Below, piece after piece: positions 1-64,000 of a DNA stretch of 64,000 nt (positions are counted from its first letter, which is position 1; each line of letters starts with the position of its first letter). This stretch comes from Millionella massiliensis. GTDB taxonomy: Bacteria > Bacteroidota > Bacteroidia > Bacteroidales > Rikenellaceae. A model generated the notes under the pieces. It had not been told where the DNA came from and did no database searches. It saw only the letters and a list, made by a program, of their open reading frames with translations. The DNA lies in assembly GCF_900104655.1 (NCBI RefSeq), contig NZ_FNWD01000002.1, forward strand, positions 620,001-684,000, written 5' to 3'. A program made the position numbers and the translations under genes.

Positions 1-504
1 AAAGAGGCCATGAAAACCGGAACCCCCGTTGCCGACATCATGCCCAACATCGACCTCGGCGGCATGCTCCTCGGTTTCAAAGACGGTTCGATGGGTGAAA
101 TCGGCGCCCTGGCCCTGCTGATCGGCGGCATCTACCTGCTGATCCGCAAAGTCATCACCTGGCACATCCCCGTATTCGTATTGGGCAGCATCTTCGTCTT
201 CGCCTCGATTCTGTGGCTGATCGACCCCGCCCAATACATGAACCCGCTGTTCCACCTCTTCGCCGGCGGTGCCATGCTCGGCGCCATCTTCATGGCCACG
301 GACTACGTCACCTCGCCCATGAGCAAGGCCGGACAGATCATCTACGCCATCGGGATCGGCGTAATTACCATCCTGATCCGCGTATGGGGAGCCTACCCGG
401 AAGGGATCTCGTTCGCCATCCTGATTATGAACGCCACCGTTCCGCTGATTAACATGTATGTGAAACCCAGCCGTTTCGGCGGCCGCAGCCCTAAAAAGAA
501 GTAA
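1..504 (+). CDS. rnfD: Rnf complex membrane subunit RnfD (C-terminal part)
   Basis: The reading frame is open from base 1, so the 5' part lies outside the window and about 167 residues are visible. They contain hydrophobic transmembrane segments and the RnfD-type motif FMATDYVTSPMS. RnfD is an integral membrane subunit of the ferredoxin:NAD+ oxidoreductase (Rnf), which couples electron transfer to ion pumping. The stop lies 5 bp before rnfG, and rnfD-G-E-A follow in the usual order of the B-C-D-G-E-A operon. The usual flavinylated region of RnfD is upstream of the window and cannot be checked. Confidence 0.93.
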   Translation, partial: KEAMKTGTPVADIMPNIDLGGMLLGFKDGSMGEIGALALLIGGIYLLIRKVITWHIPVFVLGSIFVFASILWLIDPAQYMNPLFHLFAGGAMLGAIFMATDYVTSPMSKAGQIIYAIGIGVITILIRVWGAYPEGISFAILIMNATVPLINMYVKPSRFGGRSPKKK

Positions 505-509
505 GAGAT

Positions 510-1304
510 ATGGCCATGCAAAGCTCACTCAAAAATATGGTGATCGTGCTGGGATCCATCACCCTGGTATCCAGCGCAGCGGTCGGCGGCATCTACCTGC
601 TGACCAAAGAACCGATCGAAGCGGCACAGATCAAGAAAGTCAACGACGCCATCGCCCAGGTGATGCCCGAATTTGACAACGTTCCCTCGGAAGAGGCCAT
701 CGTCAAAGAGGCCGACGGCGAAAACGTCAACGTATATCCCGCCACCCTGAACGGAGAACCCGTAGGTTACGCCATCGAAACCTTCTCGAAAAACGGTTTC
801 GGTGGTAAAATGTCCCTGATGGTCGGCTTCCTGCCCGACGGAACCATCAAAGACATCTCGGTGATCTCGCAGAACGAAACCCCCGGTCTGGGCGATAAGA
901 TCCAGAAATCGAAATCGAACTTCGCCGTACAGTTCGAAGGCAAGAATCCCGCCACCTTCAAACTGGCCGTCAAGAAAGACGGTGGCGATGTTGACGCCAT
1001 CACCGCCTCGACCATCTCGTCGCGCGCCTTTACCGACGCCGTGCAACGTGCCTACAACATCCTGCAAGCCGTACTGAACGACACCCAGGTGGAAGCTACC
1101 TCCGGAGCAACTGCCAAAGCCGAACCCGAACCCAAAAAGGAAAAAGCACCCGTGTCGAAACCCAAGCCGCAGGAACCCGAAGAAGAAAAATTCGAGTTTG
1201 ACCCGACCGCTGTCAAAGGGGCGCTTCCCTACGATGCCAACAGCGGCGCCACTGCCTCGGCAGAAAACAGCGACTCAAGTAGCACCCAGAAAGGAGGAGA
1301 ATAA
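510..1304 (+). CDS. rnfG: Rnf complex FMN-binding subunit RnfG with long acidic tail
   Basis: 264 residues: an N-terminal membrane anchor (about 10-31), then a periplasmic FMN_bind domain. RnfG carries FMN covalently bound to a Thr by ApbE. The expected site here is D162-A-I-T-A-S-T168, which departs from the usual [S/T]GAT core. After the domain, at about residue 190, comes a low-complexity Pro/Glu/Lys tail of some 70 residues that contains two canonical-looking sites, TSGAT (T201) and D242-A-N-S-G-A-T248. rnfE starts 2 bp after the stop, so the genes are translationally coupled. An ATG two codons in (516) is an alternative start. Confidence 0.95.
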   Translation: MAMQSSLKNMVIVLGSITLVSSAAVGGIYLLTKEPIEAAQIKKVNDAIAQVMPEFDNVPSEEAIVKEADGENVNVYPATLNGEPVGYAIETFSKNGFGGKMSLMVGFLPDGTIKDISVISQNETPGLGDKIQKSKSNFAVQFEGKNPATFKLAVKKDGGDVDAITASTISSRAFTDAVQRAYNILQAVLNDTQVEATSGATAKAEPEPKKEKAPVSKPKPQEPEEEKFEFDPTAVKGALPYDANSGATASAENSDSSSTQKGGE

Positions 1305-1306
1305 CC

Positions 1307-1900
1307 ATGACAAAACTTCAACTGATAACCAAAGGGCTGATTAAAGAGAACCCGACATTCGTTCTGATGCTGGGTATGTGCCCTACGCTGGGTACCACCA
1401 CCTCGGCCATCAACGGCATGAGTATGGGTATCGCCACGATGTTTGTGCTCATCATGTCGAACATCGTGATCTCGCTGGTCAAAAACGTCATTCCGGCCAA
1501 AGTCCGCATCCCGAGCTTTATCGTCATCATCGCCTCCTTCGTGACCGTCGTGCAGCTCGTCATGCAGGCCTACGTCCCCGATCTCTACAACACCCTCGGC
1601 GTCTTCATCCCGCTGATCGTGGTGAACTGTATCATCCTCGGGCGTGCCGAAGCCTTCGCCTCGAAACACGGCCCCTTCGCCTCAATGCTCGACGGTCTCG
1701 GCATCGGACTGGGTTTCACCTGCTCGCTGACCCTGCTCGGCATCGTCCGTGAGGTTCTCGGCTCGGGTTCCATCTTCGGCTCGAAATTCCTTCCCGCCGG
1801 AGTCGACGGCATTCTGGTCTTCGTTCTCGCCCCCGGTGCTTTCATCGCGCTGGGCTACCTGCTGGTTCTGTTCAACAAATTCACCGCAAAATTGCGATAA
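1307..1900 (+). CDS. rnfE: Rnf complex membrane subunit RnfE
   Basis: 197 residues with about six hydrophobic segments, starting MTKLQLITKGLIKENPTFV and including MLGMCPTLGTTTSAING, the conserved Cys-containing intramembrane motif shared by RnfA and RnfE (and NqrD/E). It sits between rnfG (2 bp upstream) and rnfA (21 bp downstream). RnfA and RnfE pack with inverted topology and are thought to carry electrons across the membrane through a Cys-bound iron-sulfur centre. Length is normal. Confidence 0.95.
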   Translation: MTKLQLITKGLIKENPTFVLMLGMCPTLGTTTSAINGMSMGIATMFVLIMSNIVISLVKNVIPAKVRIPSFIVIIASFVTVVQLVMQAYVPDLYNTLGVFIPLIVVNCIILGRAEAFASKHGPFASMLDGLGIGLGFTCSLTLLGIVREVLGSGSIFGSKFLPAGVDGILVFVLAPGAFIALGYLLVLFNKFTAKLR

Positions 1901-1921
1901 TCCGATCTTTCTCTCTCGACT

Positions 1922-2494
1922 ATGGAATATTTCGTAATCATCATCAGTGCGATCTTCGTCAACAACGTCGTACTGGCCCAGTTCCTGGGTATATGCCCCT
2001 TCCTGGGTGTTTCCAATAAAGTGTCCACCTCGCTGGGGATGGGCGGTGCGGTGACCTTCGTGATGACCATCGCAGCACTGGTCGTTTACCCCCTCCAGTA
2101 CGGAGTGCTCGTGCCGCTCGGCATCGAGTATATGCAGACCATCGTCTTCATCCTCGTGATCGCAGCCCTCGTACAGATGGTGGAAATCGTACTCAAAAAG
2201 GTCAGCCCCGCCCTCTATCAGGCACTAGGGATCTTCCTGCCGCTGATCACCACCAACTGCGCCGTGCTCGGTATCGCCATCCTGCTCGTCCAGAAAGAGT
2301 ACAACCTGGCCGAAAGCGTCGTATTCTCCGCCGCCACCGCCATCGGCTTTACCGTCGCTCTGGTACTGTTCGCCGGCCTGCGCGAAAAACTGGAGATCAC
2401 CGATGTCCCCAAAGCCTTCAAAGGTGTACCGATTGCCCTGATCGTTGCCGGTATCCTCGCCATGGCCTTCATGGGCTTCTCCGGGCTCGTATAA
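1922..2494 (+). CDS. rnfA: Rnf complex membrane subunit RnfA
   Basis: 190 residues, strongly hydrophobic, with the RnfA motif [20 protein letters not shown] near the N-terminus (conserved Cys in GICPFLG) and a second one, [13 protein letters not shown], in the middle. It is the last gene of the rnf operon and is followed within 45 bp by a hairpin terminator. A longer reading frame on the same strand (from 2445) overlaps its 3' end, but the following fucosidase has its true start at 2589. Confidence 0.95.
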
Positions 2495-2537
2495 GCCAGT
2501 ACACGGGATTCTACGAATCAGGAATATTTTGTATCTT

Positions 2538-2571
2538 AGCCAGACTTTTTTCAAGTCTGGCTATTTTTTAA
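2538..2571 (+). terminator. Terminator of the rnf operon
   Basis: A perfect 10-bp inverted repeat AGCCAGACTT/AAGTCTGGCT with a 5-nt loop is followed by ATTTTTTTA. It lies 44 bp after the rnfA stop. A -7-like octamer, TATCTTAG (2532-2539), overlaps the left arm, so the same hairpin could also form the very 5' end of the fucosidase mRNA. Confidence 0.85.
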
Positions 2572-2588
2572 CCCCAACCCTACTTTTT

Positions 2589-4376
2589 ATGAACTCTTTA
2601 CTCAAAACCGGTATCGCCCTGCTGGCCCTCGGACAGTGTGCCTTGCCCGTCTGCGCCCAACAACGCATGGACCAGATGTGGGGCGAACAACAAGCCAAAC
2701 AAACCGACACGACTACCCAACGGGGCCACCGCTTCGAATGGGGCAACTATGCCATGTTCATCCACTGGGGCCTCTTCTCCCACCTGGCCAACAAATGGCA
2801 CGGCAGAACCTACTACGGCATCGGTGAGTGGATGATCGACGTGAACATGGCCAACGCCAACCGCGACGAATATAAAGCCACCGCCCGCGAATTCAACCCG
2901 AGCGAATTCGACGCCCTGAAAATCGCCCAACTCGCCAAGGATGCCGGCATGAAGTACATTATCGTGACCAGCAAGCACCACGACGGATTCGCCATGTTCC
3001 ACTCGGCATGCGATCGGTTCAACATTGTCGATGCCACCCCCTTCGGTCGCGACCCGATGCGCGAACTGGCCGATGCGTGCAAACAGGTCGGAATCGGTTT
3101 CGGTTTCTACTACTCGCACAACCAGGACTGGACCACTCCGGGAGCCGCCGGCGCCCCGTGTGTCGATTATGAAGGCAACCCCAAAACCTTCGACGACTAT
3201 TTCAAGACCAAATGCCTCCCGCAGGTCGAAGAACTAACCAAAAACTACGGCGATATCGAGCTCATCTGGTTCGACACCCCGGGCGGTATCCCGCAGCAAT
3301 ACGCCGAGCAACTGGTCGACGTGGTTCACAAGAACCAACCCAAAGCCCTCGTATCGGGGCGAGTAGGCTACAACCTGGGCGACTACCAGACGCTGGGTGA
3401 TATGGAGGTGCCGCTGGAGAATATCGACGGTCTGTGGGAAAGTGTCGATGTGACCAACGACGTATGGGGCTACGCCTGGTATGATCAAAATTGGAAAAGC
3501 CCGACGCAAATTCTGCAGAACCTGATCTCGACCGTCGCACGCGGTGGCACCTATATGCTCAACGTGGGGCCCGACCAGCTGGGCAACGTCCCCGAATACG
3601 CCCAACGTGCCCTCCGTTCGGCCGGGAAATGGATCGCCCGCTATCCGCAGGTTATTTACGGAGCTCAAGCCTCGCCGTGGCGCCACGCACTACCCTGGGG
3701 CGATGTTGTGCGACAGGGCAACAAACTTTACCTGACTGTCTACGAATGGCCCAAAACCGGGAAACTCTACCTGCCGGGACTGCTCACAGAACTTCGCTCG
3801 GCTGCACTGCTCACGGAACAGAAAGCACGCAAACTGTCATTCAGCCGCACCGATGACGGATGGACGGTCCTTGAACTTCCGTGCGGACAACCGGATCCGA
3901 TGATCTCGGTTATCGAACTGACCTGCGCCGACGAGGATATCCAGGTAGACAACACCATCGCGCTGGATCCCGAAATTGGTACCAACGAGTTGTCGGTTCA
4001 CTTTGCTAAGGCCGATGGAGCCTCCATTTCGAAAGAGAGCTGGATGGAGAAATTCGGCGAATGGAAACACGCTGCCCGCACGAACGACCTGTACAAAGGG
4101 GGTAAGGTTACCTGGGAGGTCATGGTGAAGGAACCGGGGACATACCATGTGGAACTGAAGGTCAAAGGGAGTGGCCGACAAGTTTGGGAAATCGAAACCG
4201 ACGAGGGGGTACTGCTGCACAACCAGCAGGGTTCTTCTTCGATTTACACATTCCGCCCGATGGGATGGCTCCGTTTCGACAACCCCGGGAAACACACCCT
4301 GACGGTTCGGTTGACCGATGGTGATCGGCAAAACGCCAGCCTCAGTGCCATTTCGCTCAAACCGGTGCTGTTCTAA
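2589..4376 (+). CDS. Alpha-L-fucosidase, GH29 family, secreted
   Basis: 595 residues from the ATG at 2589, chosen because it begins with a signal peptide (LLKTGIALLALGQCALPVCAQ); upstream ATGs lie in rnfA or in the terminator. GH29 enzymes remove terminal alpha-L-fucose from glycans with retention. Visible family landmarks are FIHWGLFSHLANKWHGR, SKHHDGFAMF and the nucleophile region ELIWFDTPGG with D229. The catalytic barrel covers roughly residues 40-380. The C-terminal 200 residues look like beta-sandwich accessory domains. It is probably exported to the periplasm or surface to act on host mucin or other fucosylated glycans. No SusC/SusD pair lies nearby. Confidence 0.9.
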   Translation: MNSLLKTGIALLALGQCALPVCAQQRMDQMWGEQQAKQTDTTTQRGHRFEWGNYAMFIHWGLFSHLANKWHGRTYYGIGEWMIDVNMANANRDEYKATAREFNPSEFDALKIAQLAKDAGMKYIIVTSKHHDGFAMFHSACDRFNIVDATPFGRDPMRELADACKQVGIGFGFYYSHNQDWTTPGAAGAPCVDYEGNPKTFDDYFKTKCLPQVEELTKNYGDIELIWFDTPGGIPQQYAEQLVDVVHKNQPKALVSGRVGYNLGDYQTLGDMEVPLENIDGLWESVDVTNDVWGYAWYDQNWKSPTQILQNLISTVARGGTYMLNVGPDQLGNVPEYAQRALRSAGKWIARYPQVIYGAQASPWRHALPWGDVVRQGNKLYLTVYEWPKTGKLYLPGLLTELRSAALLTEQKARKLSFSRTDDGWTVLELPCGQPDPMISVIELTCADEDIQVDNTIALDPEIGTNELSVHFAKADGASISKESWMEKFGEWKHAARTNDLYKGGKVTWEVMVKEPGTYHVELKVKGSGRQVWEIETDEGVLLHNQQGSSSIYTFRPMGWLRFDNPGKHTLTVRLTDGDRQNASLSAISLKPVLF

Positions 4377-4508
4377 CACCGATCGCAAATCGCTTTCCGC
4401 AGTTTCAACAGCACTGACGATATAACGGAGTTCTTCTCTGTAAAGAACCACCTTCTATGGGCACCCAGCGTGCTAACGTTGCAATTCCCAATTATATTCG
4501 TATCTTAC

Positions 4509-4550
4509 ACCGGATTTTCGCATGAGGCGTGAATCCGGTATTTTATTTTG
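4509..4550 (+). terminator. Terminator after the fucosidase gene
   Basis: Inverted repeat ACCGGATT...AATCCGGT with extra pairing in the loop (TTCGC/GCGTG), then ATTTTATTTT. It is 133 bp after the stop. As at 2532, a -7-like TATCTTAC (4501-4508) directly precedes the hairpin. Confidence 0.75.
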
Positions 4551-4578
4551 ACTCACAAGCCCATTATACACTAAATAC

Positions 4579-5058
4579 ATGGATCTGTTTCTGCTGATTC
4601 TCGCTTTCGTTACGCTGGTGATCGCCATGGTCGGCTCGATCGTACCGGCCCTGCCGGGCGTACCGTTGGCCTACCTGAGCCTGTGGCTGGGGCGGTGGAG
4701 CGAATATACGCCTTTCAGCAATACTTACATGTGGATCATGGCCGGTGTAACGGTAGTGGTATTTCTGGCCGATTATTTCCTGCCCCCTATGATTCTCAAA
4801 CGTTTCGGCGGAAGCAAGGCCGGAAGTTGGGGATCGGTCATCGGGATGTTTGTCGGCATTATCTTTACACCGATCGGGATGATTCTCGGCATGTTGCTCG
4901 GCGCCTTTCTCGGCGAAGTGCTCTATGCCAAAAAATCCGGAACGGATGCTTTGGTCGCGACCATCGGCAGTTTTATCGGTTTTTTGGTCGGTACAGGGCT
5001 GAAGTTAGGGCTTTGCTTCTATGTGCTGTATGAATTGATCTTAGCACTGATAGATTGA
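4579..5058 (+). CDS. DUF456 family membrane protein
   Basis: 159 residues with about four hydrophobic segments, matching the DUF456 pattern: IVPALPGVPLAYLSLW near the N-terminus, then DYFLPPMILKRFGGSKAGSWGS and glycine-rich membrane segments (GMFVGIIFTPIGMILG, LLGAFLGEVL). The function of the family is unknown. It is a monocistronic gene preceded by the fucosidase terminator; the first structure downstream that could end its transcript is the hairpin repeat unit starting at 5186. Confidence 0.88.
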   Translation: MDLFLLILAFVTLVIAMVGSIVPALPGVPLAYLSLWLGRWSEYTPFSNTYMWIMAGVTVVVFLADYFLPPMILKRFGGSKAGSWGSVIGMFVGIIFTPIGMILGMLLGAFLGEVLYAKKSGTDALVATIGSFIGFLVGTGLKLGLCFYVLYELILALID

Positions 5059-5185
5059 CAAGTCGGTGTTTATCACTTTTTCAGTGGCGCTCCCAGCACA
5101 TTGCCTTTCCCTCTGAAGGATTCTTATATCATGGTTACGACGTAAAAATATTTGCCCTACCAGTCGCCGCAGTCAACAAATCATC

Positions 5186-5407
5186 GCTCCGCCGCGAGCA
5201 CGCGGACGCCGCCCGCGCAGGGCAGTCGATGAACCGTTTTATCTGAAAATAAAGCCTGCTCAATGAGAAGAACGATTCGCCGTTGTGCGAATCATTCGTT
5301 TCTGTTTTTTTCGCTTTCGCGGGCTTTTTGAGTATAGTATTGCGTACAGTACAGAACTGCCCTCACGCCGGGCGGGCGGTGGCTTCGGCCACCCCGTCAG
5401 AGGGGTA
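5186..5407 (+). repeat. Hairpin repeat unit 1 (full)
   Basis: First of two head-to-tail units filling most of the 692-bp gap between the convergent DUF456 and phosphate-transporter genes. All modules are present: CCGCG-AGCA-CGCGG hairpin, CCGCCCG/CGGGCGG and GGGCAG/CTGCCC long-range stems, AAAGCCTGC/GCGGGCTTT, a central hairpin, the GTGGC-TTCG-GCCAC hairpin and CCCC-GTCAGA-GGGG. The AT-rich linker 5408-5508 separates it from unit 2. Confidence 0.9.
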
Positions 5408-5508
5408 TTGCCTCGAATAATTGCCTTAACAAAGTTTATGTAGTACGGCTGTTAGAGGCTTGGCCTGATTTCTGGGTTTGACAACTCTTAGAGGAACTAC
5501 CAATCATC

Positions 5509-5600
5509 GCTCCGCCGCGAGCACGCGGACGCCGCCCGCGCAGGGCAGTCGATGAACGATTTATCTGCGAATACAGCCTGCTCAAAAAGAAACAAACGAT
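5509..5600 (+). repeat. Hairpin repeat unit 2 (5' half)
   Basis: Begins exactly 323 bp after unit 1 and matches its 5' GC arm and the ascending strand of the central stem, then loses homology at about 5600. The descending half is absent, so the long-range stem cannot form. Confidence 0.85.
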
Positions 5601-5681
5601 CCACTTAACACGCTCTCATGTAGGTACTCTCAGACATTTACTACATTAAAACAGTACGAGTTACCTTGGTACTTAAAATAA

Positions 5682-5728
5682 CCAAAGAGCGAGGCTAAAC
5701 TTTTATGAAGTTTAGCCTCGCTCTTTGG
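5682..5728 (-). terminator. Terminator of the phosphate transporter gene
   Basis: A perfect 21-bp inverted repeat with a 5-nt loop (arms 5682-5702 and 5708-5728, containing GAGCGAGGCTAAAC). Read on the minus strand it lies 22 bp after the transporter stop and is followed by TTATTTTAAG. Confidence 0.88.
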
Positions 5729-5750
5729 GGAAGAATATAACCGATCGTGG

Positions 5751-8006
5751 TTACATGTTCTGTACGGAATCGGGATCAGAAATAAAGTGTTTCTGAGCTT
5801 TCAGCAAGTTGCGCGACTGAAGAACCATCGTCTTGGTCTCGTTGATAATCTCCAGGTACAACATACTGCTGCGAGAACTCGATGCGTTGTCGCGAACACG
5901 GTAAATCTGATTCTTGATCGCATGGGCAAGGGTTTCGAACAACTGGTCACGATGCATCAACGTTTCGTCCAGTTTGCTGAAATCCTTGGTTTGCAGCATG
6001 CGGATAATCTCGTCATAGATGGCCGATACGCGTTGGTTGATCTCCTGGAGGTCGGCCAACTGAGCGGGACTCAGCCCCTCGTGGTTGTTATCGATGTGCT
6101 CGAAGCTGGGACGAGTTATGTGAACCAACGCTTTGGCTACTTCATTCACATAGTCAGCCACCTGAACGTAATAGTGTCCGGTGTCGATATTGTTCGCTTC
6201 CAGTTTACGGAGAATCGGCAACAGGCGGTACTTACGTTCGTGCGCCTCCTGATACATCCGTTCGGCGGCTCGCATGGTGTCTTTCAGTTTGCGACGGTCT
6301 TCGTTAGCCAGGCCTTCGAGGGTGTCGCTGTAGAGTTTAGTCATGGTCTGCATGGCGTTGCAGATCTCCTGAGTCGATTCGTCGATGATGTTGACTTCTT
6401 TATCATCGGCTTTGTAGTAGGCCTGACGTGCAGCTTCTTTCTTCTGACGACGCGAGAAGAGGACTTTGCTCTGGAAGAGGATGAAAGCGCAGACGGCTGC
6501 CAGTACGAAGATGGCGATGTTACCACCATACATCAGGATCAACCCAACGACAAAGGCTACGGTAAACGCCACGGCTGCAGTGAGGAACCAGCCTGAGATG
6601 ACGGTCAGCACGCCAGTGATACGGTATACGGCGCTTTCACGTCCCCAAGCGCGGTCGGCCAGCGACGACCCCATGGCTACCATGAAGGTGACGTAGGTAG
6701 TCGAAAGCGGCAGGCGCAGCGAGGTGGCCGAAGCGATGAGGATCGAGGCTACCGAAAGATTGACTGTTGCGCGGATCAGGTCAAACGGAGCTTTGTCTTC
6801 GGTTTCGGAGACGGCCATCGGTTCAAAACGACGTTCGATGAAGCGTTGCGCCCGTTCGGGAACGTATTTGGCGAATTTCTTGTTGAAGTTGACGGCGCCA
6901 CGGACGATGGCACGGGAGAGTGAAGTCGAGCCGAAACGTTCCACGCCGTCATCCTGACGGGCGAGGTTAATTTCGGTATCGGAAACCGAACGGGCTTTTT
7001 TCGAGAGCCAGATGGTCACCACCATCACCAAACCACCGATGAACAGGATCAGCGGGTTGGCGGGAACTGCACCAGCCAGGCCCGACATTTTGAGTGTGGA
7101 GACATCGACACCGGATGCTGCGGCTGCCGAAGCGATATTATAAGAGTCGAAACCGGCCACAAATACGCCGATGAAGTTTACCAGGTCGTTACCTGCGAAG
7201 GCCAGTGCCAAAGAAAGGGTCCCGGCCAGCACGGTCAGACGCAGGATATTCAACTTCAACAGATACTGGATCAGCGCCATCAGGATGGTCCATCCGACGA
7301 AGCAGTAGATCAGCAACTGGAAGGTATGGGCATTCATCCACTCCATGGCCGCATGAGGCATGATGGAGGTATCTTTCAGCCCTTTGAAAATGGCGAAATA
7401 AGAGATCGCAGTCAGAGCGATACCGCACCACAGCGGACCGATGTAGCGGAACGACCGCTGGTAGTGGAACGAGAAGATCACACGGGTGATATACATCACC
7501 ACGGTTCCGGTGATAAAGGCGATGATGACGGATGTCAAGATCCCGGATATGATCCCCAAAGCCTTTCCGGAGTTAATGTAGATGGGAAGCTCGGCCATAC
7601 TGCCCCCTGCGTTCCAGATTTTGACCAGTGCCACGGCTACGGCCGAACCCAGCAGTTCGAAGACGAGCGACACGGTGGTGGAGGTGGGCAGTCCGAAGGT
7701 GTTGAACATATCCAGCAGGATCACGTCGGTAAACATGACCGCCAGAAAGATCATCATCATCTCCGGAAAGTAGAAGTTTTCCGGATAAAAAACTCCCCGG
7801 CGTGCCACTTCCATCATACCGCTGGAAAAAATGGAGCCGAGGAGAATACCTGCCGATGCTACAAGAAGAATAACGTACCGCGGAGCGGCTTTGGAGCCGA
7901 GTGCGGAATTCAGGAAGTTGACTGCGTCGTTCGAGACCCCTACGATCAGGTCGGAAACGGCGAGCGCCATCAATATGACGACGACTACCAGGTAGATATT
8001 ATCCAT
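5751..8006 (-). CDS. Inorganic phosphate transporter, PiT family, with PhoU-like C-terminal domain
   Basis: 751 residues. The N- and C-terminal PiT repeats show the signature in GVSNDAVNFLNSALGSKAAP (about 23-42) and AGNDLVNF (271-278). Ten or more hydrophobic segments extend to about residue 520. The last 210 residues are hydrophilic, helical and rich in charged residues, resembling a fused PhoU domain. PiT carriers import phosphate with a cation. The fusion is common in Bacteroidetes and probably gates or regulates transport. It stands alone, with its own terminator; a weak promoter, TACTTTCG, lies at 8068-8075 on the minus strand. Confidence 0.92.
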   Translation of the reverse strand: MDNIYLVVVVILMALAVSDLIVGVSNDAVNFLNSALGSKAAPRYVILLVASAGILLGSIFSSGMMEVARRGVFYPENFYFPEMMMIFLAVMFTDVILLDMFNTFGLPTSTTVSLVFELLGSAVAVALVKIWNAGGSMAELPIYINSGKALGIISGILTSVIIAFITGTVVMYITRVIFSFHYQRSFRYIGPLWCGIALTAISYFAIFKGLKDTSIMPHAAMEWMNAHTFQLLIYCFVGWTILMALIQYLLKLNILRLTVLAGTLSLALAFAGNDLVNFIGVFVAGFDSYNIASAAAASGVDVSTLKMSGLAGAVPANPLILFIGGLVMVVTIWLSKKARSVSDTEINLARQDDGVERFGSTSLSRAIVRGAVNFNKKFAKYVPERAQRFIERRFEPMAVSETEDKAPFDLIRATVNLSVASILIASATSLRLPLSTTYVTFMVAMGSSLADRAWGRESAVYRITGVLTVISGWFLTAAVAFTVAFVVGLILMYGGNIAIFVLAAVCAFILFQSKVLFSRRQKKEAARQAYYKADDKEVNIIDESTQEICNAMQTMTKLYSDTLEGLANEDRRKLKDTMRAAERMYQEAHERKYRLLPILRKLEANNIDTGHYYVQVADYVNEVAKALVHITRPSFEHIDNNHEGLSPAQLADLQEINQRVSAIYDEIIRMLQTKDFSKLDETLMHRDQLFETLAHAIKNQIYRVRDNASSSRSSMLYLEIINETKTMVLQSRNLLKAQKHFISDPDSVQNM

Positions 8007-8133
8007 ATGGTGGAGGTTAAGATTTCTCTGTACTCAGCGCCCGGTCCGTTGGGCGCAAAATCTCAGGCGAAAGTACCTAATTAATCTTAAATTAACAATT
8101 ATCGTGCGCTGCTACCGGTACTTTCGAGACACG

Positions 8134-8724
8134 TTAAAGTTGGGTAAGAGCCTGACGAATAATCGATTCCGCGCTGAGTGACGGATTTTCGCGACAGATC
8201 GATTTAACAATTTTTTCACATGCCGATTTCGGGTAACCGAGGATGGTCAGGGCCGAGATGGCCTCTTCGATGTTTTCGGTGACTTCGGCGAAGATACCCG
8301 GTGCGGCGTCGGATACGGCGGCGACGTTCAGCACTTTGTTCTTCAGATCAACAATGGCGCGTTCGGCGGTTTTCGCTCCGATACCCTTGATGCTTTTGAG
8401 GGCGGCTATGTTTCCGGTTGCAATAATCTGAACCATCTCGTCGACGCTGTACGACGAGAGCATGATCCGGGCCGTATTGGCTCCAATCCCCGACACAGTC
8501 AGCAGCAGGCGGAACAGCTCACGCTCTTTGGGTTGCGAAAATCCGAAGAAGAGTTGGGCGTCTTCGCGGATGATGTGATGGATATAGAGAGTCGCTTCGG
8601 TACTGTTGTTCAGTGCCGTATAGGTCTGAAGCGAGATCTGAAGCAGATAGCCGATCCCGCCGTTTTCGATCACGACGTAGGTTGGGGTCAGTTCTATGAT
8701 TTTCCCTTTGATGTATTCGTACAT
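8134..8724 (-). CDS. ruvA: Holliday junction branch-migration protein RuvA
   Basis: 196 residues, the standard length. The N-terminal OB fold begins MYEYIKGKIIELTPTYVVIENGGIGYLLQIS. Two helix-hairpin-helix motifs follow (LLLTVSGIGANTARIML, LKSIKGIGAKTAERAIVDLKNK), then the flexible linker and domain III (EEAISALTILGYPKSACEKIV), which contacts RuvB. RuvA tetramers bind four-way junctions and guide RuvB. There is no ruvB or ruvC in the window. A TACCTTTG promoter element lies 26 nt upstream. Confidence 0.97.
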   Translation of the reverse strand: MYEYIKGKIIELTPTYVVIENGGIGYLLQISLQTYTALNNSTEATLYIHHIIREDAQLFFGFSQPKERELFRLLLTVSGIGANTARIMLSSYSVDEMVQIIATGNIAALKSIKGIGAKTAERAIVDLKNKVLNVAAVSDAAPGIFAEVTENIEEAISALTILGYPKSACEKIVKSICRENPSLSAESIIRQALTQL

Positions 8725-8749
8725 GGCACGCGGATATGATAACCGAATG

Positions 8750-8757
8750 CAAAGGTA
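8750..8757 (-). promoter_or_regulatory. -7 promoter element of ruvA
   Basis: CAAAGGTA on the plus strand reads TACCTTTG toward ruvA and matches the Bacteroidetes TAnnTTTG box, 26 nt before the ruvA start. No clear TTTG -33 box was found at the expected distance. Confidence 0.6.
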
Positions 8758-8856
8758 AATTTTTCCGGCCTGATTTTGGGGAGCAGGGTGTTGGAACGAA
8801 TATTTTTCCCATATTTGTATCCTAAAACTGGAAACTCAACAATTTTTAACGGAAAT

Positions 8857-9501
8857 ATGAATCGAACTAAACTCAACATTGTATCTTTTGCAGCGATTGT
8901 GGCTGCTGGTTTGATGACGGTCGGTTGCGGCTCGTCGGAAAAAGGCGGTGCTGCCGCCGGCAATGCCGCCGATTCGGCCAAAACCGCTACCGTTGAAGCC
9001 GGTATCGACTATAACGGTAAGATCGTTTACATCCAGATCGACTCCATCATGCGCGGTTATGATATGGCGATCGACCTGCAGGCTGCCTTTGCTTCGAAAA
9101 GCGAAAAGGCTCAGAACGAACTGACTACCAAAGGTCGGAGTCTCGACAGCGAAGTGCGCAGCTATCAGGAAAAAGTGCAGAAAGGGCTTGTGACCCGTTC
9201 CGAAGCGCAGAACATCGAAGCCGGGTTGCAACAGAAACAGCAGTCGGTTATGGAGTATCGTGATAAAATGATGCAGGAACTGGCTGAAGAAGAGGCCGTG
9301 ATGATGAACAAAATCAGCGATGCCATCATGCAGTATGTAAAGAAATACAATGCTGAGAAGAAATACAGCATGATTATCAGCACCCAAGGGGCCAATACGG
9401 TACTGATCGCTGATCCCGCACTGAACATTACCGACGATTTGCTGAAAGGACTGAACGAAGAGTATCGTGCTCAGCAGAACACTGAAAAAGCGAAAAAATA
9501 G
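8857..9501 (+). CDS. OmpH/Skp-family lipoprotein
   Basis: 214 residues from the ATG at 8857, which gives a lipoprotein signal (AAGLMTVGC, Cys24). The linker is Gly/Ala-rich, followed by a long helical region (about 75-175: SEKAQNELTTKGRSLDSEVRS and on) typical of the Skp/OmpH jellyfish arms, and a C-terminal beta part (YSMIISTQGANTVLIADPALNIT). Skp-type chaperones escort outer-membrane proteins through the periplasm. Membrane attachment through Cys24 is a variation on the soluble Skp. It is divergent from ruvA and ends in a strong terminator. Confidence 0.88.
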   Translation: MNRTKLNIVSFAAIVAAGLMTVGCGSSEKGGAAAGNAADSAKTATVEAGIDYNGKIVYIQIDSIMRGYDMAIDLQAAFASKSEKAQNELTTKGRSLDSEVRSYQEKVQKGLVTRSEAQNIEAGLQQKQQSVMEYRDKMMQELAEEEAVMMNKISDAIMQYVKKYNAEKKYSMIISTQGANTVLIADPALNITDDLLKGLNEEYRAQQNTEKAKK

Positions 9502-9522
9502 TTTTAGATAACCCTGATAGAT

Positions 9523-9563
9523 AACGGGGACTTCTCGATTTGAGAAGTCCCCGTTTCGTTTTT
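9523..9563 (+). terminator. Terminator of the OmpH-like gene
   Basis: A perfect 14-bp inverted repeat, AACGGGGACTTCTC/GAGAAGTCCCCGTT, with a 5-nt loop, then TTCGTTTTT, 22 bp after the stop. Confidence 0.9.
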
Positions 9564-9695
9564 GATGCCCGGCGGTTATTTTTTAAATAAACCATCAATA
9601 ATTTCGATAATGCTATTTATTACAGGTGTCGAAAGTTGGTAGCACCTTTAATTGCCAACATACTTAAACTTTCGTATTGCCTTTGTTTAAGGCAA

Positions 9696-9918
9696 TACCC
9701 CTCATTCGGGGTGGCCGAAGCCACCGCCTGCCCGGCGTGAGGGCAGTTCCGTACTGTTCACAATGCTGTTTTTCAAAAAAACGCGAAGGCGATAAAGAAA
9801 GGAACGAATGATTCGCTCAACGGCGAATCGTTCGTTTCTCTTTGAGCGGGCTTTATTTTTAGATAAACCGTTCATCGACTGCCCTGCGCGGGCGGCGTCC
9901 GCGTGCTCGCGGCGGAGC
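9696..9918 (-). repeat. Hairpin repeat unit 3 (full)
   Basis: First of two full units and one remnant in the 897-bp convergent gap between the OmpH-like gene and the GH35 gene. Central stem arms are AAAGGAACGAATGATTCGC and GCGAATCGTTCGTTTCTCTTT, with partly compensated changes. The AT-rich linker 9919-10017 leads to the next unit (period 322 bp). Confidence 0.9.
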
Positions 9919-10017
9919 GATGATTGGTAGTGCCTCTAAGTGTTGTCAAACCCAGAAATCAGGCAAACCTCTAACAGCCACACTACGTAAACTTTTGGAT
10001 GACAATTATTCGAGGCA

Positions 10018-10242
10018 ATACCCCTCATTCGGAGTGGCCGAAGCCACCGCCCGCCCGGCGTGAGGGCAGTTCCGTACTGTACGCAATATTGTACTCAAAA
10101 AGCCCGCGAAAGCGCTAAAGAAAGAGACGAACGATTTGCACAACGGCGAATCGTTCGTCTCTCTTTGAGCAAGTTTGATTTGTCAGATAAACTGTTCTCC
10201 GACTGCCCTGCACGGGCGGCGGCCGCGTGCTCGCGGCGGAGC
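10018..10242 (-). repeat. Hairpin repeat unit 4 (full)
   Basis: Full unit in the same orientation as unit 3. The central stem has GAGACGAACGATT against AATCGTTCGTCTC, where the AAACGAAC of the common form is changed to GACGAAC on both arms. The GH35 gene that ends at 10399 has no terminator of its own in between. Confidence 0.9.
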
Positions 10243-10274
10243 AATGATTTGTTTGTGACAACCTCAATTCGAAG

Positions 10275-10324
10275 TAATCCCCCTCTGACAAAATATCCTA
10301 ACACTCCGTGTTCGCTACGGAGCG
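10275..10324 (-). repeat. Remnant of a hairpin repeat (degenerate mini form)
   Basis: Contains CCCCTCTGAC (start of the tetraloop arm) and GTGTTCGCTACGGAGC (end of the GC arm) joined through 16 bp of unrelated sequence; the whole central hairpin region is missing. Confidence 0.55.
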
Positions 10325-10398
10325 ATGAAGGGTAGTACTTCCAACTTCAGCAATTCAAACGATTAACAAGCTACTGCTAACCGTCTATATGCGTTCAC

Positions 10399-12705
10399 TT
10401 ATTTGAACAGGAAGAATTGCGGACGTCCGTACAAAACAAAATCCTTGACATTACCAGCCATCTTCGGATCGCGCTGACGCAGACGTACCGCTTTAACCGT
10501 CGAAATCTCACCCAGATCGATAATCACATGGTGGGGGAACGGTTTGGCTTTACCCTGCCATTGCGAATGCCAGTAGGTTTTCAGATCACCATCAAACAGA
10601 TATTCGGCAATACCTTCGTTACCTACGGTCTCCTCCGTATCGACATAGATAACCTTCCAGGCATCCTTCTTCAGGGGTTTCCCATCGGCACCGATCAGTT
10701 CGATCTCGGTCAGGCAAGAATAGGTGCTGTCGTACGACGACATAACCTGCAGCCCCAGGTGACGCAACGTTGCCGTATTGGCCAGATCAAAGGTCTGCCA
10801 GTCATCTACTGCCTGCATCGTACCGCGCAAAATGATGTCACCGGCATCGAGAATCGGTTGTTTGCTGAGGTCGCGTTTGGGAGCCTTCACCGCATTGGGA
10901 TCTTCGCCCAGCGAGTCCAGAATCGGCTCGGTCAACCCTTGGATCGTCCGTTTACCAGTGTTCTCCATAGCGAAAACGACAATCTCGTTTTTACCTTTTT
11001 TCAGCCACGGAGCCGGCAAATAGAGGGTCTGCTGCGGACCGATGTTCCAATACTTACCCAGTGAATGACCGTTCACCCAAACGGCCCCTTTGCCCCAGCC
11101 ACGGGTATCGACAAAACAGTCGCCCACGCTGTCCATGGTGAACGTACCGCGGAAAAAAGCCGGTTGGTCGGTCAGATCTCCATCTTTGAACTTAAACTTA
11201 CCGGTTTCGGCTTTGTAAAGGGGCAGGGGAGTGATGGTCCATCCGCGCAACTCCTGACCATTGAGCGTCACTTTTCGCGTGATCCCTTTACGGTTGTTCA
11301 GAATGTCAGGCCCATAGTTGACACGGCCTACGTTTTCAACCAAAATTTCCAGTTTGGCCGGGACCTGTTGAATGTCGACCTCCAGACGGTTCTGACGGTG
11401 ACGGCGGTCGAGGCTTCCGACCTGTTGGCCATTGACCAGCACCACGGCATAGTCGCGCAGTTCGTCAATCACGAGCGAACCTTTCACCGGCCGATCGATC
11501 GTCGTTTCGTAATGGATATAGCCGAAGTCCTGATCCAGATCTTCCATCGTCAGAACCGTATCGGACTCTACGCGCGTGTCAAAAGCAACCGACAACGGTG
11601 CACATTCATCGAGGGTTACCTGCGCAAAACCGGCTACCGGGTTGTTTGCCGGGACATCGGGCAGGATAGTCCCTTCGGGCAAGTGGCGCTGGATCATCTC
11701 GCGGAAAGCCATGTATTTCGGATAGGCATTCCCCCATTCGCCCAGCGGTGCGTCGTAGTCGTAACTGGTGGGCTGCGGAGCGTAACCGTTGGCCGTATTG
11801 GCCCCATTGGTATACTGGAAATTCGTACCCCCGTGGAACATGTATATGCTGATGCTGATGCCGTGTTCGAGCATCCATTCAAGCTGTTGCACGGGGCTGT
11901 GATAGTCACGATAAGAGTGATGCTGGCCCCAAACGTCGAACCAGGCAGGATAGAACTCCGCTACGAAATAGGGGCCGCCTTTTTGGAAACGGTCGATCGT
12001 GCGGATAATATCTTCGCCCACGGCTCCATTCACGGTCGGCAGTGCACCATCAACATAACCGTTGGGCATCTGTCCGGCACCGTCGCAGGTAATGAGCGGC
12101 ACGTTGAATCCGGCGTTTTTCAGCATGTCACGCAGAGCAGCCAGGTACTCTTTGTCGTTGGAGTAGGAGCCGTATTCGTTTTCGACCTGTACCATCAGGA
12201 TCGGACCACCGTTTTCGATCGTAAGCGGTGCGAGTTCCTTGCCGAGTCGGTCGATGTAACGTTTGCAGGCTGCCAGGAATTTGGGGTCTTTGCTCCGGAC
12301 AGTCATATTCTCTTTCTGGAGCCAGTAGGGGTAACCGCCGAAATCCCATTCAGCACAAACATAGGGCCCCGGACGGAGCAGCACGAAGAGTCCTTCGCGC
12401 TGAGCGGTGCGTACGAATTCGGCGAGGTCGGCCTGTCCGCTGAAGTCGAACTCACCGGGTTTACGCTCATGGAAATTCCAGAAGACGTAAGCCGAAACGG
12501 TGTTGAGCCCCATGGCTTTGGCACGCCGCATGCGATCGGCCCAGTACTCTTTGGGGATACGGGGATAGTGCATTTCGCCGCAGATGAGCTGAACGCTTTT
12601 TCCGTCGAGCAGGAACTTACCGTCGGCGATTTCGAACCGTTTTCCCCAACTGTTTTGTGTGAGCAACAGCAGAGCCGTCGCACAAAATAGCAGGATTTTT
12701 TTCAT
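10399..12705 (-). CDS. Beta-galactosidase, GH35 family, secreted, with C-terminal discoidin-like domain
   Basis: 768 residues with a signal peptide (KKILLFCATALLLLTQNSWG). The catalytic (beta/alpha)8 domain begins at about residue 30 with QLICGEMHYPRIPKEYW. The acid/base is E177 in MVQVENEYGS and the nucleophile E250 in FVAEFYPAWF, both by analogy with GH35 enzymes. Beta-sandwich jelly-roll regions follow (about 350-600), and the last 130 residues resemble an F5/8 type C (discoidin) sugar-binding domain. It releases terminal beta-galactose from glycans. A textbook TTTG-N20-TATCTTCG promoter lies directly upstream. It could work with the GH29 fucosidase on mucin-type glycans, but they are separate units. 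Confidence 0.94.
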   Translation of the reverse strand: MKKILLFCATALLLLTQNSWGKRFEIADGKFLLDGKSVQLICGEMHYPRIPKEYWADRMRRAKAMGLNTVSAYVFWNFHERKPGEFDFSGQADLAEFVRTAQREGLFVLLRPGPYVCAEWDFGGYPYWLQKENMTVRSKDPKFLAACKRYIDRLGKELAPLTIENGGPILMVQVENEYGSYSNDKEYLAALRDMLKNAGFNVPLITCDGAGQMPNGYVDGALPTVNGAVGEDIIRTIDRFQKGGPYFVAEFYPAWFDVWGQHHSYRDYHSPVQQLEWMLEHGISISIYMFHGGTNFQYTNGANTANGYAPQPTSYDYDAPLGEWGNAYPKYMAFREMIQRHLPEGTILPDVPANNPVAGFAQVTLDECAPLSVAFDTRVESDTVLTMEDLDQDFGYIHYETTIDRPVKGSLVIDELRDYAVVLVNGQQVGSLDRRHRQNRLEVDIQQVPAKLEILVENVGRVNYGPDILNNRKGITRKVTLNGQELRGWTITPLPLYKAETGKFKFKDGDLTDQPAFFRGTFTMDSVGDCFVDTRGWGKGAVWVNGHSLGKYWNIGPQQTLYLPAPWLKKGKNEIVVFAMENTGKRTIQGLTEPILDSLGEDPNAVKAPKRDLSKQPILDAGDIILRGTMQAVDDWQTFDLANTATLRHLGLQVMSSYDSTYSCLTEIELIGADGKPLKKDAWKVIYVDTEETVGNEGIAEYLFDGDLKTYWHSQWQGKAKPFPHHVIIDLGEISTVKAVRLRQRDPKMAGNVKDFVLYGRPQFFLFK

Positions 12706-12733
12706 GATAAAAAGGAGTTTGGTAGGAAGTTGG

Positions 12734-12765
12734 CGAAGATAGTAAATAACCCGGTAAAAGCCAAA
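12734..12765 (-). promoter_or_regulatory. Promoter of the GH35 beta-galactosidase
   Basis: On the minus strand TTTG (12762-12765) is followed after exactly 20 nt by TATCTTCG (12734-12741), 29 nt before the ATG. This fits the Bacteroidetes -33/-7 arrangement. Confidence 0.75.
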
Positions 12766-12810
12766 CCAAAAGGTATTTCAAGATGCTTAACAGGGAATTA
12801 TGCGGACTTC

Positions 12811-12868
12811 GACAAACCCGTTCATTGACTGCCCTGCGCGGGCGGCGGCCGCGTGCTCGCGGCGGAGC
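12811..12868 (-). repeat. Hairpin repeat, GC-arm half only
   Basis: Only the ...GACTGCCCTGCGCGGGCGG... and CCGCG-TGCT-CGCGG part of the unit is present. It is followed by a normal AT-rich linker and unit 5. It lies 106 bp upstream of the GH35 start, in a codirectional gap of 738 bp. Confidence 0.8.
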
Positions 12869-12970
12869 AATGGAGGGGTAGTGCCTGAAATAATTGTCAA
12901 GCCAAGAAATTAGGCAGAACCTCTAACAGCCGTATTCCGCAAAACTTTGGTATGACCGCTATTCGAGGTA

Positions 12971-13196
12971 ATACCATTCATTCGGAGTGGCCGAAGCCAC
13001 CGCCCGCCCGGCGTGAGGGCAGTTCCAGACTGTTCGCGATGCACTGCATCAAAAAGCCCGCGAAACGCGATAAAGAGAGAAACGAACGATTCGCCGTTGC
13101 GCGAATTGTTCGTTTCTCTTTGAGCGGGCTTTTGTTTGCGGATAAACGGTTCATCGACTGCGCTGCCGCGCGGGCCCCGCGTGCTCGCGGTGGAGC
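12971..13196 (-). repeat. Hairpin repeat unit 5 (full, variant GC arm)
   Basis: Full unit with a central stem of the GAGAAACGAACGATTCGC type. The GC arm is the variant CTGCGCTGCCGCGCGGGC, shared with units 8 and 9. It is followed by the short linker type with the hairpin GCGATAC-TGC-GTATCGC. Confidence 0.88.
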
Positions 13197-13229
13197 GTGC
13201 GATACTGCGTATCGCTTGTGTCGTTAGAA

Positions 13230-13272
13230 ACCCCTCTGTCGGGGTGCCCGCGACACGTGCTCGCGGTGGAGC
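13230..13272 (-). repeat. Mini hairpin repeat (core deleted)
   Basis: 43 bp: ACCCCTCTGTCGGGGT, then GTGCCCGCGACAC joined directly to GTGCTCGCGGTGGAGC. The whole stem region between the tetraloop hairpin and the terminal GC hairpin is absent. It lies 258 bp after the start of unit 5, the short-linker period. Confidence 0.8.
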
Positions 13273-13378
13273 AGTGAGGGGTGGTGCTTCCAGGAAATAT
13301 CAAAGTCAACAAGTTATTACCTTTAATAATCCATACTCAATTATTGGACGCCCCCAATACCTGAAATTCCCATATAAA

Positions 13379-13413
13379 GTATCAAGGGCAACCAATGTGG
13401 TTGCCCTTGATAC
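13379..13413 (-). terminator. Terminator of the fimbrial operon
   Basis: A perfect 16-bp inverted repeat, GTATCAAGGGCAACCA/TGGTTGCCCTTGATAC, with a 3-nt loop, 30 bp after the stop of the last fimbrial gene; on the minus strand it is followed by TTTATATG. Confidence 0.85.
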
Positions 13414-13443
13414 ACGTTTTAATTCTCAGTTATAACAATAATA

Positions 13444-15738
13444 TTACTCTTTTATTCGCACCGCACGGACATGCTTCATTCCTACACGTTTTGGAAACCA
13501 TTCGCTACCAGAAATACCACCCGGTATAGTTTCTCGTTGCTCCTCCCCATCAATAGCAGCTTTAGCAACTTTTGTATAATAAAATTCGCTATCTGGGCTG
13601 TTTATATAACCTTGAATCCAAGACCATACCAATCCCGTAAAGTCCCAAAACAACCACCATGGTTTCTTATTCACCTCTTCGAATGAAGGAACAGAAGCAC
13701 TCCAATATCCTTTCCCAACCATTGATTCAGGTTTCCATGACGCATTATCAGTTGTAACAGAAAGTGTCAACGGCTTCAACTCATCAATAGCAGGGAGATA
13801 CCACTTATGTTCAATAATTTTACCGTTTTTATCTCGTTTATTTTTATTATCACAATAACGAGCTGCATAATTGTTATATATAGAATTCACATCAACGCCA
13901 TTAAAAGCACTATTTCCTGCTGCCTCATAGGTTATTATCTTTAAAGTATTTCCCATTCCATCTTGATTAGACGTAAGATCATAGGTGGCATCGTCAAAAT
14001 TGTTTTTAGGAGTAAACGCTTCTACACCTGACCATCCCCACTGGAGCCCCTGAGTCGGTTGATCCGAACTGTAGGGGTCGAGGTTCATCCCGTACTCTTC
14101 ATAGCTCTCCACCCACAAACCGTTGGCCTCGATCATTCCGGCCTGCGTATAGGTATAATAGCGCGAAACTGGATTCTTGACAATTTCAGAACTTTCGGAA
14201 GCAGGCGTGTGCGTCACCTTCAACACCACCGACCGCGAAGTGGTCGACAAATTCTCATCCGTATAGACATAAAAGCGTTGTCGGCTAATATCCGCATACG
14301 TGGCTTTTTGTACGACATTTTCATCCGGATCAATATCGATATTATAAGTATTCATCTTGGACAGACTGATCCAATCCACCGCGGTAAGCGGATTAGTACC
14401 ATCTTCCGCGTCTTTCATAGTGGGGTAGAACTGCAACTCCAATTCACCTGCCGAAGCCGTAATATCGAGATAACGTTTGTCGAAATGGGCGTCCATCCGC
14501 TCGCTCTCCGGCGCGCTGATCTGCAACGCATAGGCTTCATGTACCCGTGAATCGAATGCATCGACCGTAATATCGTTATAGGTCGTTCCATTAATCCCGA
14601 TATTGTAGACATAATTGTGGTCGCGGAGCAGGTTGTAATCATTGGTATTGTTCGCCCCAAGCGCAATCTTGTAAGTAAACGACGCCACATTCTGGGTGAC
14701 CTGGTCACGGATCAGACCCGTCAACACCAAAAACGCAGCATTGGCCGGGGCATAAAGGGTTTTAAACCTCGGATCAGTTCCCGTAGCGTCTGTTTTATCC
14801 TTGATTTCCTGGGCATAATCCCCCGCATCACCTTGCAGATTCCCTATATTAGGGGCGCCTAAACGACCTCCGCGACGATTTTCGTAGGTATAAAATCCAC
14901 CGGCTGCAGCACTAAGATTCGCATCAGTCAACCACGCACCTACACCCACCGTTACCAAATTACTTTCGTCTACATTCGAGGGATAATACGGATTGTAAGG
15001 GTCCGTAATACCCTGATTATCATCGGCATAGTCATGATTTACGCCTTGGTCGGCCACATAGGTGTAACGCGAAAGCCCCTCGACGCTCCAGTTGTTGAAA
15101 TAGAATTCAAGCCCCTCCTTAACCGAGATATTGAAGCTGACTTTTGCTACGGCCCGTTCCATCTTAATACTTAGTGGACGCCCAATCGAAGTGGCCTGCG
15201 TCAAATCGACCTTAAGCGCCGATCCGGTCATCGGCAGACATTTCCGGGGCGAAGAAGCCGTACCCGAACCGTTGTCCTGCAACAACCGGTAGGCATACAA
15301 CTGATTGAAATCATCCAGAGTCGTAACACTCTCAAAATCGTACGAGCCTTCGGCGCCGTCGTATTTACCCACATTGGCCAACACCCACACCGTACATTCT
15401 TTATACTGATCGCCCGTCTGTTTGGGAATAGCCAGCGCACGGTGGGCATCATACGGTTTGTTGGCCTCGAAACCGTCGTGCACAGACTCTTTGTAAAAAC
15501 ACGTTCCATTTTGGTCAAAAGCGAGTATCCATACCGAATAGATCACTTTCTCAATGTCGGAAGCCATGGCCCGCGTAACGACCACCTCTTCGATCTCAGG
15601 TACCGCCATACTCAAATATATCGACTGGCCGTCGCCAATGTCCAAACCATCGGAATCCCGCTTCTGACATGCGCTAAAAAGCGTCAACGCAGCCAAAAAC
15701 AAGCCGGTCCAAATCGCTGTTTTCTTGTTCGTTTTCAT
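13444..15738 (-). CDS. Large fimbrial (tip/adhesin-like) lipoprotein
   Basis: 764 residues from the ATG at 15738, which gives a lipoprotein signal (LFLAALTLFSAC). The N-terminal 400 residues have the look of Bacteroidetes fimbrial accessory proteins: IYSVWILAFDQNGTCFY, then conserved ARAVAKVSFNI-type strands (here MERAVAKVSFNISV) and NYVYNIGIN. The C-terminus from about residue 560 contains HKWYLPAIDELKPL...GYWSASV...HVRAVRIKE, resembling the DUF1566/Lcl fold found on surface adhesins. It is the last gene of the operon, so I infer a tip or adhesin subunit. The 3' 540 bp are clearly more AT-rich than the rest. Confidence 0.75.
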   Translation of the reverse strand: MKTNKKTAIWTGLFLAALTLFSACQKRDSDGLDIGDGQSIYLSMAVPEIEEVVVTRAMASDIEKVIYSVWILAFDQNGTCFYKESVHDGFEANKPYDAHRALAIPKQTGDQYKECTVWVLANVGKYDGAEGSYDFESVTTLDDFNQLYAYRLLQDNGSGTASSPRKCLPMTGSALKVDLTQATSIGRPLSIKMERAVAKVSFNISVKEGLEFYFNNWSVEGLSRYTYVADQGVNHDYADDNQGITDPYNPYYPSNVDESNLVTVGVGAWLTDANLSAAAGGFYTYENRRGGRLGAPNIGNLQGDAGDYAQEIKDKTDATGTDPRFKTLYAPANAAFLVLTGLIRDQVTQNVASFTYKIALGANNTNDYNLLRDHNYVYNIGINGTTYNDITVDAFDSRVHEAYALQISAPESERMDAHFDKRYLDITASAGELELQFYPTMKDAEDGTNPLTAVDWISLSKMNTYNIDIDPDENVVQKATYADISRQRFYVYTDENLSTTSRSVVLKVTHTPASESSEIVKNPVSRYYTYTQAGMIEANGLWVESYEEYGMNLDPYSSDQPTQGLQWGWSGVEAFTPKNNFDDATYDLTSNQDGMGNTLKIITYEAAGNSAFNGVDVNSIYNNYAARYCDNKNKRDKNGKIIEHKWYLPAIDELKPLTLSVTTDNASWKPESMVGKGYWSASVPSFEEVNKKPWWLFWDFTGLVWSWIQGYINSPDSEFYYTKVAKAAIDGEEQRETIPGGISGSEWFPKRVGMKHVRAVRIKE

Positions 15739-15760
15739 ATCCGTACACTTTTGCATATAC

Positions 15761-16837
15761 TTATTCAAAATCGACACCCTCATTCCCCAGATTACCGTCC
15801 TGCCAGTCATCGCTCTGCAGCACCACACTGGCATTGCGCGGTCCGATCACAATGGTGTAAAGGACACCTTTTCCGGCCTGCCAGGGGGACTGTCCGACCA
15901 GCGATATCTCGACCACGTTGTCGATGTAACGATAACCGGGATCGCTTTCTGCCAACCCGTTGTTCAACCGATACGCAATCCGGATCCCGTTACCCGTGAC
16001 ACCCGTACCTTCCGAGGCAGAAAACTGGATCATCTTCTGCGGTACCATAAACAAATCGTAGCCCGCAGCGGTAATATTCACCGCCTCACGCGGCGTCGCT
16101 GCCGTGATACCCGTGTTATTGACCATTCCGGAAGTCAGATTGTAATAGTTCCAACTGTTTTCATCCAACGTCCACGTCGGGGTATCGCTCGGGGTGGCTG
16201 GGAAAGTCAAAGTTCCCTTGTCATGACCCGATATATATAATTCCTTGATATCCACTTTGTATCCATCGGGCACATCATCCGCAAACTTGACCGCGAAGCG
16301 AACGCGGGTCAATGCATGATTAAACTTAAATTTTACCGGATCTTGATTAGCATAGTTATTCAGCGGCTCGGTGACTCCATACAGCAGATCGACCTGCTCG
16401 GGAACGTTTTGAGCCACCTGAAAACTTAACCGAGGAGGCGTTACGGTTTGTTCGGAAACCGTCCCCGCATCGTAGGGATACCACCCGAAGAAGCGAATAC
16501 AGATATTCGGATCCACCGGCCAGTAGACCGGGTTATCGTAATAATAGGTACTGCCACTTCGTGTAACAGCGGTATTGTAGAAGGCCGGTTTATACCCCGC
16601 GTAATAGCTTCCGTCAGGATTGGGTTTGGCGTACCAGGCCGAGACTCCAAAGGCCTTGCCATCCGCCACTTCTGTAATTTCGGTACCTTTTGTCACCGGG
16701 ACGTCGGCCGAGCGAAACTCGATACGACGGTCCGAATTGATGGGCGAGGTGTTGTTCTGTTCCTTGGAGCAGCCGGCAAGCAAAAGGAGCGACGCCACCC
16801 CCACCATAACCGGGAGTCCCATATCTTTTCGTTTCAT
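15761..16837 (-). CDS. Fimbrillin family lipoprotein (second)
   Basis: 358 residues from the ATG at 16837, chosen for the lipoprotein signal VASLLLLAGC. Family traits are the N-terminal strand RRIEFRSADVPVTKG, the helix-strand HALTRVRFAVKF, the MVPQ segment (YDLFMVPQKM) and the C-terminal strands GVLYTIVIG...DDWQDGN, ending in the usual acceptor-like strand. Fimbrillins are exported as lipoproteins, cleaved by an Arg-type protease and assembled by strand exchange. It lies 22 bp before the tip-like gene and is probably a major or minor pilin of the same fimbria. Confidence 0.85.
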   Translation of the reverse strand: MKRKDMGLPVMVGVASLLLLAGCSKEQNNTSPINSDRRIEFRSADVPVTKGTEITEVADGKAFGVSAWYAKPNPDGSYYAGYKPAFYNTAVTRSGSTYYYDNPVYWPVDPNICIRFFGWYPYDAGTVSEQTVTPPRLSFQVAQNVPEQVDLLYGVTEPLNNYANQDPVKFKFNHALTRVRFAVKFADDVPDGYKVDIKELYISGHDKGTLTFPATPSDTPTWTLDENSWNYYNLTSGMVNNTGITAATPREAVNITAAGYDLFMVPQKMIQFSASEGTGVTGNGIRIAYRLNNGLAESDPGYRYIDNVVEISLVGQSPWQAGKGVLYTIVIGPRNASVVLQSDDWQDGNLGNEGVDFE

Positions 16838-17006
16838 GGTAACTTGTTTGACAGTTTGAATAGTGACCGGGAGGGGAACATTCAACCCCGCCCGGCCTAA
16901 ATGTCGGGATAGCTCCTAATAGGGTTTGTCAAAGATGATTTTGGAATTTTGGAGCTAGTCCGGCAAGACAGTACAATTCATTTTACGTTGGAGAACAACG
17001 AATGTA

Positions 17007-18008
17007 CTACTGAGCTTGGATTTCCGACGTTCCACCATCTCCAATTCCTGATACTTCGGGAGCACCAAATACAATCGGTTTCAGACCGGTATCATCCCCT
17101 TCCAGAACGATCGTATAATTGTATCGATTACCTTGTGCCCAGTCAGTAGTAATTTTAGCAGTCAACGTTTTATCTGCCCCTACCTGGAGACCTGCTTCAT
17201 TGAGTACTTGCACTTTGAATGACACGGTAACATTGTTGGTACCTGCGTTTTGCGGAATCACAGCAAAATCAGGGGTTTCACTCGAAGCGTCGCCCATGCC
17301 ACCCGGTTGAATCTGAGTATTTTTAATATCATTAATGGTTGCGGTGAAAGGAGCTCCCTCAGCTACCAGTTCCGATTGGCCCGACCATGCAGTTCCATTG
17401 AAGGTACCTTTAGATGCCACATTATAGAGTTTGAAATCACTGATTTTCACAGTAATTCCGGCAGCGAACTTACTTTTGAATGTTACTTTAACCATCGAGA
17501 GAATATGGCTAAAGTTAAATTTCACCGGTTCTGCATAACTTTCATTAATCTGGCTACTCTCTACAGCGTATTCAGCGTAAATCAAGTCATTCTGAATGTC
17601 AGGTGAAGCCACATAATCAGTTATGGTCAAATGGCCTGAAGTGAGATCTGCAGTAACGGAGCCAGCACCGCCTGCGATTTCCGGAGCATATGCCGCAAAC
17701 TTGTACGATTCACCAGGAGCCCAATAACGAACCGGCGGTTGGTATGTCCACTGACCATCGCTTTTAGAAATCTCAGCGTTTTCAAAGACATGCGTCATAT
17801 TGTCTTTATAACCGGCAAAGACATAGAATTTGTCGAGATTCCCTTTGTTTACTTCAGATACAGTAGCTTTCGAATCAACAGAGTTTCCGACCCATGAAGC
17901 AGCAAAGTCAATCGTCCGCGAAGGTGCCTGTTCGACCGTTTCGGTCTTGCTACAACTTGCCAGAATCGCTGCGACTCCGGCAAGCAGATAAAGTTGTTTT
18001 TTCATCAT
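17007..18008 (-). CDS. Fimbrillin family lipoprotein (first, probable major subunit)
   Basis: 333 residues with lipobox AAILASC. Fimbrillin traits: RTIDFAASW, the core FSHILSMVKVTFKSK, PDFAVIPQNAG, and KITTDWAQGNRYNYTIVLEGDD near the C-terminus. The DNA is somewhat more AT-rich than the flanking accessory genes. Position as the first pilin gene suggests the major stalk subunit, but which of the two pilins dominates cannot be told from sequence. The second fimbrillin starts 169 bp downstream, long enough for an internal control element, though none was recognised. Confidence 0.85.
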   Translation of the reverse strand: MMKKQLYLLAGVAAILASCSKTETVEQAPSRTIDFAASWVGNSVDSKATVSEVNKGNLDKFYVFAGYKDNMTHVFENAEISKSDGQWTYQPPVRYWAPGESYKFAAYAPEIAGGAGSVTADLTSGHLTITDYVASPDIQNDLIYAEYAVESSQINESYAEPVKFNFSHILSMVKVTFKSKFAAGITVKISDFKLYNVASKGTFNGTAWSGQSELVAEGAPFTATINDIKNTQIQPGGMGDASSETPDFAVIPQNAGTNNVTVSFKVQVLNEAGLQVGADKTLTAKITTDWAQGNRYNYTIVLEGDDTGLKPIVFGAPEVSGIGDGGTSEIQAQ

Positions 18009-18058
18009 TAGTTAAGATTTAGTGTGTTTGTGAGTATTTCGACATCTATTTTCGACTG

Positions 18059-19093
18059 CTATAAAGGCAATTCAATATCTTCATAATCGCCCCACCCGTC
18101 AATATCCACCTCGAAACCGCCGTTCACGGAAGCCTCTTCATCCGTGATTTTCAAGCCGCTGACCGTAATCACACCACCGCGGGGCTGGTCGGCCAACTGA
18201 TCGGTCACATCGAAATCGAAAGTCTTCATCGTTCCGTTGGCCAGCATCACCTCCAGGTTCAACCCGAAACGCGCATCGGCGCGAGTCGTATATTCACCCG
18301 ACGAGGTGCTCGGTACACCAAACGATGTCACCTGGGCTTCGACACCATAGTCCGTCAGTTCGCAGTCGTAGAGCAACGTAGCCACCTCGTCACTGGTGTG
18401 TCCGTCCTGCAGATACACCGCCTGAGCCATCCCCGAGAGTGCCCCACGAGCCAAAGCGACATGCTCGGCTCCTTCGTCAAACTCGTACCGAACCAGATAG
18501 GTATATACCAGCGGACGCATCGTAATCGGAAGGGCAGTGGGCTCGACGGTCTGTTTGGCCTCATGTTCCTCGATCCACTCGCCGTAAAGCATGTCAGGCG
18601 TGTTGATGGTCTGTTCGTCGGCATGGGTCTCGCTGTAGGTGACGCGCGTACGAGTACGGGTCGTTGCGGCAGCCGTCGCCCACGAATTCAAATCATTGAA
18701 TACGATGTAGTGCGTATCGTCGTTGTAAAACAACAACTTCTTGATACCCGGAGTCATCGGCAGCTCGCCACCTTCGGCCGGCAGGTGCTGCTCGGTCGAG
18801 GAGCCGTCTTCGTGGTAGACAAAAGCGGCGATGCCGGTGGCAGCACCGGGACACAGATCTTCGTACTCCTGACGATACTCGTCGGGCCAGTTCTCCTGCC
18901 AGCTCCGACCGTAATCGCGTTCCCATTCGCACTCCCAGGAGGATTGTACCTGCGCTTTGGCGCTTCCTGCATGTGCCGTATGATCGTAACACAAATCCTT
19001 GCGGCAGGAGGTCAGACCGACCAACAAGGCTGCGGCGCATACGGCGCCTACGTGTGTGGACATGTTTTTCATAGTGATAAATCCTGTCTTCAT
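18059..19093 (-). CDS. DUF5119 domain lipoprotein of the fimbrial operon
   Basis: 344 residues from the ATG at 19093, which overlaps the stop of the preceding gene as ATGA (translational coupling); an ATG at 19072 is an alternative. Lipobox VGLTSC, then CYDHTAH and a two-domain beta-rich body typical of DUF5119 proteins, which are found in Mfa-like fimbrial clusters: strands such as THYIVFNDLNSW, TRTRTRVTYSE and a C-terminal DFDVTDQLADQPRGGVITVSGLKI. Probably a membrane anchor or accessory subunit, by analogy with Mfa2/FimB. Confidence 0.8.
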   Translation of the reverse strand: MKTGFITMKNMSTHVGAVCAAALLVGLTSCRKDLCYDHTAHAGSAKAQVQSSWECEWERDYGRSWQENWPDEYRQEYEDLCPGAATGIAAFVYHEDGSSTEQHLPAEGGELPMTPGIKKLLFYNDDTHYIVFNDLNSWATAAATTRTRTRVTYSETHADEQTINTPDMLYGEWIEEHEAKQTVEPTALPITMRPLVYTYLVRYEFDEGAEHVALARGALSGMAQAVYLQDGHTSDEVATLLYDCELTDYGVEAQVTSFGVPSTSSGEYTTRADARFGLNLEVMLANGTMKTFDFDVTDQLADQPRGGVITVSGLKITDEEASVNGGFEVDIDGWGDYEDIELPL

Positions 19094-20379
19094 TTCCCGC
19101 CTCCTTTCGTCTTGTCGGTGTTCCACAGACGCCATGCCAGTGCCAGTTTCAATTTCAGCGGACCGAAGTAGTTCAGGCGACTGGTCTTCTGATAGACGTA
19201 ATGCGTGTCACCCATATAGGATACGGGTTGATATTCCTCGTATTTACTGTGCATGTATCCGATTCCGATACCGGCCTCCAGCGAAAGCCGACGTCCGATA
19301 GGGAACATGTAGCCGTAGCTGAGGCCGACCATCTCGGCTTCACCCTGATAGCCGCGTTTCCCGTTTTCAAGGTCGTACCACGTGTAACCGCCGAACAGAC
19401 CGAGATAGTGGCCGTGCCAGGTATTTTCTTTCTGGCCGAACCACCAGCGTACTTCGGGGCTGATGGTAGCCACCTGATAGTACTTGTGTTTGCGGTCGTT
19501 GTACCACCAGGCCATGTCGCCCTCGAGGTTCACCGTCCAACGGTCGTGGAAACGATACTCTATTTCCAGTGACGGCATCAGAATTGCATCGTAAAGCAGG
19601 TTCGTCTTCAGAGCCAGTCGGTGGTTAGGCTCCACGGCAGTCGAGGAAGCCTGCAATGAAGAGGTCCCTGCAGCGGTTCCCTGAGCGGCTCGTTGGGCTG
19701 CACTCGATGGTGAATCATTGTCGTTAGCATTGGTATTCGTGTCGATACCGGTCTCAGTCCCGGTTGCCGATTGCTTCGACAGATCGTTGTCATCGGCAAG
19801 AGTACAGGTCAACACAAGGGTGCTGTTACGCAACTCCGGAAAGATGTGCTCTTCGATATAGCGATACGGAACGCCGCCTTTCAGATCCATCAACTGCTTT
19901 TTACGACCATCGATAATTTTACCTTCGTCGTCAAAAATCCAGATCGGCGTATTGCGAATGATGTCCACGATTTGGTCGCCATACGGAACATTCGGGTCAG
20001 CTTCGACACGCTGAGCCAAACCGCCCCAATCGATACCGTTGGCTTTGGAGCTAATCACAGAGTCGGGTAGGGTAACCCGGCTGCGGATATACTCCAGCGT
20101 ATTGGCCACACGATTGTGACACAAACGTTCATTCGCATCGGATGCCCCGTCGGGCGATGCGTTACCTTCAATCCGGAACGACGAAACGGAACGTCCGGTA
20201 CCAGCTAACGCTGCACGCAGACGTTCAATCAACTGATCAAGCGTCCGCTGGTTATTCCGAAACGAGGGTTCGAGCGTAGAGTAGCCTCGACGGAAATAGA
20301 TACGGATCGTGTCGACCGTTTGAGCGCTTGCGCACTCACAACAAAAAGCGAGGAGGAAGAGCAGTAGACGGCTTTTCAT
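19090..20379 (-). CDS. DUF3575 outer-membrane protein with OmpA-like N-terminal part, first gene of the fimbrial operon
   Basis: 429 residues, signal peptide LLLFLLAFCCECASA. The N-terminal half resembles an OmpA-type peptidoglycan-binding region (VDTIRIYFRRGYSTLEPSFRNN, FRIEGNASPDGASDANERL). After a Ser/Thr/Asn-rich linker (about 200-245) comes the DUF3575 beta-barrel (HRLALKTNLLYDAILMPSLEIEYRF...). Such proteins head many Bacteroides fimbrial loci and may anchor or export the pilus. It has no promoter in its current upstream orientation; see the invertible segment at 20477-20630. Confidence 0.85.
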   Translation of the reverse strand: MKSRLLLFLLAFCCECASAQTVDTIRIYFRRGYSTLEPSFRNNQRTLDQLIERLRAALAGTGRSVSSFRIEGNASPDGASDANERLCHNRVANTLEYIRSRVTLPDSVISSKANGIDWGGLAQRVEADPNVPYGDQIVDIIRNTPIWIFDDEGKIIDGRKKQLMDLKGGVPYRYIEEHIFPELRNSTLVLTCTLADDNDLSKQSATGTETGIDTNTNANDNDSPSSAAQRAAQGTAAGTSSLQASSTAVEPNHRLALKTNLLYDAILMPSLEIEYRFHDRWTVNLEGDMAWWYNDRKHKYYQVATISPEVRWWFGQKENTWHGHYLGLFGGYTWYDLENGKRGYQGEAEMVGLSYGYMFPIGRRLSLEAGIGIGYMHSKYEEYQPVSYMGDTHYVYQKTSRLNYFGPLKLKLALAWRLWNTDKTKGGGK

Positions 20380-20476
20380 GTCTCTATATATTTCTATAAA
20401 CTGTTAAATCCAGCCAAGAAAATCCAAATAAGTATTTGTTTATAAATACTTTAACCGATCAATCTAAGCAGAATAT

Positions 20477-20630
20477 TCGTTGGTTAATTCTTTAGTGATG
20501 AAAAAAGCAGGTTATAAACCTATAGTAGAATGAGATAGGCCACACATAATTATTTGTAAAATAAATTTTTATACAGGAATATTTGTATATATCACCAACA
20601 GTTACTACCTTAGCATTTGTAAACCAACGA
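20477..20630. promoter_or_regulatory. Candidate invertible promoter segment for the fimbrial operon
   Basis: TCGTTGGTT (20477-20485) and its exact complement AACCAACGA (20622-20630) enclose 136 bp. Inside, close to the right repeat, is a full promoter reading rightward, away from the fimbrial genes. Inversion would place it 115 bp upstream of the first fimbrial gene, reading into it. The repeat match is only 9 bp, short for a serine-invertase site, so the exact recombination boundaries are uncertain. Confidence 0.55.
20582..20613 (+). promoter_or_regulatory. Promoter inside the candidate invertible segment (OFF orientation)
   Basis: TTTG (20582-20585), a 20-nt spacer, then TACCTTAG (20606-20613): a near-consensus Bacteroidetes promoter. 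It points to the right, toward non-coding DNA and antisense to the invertase. The opposite strand of the segment has no comparable promoter. Confidence 0.65.
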
Positions 20631-20941
20631 TTTAATCAACGTATTATCAGACTACAAAAAAGAATATTCTTAAAAACAGATAGCGCATCTTATCATATAA
20701 ACAACTATAAATCAACTTATTAATTTAATATATAATTTATAACACTATAATATCACAATTTAAAACATTACATAAAAATTATAATTGCAACACATCATAG
20801 AACACTACAACTCTCGACTGAAACAGATGTACAGTCCTTATAACAACGTCACACTAATAAACTAATTATCAGTTATATATAAATCACTAATATAACGTCA
20901 TACATATTTTAAAAAATTAAAATCTTAAAATACAACTAAAT

Positions 20942-20989
20942 AATTTTCGATTTTCAGATAAAAAATAAAGATAAAAGACATCGAAAATT
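20942..20989. repeat. 10-bp inverted repeat
   Basis: AATTTTCGAT (20942-20951) and ATCGAAAATT (20980-20989) are perfect complements around a 28-bp AT-rich centre. Could be an operator, a second recombination site or chance in AT-rich DNA. Confidence 0.4.
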
Positions 20990-21144
20990 TCAGAACACCC
21001 CCAACATTACACATCCCTCCACGAATCAAAAAGAAACAAATCGCACAACACCCAATCCACCACACACCATATCAAAAGAATATCATACTACGCCAAGCCA
21101 CAACAACCAACTACCATCACTCATTATACCTATCCTATATAAAA

Positions 21145-21178
21145 GCAAAGCGGGAATCTCTTGGGATTCCCGCTTTGC
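21145..21178 (-). terminator. Terminator of the invertase gene
   Basis: A perfect 14-bp inverted repeat GCAAAGCGGGAATC/GATTCCCGCTTTGC with a 6-nt loop, followed on the minus strand by TTTTATAT, 14 bp after the invertase stop. It would also shield the invertase from transcription arising on the other side. Confidence 0.88.
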
Positions 21179-21191
21179 GATACCATTATTA

Positions 21192-21845
21192 CTAATCCTT
21201 TTTAAACCCAGCTATACGTCTCGCCTCCTTGGCTCGCAGCGCCCGACCGACAGAAGGGTACATCTCTCGGAATTTTGCAAAGGTATCACGCGAAACTTCA
21301 AAGCGACGGCATATATCGGTAATCGATTTATCGTTGTTCAACATCCTCACCACAGCCGGACGATTCTGGATCAACACATTCATTTTCGTAAAACTGCCTT
21401 TCCGCCGCCCCAGGATTTTCCCTTCAGCCTTACGGAGAGCCAGTGCCTCCTTCGTTCGCATCGAAATCAAATTACGCTCAATTTCAGCCACAAGTCCGAA
21501 TGCAAAACAAAGCACCTTACTGTTAATCGTATTATCAAAAGAGTACCCCTCTTTGGTCGTGTAAAGATTGATTTCGCGATTCAGACACTTTCCCATAATC
21601 GCCATAATATCAGTCAACGTTCGACTCAGACGGGAGATCTCCGTCACAATCAGAGTATCCCCTTTACGCATTCGCTTCAACAAAGTCCCCAGTTTACGAT
21701 CCTTTTCCTTCTTTTTGCCACTGACGACCTCCGTAACCCATGCGTCTATTTTAATGTTTCGACTCTCCGCAAAGCGTTGAATTTCGTCCTGCTGGTTAGC
21801 CAGATTCTGCCGTTCCGTACTAACCCTCAAATAACCCACAACCAT
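21192..21845 (-). CDS. Serine site-specific recombinase, Mpi/Hin-like DNA invertase
   Basis: 217 residues from the ATG at 21845, chosen because the resolvase fold starts there (MVVGYLRVSTERQ); ATGs at 21854 and 21884 are possible. The nucleophile is the Ser of GYLRVST (Ser9); the catalytic Arg region is VTEISRLSRT, and helix E follows (FGLVAEIERNLISMRTKEAL). The C-terminus has a helix-turn-helix (KSITDICRRFEVSRDTFAKF). Size and layout match Bacteroides Mpi-type invertases, which flip promoters of capsule and surface operons. It lies upstream of the fimbrial operon in the same orientation and has its own terminator. Confidence 0.9.
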   Translation of the reverse strand: MVVGYLRVSTERQNLANQQDEIQRFAESRNIKIDAWVTEVVSGKKKEKDRKLGTLLKRMRKGDTLIVTEISRLSRTLTDIMAIMGKCLNREINLYTTKEGYSFDNTINSKVLCFAFGLVAEIERNLISMRTKEALALRKAEGKILGRRKGSFTKMNVLIQNRPAVVRMLNNDKSITDICRRFEVSRDTFAKFREMYPSVGRALRAKEARRIAGFKKD

Positions 21846-21973
21846 ATTATACATCAATAAATATACGACGGAAATATAACTCAAATCCCACGTACCACAG
21901 CCTTTACAAAGCTATATGGATTATAATAACGACAAATAACACTATTATCAAATATAATACAAAAAGCAATAAG

Positions 21974-22081
21974 TCATCCAGCAGACGATAAATTACCCCG
22001 AGGCTCGTCAGATCCACGATACCGCCCCATCATAATACCTACAATCTGCAACGAGATACATGCCACACCCGCAATCCCCAT
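21974..22081 (-). CDS. Possible 35-residue membrane peptide (doubtful)
   Basis: ATG at 22081 opens MGIAGVACISLQIVGIMMGR followed by a charged tail (YRGSDEPRG...), a plausible one-pass membrane peptide. In the same frame the sequence just upstream (without an ATG) is also hydrophobic, and an upstream ATG in another frame starts MIFGSLASLFLLSLLLYF, so a frameshifted two-segment protein is possible. No promoter or homologue was recognised. Confidence 0.25.
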   Translation of the reverse strand: MGIAGVACISLQIVGIMMGRYRGSDEPRGNLSSAG

Positions 22082-22269
22082 CCCAAAAGTAAAGCAATAA
22101 AGAAAGAAGAAATAGAGAAGCGAGGGACCCGAAGATCATAATACACACAGCCAAAGCACCCCTCCCCAAAAAAACTACACTATATTTCCTGACCGGGAGC
22201 CACTATCCATTTTGCCCCCTTAGTCCTGTGTTTTTTGTATCTTGAAAAATGACATAAACGCACACCACC

Positions 22270-22446
22270 ATGAGCACTCACTCAACAGGTATCAAACTAT
22301 TGCAATACATGCGAACCGTATTCATACTATTATTAATGATATGCCTATGGCCCATTTTGATCTTCGCGATCAAGTTCATACTTCGCGAACACACCTCTGA
22401 GAAAAGCTATCCGGATATTTGCCGAGAAACAATCAGATCATTATGA
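22270..22446 (+). CDS. Small single-pass membrane protein, function unknown
   Basis: 58 residues: a short polar start (MSTHSTGIKLLQYMRT), one strong transmembrane segment (VFILLLMICLWPILIFAIKF) and a charged tail ending ETIRSL. A -7-like TATCTTGA lies at 22238-22245, 24 nt upstream, with TTTG 23 nt before it. It ends about 60 bp before the convergent tRNA-Asp terminator. I do not recognise a family. Coding status rests on the promoter-like element and the clean membrane topology. Confidence 0.45.
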   Translation: MSTHSTGIKLLQYMRTVFILLLMICLWPILIFAIKFILREHTSEKSYPDICRETIRSL

Positions 22447-22508
22447 ACCTCACTTCCCAGGTTCACTCTTCAAGGAATCACCTCTTCTTTGGAGGGGGGA
22501 AAACAAAA

Positions 22509-22540
22509 AAAGTCCCGATAGGTGAATCTATCGGGACTTT
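22509..22540 (-). terminator. Terminator of tRNA-Asp
   Basis: A 13-bp inverted repeat AAAGTCCCGATAG/CTATCGGGACTTT with a 6-nt loop; the minus strand continues with TTTTTTG. It lies 11 bp after the tRNA end. Confidence 0.9.
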
Positions 22541-22551
22541 CCGTAAAGAAG

Positions 22552-22625
22552 CGGTGCGGACGAGACTCGAACTCGCGACCCCCTGCGTGACAGGCAGGTA
22601 TTCTAACCAGCTGAACTACCGCACC
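22552..22625 (-). tRNA. tRNA-Asp (anticodon GTC)
   Basis: On the minus strand: acceptor GGTGCGG/CCGCACC, D-arm TAGTTCAGCTGGTTAGAAT, anticodon stem CCTGC/GCAGG around loop CTGTCAC (anticodon GTC), and T-arm with GTTCGAGTC. The discriminator base is G; CCA is not encoded. It is followed by a strong terminator. Confidence 0.95.
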
Positions 22626-22856
22626 AGTATTTCAAAGCACTCCGTCGCTCCGGAATTGCGAGTGCAAATATAGCGCTTTTCTCCATACTTGCAAACCTCA
22701 AAACAAAATTTTCAAAAAAAATATTCGATCAACAACCCATCACAACCGACCGACTCTCTTGCACAGCCCCCCCCAACACACTGTTCGTCACTTTCTTGAA
22801 TACAATCATTAACCCAGACTCCACTTAGTACGTTTTCGCCCCCCGTACAGGTTGAA

Positions 22857-23894
22857 CTATTTGACTCGAAAAGTGGCCAGCACTCCTTTGTGATCCGTCG
22901 GCCAGTTGTCAGTCGCAGGAAGCAGGAATGGATCCTTCGACGTTTCGACCATCCGCTCACCGCGACACACCGAACCCTTCGGCCCGAAAATCACAATATC
23001 TTTTAGTTTCAGGCGCCGATCCGGGCGATAGAAGATAAAATCGATCCGTTCACGCTCATCCGCCTTTGGGGCCCACAACAACTGGCTCATCTTCGCACCG
23101 GGACAGTCGGCCGGATAGGTATACCCGGGATGGGTCACCGGATTGGGATACTTCACCCGGTAAGAGTCGGCATAGCCAGCCTCTTCGAGCAACGTAGTCA
23201 CCGTCCAGGGTACCACCATCCCGTGATGGTCGGCGCTGTCGCGCGTGGCCTCGGTCCAGTCCAGGTGCGACGGCTCGTTGAAATCGCCCGCCAGAAATAT
23301 CAAATTCCCTGCAGCCGCATCGCGAGCCGCATCCTCGATAAAGAGCCGGATCGCATCGTCGCGTTGCGAAGCGACATTATCGGCCAGCACGCTCTCCAGA
23401 TCGGTGTCCGGTCCGGGAAGCTCCTTCCAGGTCGTTCCGTCATATCCCCGCACCCGATAATAGGCACAATTCAGATAGTCCAGGTGAGCCGTATAGACAC
23501 TCACGCGCTGTCCCTCGGGCAGTGTGGCTACCAGTTTGTACAGACTGCCGTGGTCATCCTTTTCGGGAAAAATCGTAACACTGTCCGAGATCGGGTATTT
23601 GCTGAGCAACCCCGAGTCCTTGCTTTTGAACGAGTAGTAGGTCAGCCCCTTTGCCCGGAGCGACTCGATCATCCGGTCGCAGAGACGCGTAGCGTTGTAG
23701 TTACGCACCTCGCTCAACATCACAAAATCGGCATCGGCATAGGCAATCTCATCAATCATCGACTCATAGCCGCCAGGAACCGACGTTCCCTCCTGCCAAA
23801 TGTTGAGTTGCAGCACCTTGATCTCGCGTGCCGCCGCCGTCTGCCACATCAGGCCGGCCAAAAGCCCGACCGTCAGCATCCATACTTTTTTCAT
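22857..23894 (-). CDS. Secreted endonuclease/exonuclease/phosphatase (EEP) family protein
   Basis: 345 residues with a signal peptide (VWMLTVGLLAGLMWQTAAA). EEP landmarks: VLQLNIWQEG, a metal-binding Glu in VMLSEVRN, TAHLDYL, LAGDFNEPSHLDW and the C-terminal TDHKGVLATFRVK. These enzymes cleave phosphodiester or phosphomonoester bonds on nucleic acids, lipids or inositol phosphates. Export suggests a periplasmic or outer-surface substrate. Substrate specificity cannot be read from the sequence. It is transcribed alone, ahead of tRNA-Asp on the same strand. Confidence 0.85.
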   Translation of the reverse strand: MKKVWMLTVGLLAGLMWQTAAAREIKVLQLNIWQEGTSVPGGYESMIDEIAYADADFVMLSEVRNYNATRLCDRMIESLRAKGLTYYSFKSKDSGLLSKYPISDSVTIFPEKDDHGSLYKLVATLPEGQRVSVYTAHLDYLNCAYYRVRGYDGTTWKELPGPDTDLESVLADNVASQRDDAIRLFIEDAARDAAAGNLIFLAGDFNEPSHLDWTEATRDSADHHGMVVPWTVTTLLEEAGYADSYRVKYPNPVTHPGYTYPADCPGAKMSQLLWAPKADERERIDFIFYRPDRRLKLKDIVIFGPKGSVCRGERMVETSKDPFLLPATDNWPTDHKGVLATFRVK

Positions 23895-23933
23895 GCTATA
23901 TCGTTTGGGTAAATAGTCAATTCACTCGATTCA

Positions 23934-24524
23934 TTACGCGAGGTGCTCGACCAGCACCTTCACCCCGATCAGGATCAGAATCACACCGCCGATCAACTCA
24001 GCCCGCTCGCCAAGCCGTCCCCGGCTGCGCCGCCCCAAATACAGGCCGGTGAGCGACGAAACCAGCGTCACCAACGCGATGACCACCACCGCCGCCAGCA
24101 TGTTGAGCAGCTGCGATTCGACCGGAATAATCGTGAGCGGCAACAGCGCCATGGCAATACCGGCTACCAGGGCATCAATGCTGGTTGCCACACCAAGCAT
24201 CACGTTTCGCCCCAGTGCGAAGGGGTTTCCCTTGAGGTGTTCGTCATCCTCTTCGCCGAACGACTCCCAGATCATCTTCCCGCCCAAAAACAGCAATAGC
24301 GCGAAAGCAATCCAATGGTCATAGGCTTCGATAACGGTGCGAAAATTGGTAGCCACGGCCCAGCCGATCAGCGGCATCAGCCCCTGACTGAGACCCAGCA
24401 CAGCCGCAAAACGAAACAAGCGGCGCCGCGTGCAGGCACAACACGACATTCCGCACGAGAGCGACACGGCAAAGGAATCGAAACAGAGACCGACAGCAAA
24501 CAGGAAAAGAGTGATAAAATCCAT
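23934..24524 (-). CDS. mntP: Manganese efflux pump MntP
   Basis: 196 residues, six hydrophobic segments in two halves, each with the family's acidic motif: CFDSFAVSLSCGMS (Asp16) and GVATSIDALVAGIAMAL. A His/Asp-rich loop (FGEEDDEHLKGNP) separates the halves. MntP exports Mn2+ when it is in excess. No manganese riboswitch (yybP-ykoY type) was recognised in the short upstream gap. The EEP gene starts 40 bp downstream on the same strand. Confidence 0.93.
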   Translation of the reverse strand: MDFITLFLFAVGLCFDSFAVSLSCGMSCCACTRRRLFRFAAVLGLSQGLMPLIGWAVATNFRTVIEAYDHWIAFALLLFLGGKMIWESFGEEDDEHLKGNPFALGRNVMLGVATSIDALVAGIAMALLPLTIIPVESQLLNMLAAVVVIALVTLVSSLTGLYLGRRSRGRLGERAELIGGVILILIGVKVLVEHLA

Positions 24525-24567
24525 AGAATGAGGCGAAGTCGTGATTTTGAAGGCGCTAATTTAGGGA

Positions 24568-25035
24568 TTATTCCGCAGCGTCGCAACCCTCCTCCGGCCG
24601 CCACACCAGTTGCAGCAGCGGATAGGGCATCCCCTCGCCATCGCGGGCCAAACGTCCCACAGGAACAAAACCCATTCGTCGATAAAATCCTGCTGCCTGT
24701 TCATTCTGTTCGTTGACCTCCACGCATCGGCAACCCAGCGCATGAACGGCATGGATGATCAGCCGTTTCCCGATACCACAACCTCGGTAAGCAGAATAAA
24801 CGAACAGCATCTCGATCCGATCCTCGTCGGTCCCCAAAAACGCCACGATACGACCGTCCGCCGTTCGGGCAGCCGTCAGACAAACGCTGCGCAGATAGAA
24901 AGGCATCCGTGTGCGATAAAACTCCCGGTCGGCCGGTCGCAGAAAATCGTGTGTGGCTCGCACCGAATCCTCCCACACCTCAACCAACAGCGGATATTCC
25001 GCCTCCCCGACCGATGTCAGTTCAATCTTCATCAT
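24568..25035 (-). CDS. GNAT family N-acetyltransferase
   Basis: 155 residues from the ATG at 25035 (an adjacent ATG at 25032 is equally possible); the longer frame would run across the divergent promoter. GNAT motif A is seen as MLFVYSAYRGCGIGKRLI (acetyl-CoA pyrophosphate loop R-G-x-G-I-G-K-R), followed by VEVNEQNEQAAGFYRRMGF (motif B). The start MKIELTSVGEAEYPLLVEVWEDSVRATHDFL resembles the YjaB-type subgroup of small-molecule acetyltransferases. The substrate is unknown. Confidence 0.85.
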   Translation of the reverse strand: MMKIELTSVGEAEYPLLVEVWEDSVRATHDFLRPADREFYRTRMPFYLRSVCLTAARTADGRIVAFLGTDEDRIEMLFVYSAYRGCGIGKRLIIHAVHALGCRCVEVNEQNEQAAGFYRRMGFVPVGRLARDGEGMPYPLLQLVWRPEEGCDAAE

Positions 25036-25060
25036 GTGCGAAAATACAGATTTATTGATG

Positions 25061-25068
25061 TACATTTG
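25061..25068 (+). promoter_or_regulatory. -7 promoter element of the glycosyltransferase gene
   Basis: TACATTTG, 28 nt upstream of the ATG at 25097, matches TAnnTTTG. It lies in the 61-bp divergent gap to the acetyltransferase gene. Confidence 0.6.
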
Positions 25069-25096
25069 CGCAAACCCACAATCAGCACCCGTGACC

Positions 25097-26227
25097 ATGA
25101 AAATCGGATACGATGCCAAACGGCTTTTTTTTAACGGCAGCGGTCTGGGCAACTACAGCCGCAGCACCGTCGAGATGGTAGCACGCCAGCGCCCCGACTG
25201 TGCCATCGCACTCTTCTCGCCCAAAGAGGGTAACACGCAAGGCTTCGTACTCCCGCCTAATGCCGAGACACACACGCCGGAGAGCATCTTTTGCCACGGC
25301 CCGTTGCGAAGCCTCTGGCGCACGTACCGCATGGGACGCGACGTTCAACAGGCCGGGTGCGATCTGTTCCACGGTCTGAGCCACGAACTGCCGACCGACA
25401 TTCGTCGCAGCGGCGTACCGTCGGTGGTGACGATGCACGACCTGATCTTTGTCCGGTATCCCGAGCTATACAAACCGGCCGACCGGGCACTGTACGTCCA
25501 CAAATACAAACGCAGTTGCGAGATCGCCGACCGCATCATCGCCATCAGTCGCCAGACGCGCGACGACCTGGTAGAGTTTTGGCACGTCGATCCCGACAAG
25601 ATCGACATCGTCTATCAGGGTTGCAACCCGATGTTCTACGACCCGATCGACGAGGCTGCCATCGAGACCGTCCGCCAACGGTACGGTTTGCCGCAGGGTC
25701 CTTTTATCCTAAGCGTGGGCACGGTCGAACCGCGTAAGAATCTGATGCTGACCGTCCGGGCCATGGTCGAGGGTTCTATCGATCTGCCGCTGGTCGCATG
25801 CGGCCGCTGGACGCCCTACAAAGAGCAGATCGAAGCCTATGCCAGCGAGCACGGGGTAGGCGAGCGGCTCTATTTCCGCAACAACATCCGTTTCGAGGAC
25901 CTGCCCGCTATCTACCACATGGCGACTGTTTCGGTCTACGCTTCAATTTTCGAAGGATTCGGCATCCCGATTCTGGAGGCACTCAACTGCGGTACTCCGG
26001 TCATCACCAGTGCCGGCGGCGTCTTCCCCGAAACCGGTGGCGACGCTGCGCTCTACGTGGACCCGCAATCGGTCGGCGAGATGCGAAACGCTCTCGATCG
26101 AGTGATCAGCTCAGAGAGTCTCCGCCGCGAAATGATCGAACGGGGTCACCGCTATGCGTTGAATTTCCGCGAAGAGGCCCTATTTCCGCCCCTGTGGGCC
26201 AGCTACGAACGTACCCTTAACCGATAA
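25097..26227 (+). CDS. Glycosyltransferase family 4 (GT-B)
   Basis: 376 residues from the ATG at 25097, where MKIGYDAKRLFFNGSGLGNYSR gives the typical GT4 start (Gly-rich acceptor-site loop). The nucleotide-sugar domain shows SVGTVEPRKNL and the E-x7-E signature SIFEGFGIPILEALNCGTPVI. GT4 enzymes are retaining transferases that build polysaccharides, lipopolysaccharide or glycolipids. It stands outside any polysaccharide cluster. Its 3' end overlaps the convergent yjbQ by 11 bp. Confidence 0.92.
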   Translation: MKIGYDAKRLFFNGSGLGNYSRSTVEMVARQRPDCAIALFSPKEGNTQGFVLPPNAETHTPESIFCHGPLRSLWRTYRMGRDVQQAGCDLFHGLSHELPTDIRRSGVPSVVTMHDLIFVRYPELYKPADRALYVHKYKRSCEIADRIIAISRQTRDDLVEFWHVDPDKIDIVYQGCNPMFYDPIDEAAIETVRQRYGLPQGPFILSVGTVEPRKNLMLTVRAMVEGSIDLPLVACGRWTPYKEQIEAYASEHGVGERLYFRNNIRFEDLPAIYHMATVSVYASIFEGFGIPILEALNCGTPVITSAGGVFPETGGDAALYVDPQSVGEMRNALDRVISSESLRREMIERGHRYALNFREEALFPPLWASYERTLNR

Positions 26228-26627
26228 TCGTCGCCACAAGCTGCCGTCCCGACGCCCGGTTGCGGAACTCGCACAAATAGATTCCCTGCCAGGTTCCCAG
26301 GTTCAAACGTCCGCGCGTAATCGGTATCGTGACCGATGCACCGACAAGGCTGGTTTTGGCGTGTGCCGGCATATCGTCGTCGCCCTCGAGCGTATGGCGA
26401 TAGTAAGGTTGCCGTTCGGGAACCAGCCGGTCGAAAATCGTACCCATATCGATCTGCACGTCCGAATCGGCATTCTCGTTCAGCGTCAGGGCTGCCGACG
26501 TGTGGCGGATAAACAGGTGGAGCAGTCCCGCATCGGGCAGAGCAGGGAGGTGGGCCAACACTTCGTCGGTTACCAGATGAAAGCCGCGTCCCCGCGGACG
26601 CAGCGTAAAACTCGTTTGTGTTACCAT
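26217..26627 (-). CDS. yjbQ: YjbQ/UPF0047 family protein
   Basis: 136 residues, the usual length. Conserved family stretches are LHLFIRHTSAALTLNENAD, DDMPAHAKTSLVGASVTIPI and GTWQGIYLCEFR. The proteins form trimers and have weak thiamine-phosphate synthase activity in vitro, but their true role is unsettled. The gene tail overlaps the glycosyltransferase by 11 bp tail to tail. A thiamine cluster (thiE-thiL-thiD) lies about 22 kb away. Confidence 0.92.
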   Translation of the reverse strand: MVTQTSFTLRPRGRGFHLVTDEVLAHLPALPDAGLLHLFIRHTSAALTLNENADSDVQIDMGTIFDRLVPERQPYYRHTLEGDDDMPAHAKTSLVGASVTIPITRGRLNLGTWQGIYLCEFRNRASGRQLVATIIG

Positions 26628-26709
26628 GTCCCGAAGGTAACAAATTCATCGCTGCCGGCATCCGCTCTGGCGCAAATCTTGCACTGTTACCGGAGAAACG
26701 ACACTCCCC

Positions 26710-27066
26710 ATGATTGCACATTACCTCAACATGATCGCCACCGGCATCAGCATTATCAGTCTGATAATCGTCACCTATGGGACTTTGGTTGCCACGATTG
26801 CCTTTGTCCGCAACGAGATCGGCCGGGCCACGGGCAGTTACTCGGGGCTGAACATTCGACGACTGCGGGCCTCGTTTGGCACGTATCTGTTACTTGGGCT
26901 GGAATTTCTGATTGCATCGGACATTCTGAAAACCGTTCTCGAACCGGGTCTCAACGAACTGGCCATACTAGGCGGGATCGTGGTATTGCGTACCGTATTA
27001 TCGATTTTCCTAAATCGTGAGATCCGCGATCTGCAAACCGAAGAGCGGGGACAGCAAAACGAATAA
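26710..27066 (+). CDS. DUF1622 family small membrane protein
   Basis: 118 residues with three hydrophobic segments (ISIISLIIVTYGTLVATIAFV, YLLLGLEFLIASDIL, AILGGIVVLRTVLSIFL) and a charged C-terminus; LGLEFLIASDILKTVL and the final FLNREI are typical of DUF1622. Function unknown. It starts 82 bp from the divergent yjbQ. The only terminator-like structures 3' of it are the hairpin repeat units. Confidence 0.88.
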   Translation: MIAHYLNMIATGISIISLIIVTYGTLVATIAFVRNEIGRATGSYSGLNIRRLRASFGTYLLLGLEFLIASDILKTVLEPGLNELAILGGIVVLRTVLSIFLNREIRDLQTEERGQQNE

Positions 27067-27123
27067 GGGAGGTAAGACCATAATAATAACATACAACGGC
27101 TGTTAGAGGTACTATCCCTCATT

Positions 27124-27168
27124 GCTCCGCTACGAACATGGTGCCTTCGGGCACTCCGTCAGAGTGGT
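27124..27168 (+). repeat. Mini hairpin repeat (core deleted)
   Basis: GCTCCGCTACGAACATG runs directly into GGTGCCTTCGGGCAC and CTCCGTCAGAG. The tetraloop hairpin is intact but the long stem region is missing. It begins 58 bp after the DUF1622 stop. Confidence 0.75.
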
Positions 27169-27201
27169 TTCTAACGTCATAAGCGATACGTAGTATCGCA
27201 A

Positions 27202-27424
27202 GCTCCGCCGCGAGCACGCGGACGCCGCCCGCGCAGGGCAGTCGGAGAACGATTTTATCTGAAAAATAGAGCCTGCTCAAAGAGAAACGAACGATTCGCC
27301 GCTAAGCAAATCGTTCGTTTCTCTCTTTTTCGTATTCGCGGGCTTTTGAAGCACAGCATCGCGAACCGTACGGAACCGCCCTCACGCCGGGCGGGCGGTG
27401 CCGCGGGCACTCTGAATAAGGAGT
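27202..27424 (+). repeat. Hairpin repeat unit 6 (full)
   Basis: Full unit in the 707-bp convergent gap between DUF1622 and the copper chaperone. Its 5' linker is the short type with GCGATAC-GTA-GTATCGC (27183-27199). The tetraloop hairpin is GTGCC-GCG-GGCAC, a compensated variant. Central stem GAGAAACGAACGATTCGC type. Confidence 0.9.
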
Positions 27425-27457
27425 TTCTAACGATACAAGCGATACGCAGTATCGCCC

Positions 27458-27681
27458 GCTCCGCCGCGAGCACGCGGACGCCGCCCGCGCAGGGCAGTCG
27501 GAGAACGGTTTTCTCCGAGAATAAAACCCGCTCAAAGAGAGAAGAACGATTCGCCGTTGCGCGAATCGTTCTTCTCTCTCTTTCGCATTTCGCGGGCTTT
27601 TGAGAACACGGGTATCGAGGACAGTCCAGAACTGCCCTCACGCCGGGCAGGCGGTGCCGCGGGCACTCCGTCAGAGGGGTA
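27458..27681 (+). repeat. Hairpin repeat unit 7 (full)
   Basis: Starts 256 bp after unit 6 through the short linker. The central stem is GAGAGAAGAACGATTCGC paired with GCGAATCGTTCTTCTCTC: the change to GAAGAAC is matched by GTTCTTC. It is 93 bp from the copper-chaperone stop, which has no other visible terminator. Confidence 0.9.
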
Positions 27682-27773
27682 TTACCTCAAATAAACGTAA
27701 GCCGAAAGTCAATGTATTACAGGCTTTCTATGAGCACAATATACATGTTCCCACCCGCCCCCATAAGCCGTGA

Positions 27774-27986
27774 CTAACGTATCTCCTCAGCCTTGAAACC
27801 CGCCTCGGTCACAATACGTACGATCTGGTCCGGAGTGAGCGAACTCTCTACCGTCAGCACCCTTTCCGGCACACTGAGATCCACCGACCAACTGCCGGCC
27901 GATACCCCGTTCTGTTCCAGCGCCGCCCCGATCTTCGCCGAGCAGCCGCCACATTTCGCATTGGTTTTGAATTTACAAGTAGCCAT
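27774..27986 (-). CDS. copZ: Heavy-metal-associated (HMA) domain protein, copper chaperone CopZ-like
   Basis: 70 residues, one HMA domain with the metal-binding motif KCGGCSAKI (Cys12, Cys15). The central ESSLTPDQIVRIVTEAGFKAE matches the second half of the ferredoxin-like fold. It lies 27 bp after the copA stop in the same direction, so it probably hands Cu(I) to CopA. The CGGC motif differs from the CopZ consensus CxxC with Met, so the metal could be another soft ion. Confidence 0.85.
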   Translation of the reverse strand: MATCKFKTNAKCGGCSAKIGAALEQNGVSAGSWSVDLSVPERVLTVESSLTPDQIVRIVTEAGFKAEEIR

Positions 27987-28013
27987 TTTTCATTTTGTTT
28001 TAACTGTCAAACA

Positions 28014-30242
28014 CTAAGATTTACGCCATTTGAGCCGCAGGCTGTTGGTCACCACCGATACCGAACTGAAAGCCATGGCCGCACTGGCCCACATCGGGTC
28101 GAGCAACACCCCGTAAGCAGGGAAGAGCACACCTGCCGCAATCGGAATCCCGATCACATTGTAAATAAAGGCCCAAAAGAGATTTTGCCGGATCAGCCGT
28201 ACCGTCCGATGCGACAGCGTGATGGCCGTGGGCAACAACGTCAAATCGGAGGTCATCAACGTCACCATGGCCACATCCATCGCAATATCGGTTCCTTGTC
28301 CCATCGCCACGCTCACCTCGGCACGAGCCAGCGCCTGTGAATCGTTGATACCGTCGCCCACCATCGCCACCCGCGCACCTGCCGTCTGCAACCGTTTCAC
28401 ATACTCCTCCTTGTCGCCGGGCAACACTTCGGCCTCAAAATGGTCGATTCCCAACTCACGTGCAACAGCGGCAGCCGTTTTGCGCCCGTCTCCCGTCAGC
28501 ATATGCACCTCAATACCCATCCATTTCAATGTGCGCACCGCCTCAATCGAAGTTCGTTTGACCGGATCGGAAATAGCCGCCACAGCCACCAGTTCACCAT
28601 CTCGCCCGTACCAAATCACGCTCATTCCAGCCTCCTGCCACCGTTCAGCCTGTCCCGTCGCTCCGGCCGGCAGTGCAGAAAGCCGTTCTTCGGCCAACGC
28701 CCGACTACCCACCCAATAGGTTGCCCCACCACTTTCGACTTCGAGTCCCCGACCCGTCACACTGCGAAACGTACTGAGTTCCGCTGTCATAACCTGTACG
28801 CTTTCACTTTCCAACGCCCGTACCACAGCCGTCGCTAACGGATGCTCCGACCGGTGTTCGGCAGCCAGTAAAACGGCCTGTGCTGACGGCCGTTCCGAAT
28901 CCGGAACCAGCCACAGCCAATTCGTAACCGTCGGACGCCCTTCGGTCAGTGTCCCCGTTTTATCGAGCACCACCGTATCGACGTGGCAAAGATTCTCCAA
29001 TGCATAAGCATCCTTAATCAGAATATGCCGTTCGGCCGCCTTGCCGATACCGACCATCAGGGCCGTGGGCGTGGCCAGCCCCAACGCACACGGACAGGCG
29101 ATCACCAACACCGAAACAGCCGAAAGCAGGGCACTGGTCAACACCGCCGTGCCACCGATTGCCATCCACACGACGAACGTCACCAACGACAGCCCAATCA
29201 CCGTCGGAACAAAGACCGCACTCACCCGGTCCACAATACGCTGAACAGGAGCCTTGCTTCCCTGCGCCTGCTGCACCATTTCGACAATACGAGCCAATAC
29301 CGTCGCCATCCCCACAGCCTGAGCTTCGAGCACAAAGGCCCCCTTCTGGTTGATGGTTCCGGCCAACACGCGATCTCCGGAGGATTTCCCCACAGGTAAC
29401 GGTTCCCCGCTAATCATGCTCTCATCCACATACGAGGCACCCTCGATCAACACACCGTCCACCGGGATTCGCTCACCGGGACGCACCCCTACACGATTGC
29501 CGGGGCGCAACTGTGCAATCGGAACCTCACGTTCCGTACCGTCCGCTTCCACCAGACGTGCCGTCTTGGGTTGCAACCCCATCAACTTGCGAATGGCCGA
29601 CGAGGTACTGCCCTTGGCCCGTTCTTCGAGCGTCTTGCCCAACAACACAAAGGCTACGATCATCGATGCCGCCTCGTAATAGACATGCGGTTCGAGCCCC
29701 CGTTCAGACCACACCTGCGGGAAGAGGGTATTGAACAGACTGAAAAGAAAAGCGATCGAGGTACTGAGTGCCACGAGCGTATCCATATTGGCTTTGCCGT
29801 GTCGGGCCTGCCGCCAACCGGTAAGATAGAAACTGCGCCCCGAAAACAGCAGTACGGGCAGCGTCAGCACCAGCTGCACCCACGGTGACCACGCCTCGTG
29901 CATCCACACCATGCCGCACAACATCAGCGGTACGCAAAGTCCCCAGGCCACGATGGTTCGCCGCAGGAGCGAACGGTAATGCTTGCGTTGTTCCTGCTCC
30001 TGACGCTCAGCGACATTCTCCTCTTCGACGATCAAATCGTAACCGGCAGCCTGCACGGCCTGCTGCATCACGGCGGGGGTAATCACCGCCGGATCGTACT
30101 CGACCTGCAGGGTCCCGGCCGCAAAATTGACATTTGCCGCCTGCACCCCTTCGAGCCCCCGGACGGTGCTCTCCACATTGGCCGCACAGACGGCGCAACT
30201 CATCTCCAGCACCGGGATGGTTCGTTTTTCAACATTTTTCAT
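28014..30242 (-). CDS. copA: Copper-translocating P-type ATPase CopA
   Basis: 742 residues from the ATG at 30242; the longer frame overlaps the divergent gene. One N-terminal HMA domain with CAVC (Cys16, Cys19). P1B-ATPase motifs: SGEP (278-281), membrane CPC (383-385), phosphorylated Asp427 in DKTGT, SEHP (465-468) and GDGIND (629-634). The last membrane segment ends with [15 protein letters not shown], diagnostic of Cu(I) pumps. It exports copper from the cytoplasm. A TATCTTTG box lies 15 nt upstream, and copZ follows in the operon. Confidence 0.95.
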
Positions 30243-30256
30243 AACTTCGTGAAGGG

Positions 30257-30264
30257 CAAAGATA
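30257..30264 (-). promoter_or_regulatory. -7 promoter element of copA
   Basis: CAAAGATA on the plus strand reads TATCTTTG toward copA, 15 nt before the ATG. The whole divergent gap is 37 bp, so promoter parts of copA and of the glycosylase gene must overlap. Confidence 0.65.
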
Positions 30265-30279
30265 ACCCCGGACAAATTT

Positions 30280-30777
30280 ATGGAAATTCTGCACAGTTTC
30301 GACCCGGTCGTTACACCAGCCAGCCGCATCCTGATCCTCGGCACCATGCCGGGCGTGGCGTCGCTGCGCAAACAGGAGTATTACGGTTTCCCGCATAACG
30401 CTTTCTGGAGAATCATTGCAGCACTGGCCGATCACGACACGGTGCCTGACGTTTACGAAGAGCGACTGGAAATGATACGCCGCGGCGGCATGGCACTATG
30501 GGACGTTTGCCACAGTTGCCGGCGCGTGGGTAGCCTGGACAGCAACATTTTGGACGAGGTTCCGAACGACATTGTCGCTCTGCTCGACAGTCACCCCTCC
30601 ATCCAGACCGTCGTGTTCAACGGCACTCCGGCCCACAAGCTCTTTAAACGACACATCGGAATGAAAACATTGGAGGGTAGGGAAGTGTTGGTGATGCCCT
30701 CGACCAGTCCGGCCAACGCTTCGTGGTCCTACGAGCGCAAACTCGCCGCATGGTCAGTACTCAAAACACGTTTTTAG
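30280..30777 (+). CDS. Uracil-DNA glycosylase superfamily, probable DNA-deoxyinosine glycosylase (family 6)
   Basis: 165 residues. Motif A appears as [28 protein letters not shown], which fits family 6 (hypoxanthine-DNA glycosylase), and the distal loop is [20 protein letters not shown]. Such enzymes remove deaminated adenine (hypoxanthine) from DNA as the first step of base excision repair. Divergent from copA. Assignment to family 6 rather than Mug-type is by motif memory. Confidence 0.82.
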
Positions 30778-30868
30778 AGCCATTTTACGCTACGCCAGAC
30801 TATTTGCAGACACAAGAAATCAGCGAACCACCACCGCCGGAGTACGAAAACTTTCGTATTCTGTTTAT

Positions 30869-31056
30869 TTTGAGGTAATACCACTCTGACGGGGTGGCCG
30901 AAGTCACCGCCCGCCCGGCGTGAGGGTAGTTCCGTACGGTTCTTTTGATCGGAGGATGAATCGTTCGGTTTGCTTCACGGCGAACCGTCCGATGTGCTCC
31001 CGGGCCACGTTCTTCGACTGCGCTGCCGCGCGGGCCCCGCGTGCTCGCGGTGGAGC
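30869..31056 (-). repeat. Hairpin repeat unit 8 (full length but different central hairpin)
   Basis: First of three tandem units in the 864-bp convergent gap between the glycosylase and the EamA transporter. Flanking modules are standard, with the GC-arm variant of unit 5. The central part is unrelated to the family stem: ATCGTTCGGTT and AACCGTCCGAT form a shorter hairpin instead. Followed by the short linker GCGATAC-TAC-GTATCGC. Confidence 0.85.
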
Positions 31057-31089
31057 AGGCGATACTACGTATCGCTTGTATCGTTAGAA

Positions 31090-31266
31090 ACTCCTCATTC
31101 GGAGTGCCCGAAGGCACCGCCTGCCCGGCGTGAGGGCAGTTCCGTACGGTTCTTTTGATCGGGGGATGGATCGGACGGTTTGCCTCACGGTGAACCGACC
31201 GATATGCTCCCGCGCCAAGTTCTTCGACTGCGCTGCCGCGCGGGCCCCGCGTGCTCGCGGTGGAGC
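31090..31266 (-). repeat. Hairpin repeat unit 9 (different central hairpin)
   Basis: Same alternative centre as unit 8, here ATCGGACGGTT with AACCGACCGAT. The position that differs from unit 8 differs on both arms. The tetraloop hairpin is GTGCC-CGAA-GGCAC on the plus strand. Period to unit 8 is 221 bp, shorter because of the smaller centre. Confidence 0.85.
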
Positions 31267-31299
31267 AGGCGATACTGCGTATCGCTTGTGGCGTTAGAA

Positions 31300-31529
31300 A
31301 CTCCTCATTCGGGGTGCCCGAAGGCATCGCCCGCCCGGCGTGAGGGCAGTTCCGTACTGTCCGCGAAGAACAGCAATGTATTTAGAAAAGCCCGCGAACG
31401 CTTTAAGAGAGAAACGAACGATTTGCCCAGCGGCCGAATCGTTCGTTTCTCTTTGAGCGGGATTTGTTCTCAGATAAACCGTTCTCTGACTGCCCTGCGC
31501 GGGCGGCGACCGCGTGCTCGCGGCGGAGC
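31300..31529 (-). repeat. Hairpin repeat unit 10 (full)
   Basis: Standard unit with the usual long central stem. Over about 180 bp it is almost identical to unit 13 (34531-34762), 3.2 kb away. Its GC arm is followed by the short-linker hairpin GCGATAC-TAC-GTATCGC. Confidence 0.9.
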
Positions 31530-31560
31530 ATGCGATACTACGTATCGCTTATGCGTTAGA

Positions 31561-31587
31561 AACCACTCTGTCGGAGTGCCCGCAGCA
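31561..31587 (-). repeat. Hairpin repeat fragment
   Basis: CCACTCTGTCGGAGTG and GTGCCCGCAGC, the start of a unit, then homology ends. It lies 55 bp from the EamA gene end. Confidence 0.6.
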
Positions 31588-31641
31588 GAACAATAAAGAT
31601 AACACCCCGTTACATGATATGAATTCCAACACACCCCAATG

Positions 31642-32583
31642 TTAGGCTGCCCGTTTTTTACGAATTCGCGGCAGTTTGGGAAACAACTTCCGGAAACGGA
31701 GCAGATACGCACCAATCCGTCCACCGGCAATAATCATGGTCACAGCTACAACAATCAACACAATCCCCCCGACAATACGAGGCGTAAGCGCTTCGCCAAA
31801 AATCATCACTCCGAAAAATACAGCCGTCAGAGGCTCCAAAGCACCTAGAATGGCCGTCGGCGTCGATCCGATATATTGAATGGCAATGGTGGTCGATACG
31901 AACGACACGACTGTCGGCAATACAGCCAGGGCGACCAGATTCAGCCAATGGTACCAGTGTGCCGGTACGCAGAGCCCGGAACCTACTCCAACCCGCACCA
32001 CAAAGACGGAAAACCCGAATAACAGGGCGTAAAATGTCAATTTAACGGTAGGAACTTCTCGCACCCGCGGCAAATTGACCCCAACCATATAAATGGCATA
32101 AGAGAGCGACGAAGCCATCACCAGCGCCACTCCGGCCAGACTGAGCGTCGCATCCCCGTCACCTTTGTACAGCATGGCAATACCGACCAACGCCAGAGCA
32201 ATACACATGACCGTCAACAGCGAGATCTTCTCCTTGAAAAAAATCGCCATGATGAGCGCCACCAAAATCGGATAGACGAAGAGCAGGGTAGAGGCAATCC
32301 CGGCCGCCATATAGGTATAACTCAGAAAGAGTGTCAGCGACGAACAGGCCATCAGCAAACCAAGTACAACCAGTGCCGGCAATTCACGCCGAGTCAACCG
32401 GAAGTCACGGCCTCGCCAACGAATCATCGCCCACAGGATCGGAATAGCCAACAGATAACGGAAAAAGAGAACAGAATCGGCATCCATCCCATCCTGATAC
32501 AGAGGGAGGGCAAATAGAGGGTTCATCCCATAGGTGGCGGCAGCCACGGCCCCATAAATGTATCCTTTGGTCTTATTGTTCAT
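31642..32583 (-). CDS. DMT-superfamily transporter, EamA type
   Basis: 313 residues from the ATG at 32583, where MNNKTKGYIYGAVAAATYGMNPLFALPLY gives the usual EamA start; upstream codons run into a hairpin repeat. Ten hydrophobic segments arranged as two EamA repeats, with the second-repeat hallmark LGALEPLTAVFFGVMIFGEALTPRIVGGIVLIVVAV. These carriers move small metabolites or amino acids, usually outward; the substrate is not predictable. The C-terminus is very basic (RFRKLFPKLPRIRKKRAA). Confidence 0.9.
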   Translation of the reverse strand: MNNKTKGYIYGAVAAATYGMNPLFALPLYQDGMDADSVLFFRYLLAIPILWAMIRWRGRDFRLTRRELPALVVLGLLMACSSLTLFLSYTYMAAGIASTLLFVYPILVALIMAIFFKEKISLLTVMCIALALVGIAMLYKGDGDATLSLAGVALVMASSLSYAIYMVGVNLPRVREVPTVKLTFYALLFGFSVFVVRVGVGSGLCVPAHWYHWLNLVALAVLPTVVSFVSTTIAIQYIGSTPTAILGALEPLTAVFFGVMIFGEALTPRIVGGIVLIVVAVTMIIAGGRIGAYLLRFRKLFPKLPRIRKKRAA

Positions 32584-32605
32584 GGTTCTTGCGGATTTTC
32601 GGGCG

Positions 32606-32613
32606 CAAAGATA
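32606..32613 (-). promoter_or_regulatory. -7 promoter element of the EamA transporter
   Basis: CAAAGATA on the plus strand reads TATCTTTG, 23 nt upstream of the start codon at 32583. Confidence 0.65.
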
Positions 32614-32788
32614 AGCCTTGGCACGGTTATCCCCTCCCCACAGAAGCATATTTGACTCAAAAAGCGCATAATTCACATGGGGACCATCCTCGACTGTCCT
32701 TTTTGCGCGACACAGAAAGTCAAGAAAATAGGTGTGAGCCTCAATCAGCCGTATTACATAAACTTGGGTATGACATTCATTCGAAGTA

Positions 32789-33015
32789 ATACCATTCATT
32801 CGGTGTGGCCGAAGCCACCGCCTGCCCGGCGTGAGGGCAGTTCCGTACTGCTCTCGATACTGTATGCAAAAAGCCCGCGAATACGGAAAAACGAGAGCAA
32901 CGAACGATTCGGCCGTTGGGCAAATCGTTCGTTGCTCTATAAGCGGGATTTATTCTCAGATAAACCGTTCTCCGACTGCCCTGCGCGGGCGGCGGCCGCG
33001 TGCTCGCGGCGGAGC
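32789..33015 (-). repeat. Hairpin repeat unit 11 (full)
   Basis: One of two units in the only divergent gap that carries the repeat (EamA/DUF3089, 843 bp). Its central stem has GAGCAACGAACGATT paired with AATCGTTCGTTGCTC: the A-to-C change of the common GAGAAACG is matched by G on the other arm. Followed by the short linker GCGATAC-TAT-GTATCGC. Confidence 0.9.
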
Positions 33016-33048
33016 GTGCGATACTATGTATCGCATGTATCGTTATAA

Positions 33049-33269
33049 ACCATTCATTCGGAGTGCCCGAAGGCACCGCCCGCCCGGCGTGAGGGCAGTT
33101 CCGTACTGTGCGCAATGTTGCTTCAAAAAGTCCACGAAGGCAATAAAGAGAGCAACGAATGATTCGTCGTTGCACGAATCATTCGTTGCTCTTTAAGCGA
33201 GATTTATTCTCAGATAAACCGTTCTCCGACTGCCCTGCGCGGGCGGCGGCCGCGTGCTCGCGGCGGAGC
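33049..33269 (-). repeat. Hairpin repeat unit 12 (full)
   Basis: Starts 260 bp after unit 11. Central stem arms AGAGCAACGAATGATTCGT and ACGAATCATTCGTTGCTCT are perfectly complementary over 19 bp although they differ from the family consensus at several positions. Confidence 0.9.
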
Positions 33270-33397
33270 GATGAGGGAAGGGTACTGCCCTAAGATCAAA
33301 GACACAAAACACCCTCATCCAAGACATACGCTTCTCGGGCATTCTCCCCCAGGGAGCATCACCTGTTCGCGACACGCACAGCCCAAACAATTTTAAG

Positions 33398-33405
33398 TAC
33401 ATTTG
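33398..33405 (+). promoter_or_regulatory. -7 promoter element of the DUF3089 gene
   Basis: TACATTTG, 21 nt before the ATG at 33427. No TTTG was found at -33. Confidence 0.55.
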
Positions 33406-33426
33406 TGCCGATTATATCATCCGCTT

Positions 33427-34497
33427 ATGAAACGTAACCTCCTGTTGATCGTTTGGTCCATCACCTATGTGATCATACTGACCGGTTGTCGACACGCCAA
33501 CCCGCAACCTCACCCCACCCCGACAGCTCCGGACTACGCCTCGGCCGAGAACTGGTTCGAAGGCGAGAGCATCGACCCCACTAAAAAATACGATGTGTTC
33601 TACATCGTTCCGACATGCGTATTCGACTGGACCGACGAAACAGGAAACGTATGCCACTACATGGATGTCCACAACGTTTCACACCGCCAGCAGGTTTCCG
33701 GTCCGCTCCATCTGGCACGCGGTATCTTTGCCGACGAGGCTAACTTTTTCGCTCCATACTACCGCCAAATCACCCTCGAATCATGGATGGAGAGCGACAG
33801 CGTGATCGAGTCACGCTTTCAACTCGCATACGACGATATTCAGGCCGCTTTCCACTACTTTCTAGAACACCTTAACCAGGGACGTCCTTTCATTCTGGCG
33901 GGACACAGCCAGGGCGGCAAGGCCGTGATCGAACTGCTCAAACGCGAAATGACGGACGAAACCTATCACCGCATGATTGCGGCCTATCCACTGGGTTACC
34001 CGGTCCGAACGACAGACGTTTCACCCTATATGGTTCCTGCCACGGATGCGGGGAGCACCGGTGTGTTCGTTACGTTCAACTCCGTATCGGCTCCCGACCG
34101 GCTGCCTCCATTGTTGTCGGGCAGTCGGGCAGCCATCAACCCGCTCAACTGGCGCACCGACACCGTCACAGCACCTGCGAGCGACCATCTTGGTTCCGTG
34201 TTCATGTCCTCCGACGGCACCATTACGTCCGAAGAGCAACATGTACTTTCGGCTCGTTTGGATACGGCAACGCAAGCACTGATCGTATCAGGCGCTGACC
34301 CGATGAAATATTACGTACCGTCATTGGCCGATCTGTTTCCGCCGGGCAATTATCACGTGGTAGAGCTCAACTTCTTTTACCGCAACCTGCAACAGAACGT
34401 AAAGCAACGTGCTACAACCTATTTTGGACGTACCGCAACTCTCTATAACCACCAGAAACAAGAGATAGGGATAGGGATGTCTTCAACAGCCCGATAA
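33427..34497 (+). CDS. DUF3089 alpha/beta-hydrolase-like lipoprotein
   Basis: 356 residues from the ATG at 33427, selected for its lipoprotein signal (WSITYVIILTGC, Cys21). The hydrolase nucleophile elbow is GHSQGG with Ser161. Other DUF3089 features are DVFYIVPTCVFDW near the start, the cap region with RQITLESWM, and a C-terminal His in NYHVVELNFFYRNL. Probably a periplasmic or surface esterase or lipase; substrate unknown. Its 3' end is 33 bp from a hairpin repeat unit, and no other terminator is seen. Confidence 0.87.
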   Translation: MKRNLLLIVWSITYVIILTGCRHANPQPHPTPTAPDYASAENWFEGESIDPTKKYDVFYIVPTCVFDWTDETGNVCHYMDVHNVSHRQQVSGPLHLARGIFADEANFFAPYYRQITLESWMESDSVIESRFQLAYDDIQAAFHYFLEHLNQGRPFILAGHSQGGKAVIELLKREMTDETYHRMIAAYPLGYPVRTTDVSPYMVPATDAGSTGVFVTFNSVSAPDRLPPLLSGSRAAINPLNWRTDTVTAPASDHLGSVFMSSDGTITSEEQHVLSARLDTATQALIVSGADPMKYYVPSLADLFPPGNYHVVELNFFYRNLQQNVKQRATTYFGRTATLYNHQKQEIGIGMSSTAR

Positions 34498-34530
34498 GAT
34501 TAACTTGTGGTATTACATCTATTCGAGGCA

Positions 34531-34762
34531 ATACCCCTCTGACGGAGTGGCCGAAGCCACCGCCCGCCCGGCGTGAGGGCAGTTCCGGACTGTCCGCGAA
34601 GAACAGCAATGTATTTAGAAAAGCCCGCGAACGCTTTAAGAGAGAAACGAACGATTTGCCCAGCGGCCGAATTGTTCGTTTCTCTTTGAGCGGGATTTGT
34701 TCTCAGATAAACCGTTCTCTGACTGCCCTGCGCGGGCGGCGGCCGCGTGCTCGCGGCGGAGC
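34531..34762 (-). repeat. Hairpin repeat unit 13 (full)
   Basis: Single unit between the DUF3089 gene and tRNA-Lys. Near-identical to unit 10 across the tetraloop arm, central stem and GC arm. The hairpin after it is GCGATGC-TCT-GCATCGC, against GCGATAC-TAC-GTATCGC after unit 10: one base pair exchanged for another. Confidence 0.9.
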
Positions 34763-34858
34763 GTGCGATGCTCTGCATCGCCTGTTACTGTCTTTGTTAA
34801 GGGAAATGCTATCTGAAGTGTCCGGAAACGATAAAGTACTTCCAGTAGCGCAAAAACA

Positions 34859-34890
34859 AAAAAGAGGCAATCATAAGACTGCCTCTTTTT
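34859..34890 (-). terminator. Terminator of tRNA-Lys
   Basis: Inverted repeat AAAAAGAGGCA/TGCCTCTTTTT around a 10-nt loop, 5 bp after the tRNA end. The minus strand continues TTTTTTGTTTTTG. Confidence 0.88.
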
Positions 34891-34894
34891 TGCG

Positions 34895-34967
34895 TGATCC
34901 CGCTGGGGCTCGAACCCAGGACCCCAACATTAAAAGTGTTGTGCTCTACCAACTGAGCTACGGAATC
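34895..34967 (-). tRNA. tRNA-Lys (anticodon TTT)
   Basis: On the minus strand: acceptor GATTCCG/CGGGATC (one G-U pair), D-arm TAGCTCAGTTGGTAGAGC, anticodon stem CAACA/TGTTG around CTTTTAA (anticodon TTT), and T-arm GGGTTCGAGCCCC. CCA is not encoded; the discriminator base is A. Confidence 0.95.
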
Positions 34968-35137
34968 ATCCTCTTACATTAGAGCAACTGTTCCCTTCAA
35001 TTGCGGTGCAAAGGTATGCTTTCCTTTCCGTTTTTCCAAATATTATCGAAAATTTTTCAAAAGAAAAAATCGGCTGGCGCATCGACTCCGATGAAAACCA
35101 ACCGATTATCACTTTAGCATTTCAATGCAACGATCCG

Positions 35138-36247
35138 CTATTCGTAAGCTCCCGACTTGAGAGCCGCCACCTCACGCGGTGTCAGGTAACGCCAGAAACC
35201 GCGACGCAGTCCCATCTTGGTCAGGCCTGCAAAATAGACACGGTCCAGCTTGACCACCTCGTACCCGACCGCCTCAAACATGCGGCGTACGATACGATTT
35301 CGTCCGGAGTGTAGCTCGACCCCCACTTCACGCGGGTTACCGTCCACAAAACTTACCTCATCGGCATAGATCGGTCCGTCTTCCAGCTCGATTCCGGTAA
35401 CCAACTGATCCAGCACCTCTTCCGTGCAAGGCTTGTCGAGGAACACGTGGTAAATCTTCTTTTTCGAAAAACTCGGGTGAGTCAATTCCTTGGTCAGGTT
35501 GCCGTCGTTGGTCAGCAACAGGACACCGGTGGTATTCTTATCCAACCGCCCGACCGGATAGACACGCTCCTTGCATTCGCCTTTCAGCAGGTCAATCACC
35601 GTGCGATCGGCATGCGGGTCTTCGAGCGTAGTAACGTAACCCTTCGGCTTATTGAGCAGGATATAAACTTTCTTTTCCCCTTTGAGCAGTTCACCGTTCA
35701 ACCGCACTTCGTCGCGACCCGGGTGAATTTTCGCCCCGAGCTGATCGACCATCACCCCGTTGACCGTCACCTCGCCCGCTGCGATCAGTTGATCGGCTTC
35801 GCGACGCGAACACACGCCCGACATGGCAATAAAACGGTTCAGACGCATCTCTTCGGGCATCACCGGAGCAGCCTCTTCGGTACGGAACTTGCGGTCACGT
35901 TTAGCAAAGGCAGGACGTTCACCATCGCGCTTGTCGAAACGCTGAGAGTAACCCTCGCGACGAGATCCGCGCTCATCGCCACGGTCAAAACGCTTTTTAC
36001 CGCCCTGCACCGGACGTTCATCGCGACGACCGGCATGTGACGGACGCTCATCCCGTCGCCGTTCGTCGGAAGCGACACGGGGAGCATACGATTTCTTGTA
36101 ACCGGGTCGAGCATTGGCCTCCTCGGCCGCATCCCGGCGGTTTTCTTCACTGCGGATGGCGCCTTCGCGGCGGATCCGGAAAAACGAGCGACCACTACGT
36201 TCATCCCGACCAAATGGGCGCTTCTTGTTGGAATCCTGATTATCCAT
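35138..36247 (-). CDS. rRNA pseudouridine synthase (RsuA/RluB family) with long charged N-terminal extension
   Basis: 369 residues. Residues 1-125 are low complexity, rich in Arg, Asp, Glu and Gly (repeated RRDERP, RFDRGDERG, QRFDKRDGE). The S4 RNA-binding domain follows (about 134-180, MRLNRFIAMSGVCSRREADQLI), then the catalytic domain with Asp236 in PVGRLDKNTTG. The enzyme isomerises a uridine in rRNA, probably 23S position 2605 if it is RluB. Arg/Gly-rich tails are common on Bacteroidetes RNA enzymes and may add nonspecific RNA binding. A TACCTTTG promoter lies at 36304-36311. Confidence 0.9.
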   Translation of the reverse strand: MDNQDSNKKRPFGRDERSGRSFFRIRREGAIRSEENRRDAAEEANARPGYKKSYAPRVASDERRRDERPSHAGRRDERPVQGGKKRFDRGDERGSRREGYSQRFDKRDGERPAFAKRDRKFRTEEAAPVMPEEMRLNRFIAMSGVCSRREADQLIAAGEVTVNGVMVDQLGAKIHPGRDEVRLNGELLKGEKKVYILLNKPKGYVTTLEDPHADRTVIDLLKGECKERVYPVGRLDKNTTGVLLLTNDGNLTKELTHPSFSKKKIYHVFLDKPCTEEVLDQLVTGIELEDGPIYADEVSFVDGNPREVGVELHSGRNRIVRRMFEAVGYEVVKLDRVYFAGLTKMGLRRGFWRYLTPREVAALKSGAYE

Positions 36248-36303
36248 GATTGTACGTTATCGCCTGATTGTTAAAATTTAGGCACATTTAATGAAAAACG
36301 TTG

Positions 36304-36331
36304 CAAAGGTACCCCTTATTTTCTAAATTTG
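36304..36331. promoter_or_regulatory. Divergent promoter pair (pseudouridine synthase / MalY)
   Basis: CAAAGGTA at 36304-36311 reads TACCTTTG on the minus strand, 56 nt before the pseudouridine synthase. TAAATTTG at 36324-36331 reads on the plus strand, 24 nt before malY. The two -7 boxes are 12 bp apart, so the two polymerases would compete for overlapping DNA. Confidence 0.6.
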
Positions 36332-36355
36332 CGCAACTTTTAAAAAATTCACCCC

Positions 36356-37540
36356 ATGAAAGAATACGACTTCGACACATACATCGACCGGATCGGGACC
36401 GATTGTGAGAAATACGAAGACATGAAATCCGTCTTCGGCACCGATCAGGTGATCCCGCTCTGGATCGCAGACATGGACTTCGCAACGGCCGACTTCATTG
36501 TCGAAGCGATGGAACGCCGGATGAAACATCCGATCTTCGGCTACACGTTCCGCCCGCAATGCTACTTCGACGCCATCCGCGGCTGGGTCTACCGCCACAG
36601 CGGCTGGGATATCGACACCTCGTGGATTGCCTTCTCGCCCGGCGTAGTAGCCGGCGTGACCTTCGGCATGCTGAGCTGCACCAAAGAGGGCGATGGGGTA
36701 GTGATCCAACCGCCGGTCTATCATCCCTTCGGCAACACCATCCGCTACAACCACCGCACGGTGCTCAACAACCCGCTGATCCAGGACCCCGCCACCGGTG
36801 AATACCGGATCGACTTCGATGATCTGGATCAGAAACTGGCACAGGCCAAAGCCTTCATCCTCTGCAACCCCCACAACCCCACGGGGCGAGTCTTCACCCG
36901 CGAAGAGCTGCTGAAGATCGGCGAACTGTGTAAGAAGCACGATGTGACCATTATTTCGGACGAGATACACTGCGACTTCATCTTCCAACCGCACGAGCAC
37001 ATCCACATCGCCTCGCTCACCGAAGATCTGGCCAACCGCACCATCACGCTGATTGCCCCCAGCAAAAGTTTCAACGTAGCCGGTTTCTCGACCGCCGCAG
37101 CCATCATCCCCAGCCCCGAACGCCACGCCGCCTACCAGGCCGAAGTCGACAAAATCCATATCGAAAACGGCAACATCTTCGGATCGGTAGCCTTGAAGAC
37201 CGCCTACGAACAAGGCGACGAATGGATGCGCCAGCTGCTCGAATACCTGCAGGGCAACGTCGATTTCGTGTACGACTTCATGACCGCCAACATCCCCTCG
37301 GTACACTGCTACAAACCCGAGGCAACTTTCCTCATGTGGCTCGACTTCCGCAAATGGGGCATGACTCAGGAGGAACTGAACCGTTTCCTGGTTCAGGAAG
37401 CCGGCCTCGGTCTTGGCGACGGATCAGTTTACGGCATCGAAGGAACCGGATTCCAGCGTCTGAACATCGGCACTCCGCGGTCAGTGTTGCAACGCGCCAT
37501 GAACCAACTGCTCGAAGCCGTCCGCAAACACGGTTTGTAA
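36356..37540 (+). CDS. PLP-dependent cystathionine beta-lyase / MalY-PatB aminotransferase
   Basis: 394 residues, class I/II fold-type I. Landmarks: PLWIADMDFATADFI (a MalY/PatB signature), HPIFGYTF, NPHNPTGRVF (171-180), SDEIHCDF (201-208) and the PLP lysine K237 in APSKSFNVAGF. The family cleaves cystathionine or cysteine conjugates to pyruvate, ammonia and a thiol, feeding methionine synthesis or sulfur turnover. It has its own promoter and terminator and is monocistronic. Confidence 0.9.
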   Translation: MKEYDFDTYIDRIGTDCEKYEDMKSVFGTDQVIPLWIADMDFATADFIVEAMERRMKHPIFGYTFRPQCYFDAIRGWVYRHSGWDIDTSWIAFSPGVVAGVTFGMLSCTKEGDGVVIQPPVYHPFGNTIRYNHRTVLNNPLIQDPATGEYRIDFDDLDQKLAQAKAFILCNPHNPTGRVFTREELLKIGELCKKHDVTIISDEIHCDFIFQPHEHIHIASLTEDLANRTITLIAPSKSFNVAGFSTAAAIIPSPERHAAYQAEVDKIHIENGNIFGSVALKTAYEQGDEWMRQLLEYLQGNVDFVYDFMTANIPSVHCYKPEATFLMWLDFRKWGMTQEELNRFLVQEAGLGLGDGSVYGIEGTGFQRLNIGTPRSVLQRAMNQLLEAVRKHGL

Positions 37541-37569
37541 ACGCGAATTTTTACATAAAATTACTTCCG

Positions 37570-37605
37570 AGCCGTACCGATTTCGACCGGTACGGCTTAT
37601 TTTTG
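37570..37605 (+). terminator. Terminator of the malY-like gene
   Basis: Inverted repeat AGCCGTACC/GGTACGGCT with a 10-nt loop, then TATTTTTGT, 29 bp after the stop. Confidence 0.85.
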
Positions 37606-37691
37606 TCTTATAATCCCTGTAATTATTACCAACAGAGATCCAAAATCAGCACCTAAAACGTCTATACAATAGCACTCCAACTCAAATACCT

Positions 37692-38933
37692 ATGAAACAT
37701 ATCGCGATTCCCGTTTTGCTGATCTTGACCGGACTCACAACGTGGGCTCAGTCGTCCCGCACCATCGTCGTCGAAGGCCGCGTCGTCGATCGCCCGTACA
37801 GCCACACGGTGCTGATTTCTCCGTTTGGTCAGGATATGCGGGCCACCCCTCCCCAGGAGGTTTCGATCCACGACGGCCGCTTCCAACTGACGCTCGAAGC
37901 TCAACCGCAAGCCTACGAACTTACCTTTGCCGACGAGTGGCAACAGGGCGTCTGGCAACCGGTCGTATTCTTTCCCGATGCCGATACAATCCGGATGACC
38001 CTCTTCCCGATGGACAGCGCCTCGATGAACCGTATCGATGGCGGGGCGGATAACGCCGATCTCGCCCACATGGATTCTGTTTATACCTGTCGGACACCCG
38101 TTTTTATGGCCTGGGACTCCTTGCAACAGAGTCGCTACACGAACCATACTTTGTTCAATGCAGAAGCCGCTGCATTGCTCGATCGGATAAACCACGAAGA
38201 GGATCGTGCGACCCTTGACAGCCTTCTGAAGATTTGGGACGCAAAACAAAAAGCCCGCACCCACATGACTCCCGAGGCTACGGCTACCGACCGATTGATG
38301 TGCGCCTATCGCGACTCGGTGAACGAGGCTCGTTACGAACATATCCGCCGCCATCCCTCATTGGCCGGATATTACCGGCTTTATAGCGAACAATTCTTCA
38401 AACAGCCGGGAGATGCTGCGCGCGAAGAGATCTATCGCACGGTCTATGCTGTACGCTATCCGGAACATCCGTACACCAAACAGCTAGATCAGATGTTCTA
38501 CCATCGGATCGAAACCGGCAAGCCGTTTGTCGATTTCGAAGCACCCGATCTCAATAACCACATGCACCGCTTATCGGAAAAAATTGCAGGGAAAATTGCC
38601 CTTATCGACCTTTGGGCATCGTGGTGCGGTTCATGCCGTCGCAACAGCATAGCGGTCATTCCGATTTATAATGAATTTAAGGACAAGGGGTTTACTGTTG
38701 TGGGCGTGGCACGCGAGAGCGACAATACCAATGCGATGCGCCAGGCCATTGAAAAGGACGGTTATCCGTGGTTGAATCTGGTGGAGTTGAACGATCGGGC
38801 GGGCATCTGGCAGCTATATGGTGTCAGCAATGCGGGTGGCGGACAATTTTTGGTCGATCGGGACGGAACGGTGTTAGCCATCAATCCGACGGCTGCCGAA
38901 CTGCGCAAAATACTTAGCGAGAAGTTAAATTGA
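37692..38933 (+). CDS. TlpA-like thioredoxin-fold protein, exported
   Basis: 413 residues with a signal peptide (HIAIPVLLILTGLTTWAQ). The N-terminal third is beta-rich and resembles the DUF4369 type (VVEGRVVDRPYSHTVLISPFG). A helical middle follows, and a thioredoxin domain from about residue 285 carries LWASWCGSCRRNS with active-site Cys312 and Cys315. Bacteroidetes encode many such periplasmic disulfide reductases, which keep cytochrome or other thiols reduced. The C-terminal GQFLVDRDGTVLAINPTAAEL completes the fold. The gene ends 10 bp before a mini hairpin repeat. Confidence 0.88.
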   Translation: MKHIAIPVLLILTGLTTWAQSSRTIVVEGRVVDRPYSHTVLISPFGQDMRATPPQEVSIHDGRFQLTLEAQPQAYELTFADEWQQGVWQPVVFFPDADTIRMTLFPMDSASMNRIDGGADNADLAHMDSVYTCRTPVFMAWDSLQQSRYTNHTLFNAEAAALLDRINHEEDRATLDSLLKIWDAKQKARTHMTPEATATDRLMCAYRDSVNEARYEHIRRHPSLAGYYRLYSEQFFKQPGDAAREEIYRTVYAVRYPEHPYTKQLDQMFYHRIETGKPFVDFEAPDLNNHMHRLSEKIAGKIALIDLWASWCGSCRRNSIAVIPIYNEFKDKGFTVVGVARESDNTNAMRQAIEKDGYPWLNLVELNDRAGIWQLYGVSNAGGGQFLVDRDGTVLAINPTAAELRKILSEKLN

Positions 38934-38942
38934 TTAGCCGTA

Positions 38943-38977
38943 GACACGGTGCCTTCGACCACTCCGTCAGAGGGGTA
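38943..38977 (+). repeat. Mini hairpin repeat (core deleted)
   Basis: GACAC joined to GGTGCCTTCGACCAC and CTCCGTCAGAGGGG, followed by a normal AT-rich linker. One of three tandem copies in the 795-bp convergent gap between the TlpA-like and sulfatase genes. Confidence 0.7.
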
Positions 38978-39078
38978 TTACCTCGAACAGATACCATCCC
39001 AAAGTTTATGTATTGCGACAGTTAAAGGTATTGCCTAATTTTCTGGTTTTTCAATTATTAGAGGCACTACCAATCATC

Positions 39079-39308
39079 GCTCCGCCGCGAGCACGCGGAC
39101 GCCGCCCGCGCAGGGCAGTCGGAGAACGGTTTATCTGAGAACAAAGCCCGCTCAAAGAGAAACGAACAATTCGTGCAACGGCGAATCGTTCGTTTCTCCT
39201 TTTTTCGTCTTCGCGGGCTTTCTAAATACAATGCCATTCATCGCGAACAGTATGGAACTGCCCTCACGCCGGGCGGGCGGTGGCTTCGGCCACCCCGACA
39301 GAGTGGTA
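39079..39308 (+). repeat. Hairpin repeat unit 14 (full)
   Basis: Standard full unit, central stem GAGAAACGAACAATTCG with CGAATCGTTCGTTTCTC. GTGGC-TTCG-GCCAC tetraloop present. AT-rich linker to the next unit; period 331 bp. Confidence 0.9.
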
Positions 39309-39409
39309 TTGCCTCAAATAGATGTCATTTCAAAGTTTACGTATTACGGCTACTAGAGGTAGTACACGATTTCTTGTTTTTGCAATGTTGGAGTTGCCAC
39401 CCAGTCATC

Positions 39410-39637
39410 GCTCCGCCGCGAGCACGCGGACGCCGCCCGCGCAGGGCAGTCGATGACGTTTTATCTGAAAACAAAGCCCGCTCAAAGAGAAACGAACAAT
39501 TCGCGTAACGGCGAATCGTTCGTTCCTTTCTCTCTATTTCGCCATAGCGGGCTTTTTGATGCAGTGCATCGCGAACTGTATGGGACTACCCTCACGCCGG
39601 GCAGGCGGTGCCTTCGGCCACACCGTCAGAGGGGTAT
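39410..39637 (+). repeat. Hairpin repeat unit 15 (full)
   Basis: Standard full unit, in line with unit 14. Tetraloop arm GGTGCCTTCGGCCACACC contains a mismatch against the consensus. The sulfatase gene ends 92 bp further and has no other terminator. Confidence 0.9.
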
Positions 39638-39728
39638 TACCTCGAATAGCGGTCATCCCAAAGTTTATGTAGCACGGCTGTTCAGTGCTGCTCCAACTTT
39701 CGTGATTGCAAAACCAAATCACCAATCA

Positions 39729-41174
39729 TTACCGATCCCTCACTTGCCGTATCTGCTCCAAAAACTGTAATGACCGTTCGATCGTCTTGCGATACCGTTC
39801 CTCTTCGACACAATTCCGATTCTCCTCGGGATCTCGTTTATGGTCGAACAACATCCGCACTTTCCCGCCTTTGCTTTTCGGCCACTCGGCATAGTTGTAA
39901 CGCCGATCCACTGCATTGTCACCCCCGGCCCACTGTACATAAACATGTTCCTTCGCGCCGCGGCCACCTCCCCGCAATAACGGTACGAAACTCGTGCCGT
40001 CGAGTTGCCCCTCCGGCTCGTCCAACCCACACAACTCACACAGAGTGGGGTAGAGGTCTACAAATTCCACCACCCGACGTACCGTTTTCGGCCTTAGGCC
40101 TGGCACCCGCACAATCAACGGCACACGTGTAGCCCGATCCATCAGGTTGTGCTTACCCCAAAAGTTATGCTCCCCCAAGTGCCAGCCATGATCACCCAAC
40201 AGAACCACCACCGTATTATCGGCCAGCCCCAACGAATCCAAAGCATCCAAAATCAATCCGACCTGGGCATCCACATAGCTGACCGATGCGTAATAACCGT
40301 GTTTCGCTTCGCGCTGGAAATCCTCGTCATCAGTATCGCTGACTCGGGCATAGGAGAAAATCTCCTGCGAGCCCTGCACCTGTTTGGGCAGTCCTTCGGG
40401 ACGGAAACGATTGTCAGCCAGCGGGATATCATCACGCCGGTAGAGGTCCCAATACTTTTTGGGGGCATTAAAGGGCAGGTGAGGGCGCCAAAAACCACAC
40501 GCCAGAAAAAACGGTTCCCCGGCATCGCGCAACCGCGCCAGGTCGGCCACCGTACGCAACGCCCCTTTCCCATCGTCGTAAGCCGAATCAGGGACCTCGG
40601 CCGCCTCACAGAAGGGGCCACGCATCGTCTTCGGATTAATCGTCCGCCCCGAGGCATCGTTCATCCAAAGTTCCCACTTATTGTACTCGGCCCAGTCCTT
40701 GCCGTATCCTTCAGGGTGGACACGCCACGGGTATTCGCTCCACGTATCGTCGTGATCTTTCAGATTGTGAAAAACCTTGCCATTGGAGACCGTATGGTAT
40801 CCGTTGCGGGTAAACCACTCCGAGATCGGAATCGCATCGGGAGCATCACGACAAGCCCAGGCATCGAACGCCACGAAACGATCCGGGTAACGCGGATAAA
40901 TTCCCGTCAACAGACTCGCACGCGAGGCCCCGCTCACCGGAACGTTGCAATAAGCATTTCGGAACAAAATACCTCCGGCTGCCAGCCGATCGATATTGGG
41001 TGTATGGATAGCCTCAACGCCGTAACAGCCCAGTTCAGGCCGCAGGTCATCGGCTATCAACATTAAGACATTAAGCGGACGAGAAACCTTTTGCTGAGCA
41101 AGCGCGGCACCGGACACGGATGCGAGACCGGCCATAATCAACCCGAAAGAGTATGGATTCATATGCATAAACAT
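39729..41174 (-). CDS. Sulfatase, Ser-type, iduronate-2-sulfatase-like
   Basis: 481 residues with a signal peptide (FGLIMAGLASVSGAALA); ATGs at 41168 and 41162 are alternative starts. The metal-binding start is LMLIADDLRPELGCYG. The formylglycine site is Ser81 in S-G-A-S-R (81-85), then ASLLTGIYP, so it is a Ser-type sulfatase needing an anaerobic radical-SAM maturase. LLGDHGWHLGEHNFWGKHNLMD is the distal metal-site region seen in iduronate-sulfatase-like members. It removes sulfate from glycans such as host mucin or glycosaminoglycans. No maturase lies in this window. Confidence 0.92.
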   Translation of the reverse strand: MFMHMNPYSFGLIMAGLASVSGAALAQQKVSRPLNVLMLIADDLRPELGCYGVEAIHTPNIDRLAAGGILFRNAYCNVPVSGASRASLLTGIYPRYPDRFVAFDAWACRDAPDAIPISEWFTRNGYHTVSNGKVFHNLKDHDDTWSEYPWRVHPEGYGKDWAEYNKWELWMNDASGRTINPKTMRGPFCEAAEVPDSAYDDGKGALRTVADLARLRDAGEPFFLACGFWRPHLPFNAPKKYWDLYRRDDIPLADNRFRPEGLPKQVQGSQEIFSYARVSDTDDEDFQREAKHGYYASVSYVDAQVGLILDALDSLGLADNTVVVLLGDHGWHLGEHNFWGKHNLMDRATRVPLIVRVPGLRPKTVRRVVEFVDLYPTLCELCGLDEPEGQLDGTSFVPLLRGGGRGAKEHVYVQWAGGDNAVDRRYNYAEWPKSKGGKVRMLFDHKRDPEENRNCVEEERYRKTIERSLQFLEQIRQVRDR

Positions 41175-41350
41175 ACAGTAAGAAACGTCCTGCCCTCAAG
41201 AGGGGGCCAATTTGGAAACCTCTCTACGGACCGAACCTTTCCGCCAAGGATTAACAAACAGTATTTCGGGGATAGTTGATTGTAAAAATACAATAATTCT
41301 GCGATTCTCCCACCTAATACTCCCTGTCGGAAGATGATTTCCTACTCTTA

Positions 41351-41396
41351 ACACTACTTATCGGAGCGGCCGAAGCCACCGTGCCCGTGGCAAAGC
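41351..41396 (-). repeat. Mini hairpin repeat (core deleted)
   Basis: GGAGCGGCCGAAGCCACC joined directly to GTGCCCGTGGCAAAGC. Same junction as the other mini forms. It starts a tandem cluster in the 1.15-kb codirectional gap upstream of the sulfatase gene. Confidence 0.65.
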
Positions 41397-41496
41397 AATG
41401 AGGGGTAGTACTCCTAATAATTGTCATGCCAGACAATTAGACAATACCTCTAATAGCCACACTACATAAACTTTGGAATGACATTTATTTGAGGTA

Positions 41497-41723
41497 ATAC
41501 CACTCTGACGGAGTGCCCGAAGGCACCGCCCGCCCGGCGTGAGGGCAGTCCCAGACTGTTCGCAATGCTCTGTGCTCAAAAAGCCCGCGAAAGCGAAAAA
41601 AGGAGGGATGAACGATTCGCCGTTGCGCGAATTGTTCATTCCTCTTTAAGCGGGCTTTATTCTCAGATTAAACCGTTCTTTGACTGCCCTGCGCGGGCAG
41701 CGTCCGCGTGCTCGCGGCGGAGC
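41497..41723 (-). repeat. Hairpin repeat unit 16 (full)
   Basis: Central stem GGAGGGATGAACGATTCGC with GCGAATTGTTCATTCCTC, in which GGATGAAC is matched by GTTCATTCC through G-U pairs. Linkers on both sides contain TAATTGTC-ATGCCA-GACAATTA, another small hairpin. Confidence 0.9.
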
Positions 41724-41825
41724 AAGGAGGGGTAGTACTTCTAATAATTGTCATGCCAGACAATTAGGCAGTATCTCTAACAGCCGTATTCCCCCACAAC
41801 TTTGGTACAACATCTATTCGAGGCA

Positions 41826-42051
41826 ATACCACTCTGACGGTGTGGCCGGAGCCACCGCCCGCCCGGCGTGAGGGCAGTCCTGAACTGTTCTCAATGCTGT
41901 TTTTCAAAAGTCTGCAAATGGGAAAAAAGGAGAGACGAACAATTCGCCGCTGGGCAAATCGTTCGTCTCTCTTTGAGCGGGCTTTATTTTTTAGACAAAA
42001 CCGTTCTCCGACTGCCCTGCGCGGGCGGCGTCCGCGTGCTCGCGGCGGAGC
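41826..42051 (-). repeat. Hairpin repeat unit 17 (full)
   Basis: Starts 329 bp after unit 16. Central stem GAGAGACGAACAATT with AATCGTTCGTCTCTC: GACGAAC is matched by GTTCGTC. Confidence 0.9.
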
Positions 42052-42150
42052 AACGAGGGGTAGTACCTTTAATAACTGCCAAACCAAAAAATTAGGCAAT
42101 ACCTCGAACAGCCGCACTACATAAACTTGGTATAACATCTATTCGAGGTA

Positions 42151-42170
42151 ATGCCCCTCTGTCGAAACGC
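42151..42170 (-). repeat. Hairpin repeat fragment
   Basis: Only ATGCCCCTCTGTCGAAACGC remains of a third unit, at the expected 325-bp spacing from unit 17. Confidence 0.55.
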
Positions 42171-42252
42171 CGATACTTCACACCCTCTAATTGCTATACC
42201 TGAAAACAATTATCTCCTTGCAGCACAAACCTTCGAATCCGAAAAGCTCCAA

Positions 42253-42294
42253 CAAAGAACGATCGGCATCCAATAAGATGCCGATCGTTCTTTG
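42253..42294 (-). terminator. Hairpin terminator of the FimB-like gene
   Basis: A perfect 18-bp inverted repeat (CAAAGAACGATCGGCATC and its complement) with a 6-nt loop, 31 bp after the stop at 42326. The T-tract is short (TTCTTTGTT). Confidence 0.75.
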
Positions 42295-42325
42295 TATTCT
42301 GAGTTTAGACTCCCTACACCTTGCC

Positions 42326-43303
42326 TCAATCTACAATGGGGAAATCTATATTTTCACTGTTTTCGTTCCAGTCATCATAGGTGAAGTCACCGGGATTACC
42401 ATCAGGCAAAATCTTCCCGATACTGATATTGAGCGTCAAACGCGTATTCGGCGACAGAGTAGTATTCAAATTCTGAGTCAACTTGAATTCCGTACCGTCG
42501 TAGAGGGTAATCAACAACTCGAGCGGAGGGTTCTCAGCCGAAGGGAAGAGCATAACCGTAGGGTTTTCATACGTAAGGCCGTCTTCCGAACGGGTCAACT
42601 CGAACTGCACGGTTTTCGTCAGATTCTCCGCTTCACCCGTGTAGAAATTAATCTTTTCGGCAATACCGCCAATGTTGACTTTAACATTAGCAATTTCGGG
42701 AATAAACACACTACCATCCGACTGTTTGACAATCACCTTCAGCCCCGAGCCGACCCGCGTCAGTGACGTTTCGAGCGCATCGGTTCCAATATGGGCCGTT
42801 TTGACCGCATGTACCAAGTCGTAAACCGGCGAATAGATGCCGTCACCGATACTGCGCAGACTAAAATAGAGCTTCGAGACATCGGCTCCAGCAGTCAGCC
42901 CCGGCGAAACAATCTGCGGCGCGTTGTGGATCGGCTCGTCATATTTGGGCGTTCCCCAGTAAACCATGTTATAATCACCCGTGGGCAGATGAATCTCACG
43001 ATTGTAGTTGCCGAACACATCGCCACCCACAATCATGTAGAAACCGTAAAACACGCTGAGCCGCCCGTTGACATAATTGCCGAAATAGATGGGCGAATCG
43101 TCGCGGCAGGGATAAATTTCCAACGCACCGGTGAAAGGTCGTTGGTCTTTCGATTCGATGATGCGCGCGCTGACCTCCGGCGTAATCAGATCGGCTTCGG
43201 CCACCTCGTCGTTGTTACTCTGCGTATAGCACTCACGTTTGGAGCAGGAAGAGGAGACCATCGCCAACAGGAGGATCGCTGCAGGGAGGGAAAAATACTT
43301 CAT
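42326..43303 (-). CDS. FimB/Mfa2-like fimbrial lipoprotein, orphan
   Basis: 325 residues, lipobox LAMVSSSC. The layout resembles the anchor family: GALEIYPCRDDSPIYFGNYV, HLPTGDYNMVYWGTP (typical of Mfa2/FimB first domain), then KLYFSLRSIGDGIYSPVYDLVHAVKT, and a second beta domain ending NTRLTLNISIGKILP...DDW. Such lipoproteins cap or anchor Mfa/Fim pili on the outer membrane. No pilin gene is adjacent; the nearest fimbrial operon is 22 kb away and lacks a clear protein of this type. Confidence 0.7.
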   Translation of the reverse strand: MKYFSLPAAILLLAMVSSSCSKRECYTQSNNDEVAEADLITPEVSARIIESKDQRPFTGALEIYPCRDDSPIYFGNYVNGRLSVFYGFYMIVGGDVFGNYNREIHLPTGDYNMVYWGTPKYDEPIHNAPQIVSPGLTAGADVSKLYFSLRSIGDGIYSPVYDLVHAVKTAHIGTDALETSLTRVGSGLKVIVKQSDGSVFIPEIANVKVNIGGIAEKINFYTGEAENLTKTVQFELTRSEDGLTYENPTVMLFPSAENPPLELLITLYDGTEFKLTQNLNTTLSPNTRLTLNISIGKILPDGNPGDFTYDDWNENSENIDFPIVD

Positions 43304-43517
43304 ATTGATCGAAATTTAATATTAAAACAGACTGCAAGCATCGTGCCAAGTACCGAAAAATTCTGGACATAATCAAGTCTTTTTTCGCCTCAACCGTCGG
43401 TACGATTCGTCTCCGCTTTCGTCACTTTCCGCCTACAAAGGTTGATATTCCCGAAAATAAACATTAACTTCGGACTGTTTTGATCTCAAAATTAACCGAC
43501 TAACTCAAACTTTTACC

Positions 43518-44420
43518 ATGCTCAAAACACTCAAAGCCATTACGTTGTTCGTACTGACAACAGCCCTGATCTCTGCCTGCGGCGACGCATCGGCCAAAGC
43601 TCCACGCATGAAACACGTCGTACTGATCGGCAGCGACGGTTTCAGCGCCGAAGTAATCGCCAAAAATCCCGGCAAATTTCCCAACCTCGAACGAATGATG
43701 CAGGAGGGTTCCTACACCCTGCATGCCCGCTCGGTGCTACCCTCGTCGAGTGCCATCAACTGGGCTACGCTGCTCATGGGAGCTGGGTCCGAAATGCACG
43801 GATTTACCGAGTGGGGCAGTCAGACCCCCGAAGTCAAACCGATCTATGTCAATAAATACGGATTCTTCCCGGGTATCTTTGGTGAAGTGCGTGAACAGAT
43901 GCCCGACGCCGTAACCGGTGTGATTTACTCGTGGAACGGGATCGGATACCTCTATGAAAAAGAAGCCGTCGACTTCAACCAAGCATTTCCGGACGATGAC
44001 GATGCAGTAACCCGTACAGCCTGCGATTTTCTGAAAGAGAAACAACCTACGCTGGCCTTCATTTATTTGGCTCAACCCGACGGTGCCGGACACACCAAAG
44101 GCTGGATGACACCGGACTACATTGCAGCCTGTGAAAAAATCGACTCGCTGGTAGGCGTGATTTATGATTGCGTAAAAGAGAACATGGACCCGAAATCGAC
44201 TGCTGTTATTTTCGTCTCTGACCATGGTGGAAAGGGGACTGGTCACGGTGGAAAAACGATGGAAGAGATGGAAGCGCCCTACATCGTTGTCGGCCGCGGC
44301 ATTCCGGCCAACCACGAAATCGACCGGATCGTGATGCGTTACGACAACGCGCCGACCATTGCCGAGCTGCTGGGCATCCAGGCACCCGAACAGTGGTACG
44401 GTAAATCCGTGCTGCGCTAA
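43518..44420 (+). CDS. Alkaline phosphatase superfamily lipoprotein (type I phosphodiesterase/nucleotide pyrophosphatase-like)
   Basis: 300 residues with lipobox TALISAC (Cys21). Metal ligands are visible as VVLIGSDGFSAEV (Asp40), then the nucleophile region LPSSSAINWATLL (Ser around 76-78), AQPDGAGHTKGW (Asp, His), and VSDHGGKGTGHGG (Asp-His and a final His). It probably hydrolyses phosphodiester or pyrophosphate bonds outside the cytoplasm; the substrate is unknown. A hairpin repeat unit starts 10 bp after its stop and is the only terminator-like structure. Confidence 0.87.
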   Translation: MLKTLKAITLFVLTTALISACGDASAKAPRMKHVVLIGSDGFSAEVIAKNPGKFPNLERMMQEGSYTLHARSVLPSSSAINWATLLMGAGSEMHGFTEWGSQTPEVKPIYVNKYGFFPGIFGEVREQMPDAVTGVIYSWNGIGYLYEKEAVDFNQAFPDDDDAVTRTACDFLKEKQPTLAFIYLAQPDGAGHTKGWMTPDYIAACEKIDSLVGVIYDCVKENMDPKSTAVIFVSDHGGKGTGHGGKTMEEMEAPYIVVGRGIPANHEIDRIVMRYDNAPTIAELLGIQAPEQWYGKSVLR

Positions 44421-44429
44421 CCATCCATT

Positions 44430-44650
44430 GCTCCGCCGCGAGCACGCAGACGCCGCCCACGTAGGGCAGTCGATGAATGGTTTTATTTGAGAATAAAGCC
44501 CACTTAAAGATAAAGGAACGATTCGCACAACGACGAATTGTTCCTTTATCTCTTTTGCGCTTTCGTGGACTTTTTGATATAGCATCGCGAACAGTACAGA
44601 ACTGCCCTCACGCCGGGCGGGCGGTGGCTTCGGCCACTCCGAATGATTGG
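44430..44650 (+). repeat. Hairpin repeat unit 18 (full, strongly diverged stem)
   Basis: Starts 10 bp after the phosphodiesterase stop. The central stem is AGATAAAGGAACGATTCG with CGAATTGTTCCTTTATCT, very different from the consensus yet 17 of 18 positions pair, plus one G-U. The outer stem is AGCCCAC/GTGGACT instead of AGCCCGC/GCGGGCT. The 3' side ends GGACTTTTTGA. Confidence 0.9.
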
Positions 44651-44753
44651 TATTACCTCGAATAAGTGTAATACTAAAGTTTATGTAATACGGCTGTTTG
44701 CCGTACATCTTAATTTATCGATTCTGCAATTATTAGAGGTACGACCCCTCCTT

Positions 44754-44822
44754 GCTCCGCCGCGAGCACGCGGACGCCGCCCGCGCAGGGCAGTCGGAGA
44801 ACGGTTTTATCTGAAAACAAAG
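44754..44822 (+). repeat. Hairpin repeat, GC-arm half fused to a different terminator
   Basis: Begins 324 bp after unit 18. It matches the family through TTTATCTGAAAACAAAG, then switches to an unrelated strong hairpin (44823-44865) in place of the family stem. Confidence 0.85.
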
Positions 44823-44865
44823 AAGAGCGGTCAGGACATAAAGTTATGTCCTGACCGCTCTTTTT
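44823..44865. terminator. Bidirectional terminator between convergent genes
   Basis: A perfect 19-bp inverted repeat (AAGAGCGGTCAGGACATAA and its complement) with a 2-nt loop, then TTTTT on the plus strand and CTTTGTTTT on the minus strand. It serves the NagB/PIG-L gene (31 bp from its stop) and transcripts from the left. Confidence 0.85.
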
Positions 44866-44892
44866 CGGTTCCAACAGGATCGGATAGGGCTG

Positions 44893-46839
44893 TTAGAAAA
44901 TCGGGTATTTTACGAATACCTCGATAGCCTGATATTCAGCCATACCGAGTTTGTCGTACAGTTGTGCGGTAGCCTGAGTACGGTCTTCAGCACGTTCCCA
45001 GAATTCACGTTTGTCGTCACCGGGGAAGGGCACAATGTCTTTCTGCGAGAGGTGGCGATAGATGGCGTGACGTTTTTTGATCACTTCATCCGGGCTCAAC
45101 GGCACAGCCATGTCGACCATATCGAGATCCCATTCCTGCCATGCCCCGCGGTAGAGCCACATCACGCAATCGTTCAGCCATTTGTCGCCTTCCTGTTTGA
45201 TCTGGTTGACAGCAGCCAGAACGATTTCGATGCAGACACGGTGCGTACCGTGCGGGTCGGAGAGGTCACCGGCAGCGTAAATCTGATGGGGTTGAATCTT
45301 ACGCAACAGCTCAATTACGATGTCAATGTCGGCCTGCGAAATGGCACCTTTCTTCACGGAGCCCGTTTCGTAGAACGGGAGGTTCAAGAAGTGTACGTTG
45401 GTATCATCATTGAGGCCGAAACTACGGTCTGCGGCACGAGCCTCGCCACGACGGATGGCACCTTTGAACATGCGGAGTTCGAGCGGTTCGGGCTGACCTT
45501 TAACCTTGCTTTGGATCAGTTTCTTGAAGTGTTCGTATTTGTCTTCGAAGCCGCATTCGCGAGCGGTGTCGAGGGTTTGGAGGACCACGTCGTCATGCAC
45601 GGCAATGTTACCAGAGGTCTGGTAAGCCACATGCACATCATGTCCCTGGTCAGCCAGACGAATAAAGGTACCACCCATCGAGATCACGTCGTCATCGGGG
45701 TGCGGGCTGAAGATAACCACCCGTTTCGGGAAGGGGAACGAACGGGCCGGACGGGTCGAGTCGTCGGCATTGGGTTTTCCACCGGGCCAACCAGAGATCG
45801 TGTGCTGCAGGTCGTTGAAAACCTGAATATTGATCTTATCGTAGGTCAAACCGGTTTCATCGATCAGCTGACCGAGGCTGTTGTCAATATAGTCCTGATA
45901 GGTGACTTTGAGGATCGGTTTTTTCACCTTCTGGCAGAGCCACAGCACGGCTTTACGGATAAAGCGGTTGGTCCACACGCAGCTGCCCACGAGCCACGGA
46001 GTTGCCACACGGGTCAGGTGCGAAGCGGAGTCTTCGTCCAGCACCACTTCCACATTGGCATGGTTCTGAAGGTAGGAAGCAGGAATCGAGCCGTCCACGC
46101 TGCCTTCCACCACTTTGGCGGCCACTTCCGATTTGTCTTCGCCCCAGCCGATGAGCACGATCCGTTTTGCCTGCATTACGGTAGCGATACCGATGGTCAG
46201 GGCACGGGTCGGCACGTTTTCGATGCCGTAGAACGAGGAGGATACCCGTTTACGCGAAGCGTTGCTGAGGGCTACGACACGCGTGCGGGTGTTCTGATAC
46301 GTACCGCCTTCGTTGAGCGCGATCTGACCCTGGTCGCCCATGCCGAGCAGCAGGATGTCGATACCGCCGGCTGCATGGATCTCGGCTTCATATTGTTTGC
46401 AGTATTCGCTGACTTGACTGGCCGGTACGGTCCCGTCGAGGGTATGGATCTGGTTGGCCGGAATATCCACCTGATTGATCAGTTCTTCGTAGAGCGAGTA
46501 GGTGTAGCTCTGCTGTTCGGTGGGGTTGATCGGGTAGAATTCAAACAGGGTAAACAGCACCACGTTTTTGAAGCTCAACCCTTCGCTTTTGTGACGGCGA
46601 ACCAGTTCGCGGTAAACGCCGATCGGCGATTTGCCGGCGGTCAGTGCCAGCACGCATTTCTGACCGGCAGCAGACTTGGCTTTGATCGTTTCGGCGATCT
46701 CGGCGGCTACCCGGAAAGCACCGTCTTCGGCCGTAGCGGCGATATAGGTCGGGATACGTTCGAAACGGGTAATAATGTCCATCGGTTCGGCCCCGACTTT
46801 GAGACCGCCTTCGGTTTTGAGTTTGTAATTGGTACTCAT
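44893..46839 (-). CDS. NagB-like / PIG-L deacetylase fusion protein
   Basis: 648 residues. Residues about 25-290 align with glucosamine-6-phosphate deaminase (NagB), but catalytic positions differ from E. coli NagB: the Asp72 equivalent is Phe99 (FTLFEF for FNMDEY), Asp141 is Gln170 and His143 is Gln172 (GDQGQIALNE for GNDGHIAFNE); only the Glu148 equivalent, E177, remains. The PIG-L/LmbE part (about 370-640) has intact metal motifs PHPDD (379-383) and DPHGTHR (528-534). It is usually annotated as nagB, but a metal-dependent N-deacetylase with a non-catalytic sugar-phosphate-binding domain fits better. ddl lies 10 bp upstream in the same operon. Confidence 0.88.
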   Translation of the reverse strand: MSTNYKLKTEGGLKVGAEPMDIITRFERIPTYIAATAEDGAFRVAAEIAETIKAKSAAGQKCVLALTAGKSPIGVYRELVRRHKSEGLSFKNVVLFTLFEFYPINPTEQQSYTYSLYEELINQVDIPANQIHTLDGTVPASQVSEYCKQYEAEIHAAGGIDILLLGMGDQGQIALNEGGTYQNTRTRVVALSNASRKRVSSSFYGIENVPTRALTIGIATVMQAKRIVLIGWGEDKSEVAAKVVEGSVDGSIPASYLQNHANVEVVLDEDSASHLTRVATPWLVGSCVWTNRFIRKAVLWLCQKVKKPILKVTYQDYIDNSLGQLIDETGLTYDKINIQVFNDLQHTISGWPGGKPNADDSTRPARSFPFPKRVVIFSPHPDDDVISMGGTFIRLADQGHDVHVAYQTSGNIAVHDDVVLQTLDTARECGFEDKYEHFKKLIQSKVKGQPEPLELRMFKGAIRRGEARAADRSFGLNDDTNVHFLNLPFYETGSVKKGAISQADIDIVIELLRKIQPHQIYAAGDLSDPHGTHRVCIEIVLAAVNQIKQEGDKWLNDCVMWLYRGAWQEWDLDMVDMAVPLSPDEVIKKRHAIYRHLSQKDIVPFPGDDKREFWERAEDRTQATAQLYDKLGMAEYQAIEVFVKYPIF

Positions 46840-46849
46840 AACACTTTGT

Positions 46850-47857
46850 TTATTTTGATGTTTCGTTGATAATCATCTCAAAAGCCTGCCCCATGGTGAG
46901 ACCGGCGGCACGCCACTGCTGCGGCACGATGCTGGCGGCACTCATGCCCGGCGTAGTATTCACTTCGATGAAGTAGGGATCGCCCGTGGTGCGGTCGATG
47001 ATGAAATCTACCCGGACCACCCCCCGGCACCCCAGCACGTGATAGGCCGTGGAGGTAGCACGGTTCAGACGTCCGACAATTTCGGCAGGCAGTTCAGCCG
47101 GCGTCACTTCGCGACAAGCACCTTCATATTTGGCTTCGTAGTCGAAAAATTCCTTTTCCGAGATCAGTTCCGTCACCGGCAACACCCACTCTTTCCCGCC
47201 GGCCACCATAATACCGCAGCTGACTTCGCGACCGTCCACAAACTGCTCGAGCATCACCGCGTCGCTCTCCTCGAAAGCGGCTTCGATAGCCGGAGCAATC
47301 TGTTCGGGCGATTTGATCTTGGTCACCCCAAAGCTGCTTCCGCTGGCGTTAGGTTTGATAAAGAAGGGCAGTCCCAGTTCGGCGATAATGGTTTCGGCAG
47401 CGGGAACAGCCTCGCCCCGGCGCAGCATGATCTCTTTGGCCAGGTGGATTCCGGGTTGCCCGCGAAGCGCCATTTTGCAGAGCGATTTATTGAAAGTCAG
47501 GGCCGAAACCTCGGCGCTGCAAGTGGAGTAGGGTACACGCATCAGATCCAGATACCCTTGCAGGATTCCGTTTTCACCCGGCGTACCGTGTATTTCGATC
47601 AGCGCATATTCGAAACGGACATGTCGTCCTTCGGGGGTCGTAAAGCTGAAATCATTCAGATCGACCGGCAACACGGCACCGGCCGCATCGGCTCCCGTGG
47701 GGTTCACACGCCACGTCGTTCCGTGCAGCACCACCAGATAGGGTTCGAAACGTTCGCGGTCGAGACACTCCCACACCTGGGCTCCACTCTTATATGAAAT
47801 CACATCTTCGGAGGAGTCTCCTCCGGCAATGACGGCAATGATTTTCTTTCCAGACAT
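46850..47857 (-). CDS. ddl: D-alanine--D-alanine ligase
   Basis: 335 residues from the ATG at 47857 (MSGKKIIAVIAGG), which gives the normal Ddl start; an upstream extension to 47920 lacks similarity. ATP-grasp landmarks: EIHGTPGENGILQGYLDLMRVPYST, FIKPNASGSSFGVTKI, EQFVDGREVSCGIM, DFIIDR and PYFIEVNTTPGMSAAS. It joins two D-Ala for peptidoglycan precursor synthesis. The NagB/PIG-L gene follows after 10 bp, linking it to amino-sugar metabolism. Divergent from the FabK-like gene. Confidence 0.95.
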   Translation of the reverse strand: MSGKKIIAVIAGGDSSEDVISYKSGAQVWECLDRERFEPYLVVLHGTTWRVNPTGADAAGAVLPVDLNDFSFTTPEGRHVRFEYALIEIHGTPGENGILQGYLDLMRVPYSTCSAEVSALTFNKSLCKMALRGQPGIHLAKEIMLRRGEAVPAAETIIAELGLPFFIKPNASGSSFGVTKIKSPEQIAPAIEAAFEESDAVMLEQFVDGREVSCGIMVAGGKEWVLPVTELISEKEFFDYEAKYEGACREVTPAELPAEIVGRLNRATSTAYHVLGCRGVVRVDFIIDRTTGDPYFIEVNTTPGMSAASIVPQQWRAAGLTMGQAFEMIINETSK

Positions 47858-47943
47858 CGATACAGACGCTATTAAAACGGGCAAATCGCGGCACCACTTC
47901 ATGCAGCTGACTTGCATCATACAAATTTATAGATTTTTTATTA

Positions 47944-47951
47944 TATCTTTA
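47944..47951 (+). promoter_or_regulatory. -7 promoter element of the FabK-like/thi operon
   Basis: TATCTTTA, 31 nt upstream of the FabK-like start; one mismatch to TAnnTTTG. No TPP riboswitch motif (CTGAGA ... ACCTGATCTGG) lies in the 124-bp leader region. Confidence 0.5.
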
Positions 47952-47981
47952 TCGAATAAATGACCAAAATCGGCAACGAAG

Positions 47982-48938
47982 ATGAAAACAGCTGTCACAG
48001 AACTATTTAACATAGAGCACCCGATCATCTCGGGAGGCATGGTCTGGTGCAGCGGCTGGCGACTAGCCGCCGCCGTATCCTCCTGCGGCGGTCTGGGGCT
48101 GATCGGAGCAGGCTCCATGCACCCCGAAACGCTCGCCGACCACATCGCCAAGGCCCGCGCCGCACTGGCCGGAAGCGGGAAACCGTTCGGCGTAAACGTT
48201 CCCCTGTTCTATCCTGAAATCGAGGCCATCATCGACCTGCTCATCGCCGAGCAGGTTCCGATCGTCTTCACCTCAGGCGGAAACCCGTCCCTCTACACCG
48301 CGCGCCTCAAGGATCACGGCATCCGGGTGGCCCACGTGGTCGCCTCAGCCCGATTCGCCCGAAAGGCCGCTGCAGCCGGTGTGGATGCCATCGTGGCCGA
48401 AGGGTTCGAAGCCGGTGGCCACAACGGTCGCGAAGAGATCACCACCCTGGCGCTGATCCCGCAGGTTCGCGAAGTCACCGATCTGCCGTTGCTGGCAGCC
48501 GGAGGCATCGCCACCGGACGCGGTATGCTGGCTGCGCTGAGCCTCGGTGCCGACGGCGTGCAGCTCGGCACCCGGTTTGCCCTCTCGCAGGAGTCCTCGG
48601 CCCACGAAGCGTTCAAAGAGCGTTGTGTCGGCCTCGGCGAAGGGGACACCATGCTCTGTCTCAAGAAGCTGGGCCCCGTGCGACTGGTTAAAAACGAGTT
48701 TTACCAGCGTGTGGCAGAGGCTGAAGCTCGTGGTGCTTCGGCCGAAGAACTACGTGAACTGCTGGGCGCAAAACGCTCCAAACGCGGCATTTTCGAAGGC
48801 GACCTGATCGAAGGCGAGCTGGAGATCGGACAGGCCGCATCGCTGATCCACCGGATCGAACCCGTCGCCCAAATCATGCAAACCCTGCTGGATGAGTTCC
48901 GGACAGCCGTAAACGAAGTGAAACAATGGGAAATCTGA
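47982..48938 (+). CDS. FabK/nitronate monooxygenase family FMN-dependent protein
   Basis: 318 residues, TIM-barrel. FMN-binding landmarks are HPIISGGMVWCSGWRLAAAVSS, IVFTSGGNP, VVAEGFEAGGHNGREEITTL, LLAAGGIATGRGMLAALSLGADGVQLGTRFA. FabK reduces enoyl-ACP in fatty-acid synthesis; nitronate monooxygenases detoxify nitronates. GHNG after EAGG is common to both, so the reaction is not settled. The 3' end overlaps thiE by 13 bp, so it is translationally coupled to thiamine genes, suggesting cotranscription rather than a shared pathway. Confidence 0.85.
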   Translation: MKTAVTELFNIEHPIISGGMVWCSGWRLAAAVSSCGGLGLIGAGSMHPETLADHIAKARAALAGSGKPFGVNVPLFYPEIEAIIDLLIAEQVPIVFTSGGNPSLYTARLKDHGIRVAHVVASARFARKAAAAGVDAIVAEGFEAGGHNGREEITTLALIPQVREVTDLPLLAAGGIATGRGMLAALSLGADGVQLGTRFALSQESSAHEAFKERCVGLGEGDTMLCLKKLGPVRLVKNEFYQRVAEAEARGASAEELRELLGAKRSKRGIFEGDLIEGELEIGQAASLIHRIEPVAQIMQTLLDEFRTAVNEVKQWEI

Positions 48939-49579
48939 GACGAGAGTCGCTCGAGCTCTACCTGGTGACCGACCGGGCTCTGTCGCTGGGCCGGTCGCTG
49001 CGGGAGATTGTCGCCGCAGCCGTGCAGGGCGGCGTTACGATGGTCCAACTGCGCGAAAAGGAGTGCAACACGCGTGAGTTCGTCGAACTGGGCCGCACCC
49101 TCCACGACCTGCTCCGACCCGCCAGAATCCCGCTGATTATCAACGACCGGGCCGACATTGCCCAGGTCATCGGCGCCGAAGGGTTGCACATCGGCCAACA
49201 CGACATGGCCTACGCCGACGCGCGTCGGCTGCTGGGAGCGGAAGCGATCATCGGGCTGTCGATCGAAAACGAACATCAGGCCCGTGAATGTCGGACATAC
49301 GACGGACTGGACTACATCGGAGCCAGCCCGGTCTTTGCGACACCGACCAAGACCGACACCGCCGAAGCCCTGGGACTGGCCGGCGTGACACGCCTGCGCG
49401 AGATCGTCGGACCGATCCTGCCGATGGTAGCGATCGGCGGTCTCAAAACGACCAACATTCCCGACGTGATTCGAGCCGGAGCCGACGGCGTGGCCGTTGT
49501 GAGCGCCATCTGTTCCGCCGCATCGCCGGCCGAAGTGACCCGCCAACTGCTGGATTGCGTAAAACAAGCGAAAAGATGA
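48926..49579 (+). CDS. thiE: Thiamine-phosphate synthase ThiE
   Basis: 217 residues. Conserved segments are LYLVTDRALSLGRSL, VQGGVTMVQLREKE (pyrophosphate and HMP site), IPLIINDRADIAQVIGAEGLHIGQHD, YIGASPVFATPTK and MVAIGGLKTTNIPDVIRAGADGVAVVSAI. It joins HMP-pyrophosphate and thiazole-phosphate into thiamine phosphate. The start overlaps the FabK-like gene by 13 bp, and its stop overlaps the thiL start (ATGA). With thiL and thiD it forms a salvage-type set; thiC, thiG, thiH and thiS are not here. Confidence 0.95.
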   Translation: MGNLRRESLELYLVTDRALSLGRSLREIVAAAVQGGVTMVQLREKECNTREFVELGRTLHDLLRPARIPLIINDRADIAQVIGAEGLHIGQHDMAYADARRLLGAEAIIGLSIENEHQARECRTYDGLDYIGASPVFATPTKTDTAEALGLAGVTRLREIVGPILPMVAIGGLKTTNIPDVIRAGADGVAVVSAICSAASPAEVTRQLLDCVKQAKR

Positions 49580-50553
49580 AAATCAACGAAATAGGAGAAT
49601 TCGGACTGATCGGACGCATTGCCCGCGAGGTTGAACAGCTTGTCCCGACCGGATGGGAAGGCATCGGCGACGATTGCGCGGTGATTCCCTCGGGCGACGA
49701 CCATTCGCTGCTGGTCACGACCGACCTGCTGGTCGAGAACGTCCATTTCCTGCGCGACCGCATCACGGCCCGCGAACTGGGAGCCAAATCGCTGGCCGTG
49801 AACCTGAGCGACGTGGCCGCCATGGGAGGCCGGCCGATCGCCACCTTTCTGAGCATCGGCCTGCCCTCCGACACGGTCGAAGTAGAGTGGTGCGACGCCT
49901 TTTTCGACGGTTATCGCTCGTTCGGCGTGCCGCTGTTGGGCGGTGACACCACCTCCTCGCCCGAAGGGATCGTCATTAACATCACGGTGCTGGGAACCGC
50001 CGAAAACCGCCATATCAAACGGCGCAACGCAGCCCGCGCGGGCGACATCATCGCCGTGACCGGTCCCCTGGGTGATTCGGCCGGAGGCCTTCAATGCCTG
50101 CTGCACCCCCTCCCCGCCGATGCCGACACCGAAGCACTGATCCGGCGACACCACGCCCCGCGCCCCCATTTGGCCGAAGGGGAGTGGCTCGGTGCGCGTC
50201 CCGACGTGCACGCCATGATGGACGTCTCGGACGGCGTAGCATCGGACCTGCTCCACATTCTGCGGGCCTCGTCGCTCGCGGCCGCCGTCGATGTTCGCCG
50301 ACTGCCCCTGTCGCCGCTGCTGCTGAAGATGGCCGACCGCTGCGGCTGGGATGCCCACCGGCTGGCCCTCACCGGAGGCGAGGACTACGTCCTGCTGCTA
50401 ACCGCCGACCGGGAACGGTTCGCCCGGTTGCAACAGGATTTTCAGGCACAGTTCGGCCGTACACTCCACCCGATCGGGGAGTGCATGCCCGGCCAGCCGA
50501 CCATCCAATACCGGGGAAGCGAGGGGACCTTCACCGGGTTCAACCACTTCTGA
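49576..50553 (+). CDS. thiL: Thiamine-monophosphate kinase ThiL
   Basis: 325 residues from the ATG at 49576, overlapping thiE by 4 bp; a much longer frame upstream is an artefact through thiE. Motifs: EFGLIGRI, IGDDCAVIP, LLVTTDLLVENVHF, KSLAVNLSDVAAMGG (ATP and Mg binding), LLGGDTTSSP, VTGPLGDSAGG and MMDVSDGVASDLLHI. It phosphorylates thiamine phosphate to the active pyrophosphate. Standard length. Confidence 0.95.
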   Translation: MKINEIGEFGLIGRIAREVEQLVPTGWEGIGDDCAVIPSGDDHSLLVTTDLLVENVHFLRDRITARELGAKSLAVNLSDVAAMGGRPIATFLSIGLPSDTVEVEWCDAFFDGYRSFGVPLLGGDTTSSPEGIVINITVLGTAENRHIKRRNAARAGDIIAVTGPLGDSAGGLQCLLHPLPADADTEALIRRHHAPRPHLAEGEWLGARPDVHAMMDVSDGVASDLLHILRASSLAAAVDVRRLPLSPLLLKMADRCGWDAHRLALTGGEDYVLLLTADRERFARLQQDFQAQFGRTLHPIGECMPGQPTIQYRGSEGTFTGFNHF

Positions 50554-50594
50554 CCCACCCACCAAACAGAGCTTAACCAATAGAGAGCATACCC

Positions 50595-51398
50595 ATGAAA
50601 CGAGTACTCACCATAGCCGGTTCGGACAGCGGCGGCGGAGCCGGCATCCAGGCCGATATCAAAACCATATCGGCCATCGGTTGTTATGCCGCAAGCGCCA
50701 TAACGGCCGTCACGGCCCAAAATACGCTCGGCGTCGTGGCCGTCGAAGCCCTCTCGCCGGAGATCGTCGAACAGCAGATCCGCGCGGTGCTCGACGACAT
50801 CGGGGCCGATGCCGTAAAGATCGGGATGCTGGCCAATACGGAGATCGTCGAACTGGTCGCCTCGCTAATGCACGAGTACGATCCCCCTTTCATTGTGCTC
50901 GACCCGGTGCTCGTGGCCACGTCGGGCGACCGGCTGACCCGCAGCAGCGCCACCGAAGCCATCCTCACCCAACTGATGCCGCTGGCCACCGTCATCACCC
51001 CAAACATTCCCGAAGCCGAGCAGCTCACCGGCGTGGCGATCGAATCTCCGCTCTCCTACGATGCCGCCTGGCAGGTGCTCCGCCAACAGGGAGCGCACGC
51101 CGTACTGCTCAAAGGCGGCCACCTGGACGGCCGTCAACTGACCGACACGCTCTTCACCGTGAAGGATACCCTGCCGCACACCTACCTGCACGAACGGATC
51201 GACACACCAAACACCCACGGAACAGGTTGCACCCTGTCGTCAGCCATTGCCTCATACCTGGCTCTGGGCCATCCGTTAAGCCGCGCCGTGGGCCATGCGA
51301 CCGACTTCATCCATCAGGCCATCGCCGCCGGCAGCGACCTGCACATCGGCGAAGGGCACGGTCCGGTGGACCATTTTTTCCGATTTCGTGACCGTTAA
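50595..51398 (+). CDS. thiD: Hydroxymethylpyrimidine (phospho)kinase ThiD
   Basis: 267 residues, ribokinase fold. MKRVLTIAGSDSGGGAGIQADIKT is the HMP-binding start; AVKIGMLANTEIVE, VLDPVLVATSGDRLT, ITPNIPEAEQLTG and the catalytic NTHGTGCTLSSAIA (anion hole and Asp/Cys region) are all present. It phosphorylates HMP twice before ThiE. It lies 41 bp after thiL and closes the operon; no terminator is seen before the next promoter. Confidence 0.95.
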   Translation: MKRVLTIAGSDSGGGAGIQADIKTISAIGCYAASAITAVTAQNTLGVVAVEALSPEIVEQQIRAVLDDIGADAVKIGMLANTEIVELVASLMHEYDPPFIVLDPVLVATSGDRLTRSSATEAILTQLMPLATVITPNIPEAEQLTGVAIESPLSYDAAWQVLRQQGAHAVLLKGGHLDGRQLTDTLFTVKDTLPHTYLHERIDTPNTHGTGCTLSSAIASYLALGHPLSRAVGHATDFIHQAIAAGSDLHIGEGHGPVDHFFRFRDR

Positions 51399-51433
51399 CC
51401 CTCCGGCCCGGGACACATCCCGCCGCAAATCCG

Positions 51434-51441
51434 TATCTTTG
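51434..51441 (+). promoter_or_regulatory. -7 promoter element of the ftsB-like gene
   Basis: TATCTTTG, 11 nt before the ATG at 51453. The short distance predicts an almost leaderless mRNA. Confidence 0.65.
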
Positions 51442-51452
51442 CGACAGCAACC

Positions 51453-51740
51453 ATGAAAATCGAGCACCTTTTTTCAAATCGTAACATTATGATTCTCGCG
51501 ACATTGGTCTTTGTCGCGTGGGTGCTCTTTTTCGACCGCAACAACTACCTCGACTCGATGGAACTCGATCGCAAGATCAAGGCAATCGAAGCCGAAAAGG
51601 AGTTTTACAAACAAAAGATTCGGGACGACAGCATCGTGATTGCCGGGATGAAAGACAGCGCTTTTCTGGAGAAATTCGCCCGGGAGAACTTCCGGATGCA
51701 CCGCGACGGCGAAGAGATCTACCTGATCGACGAGAAATAG
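51453..51740 (+). CDS. Septum formation initiator, FtsB/DivIC family
   Basis: 95 residues: short cytoplasmic start, one transmembrane segment (NIMILATLVFVAWVLFF), then a coiled coil (LDRKIKAIEAEKEFYKQKIRDD) and the conserved end FLEKFARENFRMHRDGEEIYLID. FtsB/DivIC joins FtsL and FtsQ in the divisome and passes the activation signal to the septal peptidoglycan synthase. Single gene with its own promoter; the shared terminator at 51895 lies downstream. Confidence 0.9.
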   Translation: MKIEHLFSNRNIMILATLVFVAWVLFFDRNNYLDSMELDRKIKAIEAEKEFYKQKIRDDSIVIAGMKDSAFLEKFARENFRMHRDGEEIYLIDEK

Positions 51741-51894
51741 ACGACAGCAGCGCCCCCTCTTTGGTCCGGCACAAGAAGCACACACCGGGAAAGTCACCCC
51801 GGCAAACCGTCAGGTCCGTAAACGCAATTCCGAATAGAAACATCCTCCCATATCCCCATTTCATCCCCATAAAACAGCGCATTTCAAAATAAGG

Positions 51895-51927
51895 AGGGCC
51901 GACGAGCATAAACTCGTCGGCCCTTTT
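51895..51927. terminator. Bidirectional terminator between ftsB-like and DUF5703 genes
   Basis: A perfect 12-bp inverted repeat AGGGCCGACGAG/CTCGTCGGCCCT with a 6-nt loop, TTTTCC on the plus strand and TCCTTATTTT on the minus strand. One of the few convergent junctions without a hairpin repeat. Confidence 0.85.
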
Positions 51928-51961
51928 CCTTTCTTCTTCTGAAGAAGATAACCCACCGTAC

Positions 51962-54268
51962 CTACGGCAAAACGATGTCACTGCGACGACTCGCGGGGAA
52001 CACCTTCAGGTTTTCCACCTTCCCGTCCCGGATTTCGCCTTCGACCACCGTGTTCTGCGGAGCATGCAGTTTGAAACGGCAATTCCACTCCCTGGGCCAG
52101 GCCGGAGCCAGATAGATCCGCCCGTCGATCACCTGCATCAACATGTCCTGCAGGCCGACCATCGCCGCACCTCCGTGGTCGATGTCAGGCGTATGACAGA
52201 AACCCGGATTCGACCAGAAAGCGGGGAAACGGTTGGCCGGGACACCGGGATGACACCCCTCGGCCGTCGGATGGAGGAACTTACGCACCGCGTAGCTCTT
52301 CGCCTCATCCGTCAGACCCAGCCGCGCCGTGTAGATTCCGCCCTGGAACCAACAGATATAGTTCTTCTGAGCGGCAGCCTTGGAATTATAGAGCCAGGTA
52401 TTCTTCGGAATATCCAGATCGGGACTCTCCAACGTATAATAGTCGAACGGGAAGAGCGAATAGAGCTGCGGAAACTCCATGTTGCCCTGACTCCCTTCCA
52501 ACTCCCAACTTTCGGCCGGCGGCAGCACCTTGTGACCATTCACCTGTGTCACCGGCACATCGGGCAACCGTTGCTCCAACGCTTCGAAATAGCTGCGCCG
52601 ATCCTGCGGAAGGTCAGCCTGTTCCAACAACCGACGAACGATCATGTGCAGACCGCACACCACGTCGGTCGGATTTTTGGCCCCGGCATAGAGTTCCAGC
52701 GCACTGGCCGGATAGAGCACCAGTTTGCCGTCAACCAACGGACTTCCGTTCCGTTCGAGCGAACGTTTCTGGTAGTAGTTGTCGAAGAAACGGACCGCAT
52801 TCTCGATAAACGGCAGGTAATCCGCCAGCTTTCCGCCCCCATACTCGACATAGTTGAGCGCCATGTAGGCAAAATCGAGCATCGACGTATAGTGGTACTC
52901 GAGGTGGATCAACCCGCTGTGACCGTCTTCGGTACGCGGCCGATCGGGACAGCGGCCGAAGCAGTCGGTCATTTTCGTCGGGTCGCCGTAAACGCCGTTC
53001 AGCCCATAAACCATCAGCGCCTCGGGGAAGGCCGCCCCTTCGATGTTCCAGAATTTCCGCGACCGGGCCAGTTGCAGCGGCAGCATCCGGTTATACATAT
53101 CCAGCGCCGGCCGCATCAGATCGAAGTCGCCGCTTTTGAGCATGGGCCAATAGACCAGGCGTTGGTTTTGTGCCATAAATTCGCAACCGTCCCACATACG
53201 TCGTTCGGGCGGTCCGGAGGGCGAATCGACGTTGAAAATACCACCATTGAAGAGCACCGGCAGGGTATTGCGCGACGCACAACCCAGCATGTAACGGAAG
53301 AGCTGGTAATTTCGTCCGACCTCCCACGCCTCGCGGGTCGCCCGGTCGGCCCACCAGGTCGTGTCCTTCACCTCCGGTTCGATCACGATATAGCTGCGGT
53401 CCCAAAACTCCCGCCACCATGCCTTACGCTCCTTGGCAATCTGCGAGCGGTGTTCGGCGGCATAACGATCCTCCTGACCGACCTCCTCTTTCCAGATCGG
53501 CACCGAAGCATCCTGTGCAATCCGGACTGCCACCCGGCCTTCAATCCGCCGCGTGGGGGTTACCGATTCGAGCTTGCAGGACTCGTAATCCGTATTCATG
53601 TAGGTCCCGCTGCCTCGACCGGCCGGCTGCATCCCCTCAACGGTCAGGATTCCGCCGTTGATCGACCCCGTCACCGGGTCGGGAATCAACTCGCGGAACG
53701 ATTCGACTCGCTGATCCCGAATCGCCTGCTGCAACAGATCGTTACACGTGTCGTTGGCATAATAGAAGAAGACCTGGTCGGCCTGAGGCTCCATCCGGAA
53801 ATGGTTCCAGGTCTCGTAGATCACTTCGGCACGCACGGGTACCTTCGAGTCGGCCTGAAAAAAGACCACCGGCTGTTCGATTCCAGTGCTGAGGGTGAAA
53901 CGGAACCCGTTGTCACCGGTATAGACAACTTCAGATTCCTCCAGGTTCAACTCCTGCCGGAAAGTATGTTCAAACGGATTCGGATAAAACCGTACACGCA
54001 CCCGGCCCAGTTTGCCAAGTGTGAAACTGTTGTCCATACGACAGTCCGTACTGCCGATATAGAACAGGATGTCGTTCTGCTCGCACCAGGTATTGAGTTG
54101 GAGCGATCCGCCGCCGACCGGCATCGAACCGCCGGCATCACGACTGGGCGAGTTCCATACCACCCGGTACCGATCGACGTAATGGTCGGCACGAGCCGTC
54201 CCGCTCCCCACGCAGAGGAGACACGCGCAGGCGGAAAGGATGGCAAATCTGCGAATATGTTTTCTCAT
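51962..54268 (-). CDS. DUF5703 domain protein, exported, glycoside-hydrolase-like
   Basis: 768 residues from the ATG at 54268, which gives a signal peptide (FAILSACACLLCVGSGTARA). The N-terminal beta-sandwich (about 25-290, YRVVWNSPSRDAGGSMPVGGGSLQLNTW) matches DUF5703. The rest looks like an (alpha/alpha)6 barrel of the GH95/GH65 kind, with NTLPVLFNGGIFNVDSPSGPPERRMWDG and a final PAWPREWNCRFKLHAP (found in GH95-type proteins). The activity is unknown; retaining the barrel suggests a glycan substrate. It follows a beta-helix protein by 82 bp in the same orientation, so they are likely expressed together. Confidence 0.8.
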   Translation of the reverse strand: MRKHIRRFAILSACACLLCVGSGTARADHYVDRYRVVWNSPSRDAGGSMPVGGGSLQLNTWCEQNDILFYIGSTDCRMDNSFTLGKLGRVRVRFYPNPFEHTFRQELNLEESEVVYTGDNGFRFTLSTGIEQPVVFFQADSKVPVRAEVIYETWNHFRMEPQADQVFFYYANDTCNDLLQQAIRDQRVESFRELIPDPVTGSINGGILTVEGMQPAGRGSGTYMNTDYESCKLESVTPTRRIEGRVAVRIAQDASVPIWKEEVGQEDRYAAEHRSQIAKERKAWWREFWDRSYIVIEPEVKDTTWWADRATREAWEVGRNYQLFRYMLGCASRNTLPVLFNGGIFNVDSPSGPPERRMWDGCEFMAQNQRLVYWPMLKSGDFDLMRPALDMYNRMLPLQLARSRKFWNIEGAAFPEALMVYGLNGVYGDPTKMTDCFGRCPDRPRTEDGHSGLIHLEYHYTSMLDFAYMALNYVEYGGGKLADYLPFIENAVRFFDNYYQKRSLERNGSPLVDGKLVLYPASALELYAGAKNPTDVVCGLHMIVRRLLEQADLPQDRRSYFEALEQRLPDVPVTQVNGHKVLPPAESWELEGSQGNMEFPQLYSLFPFDYYTLESPDLDIPKNTWLYNSKAAAQKNYICWFQGGIYTARLGLTDEAKSYAVRKFLHPTAEGCHPGVPANRFPAFWSNPGFCHTPDIDHGGAAMVGLQDMLMQVIDGRIYLAPAWPREWNCRFKLHAPQNTVVEGEIRDGKVENLKVFPASRRSDIVLP

Positions 54269-54350
54269 GTCTGAAATATTTGTAAAAGTACGAGACGGCA
54301 GGCCTCTCCACACAATTGCGAAGGAGAGACCTGCCACATGGACACCCTAA

Positions 54351-56414
54351 TTATTCAATCGTCACGTGAGCACCCGGGGGCAACAACAGGTCGTCGCCAT
54401 AACGGGTAATCTGTTCACCGGGAGCCGGAATACAAATGTCGGCATATTCGGGCCAACCGCCCATCTGTTCCACCCGGTCGGTAATCTCCTTCACCAGCCG
54501 GTCGAGCGGTTCGCGCCCCTCGACATCCTCATACCACGTTCCCTTGGTCTCGCGCTGAATACGCTGTTCGAACTCCTTTTTGAAGTTGACCCGGATATTT
54601 CCAGAGATAACATTGCCACGTTCTTCGGGCCGTGCCCCCACGCCGTTCAAAATCGGACCTTCGATCCAGTAAACGTTATCCCGAACGGTCGTGTATTCGA
54701 CCACATTGTCCAGTGCATAGATCGACGATGCGGGCATCCCGGCCGATTTGAAGGTCACGTTTTTCATCCACTTGTTGCCCACACCTACACTATAAGCATA
54801 GATGGCACCACCTTCGTTCAATTTCGTGTGCGGTTCCGAGATGATGTTATATTCAGCCCGGTTGTTACGCGTGTGAAGGTAGGGTTTCGCATTCTCGCGG
54901 TCGAAACGGAAGGTGCCTTTGCGGATTCCCTCCTGAATCTCCGGCGAAAAATCCTGCCACCGGATCGCATGCTGACTCCATACGTGAAAGAGTCCGTCAT
55001 ACGTTCCCGGGAAAAAGCATTTTGCCTCGGACATGGTTTCGGGATTGACCCCAACCATCGAGATACCGTTATAGGCCGAACGTTGCAACAGATTGTATGC
55101 GATGTAATTATCGCCGCTCTGATAGACCTGCACGGAAGGGGAGTGCCAATAGTTTCCCAAACCATGGTCGTGAATATAGTTGCGCACAATGCGGTTACCG
55201 CGGCTGACGTCGAGCGTACCGGGGCCGTATCCTTCCAGGAAGACACCACCGCTGCCTGTCCAACCAATTTCGCACTTTTCAACGATGTTGCGCTGTCCAT
55301 AATGGTTGATCGTCACCCCGTAACTACCACTGTGCAACAGCCGACAATCGTAAAGCCGACACGCCTCGGTTCCGGTCAGATAGACCATCGCATCGACATT
55401 CTCCCACTGACGTGTCAGCCACTCGTCGGGCCACTCGTTTTCGGGCATCCGGTCGGTATAGATGAGGGTGAGCCCTTCGAGCGACACGTTTCGAACGTAT
55501 TCATTCTGCGCCTCGTTACCCTGCAACCGGACCAGTTCATAGAGTTTCGGGGCAAGCACCTGCGCCGTGGCCAGGTTTTCGTCCTCCCGCGGCCAGTAAT
55601 AGACCTTGCCGTGCTCCGAATCGACGGCCCATTCGCCCGGACGGTCAATCAGACAGAGAGCGTTCTCGAAACAATAACCCCGTTCATAAGGATCGCGTGA
55701 GTCGTTCAGTCCCACCTGTTTACTGTTCCAACGCACCGTACCGGCCTCGGGATCGATATCGGTCACCACACCGTTCCCCATCACGCCGTACTGCGCCATA
55801 ATGCAGACCATCTCCAGGTCGCCGTTCGAGGGCAAATTGGCCAACTGGGCCTTGTTTTCGAAACGGATCACCTGCCGGTCGGTCGAATCGGTTCCAAACT
55901 GGTGATCCTTGGGCCACTGACGCCACGGAGTGTGAACCGCCTTCGACCGTTCGGCCCGACGCCCGTCCACGAACATATAGTGGAACCGCCAACCGGGCTG
56001 CACATCGGCCACCCACAATTTACCCTCAGCCTCAGGAGTCATACCGGTCAATTTGCCCGTTACGGGTTTCCACCCCTCGATCCGACGTGCACCGGAGAGC
56101 ACCGGCGTTTCGTTTTCGCAGGCTTTAAATACAATATACGAATCCTGAGGTTCGAGCACGAAAGGCTGTTCCATCCAGTAGGTTCCTCCGCGGAGCCACA
56201 CGGTTGCCGAGTCGGCTTTCCCTTTGGCCCGTAATCCACGAATCGCATCGCGGGCACGTTCCAGTGTTTGATAAGGAGATTTTGAAGTCCCGCGTCCCGC
56301 ATCATTTCCCTGCGGCGAGACAAAAATTTCTACCGGTTTATCCTTGGCCGAAACGACCGCGCAACCGGAAAGAAGGGCAAGCAATAACAGTGTTTTTCTG
56401 ATTATCGTTACCAT
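54351..56414 (-). CDS. Right-handed parallel beta-helix protein, exported, putative glycan-active enzyme
   Basis: 687 residues with a signal peptide (TLLLLALLSGCAVVSA). The start IFVSPQGNDAGRGTSKSPYQTLERARDAIRGL is the usual entry to bacterial beta-helix enzymes (pectate lyase, GH110, GH141 type). Beta-helix coils run from about 290 to 600 (e.g. CRLYDCRLLHSGSYGVTINH, NIVEKCEIGWTGSGGVFLEG, NRIVRNYIHDHGLGNYWHS). The family and linkage acted on are not recognised. The acidic/His pairs EIGWTGSGG and IHDHG are possible active-site parts. It is upstream of the DUF5703 gene in one transcription direction. Confidence 0.75.
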   Translation of the reverse strand: MVTIIRKTLLLLALLSGCAVVSAKDKPVEIFVSPQGNDAGRGTSKSPYQTLERARDAIRGLRAKGKADSATVWLRGGTYWMEQPFVLEPQDSYIVFKACENETPVLSGARRIEGWKPVTGKLTGMTPEAEGKLWVADVQPGWRFHYMFVDGRRAERSKAVHTPWRQWPKDHQFGTDSTDRQVIRFENKAQLANLPSNGDLEMVCIMAQYGVMGNGVVTDIDPEAGTVRWNSKQVGLNDSRDPYERGYCFENALCLIDRPGEWAVDSEHGKVYYWPREDENLATAQVLAPKLYELVRLQGNEAQNEYVRNVSLEGLTLIYTDRMPENEWPDEWLTRQWENVDAMVYLTGTEACRLYDCRLLHSGSYGVTINHYGQRNIVEKCEIGWTGSGGVFLEGYGPGTLDVSRGNRIVRNYIHDHGLGNYWHSPSVQVYQSGDNYIAYNLLQRSAYNGISMVGVNPETMSEAKCFFPGTYDGLFHVWSQHAIRWQDFSPEIQEGIRKGTFRFDRENAKPYLHTRNNRAEYNIISEPHTKLNEGGAIYAYSVGVGNKWMKNVTFKSAGMPASSIYALDNVVEYTTVRDNVYWIEGPILNGVGARPEERGNVISGNIRVNFKKEFEQRIQRETKGTWYEDVEGREPLDRLVKEITDRVEQMGGWPEYADICIPAPGEQITRYGDDLLLPPGAHVTIE

Positions 56415-56692
56415 AGCAAAAAATACAATTAGGTGGGTTAGTAAACTTTATAAAGTTACAAAAACCAGCCCCAACATCCAAACAGTAAACGATTTGCATA
56501 ATGAAGTCCCCACATGATTGCCTGGTCGTTAAAGTTGCTTGCTATGGGTTCGAATCGTACCGGGTTCGACTCAGAATTTACATCACTAATTGAATCGCTT
56601 CTCACATAAAATCTCGTTCACTTTTCCCATATTCATCAGAACACTTTAGCAGCTGTATTTCACAAACTTTGGTACGACATCTATTCGAGGCA

Positions 56693-56915
56693 ATACCATT
56701 CATTCGGGGTGGCCGAAGCCACCGCCCGCCCGGCGTAAGGGCAGTCCTGTACCGTTCGCGATGCTGTATTCAAAAAACTGCGAAGGCGATAAACGAGAAA
56801 CGAACGATTTGCTCAGTGGCGAATCGTTCGTTTCTCTTTGAGCGGGCTTTGTTTTCAGATAAAATCGTTCTCTGACTGCCCTGCGCGGGCGGCGTCCGCG
56901 TGCTCGCGGCGGAGC
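56693..56915 (-). repeat. Hairpin repeat unit 19 (full)
   Basis: First of three tandem copies in the 1.03-kb codirectional gap between fmt and the beta-helix gene. Standard central stem and GTGGC-TTCG-GCCAC hairpin. Period to the next unit 324 bp, AT-rich linker. Confidence 0.9.
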
Positions 56916-57016
56916 AATGACTGGGTGGCGCCTCTAATCATTGCAAAAATAAGAAATCAGGTACTGCCTCCAACAGCCGTATTGCACAAACTCTGGCATG
57001 GCATCTATTTGAGGTA

Positions 57017-57243
57017 ATACCCCTCTGACGGAGTGGCCGAAGCCACCGCCCGTCCGGCGTGAGGGCAGTTCCGGACTGTTTACGATGCTCTGTGCTCAAA
57101 AAGCCCGCGAAACGCAATAAAGAGAGAAACGAACGATTTGCTCAGTGGCGAATCGTTCGTTTCTCTTTGAGCGGGCTTTGTTCTTAGATAAACCGCTCTT
57201 CAACTGCCCTGCGCGGGCAGCGGCCGCGTGCTCGCGGCGGAGC
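57017..57243 (-). repeat. Hairpin repeat unit 20 (full)
   Basis: Central stem AAAGAGAGAAACGAACGATTTGC with its partner GCGAATCGTTCGTTTCTCTTT (G-U tolerated near the loop). Followed after 330 bp by a mini form. Confidence 0.9.
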
Positions 57244-57346
57244 AATGACTGGGTGGCAACTCTAATCATTGCAAAAACAAGAAATCGGGTACTACCTCTA
57301 ACAGCCGTATTCCCGCACAACTTTGATACGATACCTATTCGAGGAT

Positions 57347-57392
57347 ATACCACTCTGACGGAGTGCCCGCGGCACCGTGCTCGCGGCGGAGC
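57347..57392 (-). repeat. Mini hairpin repeat (core deleted)
   Basis: 46 bp: ACCACTCTGACGGAGTG, GTGCCCGCGGCACC joined to GTGCTCGCGGCGGAGC. This is the cleanest mini form: both end hairpins are intact and only the long stem region is missing. The linker position and spacing are those of a normal unit. Confidence 0.8.
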
Positions 57393-57447
57393 GATGACTG
57401 GGTGGCAACCCTAATCATTGCAAAAACAAGAAACCAGAGTACTCCCT

Positions 57448-58407
57448 CTAAAAACGGTAGCCGCGCAGAAACTCTTCGGTCTCCATAGCCCGTTTTCCGG
57501 CCAACTGCAAACGATCAACATACAGCCAACCGTCGGCACACCCCACACGCAACCAGTGTTTACCATCCGACTCGAAATCGGTGGTTTGGGGCACCTCGCC
57601 GGCCGCGTAATTTTCGCAGTGAGCCGTGAGCACCTTCAACGAGGTTCCCCGGAAATCACACCAGGCACCGGGGTAGGGGCTCAGCCCACGAATCTTGTCG
57701 TACAATTCCCGAACGGGATACTCCTGCCAACGTTTTCCGTCAGCCACAAGCCGCCCATCCTCCTTGAAAATCTTGGGAGCCGGCTTCAGCTGCGCCGCAT
57801 CGACCTCGGGCTGAACAATCGGCCGAACACTGCCGGCAGCCAAAGCATCGACCGTCTCGACCACCAACTGCGCTCCGATCTCCATCAGCGCATCGTGGAC
57901 CGTACCGGCCGTATCACTCGGCGAAATGGGCAGTTCGCGCTGCATCAGAATCGACCCGCAGTCGATTTCGTGGTTCAACAGGAAGGTAGTCACACCCGTC
58001 TTGGTTTCGCCGTTGATGACAGCCCAATTAATCGGGGCCGCCCCTCGGTATTGAGGCAGCAGTGACGCATGAAGGTTGAAAGTCCCCATCGGCGGCATGC
58101 CCCAGATAATCTCGGGCAGCATACGAAAGGCTACGACGATGGCCAAATCGACCTCCAGCGCCCGGAAAGCCTCAACGAATTCGGGATCCTTGAGTTTCAC
58201 GGGTTGCAACAGGGGGACATCGGGCAGCACTTCTCGGGCGTAACGTTTAACGGCCGACTCCTGGACTTTCAGCCCGCGACCGGCCGGTTTGTCGGGCACG
58301 GTCACCACGCCGACGATGCGGTATCCGCCTTCGACCAGACGTCGCAACGGCTCGACGGCAAAGTCGGGCGTCCCCATATAGACGATCCGCAGTTGTTTTG
58401 CGTCCAT
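57448..58407 (-). CDS. fmt: Methionyl-tRNA formyltransferase
   Basis: 319 residues, standard length. Start RIVYMGTPDFAVEPLRRLVEGGYRIVGVVTVPDKPAGRG, the formyl-THF site NLHASLLPQYRGAAPINWAVINGE (Asn, His catalytic) and TGVTTFLLNHEIDCGSILMQ (Asp) are clear, as is the C-terminal tRNA-binding domain (VRELYDKIRGLSPYPGAWC). It formylates initiator Met-tRNA. It starts 10 bp after the ribBA stop, so the two are in one operon; formyl-folate and riboflavin supply are not otherwise linked. Confidence 0.96.
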   Translation of the reverse strand: MDAKQLRIVYMGTPDFAVEPLRRLVEGGYRIVGVVTVPDKPAGRGLKVQESAVKRYAREVLPDVPLLQPVKLKDPEFVEAFRALEVDLAIVVAFRMLPEIIWGMPPMGTFNLHASLLPQYRGAAPINWAVINGETKTGVTTFLLNHEIDCGSILMQRELPISPSDTAGTVHDALMEIGAQLVVETVDALAAGSVRPIVQPEVDAAQLKPAPKIFKEDGRLVADGKRWQEYPVRELYDKIRGLSPYPGAWCDFRGTSLKVLTAHCENYAAGEVPQTTDFESDGKHWLRVGCADGWLYVDRLQLAGKRAMETEEFLRGYRF

Positions 58408-58417
58408 ATCGGTCAGC

Positions 58418-59641
58418 CTATTTTTTGTTCGTAAAGAGACCCAGCGTATGACCCATGTCTTTCTCCTTGGTTTCGAGATAGTGGGCGTTGTAGGGGTTCG
58501 GAGCGATCACGATCGGCACGTTTTCAACGATGCGCATCCCGTATCCTTCGAGTCCGGCGCGTTTCTGGGGGTTATTGGTCATCAGTCGAATGTTCCGCAC
58601 GCCAAGGTCGTGCAGGATGCTGGCCCCCACGCCGTAGTCGCGTTCGTCGGCCTTGAATCCGAGTTTGAGGTTGGCTTCAACGGTATCGAGCCCTTCGTCC
58701 TGCAGCTTGTAGGCACGGATCTTATTGAACAGCCCGATGCCGCGGCCCTCCTGATTGAGGTAGACGATCACACCTTTGCCGGCCTTTTCGACCATCTCCA
58801 TCGCCTTGTGGAGCTGGGCCCCACAGTCGCAACGGCACGACCCGAGGATGTCGCCCGTAGCGCAGGAGGAGTGCATGCGGACCAGAATCGGCTCGTTCTC
58901 GTCCCACTCGCCCTTGACCAGCGCCATGTGTTCCAGCCCGTTGCTTTTCTGACGGTAGACAATGATGTCGAAATTGCCCCACTGGGTCGGCAGCGTGGCA
59001 CGTGCACCGCGTTCGATGATCGAATCCTGTTTGAGACGGTAGGCGATCAGGTCAGCGATCGAGATGATTTTCAGATCATATTTCTTGGCGATTTCGAGCA
59101 ACTGGGGCAGACGGGCCATCGTCCCGTCTTCGTTCATGATTTCGATCAACGCACCGCCCGGCTGCATGCCTGCAAGACGCGAGAGGTCGATCACAGCTTC
59201 GGTATGGCCGGGGCGACGCAGCACCCCTTTATCTTGTGCCCGCAGCGGGAAGATGTGGCCGGGACGACCGAGATCCTGAGGGCGGGTGGCGGGATCAACC
59301 AGCGCACGGATGGTTTTGGCACGATCTTCGGCCGATACGCCGGTCGTACACCCGTGGCCGAGCAGATCGACCGAAACGGTGAAGGGGGTTCCGAGCAACG
59401 AGGTGTTGTCACCGACCATCATATCGACTTCGAGTTCCTTGCAGCGCTCGGCCGTGAGCGGGGCACACAGCACGCCGCGTCCGTTATGGACCATGAAGTT
59501 GACGATTTCGGGCGTGATCTTTTCGGCCGCACAGACAAAATCGCCTTCGTTTTCGCGGTCTTCGTCATCCACGACGATCAACAGTTTGCCTGCCCGGAAA
59601 TCCTCCAGAGCTTCTTCTATGGTATTCAGCATTTTAGCCAT
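58418..59641 (-). CDS. ribBA: Bifunctional riboflavin protein RibBA (DHBP synthase / GTP cyclohydrolase II)
   Basis: 407 residues. The N-terminal DHBP synthase (1-205) shows [33 protein letters not shown] and [25 protein letters not shown]. The C-terminal GTP cyclohydrolase II (206-407) shows zinc Cys in [21 protein letters not shown] and the catalytic [22 protein letters not shown]. The protein makes both entry substrates of riboflavin synthesis. No FMN riboswitch is seen, since the gene follows lptF/G after 18 bp. Confidence 0.96.
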
Positions 59642-59659
59642 AACTGTATGAGTAGTTTT

Positions 59660-61111
59660 TTAATTTTTGCTTTTCTTCAGACGCCCCCGCACCTTGCGGA
59701 AGAGGGCCAGAATCGGTTCCAAACGTTTCTTATAGGCATCGGCATTGAAGAGCGCCGAATCGTTGGTCGACTTATAGGTGAGGAAAATGGCGATCGGGAA
59801 GAGGATGAAACTCGAGATCCAGATTCCCCAAAAGGCAGGCCATGCGCCATCCTTGACGAACTTCTCGCCTGTGATGCTGATGATGTAGTACACGACAAAG
59901 AAGAGCACCGAGACGACAATCGGCATTCCCAGCCCCCCCTTGCGGATGATGGCTCCGAGCGGCGCCCCGATCAGGAAAAAGATCATGATCGAAAAGGGGA
60001 GTGATATCTTACGCTGATAGTCGGCCTGCGCACGGTAGAGCAGTTGGGAGGTATAGCTCATGTATTCCGATTCGTAATCGGCATAGCTGCGTGCCTCTTC
60101 GGCCCAGGTAGAGGCCTGACCGAATACCGCATTACGCTGCTGGACGCTCATCGTGTCGAGCCGCCCCATCACATACACGGGGTGAAGCTTGGGCAGCGTA
60201 TCGAGTTCAGTGTAACCGAGATTCCGGAAGATGTTTGACTTGACGAGTTTGGTCCCGAAGTTGGTGACCATCGAGTCCTGTGCATGCCGCAGCGAGTCAA
60301 TAGTATAGGAGAGCTGGCTCATGTTTTTGGTCTCGCTGCGCGAGGCGAACTCGCTCTGGTCGGAACGCTCAAACGCAAAACCGGAGAGAGGGATCACCAG
60401 GTCCTGACGATCGAAAATATGGTGACTCAGCGTGTTTTGCGTAAACCACTGGTAGTTTCGGTTCTCTTCGTAGATCTGACCCTGGAACAGCGTAACGAGC
60501 AGATACTTGCGGTCGTCCGAAATGCGGATGTAGCCCGAATCGGCCACAGTCGTCTGCATCTTGCTGTAAGTCTTGTTATTATAGATCAGAATATCGGTCA
60601 GTTTGTTGGTCTCGGGATCCTGATGCCCAATGCGGATACTCATGTCGGGAATCCCGTTGAAGAAGATGCCGTCCTGAAACTTCATCTCCTGTTTCTGTTT
60701 GGAGATGTCGCTCAGCAGCGAGAACATCTTCTGATAGGAGTACGGCGTGAAGTTATTGATAACAAAGAAACTACCGACACAGACGAAAACCATCAGAATA
60801 ATCAGCGGTTTCATAATCCGGGGCAGGGAGATACCGGCGGCTTTCAAGGCCAGCAGTTCGTTGTTCTCGCCAAGGTTACCCATGGTCATGATGGAGGCGA
60901 GTAGGGTAGCCAGTGGCAATGCCATCGGAATCAGGGTGGCACTGGCATAGAAGACCAGTTCGATGATCACACCGGGCCCGAGTCCTTTTCCGACGAGTTC
61001 GTCGATGTGCATCCAGAGGTAGTGCATCAACAGGATGAACATCACGATAAAGAACGTGAGGACCATGGGTCCCACGTAGGCTCTCAGTACAAAACGGTAA
61101 ACTGTCTTCAT
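59660..61111 (-). CDS. LptF/LptG family permease (LPS export)
   Basis: 483 residues from the ATG at 61111. Three N-terminal membrane segments (AYVGPMVLTFFIVMFILLMHYLWMHIDELVGKGLG) with ALPLATLLASIMTMGNLGENNELLALKAAGIS, a periplasmic domain of about 250 residues, then three C-terminal segments (FSIMIFFLIGAPLGAIIRKGGLGMPIVVSVLFFVVYYI). It is a YjgP/YjgQ-type subunit of the LPS transporter. Whether it is F or G cannot be told. First gene of an operon with ribBA and fmt; a TAAATTTG box lies at 61217-61224. Confidence 0.92.
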   Translation of the reverse strand: MKTVYRFVLRAYVGPMVLTFFIVMFILLMHYLWMHIDELVGKGLGPGVIIELVFYASATLIPMALPLATLLASIMTMGNLGENNELLALKAAGISLPRIMKPLIILMVFVCVGSFFVINNFTPYSYQKMFSLLSDISKQKQEMKFQDGIFFNGIPDMSIRIGHQDPETNKLTDILIYNNKTYSKMQTTVADSGYIRISDDRKYLLVTLFQGQIYEENRNYQWFTQNTLSHHIFDRQDLVIPLSGFAFERSDQSEFASRSETKNMSQLSYTIDSLRHAQDSMVTNFGTKLVKSNIFRNLGYTELDTLPKLHPVYVMGRLDTMSVQQRNAVFGQASTWAEEARSYADYESEYMSYTSQLLYRAQADYQRKISLPFSIMIFFLIGAPLGAIIRKGGLGMPIVVSVLFFVVYYIISITGEKFVKDGAWPAFWGIWISSFILFPIAIFLTYKSTNDSALFNADAYKKRLEPILALFRKVRGRLKKSKN

Positions 61112-61224
61112 TCGGTGTCCGTATCCTTCTTGGCTGCGTCCGGGAGACAAACGGTCCCGTGGGCAGATTTATTTCCCGCCGGGTCCATCGCCGACAGAGA
61201 ATCAGTTAAGAAGGTACAAATTTA

Positions 61225-61599
61225 TCATTTTTTCGGACAACCGATCGCCCTTTTGAGTTTATCGACCTGCATATCCCACAGCGATCGACATTCGTCACGT
61301 TCGTCATCTTCGGCAAAATCGATGACTGTCAGCACAATATCCCCGGTGAGTTCCTGACTGGCGATGCGCATTTCGAGGTAATCACCTTCGTCCCACTGAT
61401 AACGGACATACGCGTTGGTTTTGCGGTGGACCAGTCGGGCTGCCTGGGTTATTTTTCGCCAGGAGAATTCATACCTGTCGTCAGTCGCAGTAACCTGATC
61501 GGCAAACCAGCGTTTCAGTCCCAATGGTGTGGCGATGGCGCGGAACAGAGATCCCGGCGTACAACGGAATGGGTATTCCAAAACAACTTTCGTTTTCAT
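61225..61599 (-). CDS. START-like (SRPBCC fold) domain protein
   Basis: 124 residues from the ATG at 61599 (MKTKVVLEYPFRCTPGSLFRAIATPLGLKRWFADQVT), which matches the START-like family conserved in Bacteroidetes. The body YEFSWRKITQAARLVHRKTNAYVRYQWDEGDYLEMRI and the C-terminal helix (CRSLWDMQVDKLKRAIGC) fit the helix-grip fold that binds small hydrophobic ligands. Function unknown. The stop codon directly abuts the lptF/G promoter element. Confidence 0.82.
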   Translation of the reverse strand: MKTKVVLEYPFRCTPGSLFRAIATPLGLKRWFADQVTATDDRYEFSWRKITQAARLVHRKTNAYVRYQWDEGDYLEMRIASQELTGDIVLTVIDFAEDDERDECRSLWDMQVDKLKRAIGCPKK

Positions 61600-61809
61600 A
61601 TGGCGAACGATCTTTCCGTATGTGTTCGCAATATAGATATTTCGCCCGTAATTTCCTATCAATCAACACTATTTTTAACATTAACTTAGCATACGTACAG
61701 CGCGCCCACCAATCCGTAGCTCCGCATTACTGCGGATGCAGCCAGTCATTGTTTCGTTTCTTCCCGGCCTTTCAGAATCATTCAACCGGGAAATTCGCCG
61801 ATCTCTCGA

Positions 61810-62637
61810 CTACAACAACCCCCAATCCTTGGCTTTTCGGCAGGCCTCGGTAGAGTTGGCCACCTGGAGACGTTCGAGAATATGTTGTCGATGACGGCTG
61901 ACGGTATGAATACTGATGGCCAATGCCTGCGCAATCCCTCGACTGGTCATTCCGCTGTCTATGAGCCGAAGCACCTGGATCTCACGAGAAGTCAGGAGTC
62001 GGGTAGTGCCCTTCGTTTCCAAAGCCCAGCATGCACCGCTCTCGGCATCGACCACCAACCCTGTCGGAGGTACTTGTCCCACCAACGGCGTGTAAAGACA
62101 CAAGGTGAGCCACAGGGTATCGTTTGCCGGATGTGAAATATAGAACAGCCTGTGCAACACCTCGCGATAATATCCGTGCGCATCGCGCATCCGTAACCGA
62201 GCTGCCAGATAGAAACGGTCACGCTGGGAGCGGTGTTTGCGAGCCATCAGCCAAAAGAACCGCAATTCATGGAGGTATTTATGCCGGAGGTCGTCAGGAT
62301 GTACCCGTTGCAAAAGTTCCTCCTCCCACACCGAATCCAGATACTGTTCGGCGGGTACTTTGTCAACGAGTCCCAGGGCACGCCCAAAGCCGCCGCAACA
62401 CAAATAAGCCGTATTGCTACGCATGTCACTCAACACAGCCACAGCCTGTTCCATCCCCGCATACCCCCGTGCCACCTGCCGATATTCGGCCCACAACCCT
62501 TCCAAATCAGCAGCCTCTGCCTCGGTGCCGAAATCCTGACCGAAAAAGGCCCGGTTCAATCGATTGACCATCCCCATGGTGTACCCTACCGTTCGTGAAA
62601 AATGGTTATTTATAATCATTGCCTTCCTGCGAAGCAC
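61810..62637 (-). CDS. LuxR-type transcriptional regulator
   Basis: 275 residues from the first ATG; ATGs at 62619 and 62577 are alternatives, and since transcription should start near 62643 the one at 62619 is attractive. The C-terminal helix-turn-helix is clear: LTSREIQVLRLIDSGMTSRGIAQALAISIHTVSRHRQHILERLQVANSTEACRKAKDWGLL. The N-terminal 200 residues resemble a PAS-like sensory region (ADLEGLWAEYRQV...). It probably controls the adjacent divergent gene and itself, since both share the palindromic promoter at 62642-62657. No phosphorylation domain is present. Confidence 0.85.
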   Translation of the reverse strand: MLRRKAMIINNHFSRTVGYTMGMVNRLNRAFFGQDFGTEAEAADLEGLWAEYRQVARGYAGMEQAVAVLSDMRSNTAYLCCGGFGRALGLVDKVPAEQYLDSVWEEELLQRVHPDDLRHKYLHELRFFWLMARKHRSQRDRFYLAARLRMRDAHGYYREVLHRLFYISHPANDTLWLTLCLYTPLVGQVPPTGLVVDAESGACWALETKGTTRLLTSREIQVLRLIDSGMTSRGIAQALAISIHTVSRHRQHILERLQVANSTEACRKAKDWGLL

Positions 62638-62641
62638 CCTC

Positions 62642-62657
62642 TACCTTTGCAAAGGTA
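62642..62657. promoter_or_regulatory. Palindromic face-to-face promoter core
   Basis: TACCTTTGCAAAGGTA is a perfect 16-bp palindrome made of two back-to-back TAnnTTTG -7 boxes. On the plus strand it reads toward the DUF1349 gene, on the minus strand toward the LuxR regulator. Polymerase on one must block the other; a dimeric regulator could bind the palindrome. Confidence 0.65.
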
Positions 62658-62746
62658 TATCAATGGAACGAGACCACACTGCACGTGGTCTGGTGAAACT
62701 CCCAGAATACGAACTGAAACATACCATTCAAAATACAAAAACAGCA

Positions 62747-63397
62747 ATGAAAAAAGGACTTTTGATGCTCGGCTGCTGCGCCTTAAGCCTCACTTCCGGA
62801 GCCCAAACGCTCGAAAAAATGATCTGGTTCAACGAACCTGCGAAATGGGAGATCAAGGACTCGACACTATCAATGTACGTGACACCCCATAGTGACTATT
62901 GGCGCATTGCCCACTACGGTTTTACGGTAGACGACGCCCCGTTCTACTACACGACCTATGGAGGAGAATTCGAGGTAAAGGTCAAAGTGCGTGGCGATTA
63001 CAAGGAACGGTTCGACCAGGCGGGCCTGATGCTCCGCATCGATGCCCAAAACTATATCAAGGCCGGTATCGAGTATGTGGACGGACGCTACAACATCAGT
63101 ACGGTAGTGACTCATCGGACTTCAGACTGGAGCGTCATCACTCTGGATCGACCGGTACCGTACATTTGGATCAAGGCCGTCCGTCGACTGGATGCAGTGG
63201 AACTTTTCTACTCATACGACGACAAGGAATACACCATGATGCGAACAGCATGGTTTGCGGACAATACACCGGTATCGGTGGGTTTGATGGGAGCTTCACC
63301 TGACGGAGAAGGTTTTTGGGCTCACTTCGATACATTTCGGGTGACACAACTTCCAGACAGCCGTCGCATGGAGTGGCTCCGAAAACAAGCGCAATAA
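62747..63397 (+). CDS. DUF1349 domain protein, exported
   Basis: 216 residues from the ATG at 62747, which gives a signal peptide (GLLMLGCCALSLTSGAQ). Upstream ATGs in frame precede the promoter core. The domain is a concanavalin-like beta-sandwich: WFNEPAKWEIKDSTLSMYVTPHSDYWR, QAGLMLRIDAQNYIKAGIEYVDG, and EGFWAHFDTFRV. DUF1349 proteins bind or act on carbohydrates, but no catalytic residues are known. The divergent LuxR-type regulator probably controls it. Confidence 0.88.
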   Translation: MKKGLLMLGCCALSLTSGAQTLEKMIWFNEPAKWEIKDSTLSMYVTPHSDYWRIAHYGFTVDDAPFYYTTYGGEFEVKVKVRGDYKERFDQAGLMLRIDAQNYIKAGIEYVDGRYNISTVVTHRTSDWSVITLDRPVPYIWIKAVRRLDAVELFYSYDDKEYTMMRTAWFADNTPVSVGLMGASPDGEGFWAHFDTFRVTQLPDSRRMEWLRKQAQ

Positions 63398-63425
63398 GTT
63401 GATCGACAAATAATGTATTGGTTAC

Positions 63426-63470
63426 TTACGCCGCATCGTAAAGGGATGATCGATGCGGCGTAATTCATTT
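63426..63470 (+). terminator. Terminator of the DUF1349 gene
   Basis: Inverted repeat TTACGCCGCATCG/CGATGCGGCGTAA with a 12-nt loop, then TTCATTTTCG, 28 bp after the stop. Confidence 0.8.
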
Positions 63471-63630
63471 TCGTTTCGCATTTGTCATCAGTAAAAGAGG
63501 AATACATATCTAATTTAACATAATATAAATATCAATAAAATAATACATCACAAAAATTAGGGCAATTTATTACCATACAGACTCCATGCAAAACGTATAA
63601 CTTTTACCATCCATTTACAGTAAATAACAA

Positions 63631-63857
63631 TCTGTCGAAGTGCCCGCGGCACCGCCTGCCCGGCGTGAGGGCAGTTCCGTACTGTCCACGATGAACTGTC
63701 ATGTATTTTGGAAAGCCCGCGAATGTGTGTGATAGCGAAACGACCAATTAGCCGCTGAGCTAATCGGTCGTTTCGCTGTAAAGCGGGCTTTAGTTTTATA
63801 TAGCAACCGTTCTCCGACTGTCCTGCGCGGGCGGCGTCCGCGTGCTCGCGGCGGAGC
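63631..63857 (-). repeat. Hairpin repeat unit (full, strongly diverged central stem)
   Basis: All outer modules are standard, but the central stem is AGCGAAACGACCAATTAGC paired with GCTAATCGGTCGTTTCGCT, unlike any other copy except for the outer AAAGCCCGC/AGCGGGCTTT. Eighteen of 19 positions pair. It is the last unit before the window end; the 143 bp after it hold nothing recognised. Confidence 0.9.
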
Positions 63858-64000
63858 AAGAATTTGTTCACGGCAACTGTTGATAAGCATACATTTACAA
63901 ATTTGGAGTAAGACCACTCATTTCAAAAGCGTTTCGCCGTCACCCGGTCTCTTCTCCCACTTGTGATACGACTCACCCACAATAATCAATACCCTTCCAA

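What the first reader, a model, noticed from the sequence alone, without database searches (positions are those of the whole stretch)
20477..21845. Probable phase-variable fimbriae, switch currently OFF
A Mpi-type serine invertase gene lies upstream of a fimbrial operon that has no promoter facing it. Between them, TCGTTGGTT/AACCAACGA inverted repeats enclose 136 bp with a full promoter (TTTG-N20-TACCTTAG) pointing away from the operon. Inversion would put it 115 bp upstream of the first gene, reading in. Mpi-type invertases switch surface operons this way in Bacteroides; linking this enzyme to this site is inference.
Basis: partly seen in the sequence, partly recalled or inferred. Interest (0 to 1): 0.8.

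Follow-up and report, generated by a model that had tools for sequence, protein, structure and literature searches.

The report
Invertible promoter switch for fimbriae
A gut bacterium probably of the genus Rikenella carries a short flippable piece of DNA with a promoter that can turn a set of surface-fimbria genes on or off, next to the enzyme that very likely flips it; this is a well-preserved new example of a known type of switch, found here in the OFF position.

Summary
The inverted repeats TCGTTGGTT (20477-20485) and AACCAACGA (20622-20630) enclose 136 bp, with a Bacteroidota promoter pointing away from a five-gene fimbrial operon (DUF3575-DUF5119-two fimbrillins-DUF4906). A serine recombinase gene lies upstream. 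Alone, a 9-bp repeat in this AT-rich gap is weak evidence. Relatives decide it. (1) The order invertase, inverted repeats, fimbrial operon recurs in other Rikenellaceae genera and in Bacteroides/Phocaeicola, with the same GTTGGTT/GTTCGTT core. (2) The -7 box lies 8 nt from the core in nearly all of them, window included. (3) Orthologous switches are seen in both orientations (mostly OFF; G198, G199 and G145 ON). (4) Two nearly identical 11-kb loci from different Bacteroidaceae species differ only by a 12-bp unit moved between the two repeats; two inversions with the crossover inside CGTT reproduce this exactly. The enzyme is close to Mpi but scores just below NCBI's Mpi cut-off (263 vs 272 bits). 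Its exact site occurs as an inverted pair at that spacing once in this genome, so it looks like a local switch, not a master switch. Inversion in this strain itself was not observed. Verdict: new member of a known kind.

The parts
21192..21845 (-). Serine recombinase (Mpi-like DNA invertase), 217 aa, start ATG 21845
   Evidence: Pfam Resolvase 7.4e-37; NCBIfam Mpi family 1.5e-78, 263.2 bits vs cut-off 272; PDB DNA invertase 4m6f/3uj3 ~1e-13, catalytic-serine motif YLRVST
21145..21178 (-). Intrinsic terminator (14-bp stem, then TTTTATA) ending the invertase transcript before the operon
   Evidence: -25.6 kcal/mol, z -5.4
20622..20630 (-). Right inverted repeat AACCAACGA (recombination site core)
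   Evidence: core shared with relatives
20634..20641 (-). Degenerate second unit AATCAACG, 12 bp out from the right core; relatives carry tandem 12-bp units here
   Evidence: sequence compared with L122, L004
20477..20485 (+). Left inverted repeat TCGTTGGTT (recombination site core)
20486..20621 (.). Invertible segment, 136 bp
   Evidence: spacer of 122-157 bp in relatives
20582..20613 (+). Promoter TTTG-N20-TACCTTAG, in OFF orientation; -7 box ends 8 nt before AACCAACG
   Evidence: same 8-nt distance in relatives
19090..20379 (-). Operon gene 1, DUF3575 protein
18059..19135 (-). Operon gene 2, DUF5119 lipoprotein (probable anchor-type subunit)
17007..18008 (-). Operon gene 3, fimbrillin-like (Mfa_like_1) lipoprotein
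15761..16885 (-). Operon gene 4, fimbrillin-like (Mfa_like_1) lipoprotein
13444..15834 (-). Operon gene 5, DUF4906/FimA-like protein (probable tip-type subunit)

Best explanation
It is a promoter inverton. The neighbouring Mpi-like serine invertase recombines the two TCGTTGGTT cores and reversibly flips the segment between them. In the sequenced state the promoter fires toward the invertase terminator and the operon is silent (OFF). After inversion the promoter reads into DUF3575 and the type V (fimbrillin) pilus operon, with transcription starting at or in the proximal repeat about 110 nt before the first ATG (ON). Shown: anatomy, conservation, both orientations in orthologous loci, and past inversion at this class of site in relatives. 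Inferred: that this enzyme does it here, that the promoter is active, and that fimbriae are produced.
For: Order INV-IR-DUF3575-DUF5119-FIM-DUF4906 in L122-L125 and INV-IR-DUF3575 in L003-L007, L064, L066, L069, L078. -7 box 8 nt from the [A/T]AC[C/G]AAC core in nearly all. ON in L122, L125 and L146; OFF in the window, L003-L007, L120, L123, L124, L129-L131. L004 vs L005: 11,221 aligned bases, 0 mismatches, only a 12-bp unit moved from one repeat to the other; reproduced exactly by two inversions with the crossover within CGTT, not at other offsets; L006 vs L007 likewise. In 268 family genomes the repeat pair is found in 12 of about 52 with a strong invertase homologue vs 6 of 216 without (Fisher p 7e-6), while the reversed control pattern shows no such link (p 0.54). 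Published TSS inside the proximal repeat of a comparable Bacteroides intestinalis switch (PMC8375218).
Against: No reads or second strain of this species were available, so inversion here is not seen. The perfect repeat is only 9 bp. The -7 box has one mismatch. Some close invertase homologues have no DUF3575 operon beside them, so enzyme and site are not always paired locally.
Confidence: 0.9

Rival explanations
1. The segment is an inverton, but another recombinase in the genome flips it, or the local enzyme acts mainly elsewhere.
For: A second serine recombinase lies at G000:C1:1255307 (31% identity). In G145 and G189 similar sites lie far from the invertase gene, so action at a distance is possible.
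Against: The invertase is the syntenic neighbour of the same site in several genera; the pair of sites is linked to this enzyme family across genomes; the other enzyme is distant.
Confidence: 0.07
2. Chance repeat in AT-rich intergenic DNA with a chance promoter match; no switch.
For: A 9-bp repeat at this spacing arises in 42% of shuffles.
Against: G+C-containing core P 0.0055; same core, same promoter distance, same synteny and both orientations in relatives; exact inversion traces.
Confidence: 0.02
3. A relic switch: the left site is a single 9-bp core and the right second unit is degenerate, so the switch could now be locked OFF.
For: Relatives often carry two or three 12-bp units per site; the window has one perfect pair plus a degenerate unit.
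Against: The invertase gene is intact, and other relatives also have single-unit sites, such as the left site of L004.
Confidence: 0.06

Closest known systems
Mpi master DNA invertase and its invertible promoters (Bacteroides fragilis)
   Same: Mpi-like serine recombinase; short inverted repeats around a promoter of TAnnTTTG type; controls surface structures
   Different: Site TCGTTGGTT instead of ARACGTTCGTN (as quoted in PMC8375218); the exact pair occurs once in the genome, whereas Mpi inverts 13 regions (PMC4747536); scores just under the NCBI Mpi cut-off
Invertible capsule promoters of Bacteroides intestinalis (10-bp repeat GTTCGTTTAA; PMC8375218)
   Same: Related core GTTCGTT/GTTGGTT, spacer of similar size, TSS expected in the proximal repeat, Mpi homologues encoded
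   Different: They control several capsule loci; here a single fimbrial operon
Invertons near fimbrillin genes in gut Bacteroidota (PMC11892184)
   Same: Promoter inverton placed to drive fimbrillin-family genes
   Different: The text read did not single out a DUF3575-led operon with an adjacent serine invertase
E. coli fim switch (fimS)
   Same: Works alike: promoter inversion controls fimbriae
   Different: Unrelated: tyrosine recombinases FimB/FimE, chaperone-usher pili (own knowledge)

Membership tests
Mpi-family serine DNA invertase | Serine recombinase catalytic domain | tested here: met
   Pfam Resolvase 127 bits, cut-off 23.3; YLRVST motif aligned with DNA invertases and gamma-delta resolvase
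Mpi-family serine DNA invertase | NCBIfam NF009949 (Mpi family equivalog) score at or above the curated cut-off | tested here: not met
   263.2 bits vs 272, E 1.5e-78, profile 1-193 of 203: close homologue, formally just outside
Mpi-family serine DNA invertase | Published repeat ARACGTTCGTN at its sites | tested here: not met
   Core here is TCGTTGGTT; relatives mix GTTGGTT and GTTCGTT units in one site
Mpi-family serine DNA invertase | Master role: inverts many sites in one genome | tested here: inconclusive
   The exact paired site occurs once; two looser GTTCGTT pairs involve coding sequence; more divergent sites or other spacings were not searched
Promoter inverton | Promoter between inverted repeats, upstream of and able to face an operon | tested here: met
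Promoter inverton | Both orientations observed | tested here: inconclusive
   Both seen among orthologous loci of relatives, not within this species
Type V (fimbrillin) pilus operon | Fimbrillin-family lipoprotein subunits in one operon | tested here: met
   Mfa_like_1 twice, DUF5119, DUF4906/FimA; lipobox in four of five proteins
Type V (fimbrillin) pilus operon | Assembled pili on the surface | not testable with these tools
   needs microscopy or pull-down

The most novel reading that the evidence does not exclude
The OFF orientation is not passive: the promoter then fires toward the invertase gene, and antisense RNA through the invertase 3' end lowers invertase level, stabilising OFF. In L003-L007 the switch begins about 20-50 bp after the invertase reading frame with little room for a terminator, and in the window the hairpin at 21145-21178 has a U-tract only on the invertase strand. 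This would fit the excess of OFF states in assemblies.
Probability: 0.1. Interest if true: 0.6.

Novelty: new member of a known kind. Interest (0 to 1): 0.36.

Why it matters
It adds a well-supported, apparently locally controlled fimbrial switch in Rikenellaceae, and shows that this module (invertase, repeats, DUF3575-led fimbrial operon) is conserved across genera and is nearly identical in three Bacteroidaceae species. The 12-bp unit exchange maps the crossover to CGTT from genome sequences alone, which gives a direct handle for experiments on the site.

Tried and rejected
Same-species contigs in IMG/VR and plasmid copies of the Bacteroides locus: no match. Other sites in this genome: the exact pair is unique; the GTTCGTT pair at G000:C1:1208857 begins inside a 442-aa reading frame, and the one at 2164246 overlaps reading frames, so both were rejected as invertons. 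The 65%-identical paralogous operon (DUF3575 gene at G000:C1:252498-253814) has no GTTSGTT core in the 900 bp upstream and one promoter-like site facing in. L003 to L004 could not be explained by inversions alone; L003 differs from L005 by 2 bases. The genome-wide count of the site pattern is not above its control; only its link with the invertase is informative. The MAFFT alignment of the invertible segments was too divergent to use beyond the cores.

Full report
Where it is. The window is G000:C1:620001-684000 of a 2.89-Mb genome. The same-genus genome G002 has a contig of the same length (2,693,782) as that of Rikenella microfusus DSM 15922, and the two yield the same locus, so the genus is most likely Rikenella (Rikenellaceae, Bacteroidales).

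Observation. The repeats, the spacer of 136 bp and the promoter are as described. The promoter is TTTG-N20-TACCTTAG, one mismatch from the -7 consensus TAnnTTTG, on the + strand; the operon is on the - strand. No comparable match faces the operon in 20380-21191. In shuffles, a 9-bp repeat at this spacing is common (42%), one with at least 4 G/C is rare (0.55%), and a promoter of this quality within 136 bp has P 0.045. In silico inversion places the -7 box 115 bp before the ATG, by hand count. A strong terminator for the invertase lies at 21145-21178, so the operon is insulated from invertase transcription.

Genes. The upstream gene is a serine recombinase: Pfam Resolvase, NCBIfam Mpi family at 263.2 bits against a cut-off of 272, PDB DNA invertases around 1e-13. 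The operon is DUF3575, DUF5119, two Mfa_like_1 fimbrillins and a DUF4906/FimA-like protein; four of the five have a lipobox, as expected for type V pilus subunits.

Relatives. Of 268 family genomes 104 have a homologue of the enzyme at E up to 0.001. The gene order INV-[IR]-DUF3575-DUF5119-FIM-DUF4906 recurs in L122, L123, L124 and L125, and INV-[IR]-DUF3575 in L003-L007 (Bacteroides/Phocaeicola), L064, L066, L069 and L078. Cores are GTTGGTT or GTTCGTT, often as tandem 12-bp units. The -7 box ends 8 nt before the core in the window, L003-L007, L064, L066, L067 and L069, and by eye in L124 and L130; it is one base closer in L129; in L131 and L035 the distance is 20 nt, that is 8 + 12. In the window the junction reads TACCTTAG-CATTTGTA-AACCAACGATTTAATCAAC; in L122 it reads TATATTTG-CATTTGTA-AACCAACGATTTAACCAAC but faces the operon.

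Orientation. ON: L122 (G199), L125 (G198) and, with the DUF3575 gene recognised by eye, L146 (G145, switch 24 kb from its invertase). OFF: window, L003-L007, L120, L123, L124, L129, L130, L131, L080, L085, L086. Both states therefore exist among orthologous loci.

Traces of inversion. L004 and L005 come from different species, yet over 11,221 aligned bases they have no mismatch and differ only by 24 gap bases: one 12-bp unit has moved from the left repeat to the right. Two inversions, the second between misaligned units, with the crossover anywhere after C and up to the end of CGTT in CGTT[CG]GTT, turn one into the other exactly; other crossover offsets fail. L006 and L007 show the same change, also solved by two inversions. 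This is strong evidence that sites of this type recombine in nature, although an assembly made from a mixed population cannot be excluded as the source of an arrangement; that too would need inversion.

Link of enzyme and site. CGTTGGTTW-N120-150-AACCAAC occurs in 12 of about 52 family genomes with a strong homologue (E below 1e-40, my count) and in 6 of 216 without (Fisher p 6.7e-6). The reversed control pattern is not linked (p 0.54, computed with 50 such genomes). The total number of matches is not above the control, so only the link is informative. Genomes are related, so p is approximate. In a tree of 74 invertases, those beside a fimbrial operon cluster (8 changes vs 15.5 in shuffles) but are not one clade; the bootstrap had not settled.

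Mechanism. The best reading is a reversible promoter inversion by the local enzyme, currently OFF. The start site would fall in or beside the proximal repeat, as mapped by RNA-seq in B. intestinalis (PMC8375218). Known facts used: Mpi inverts 13 regions in B. fragilis (PMC4747536), and fimbrillin genes are enriched near invertons (PMC11892184). In this genome the exact paired site is unique, so the switch looks local; a wider search for divergent sites was not done.

Limits. No reads, second strain or expression data of this species were available. Promoter activity, enzyme action and pilus production are inferred.

Noticed in passing
window 18981-19623 and G000:C1 about 252386-253028 (L034 1389-2031): A 643-bp tract spanning the DUF3575/DUF5119 junction is 97.2% identical to a paralogous fimbrial operon that is otherwise about 70% alike, which suggests gene conversion.
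   Followed up: partly
L003, L004, L005: The 11.2-kb fimbrial locus is 99.8-99.98% identical in genomes named Bacteroides propionicigenes, Phocaeicola coprocola and Bacteroides cutis: recent transfer, or misnamed or closely related genomes.
   Followed up: no
L012, L013, L015, L016, L018, L019, L021: Related Rikenella invertases have a perfect 10-24 bp inverted repeat (CGTTCGTTTA or AACGTTCGATTAA/AACCGTTCGATTAA, spacer 142-153) upstream of the invertase gene rather than downstream.
   Followed up: no
L081 (G200:C5:192502-192656): A TCGTTGGTT switch lies just upstream of an invertase gene with its promoter-like site facing the invertase: possible self-regulating invertase.
   Followed up: no
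L147 (G189:C1:519984-520146): A tandem-unit inverted repeat lies before a DUF3575-like gene (by eye) with no invertase gene within 1.5 kb, so related enzymes may act at a distance.
   Followed up: partly
L002/L027 (R. microfusus) upstream of the DUF3575 gene: A long inverted repeat with a different core (TTCTTTTAAACGTTCGGTTTTT) flanks a segment with TACCTTTG facing away from the gene: another probable switch in the OFF state.
   Followed up: no
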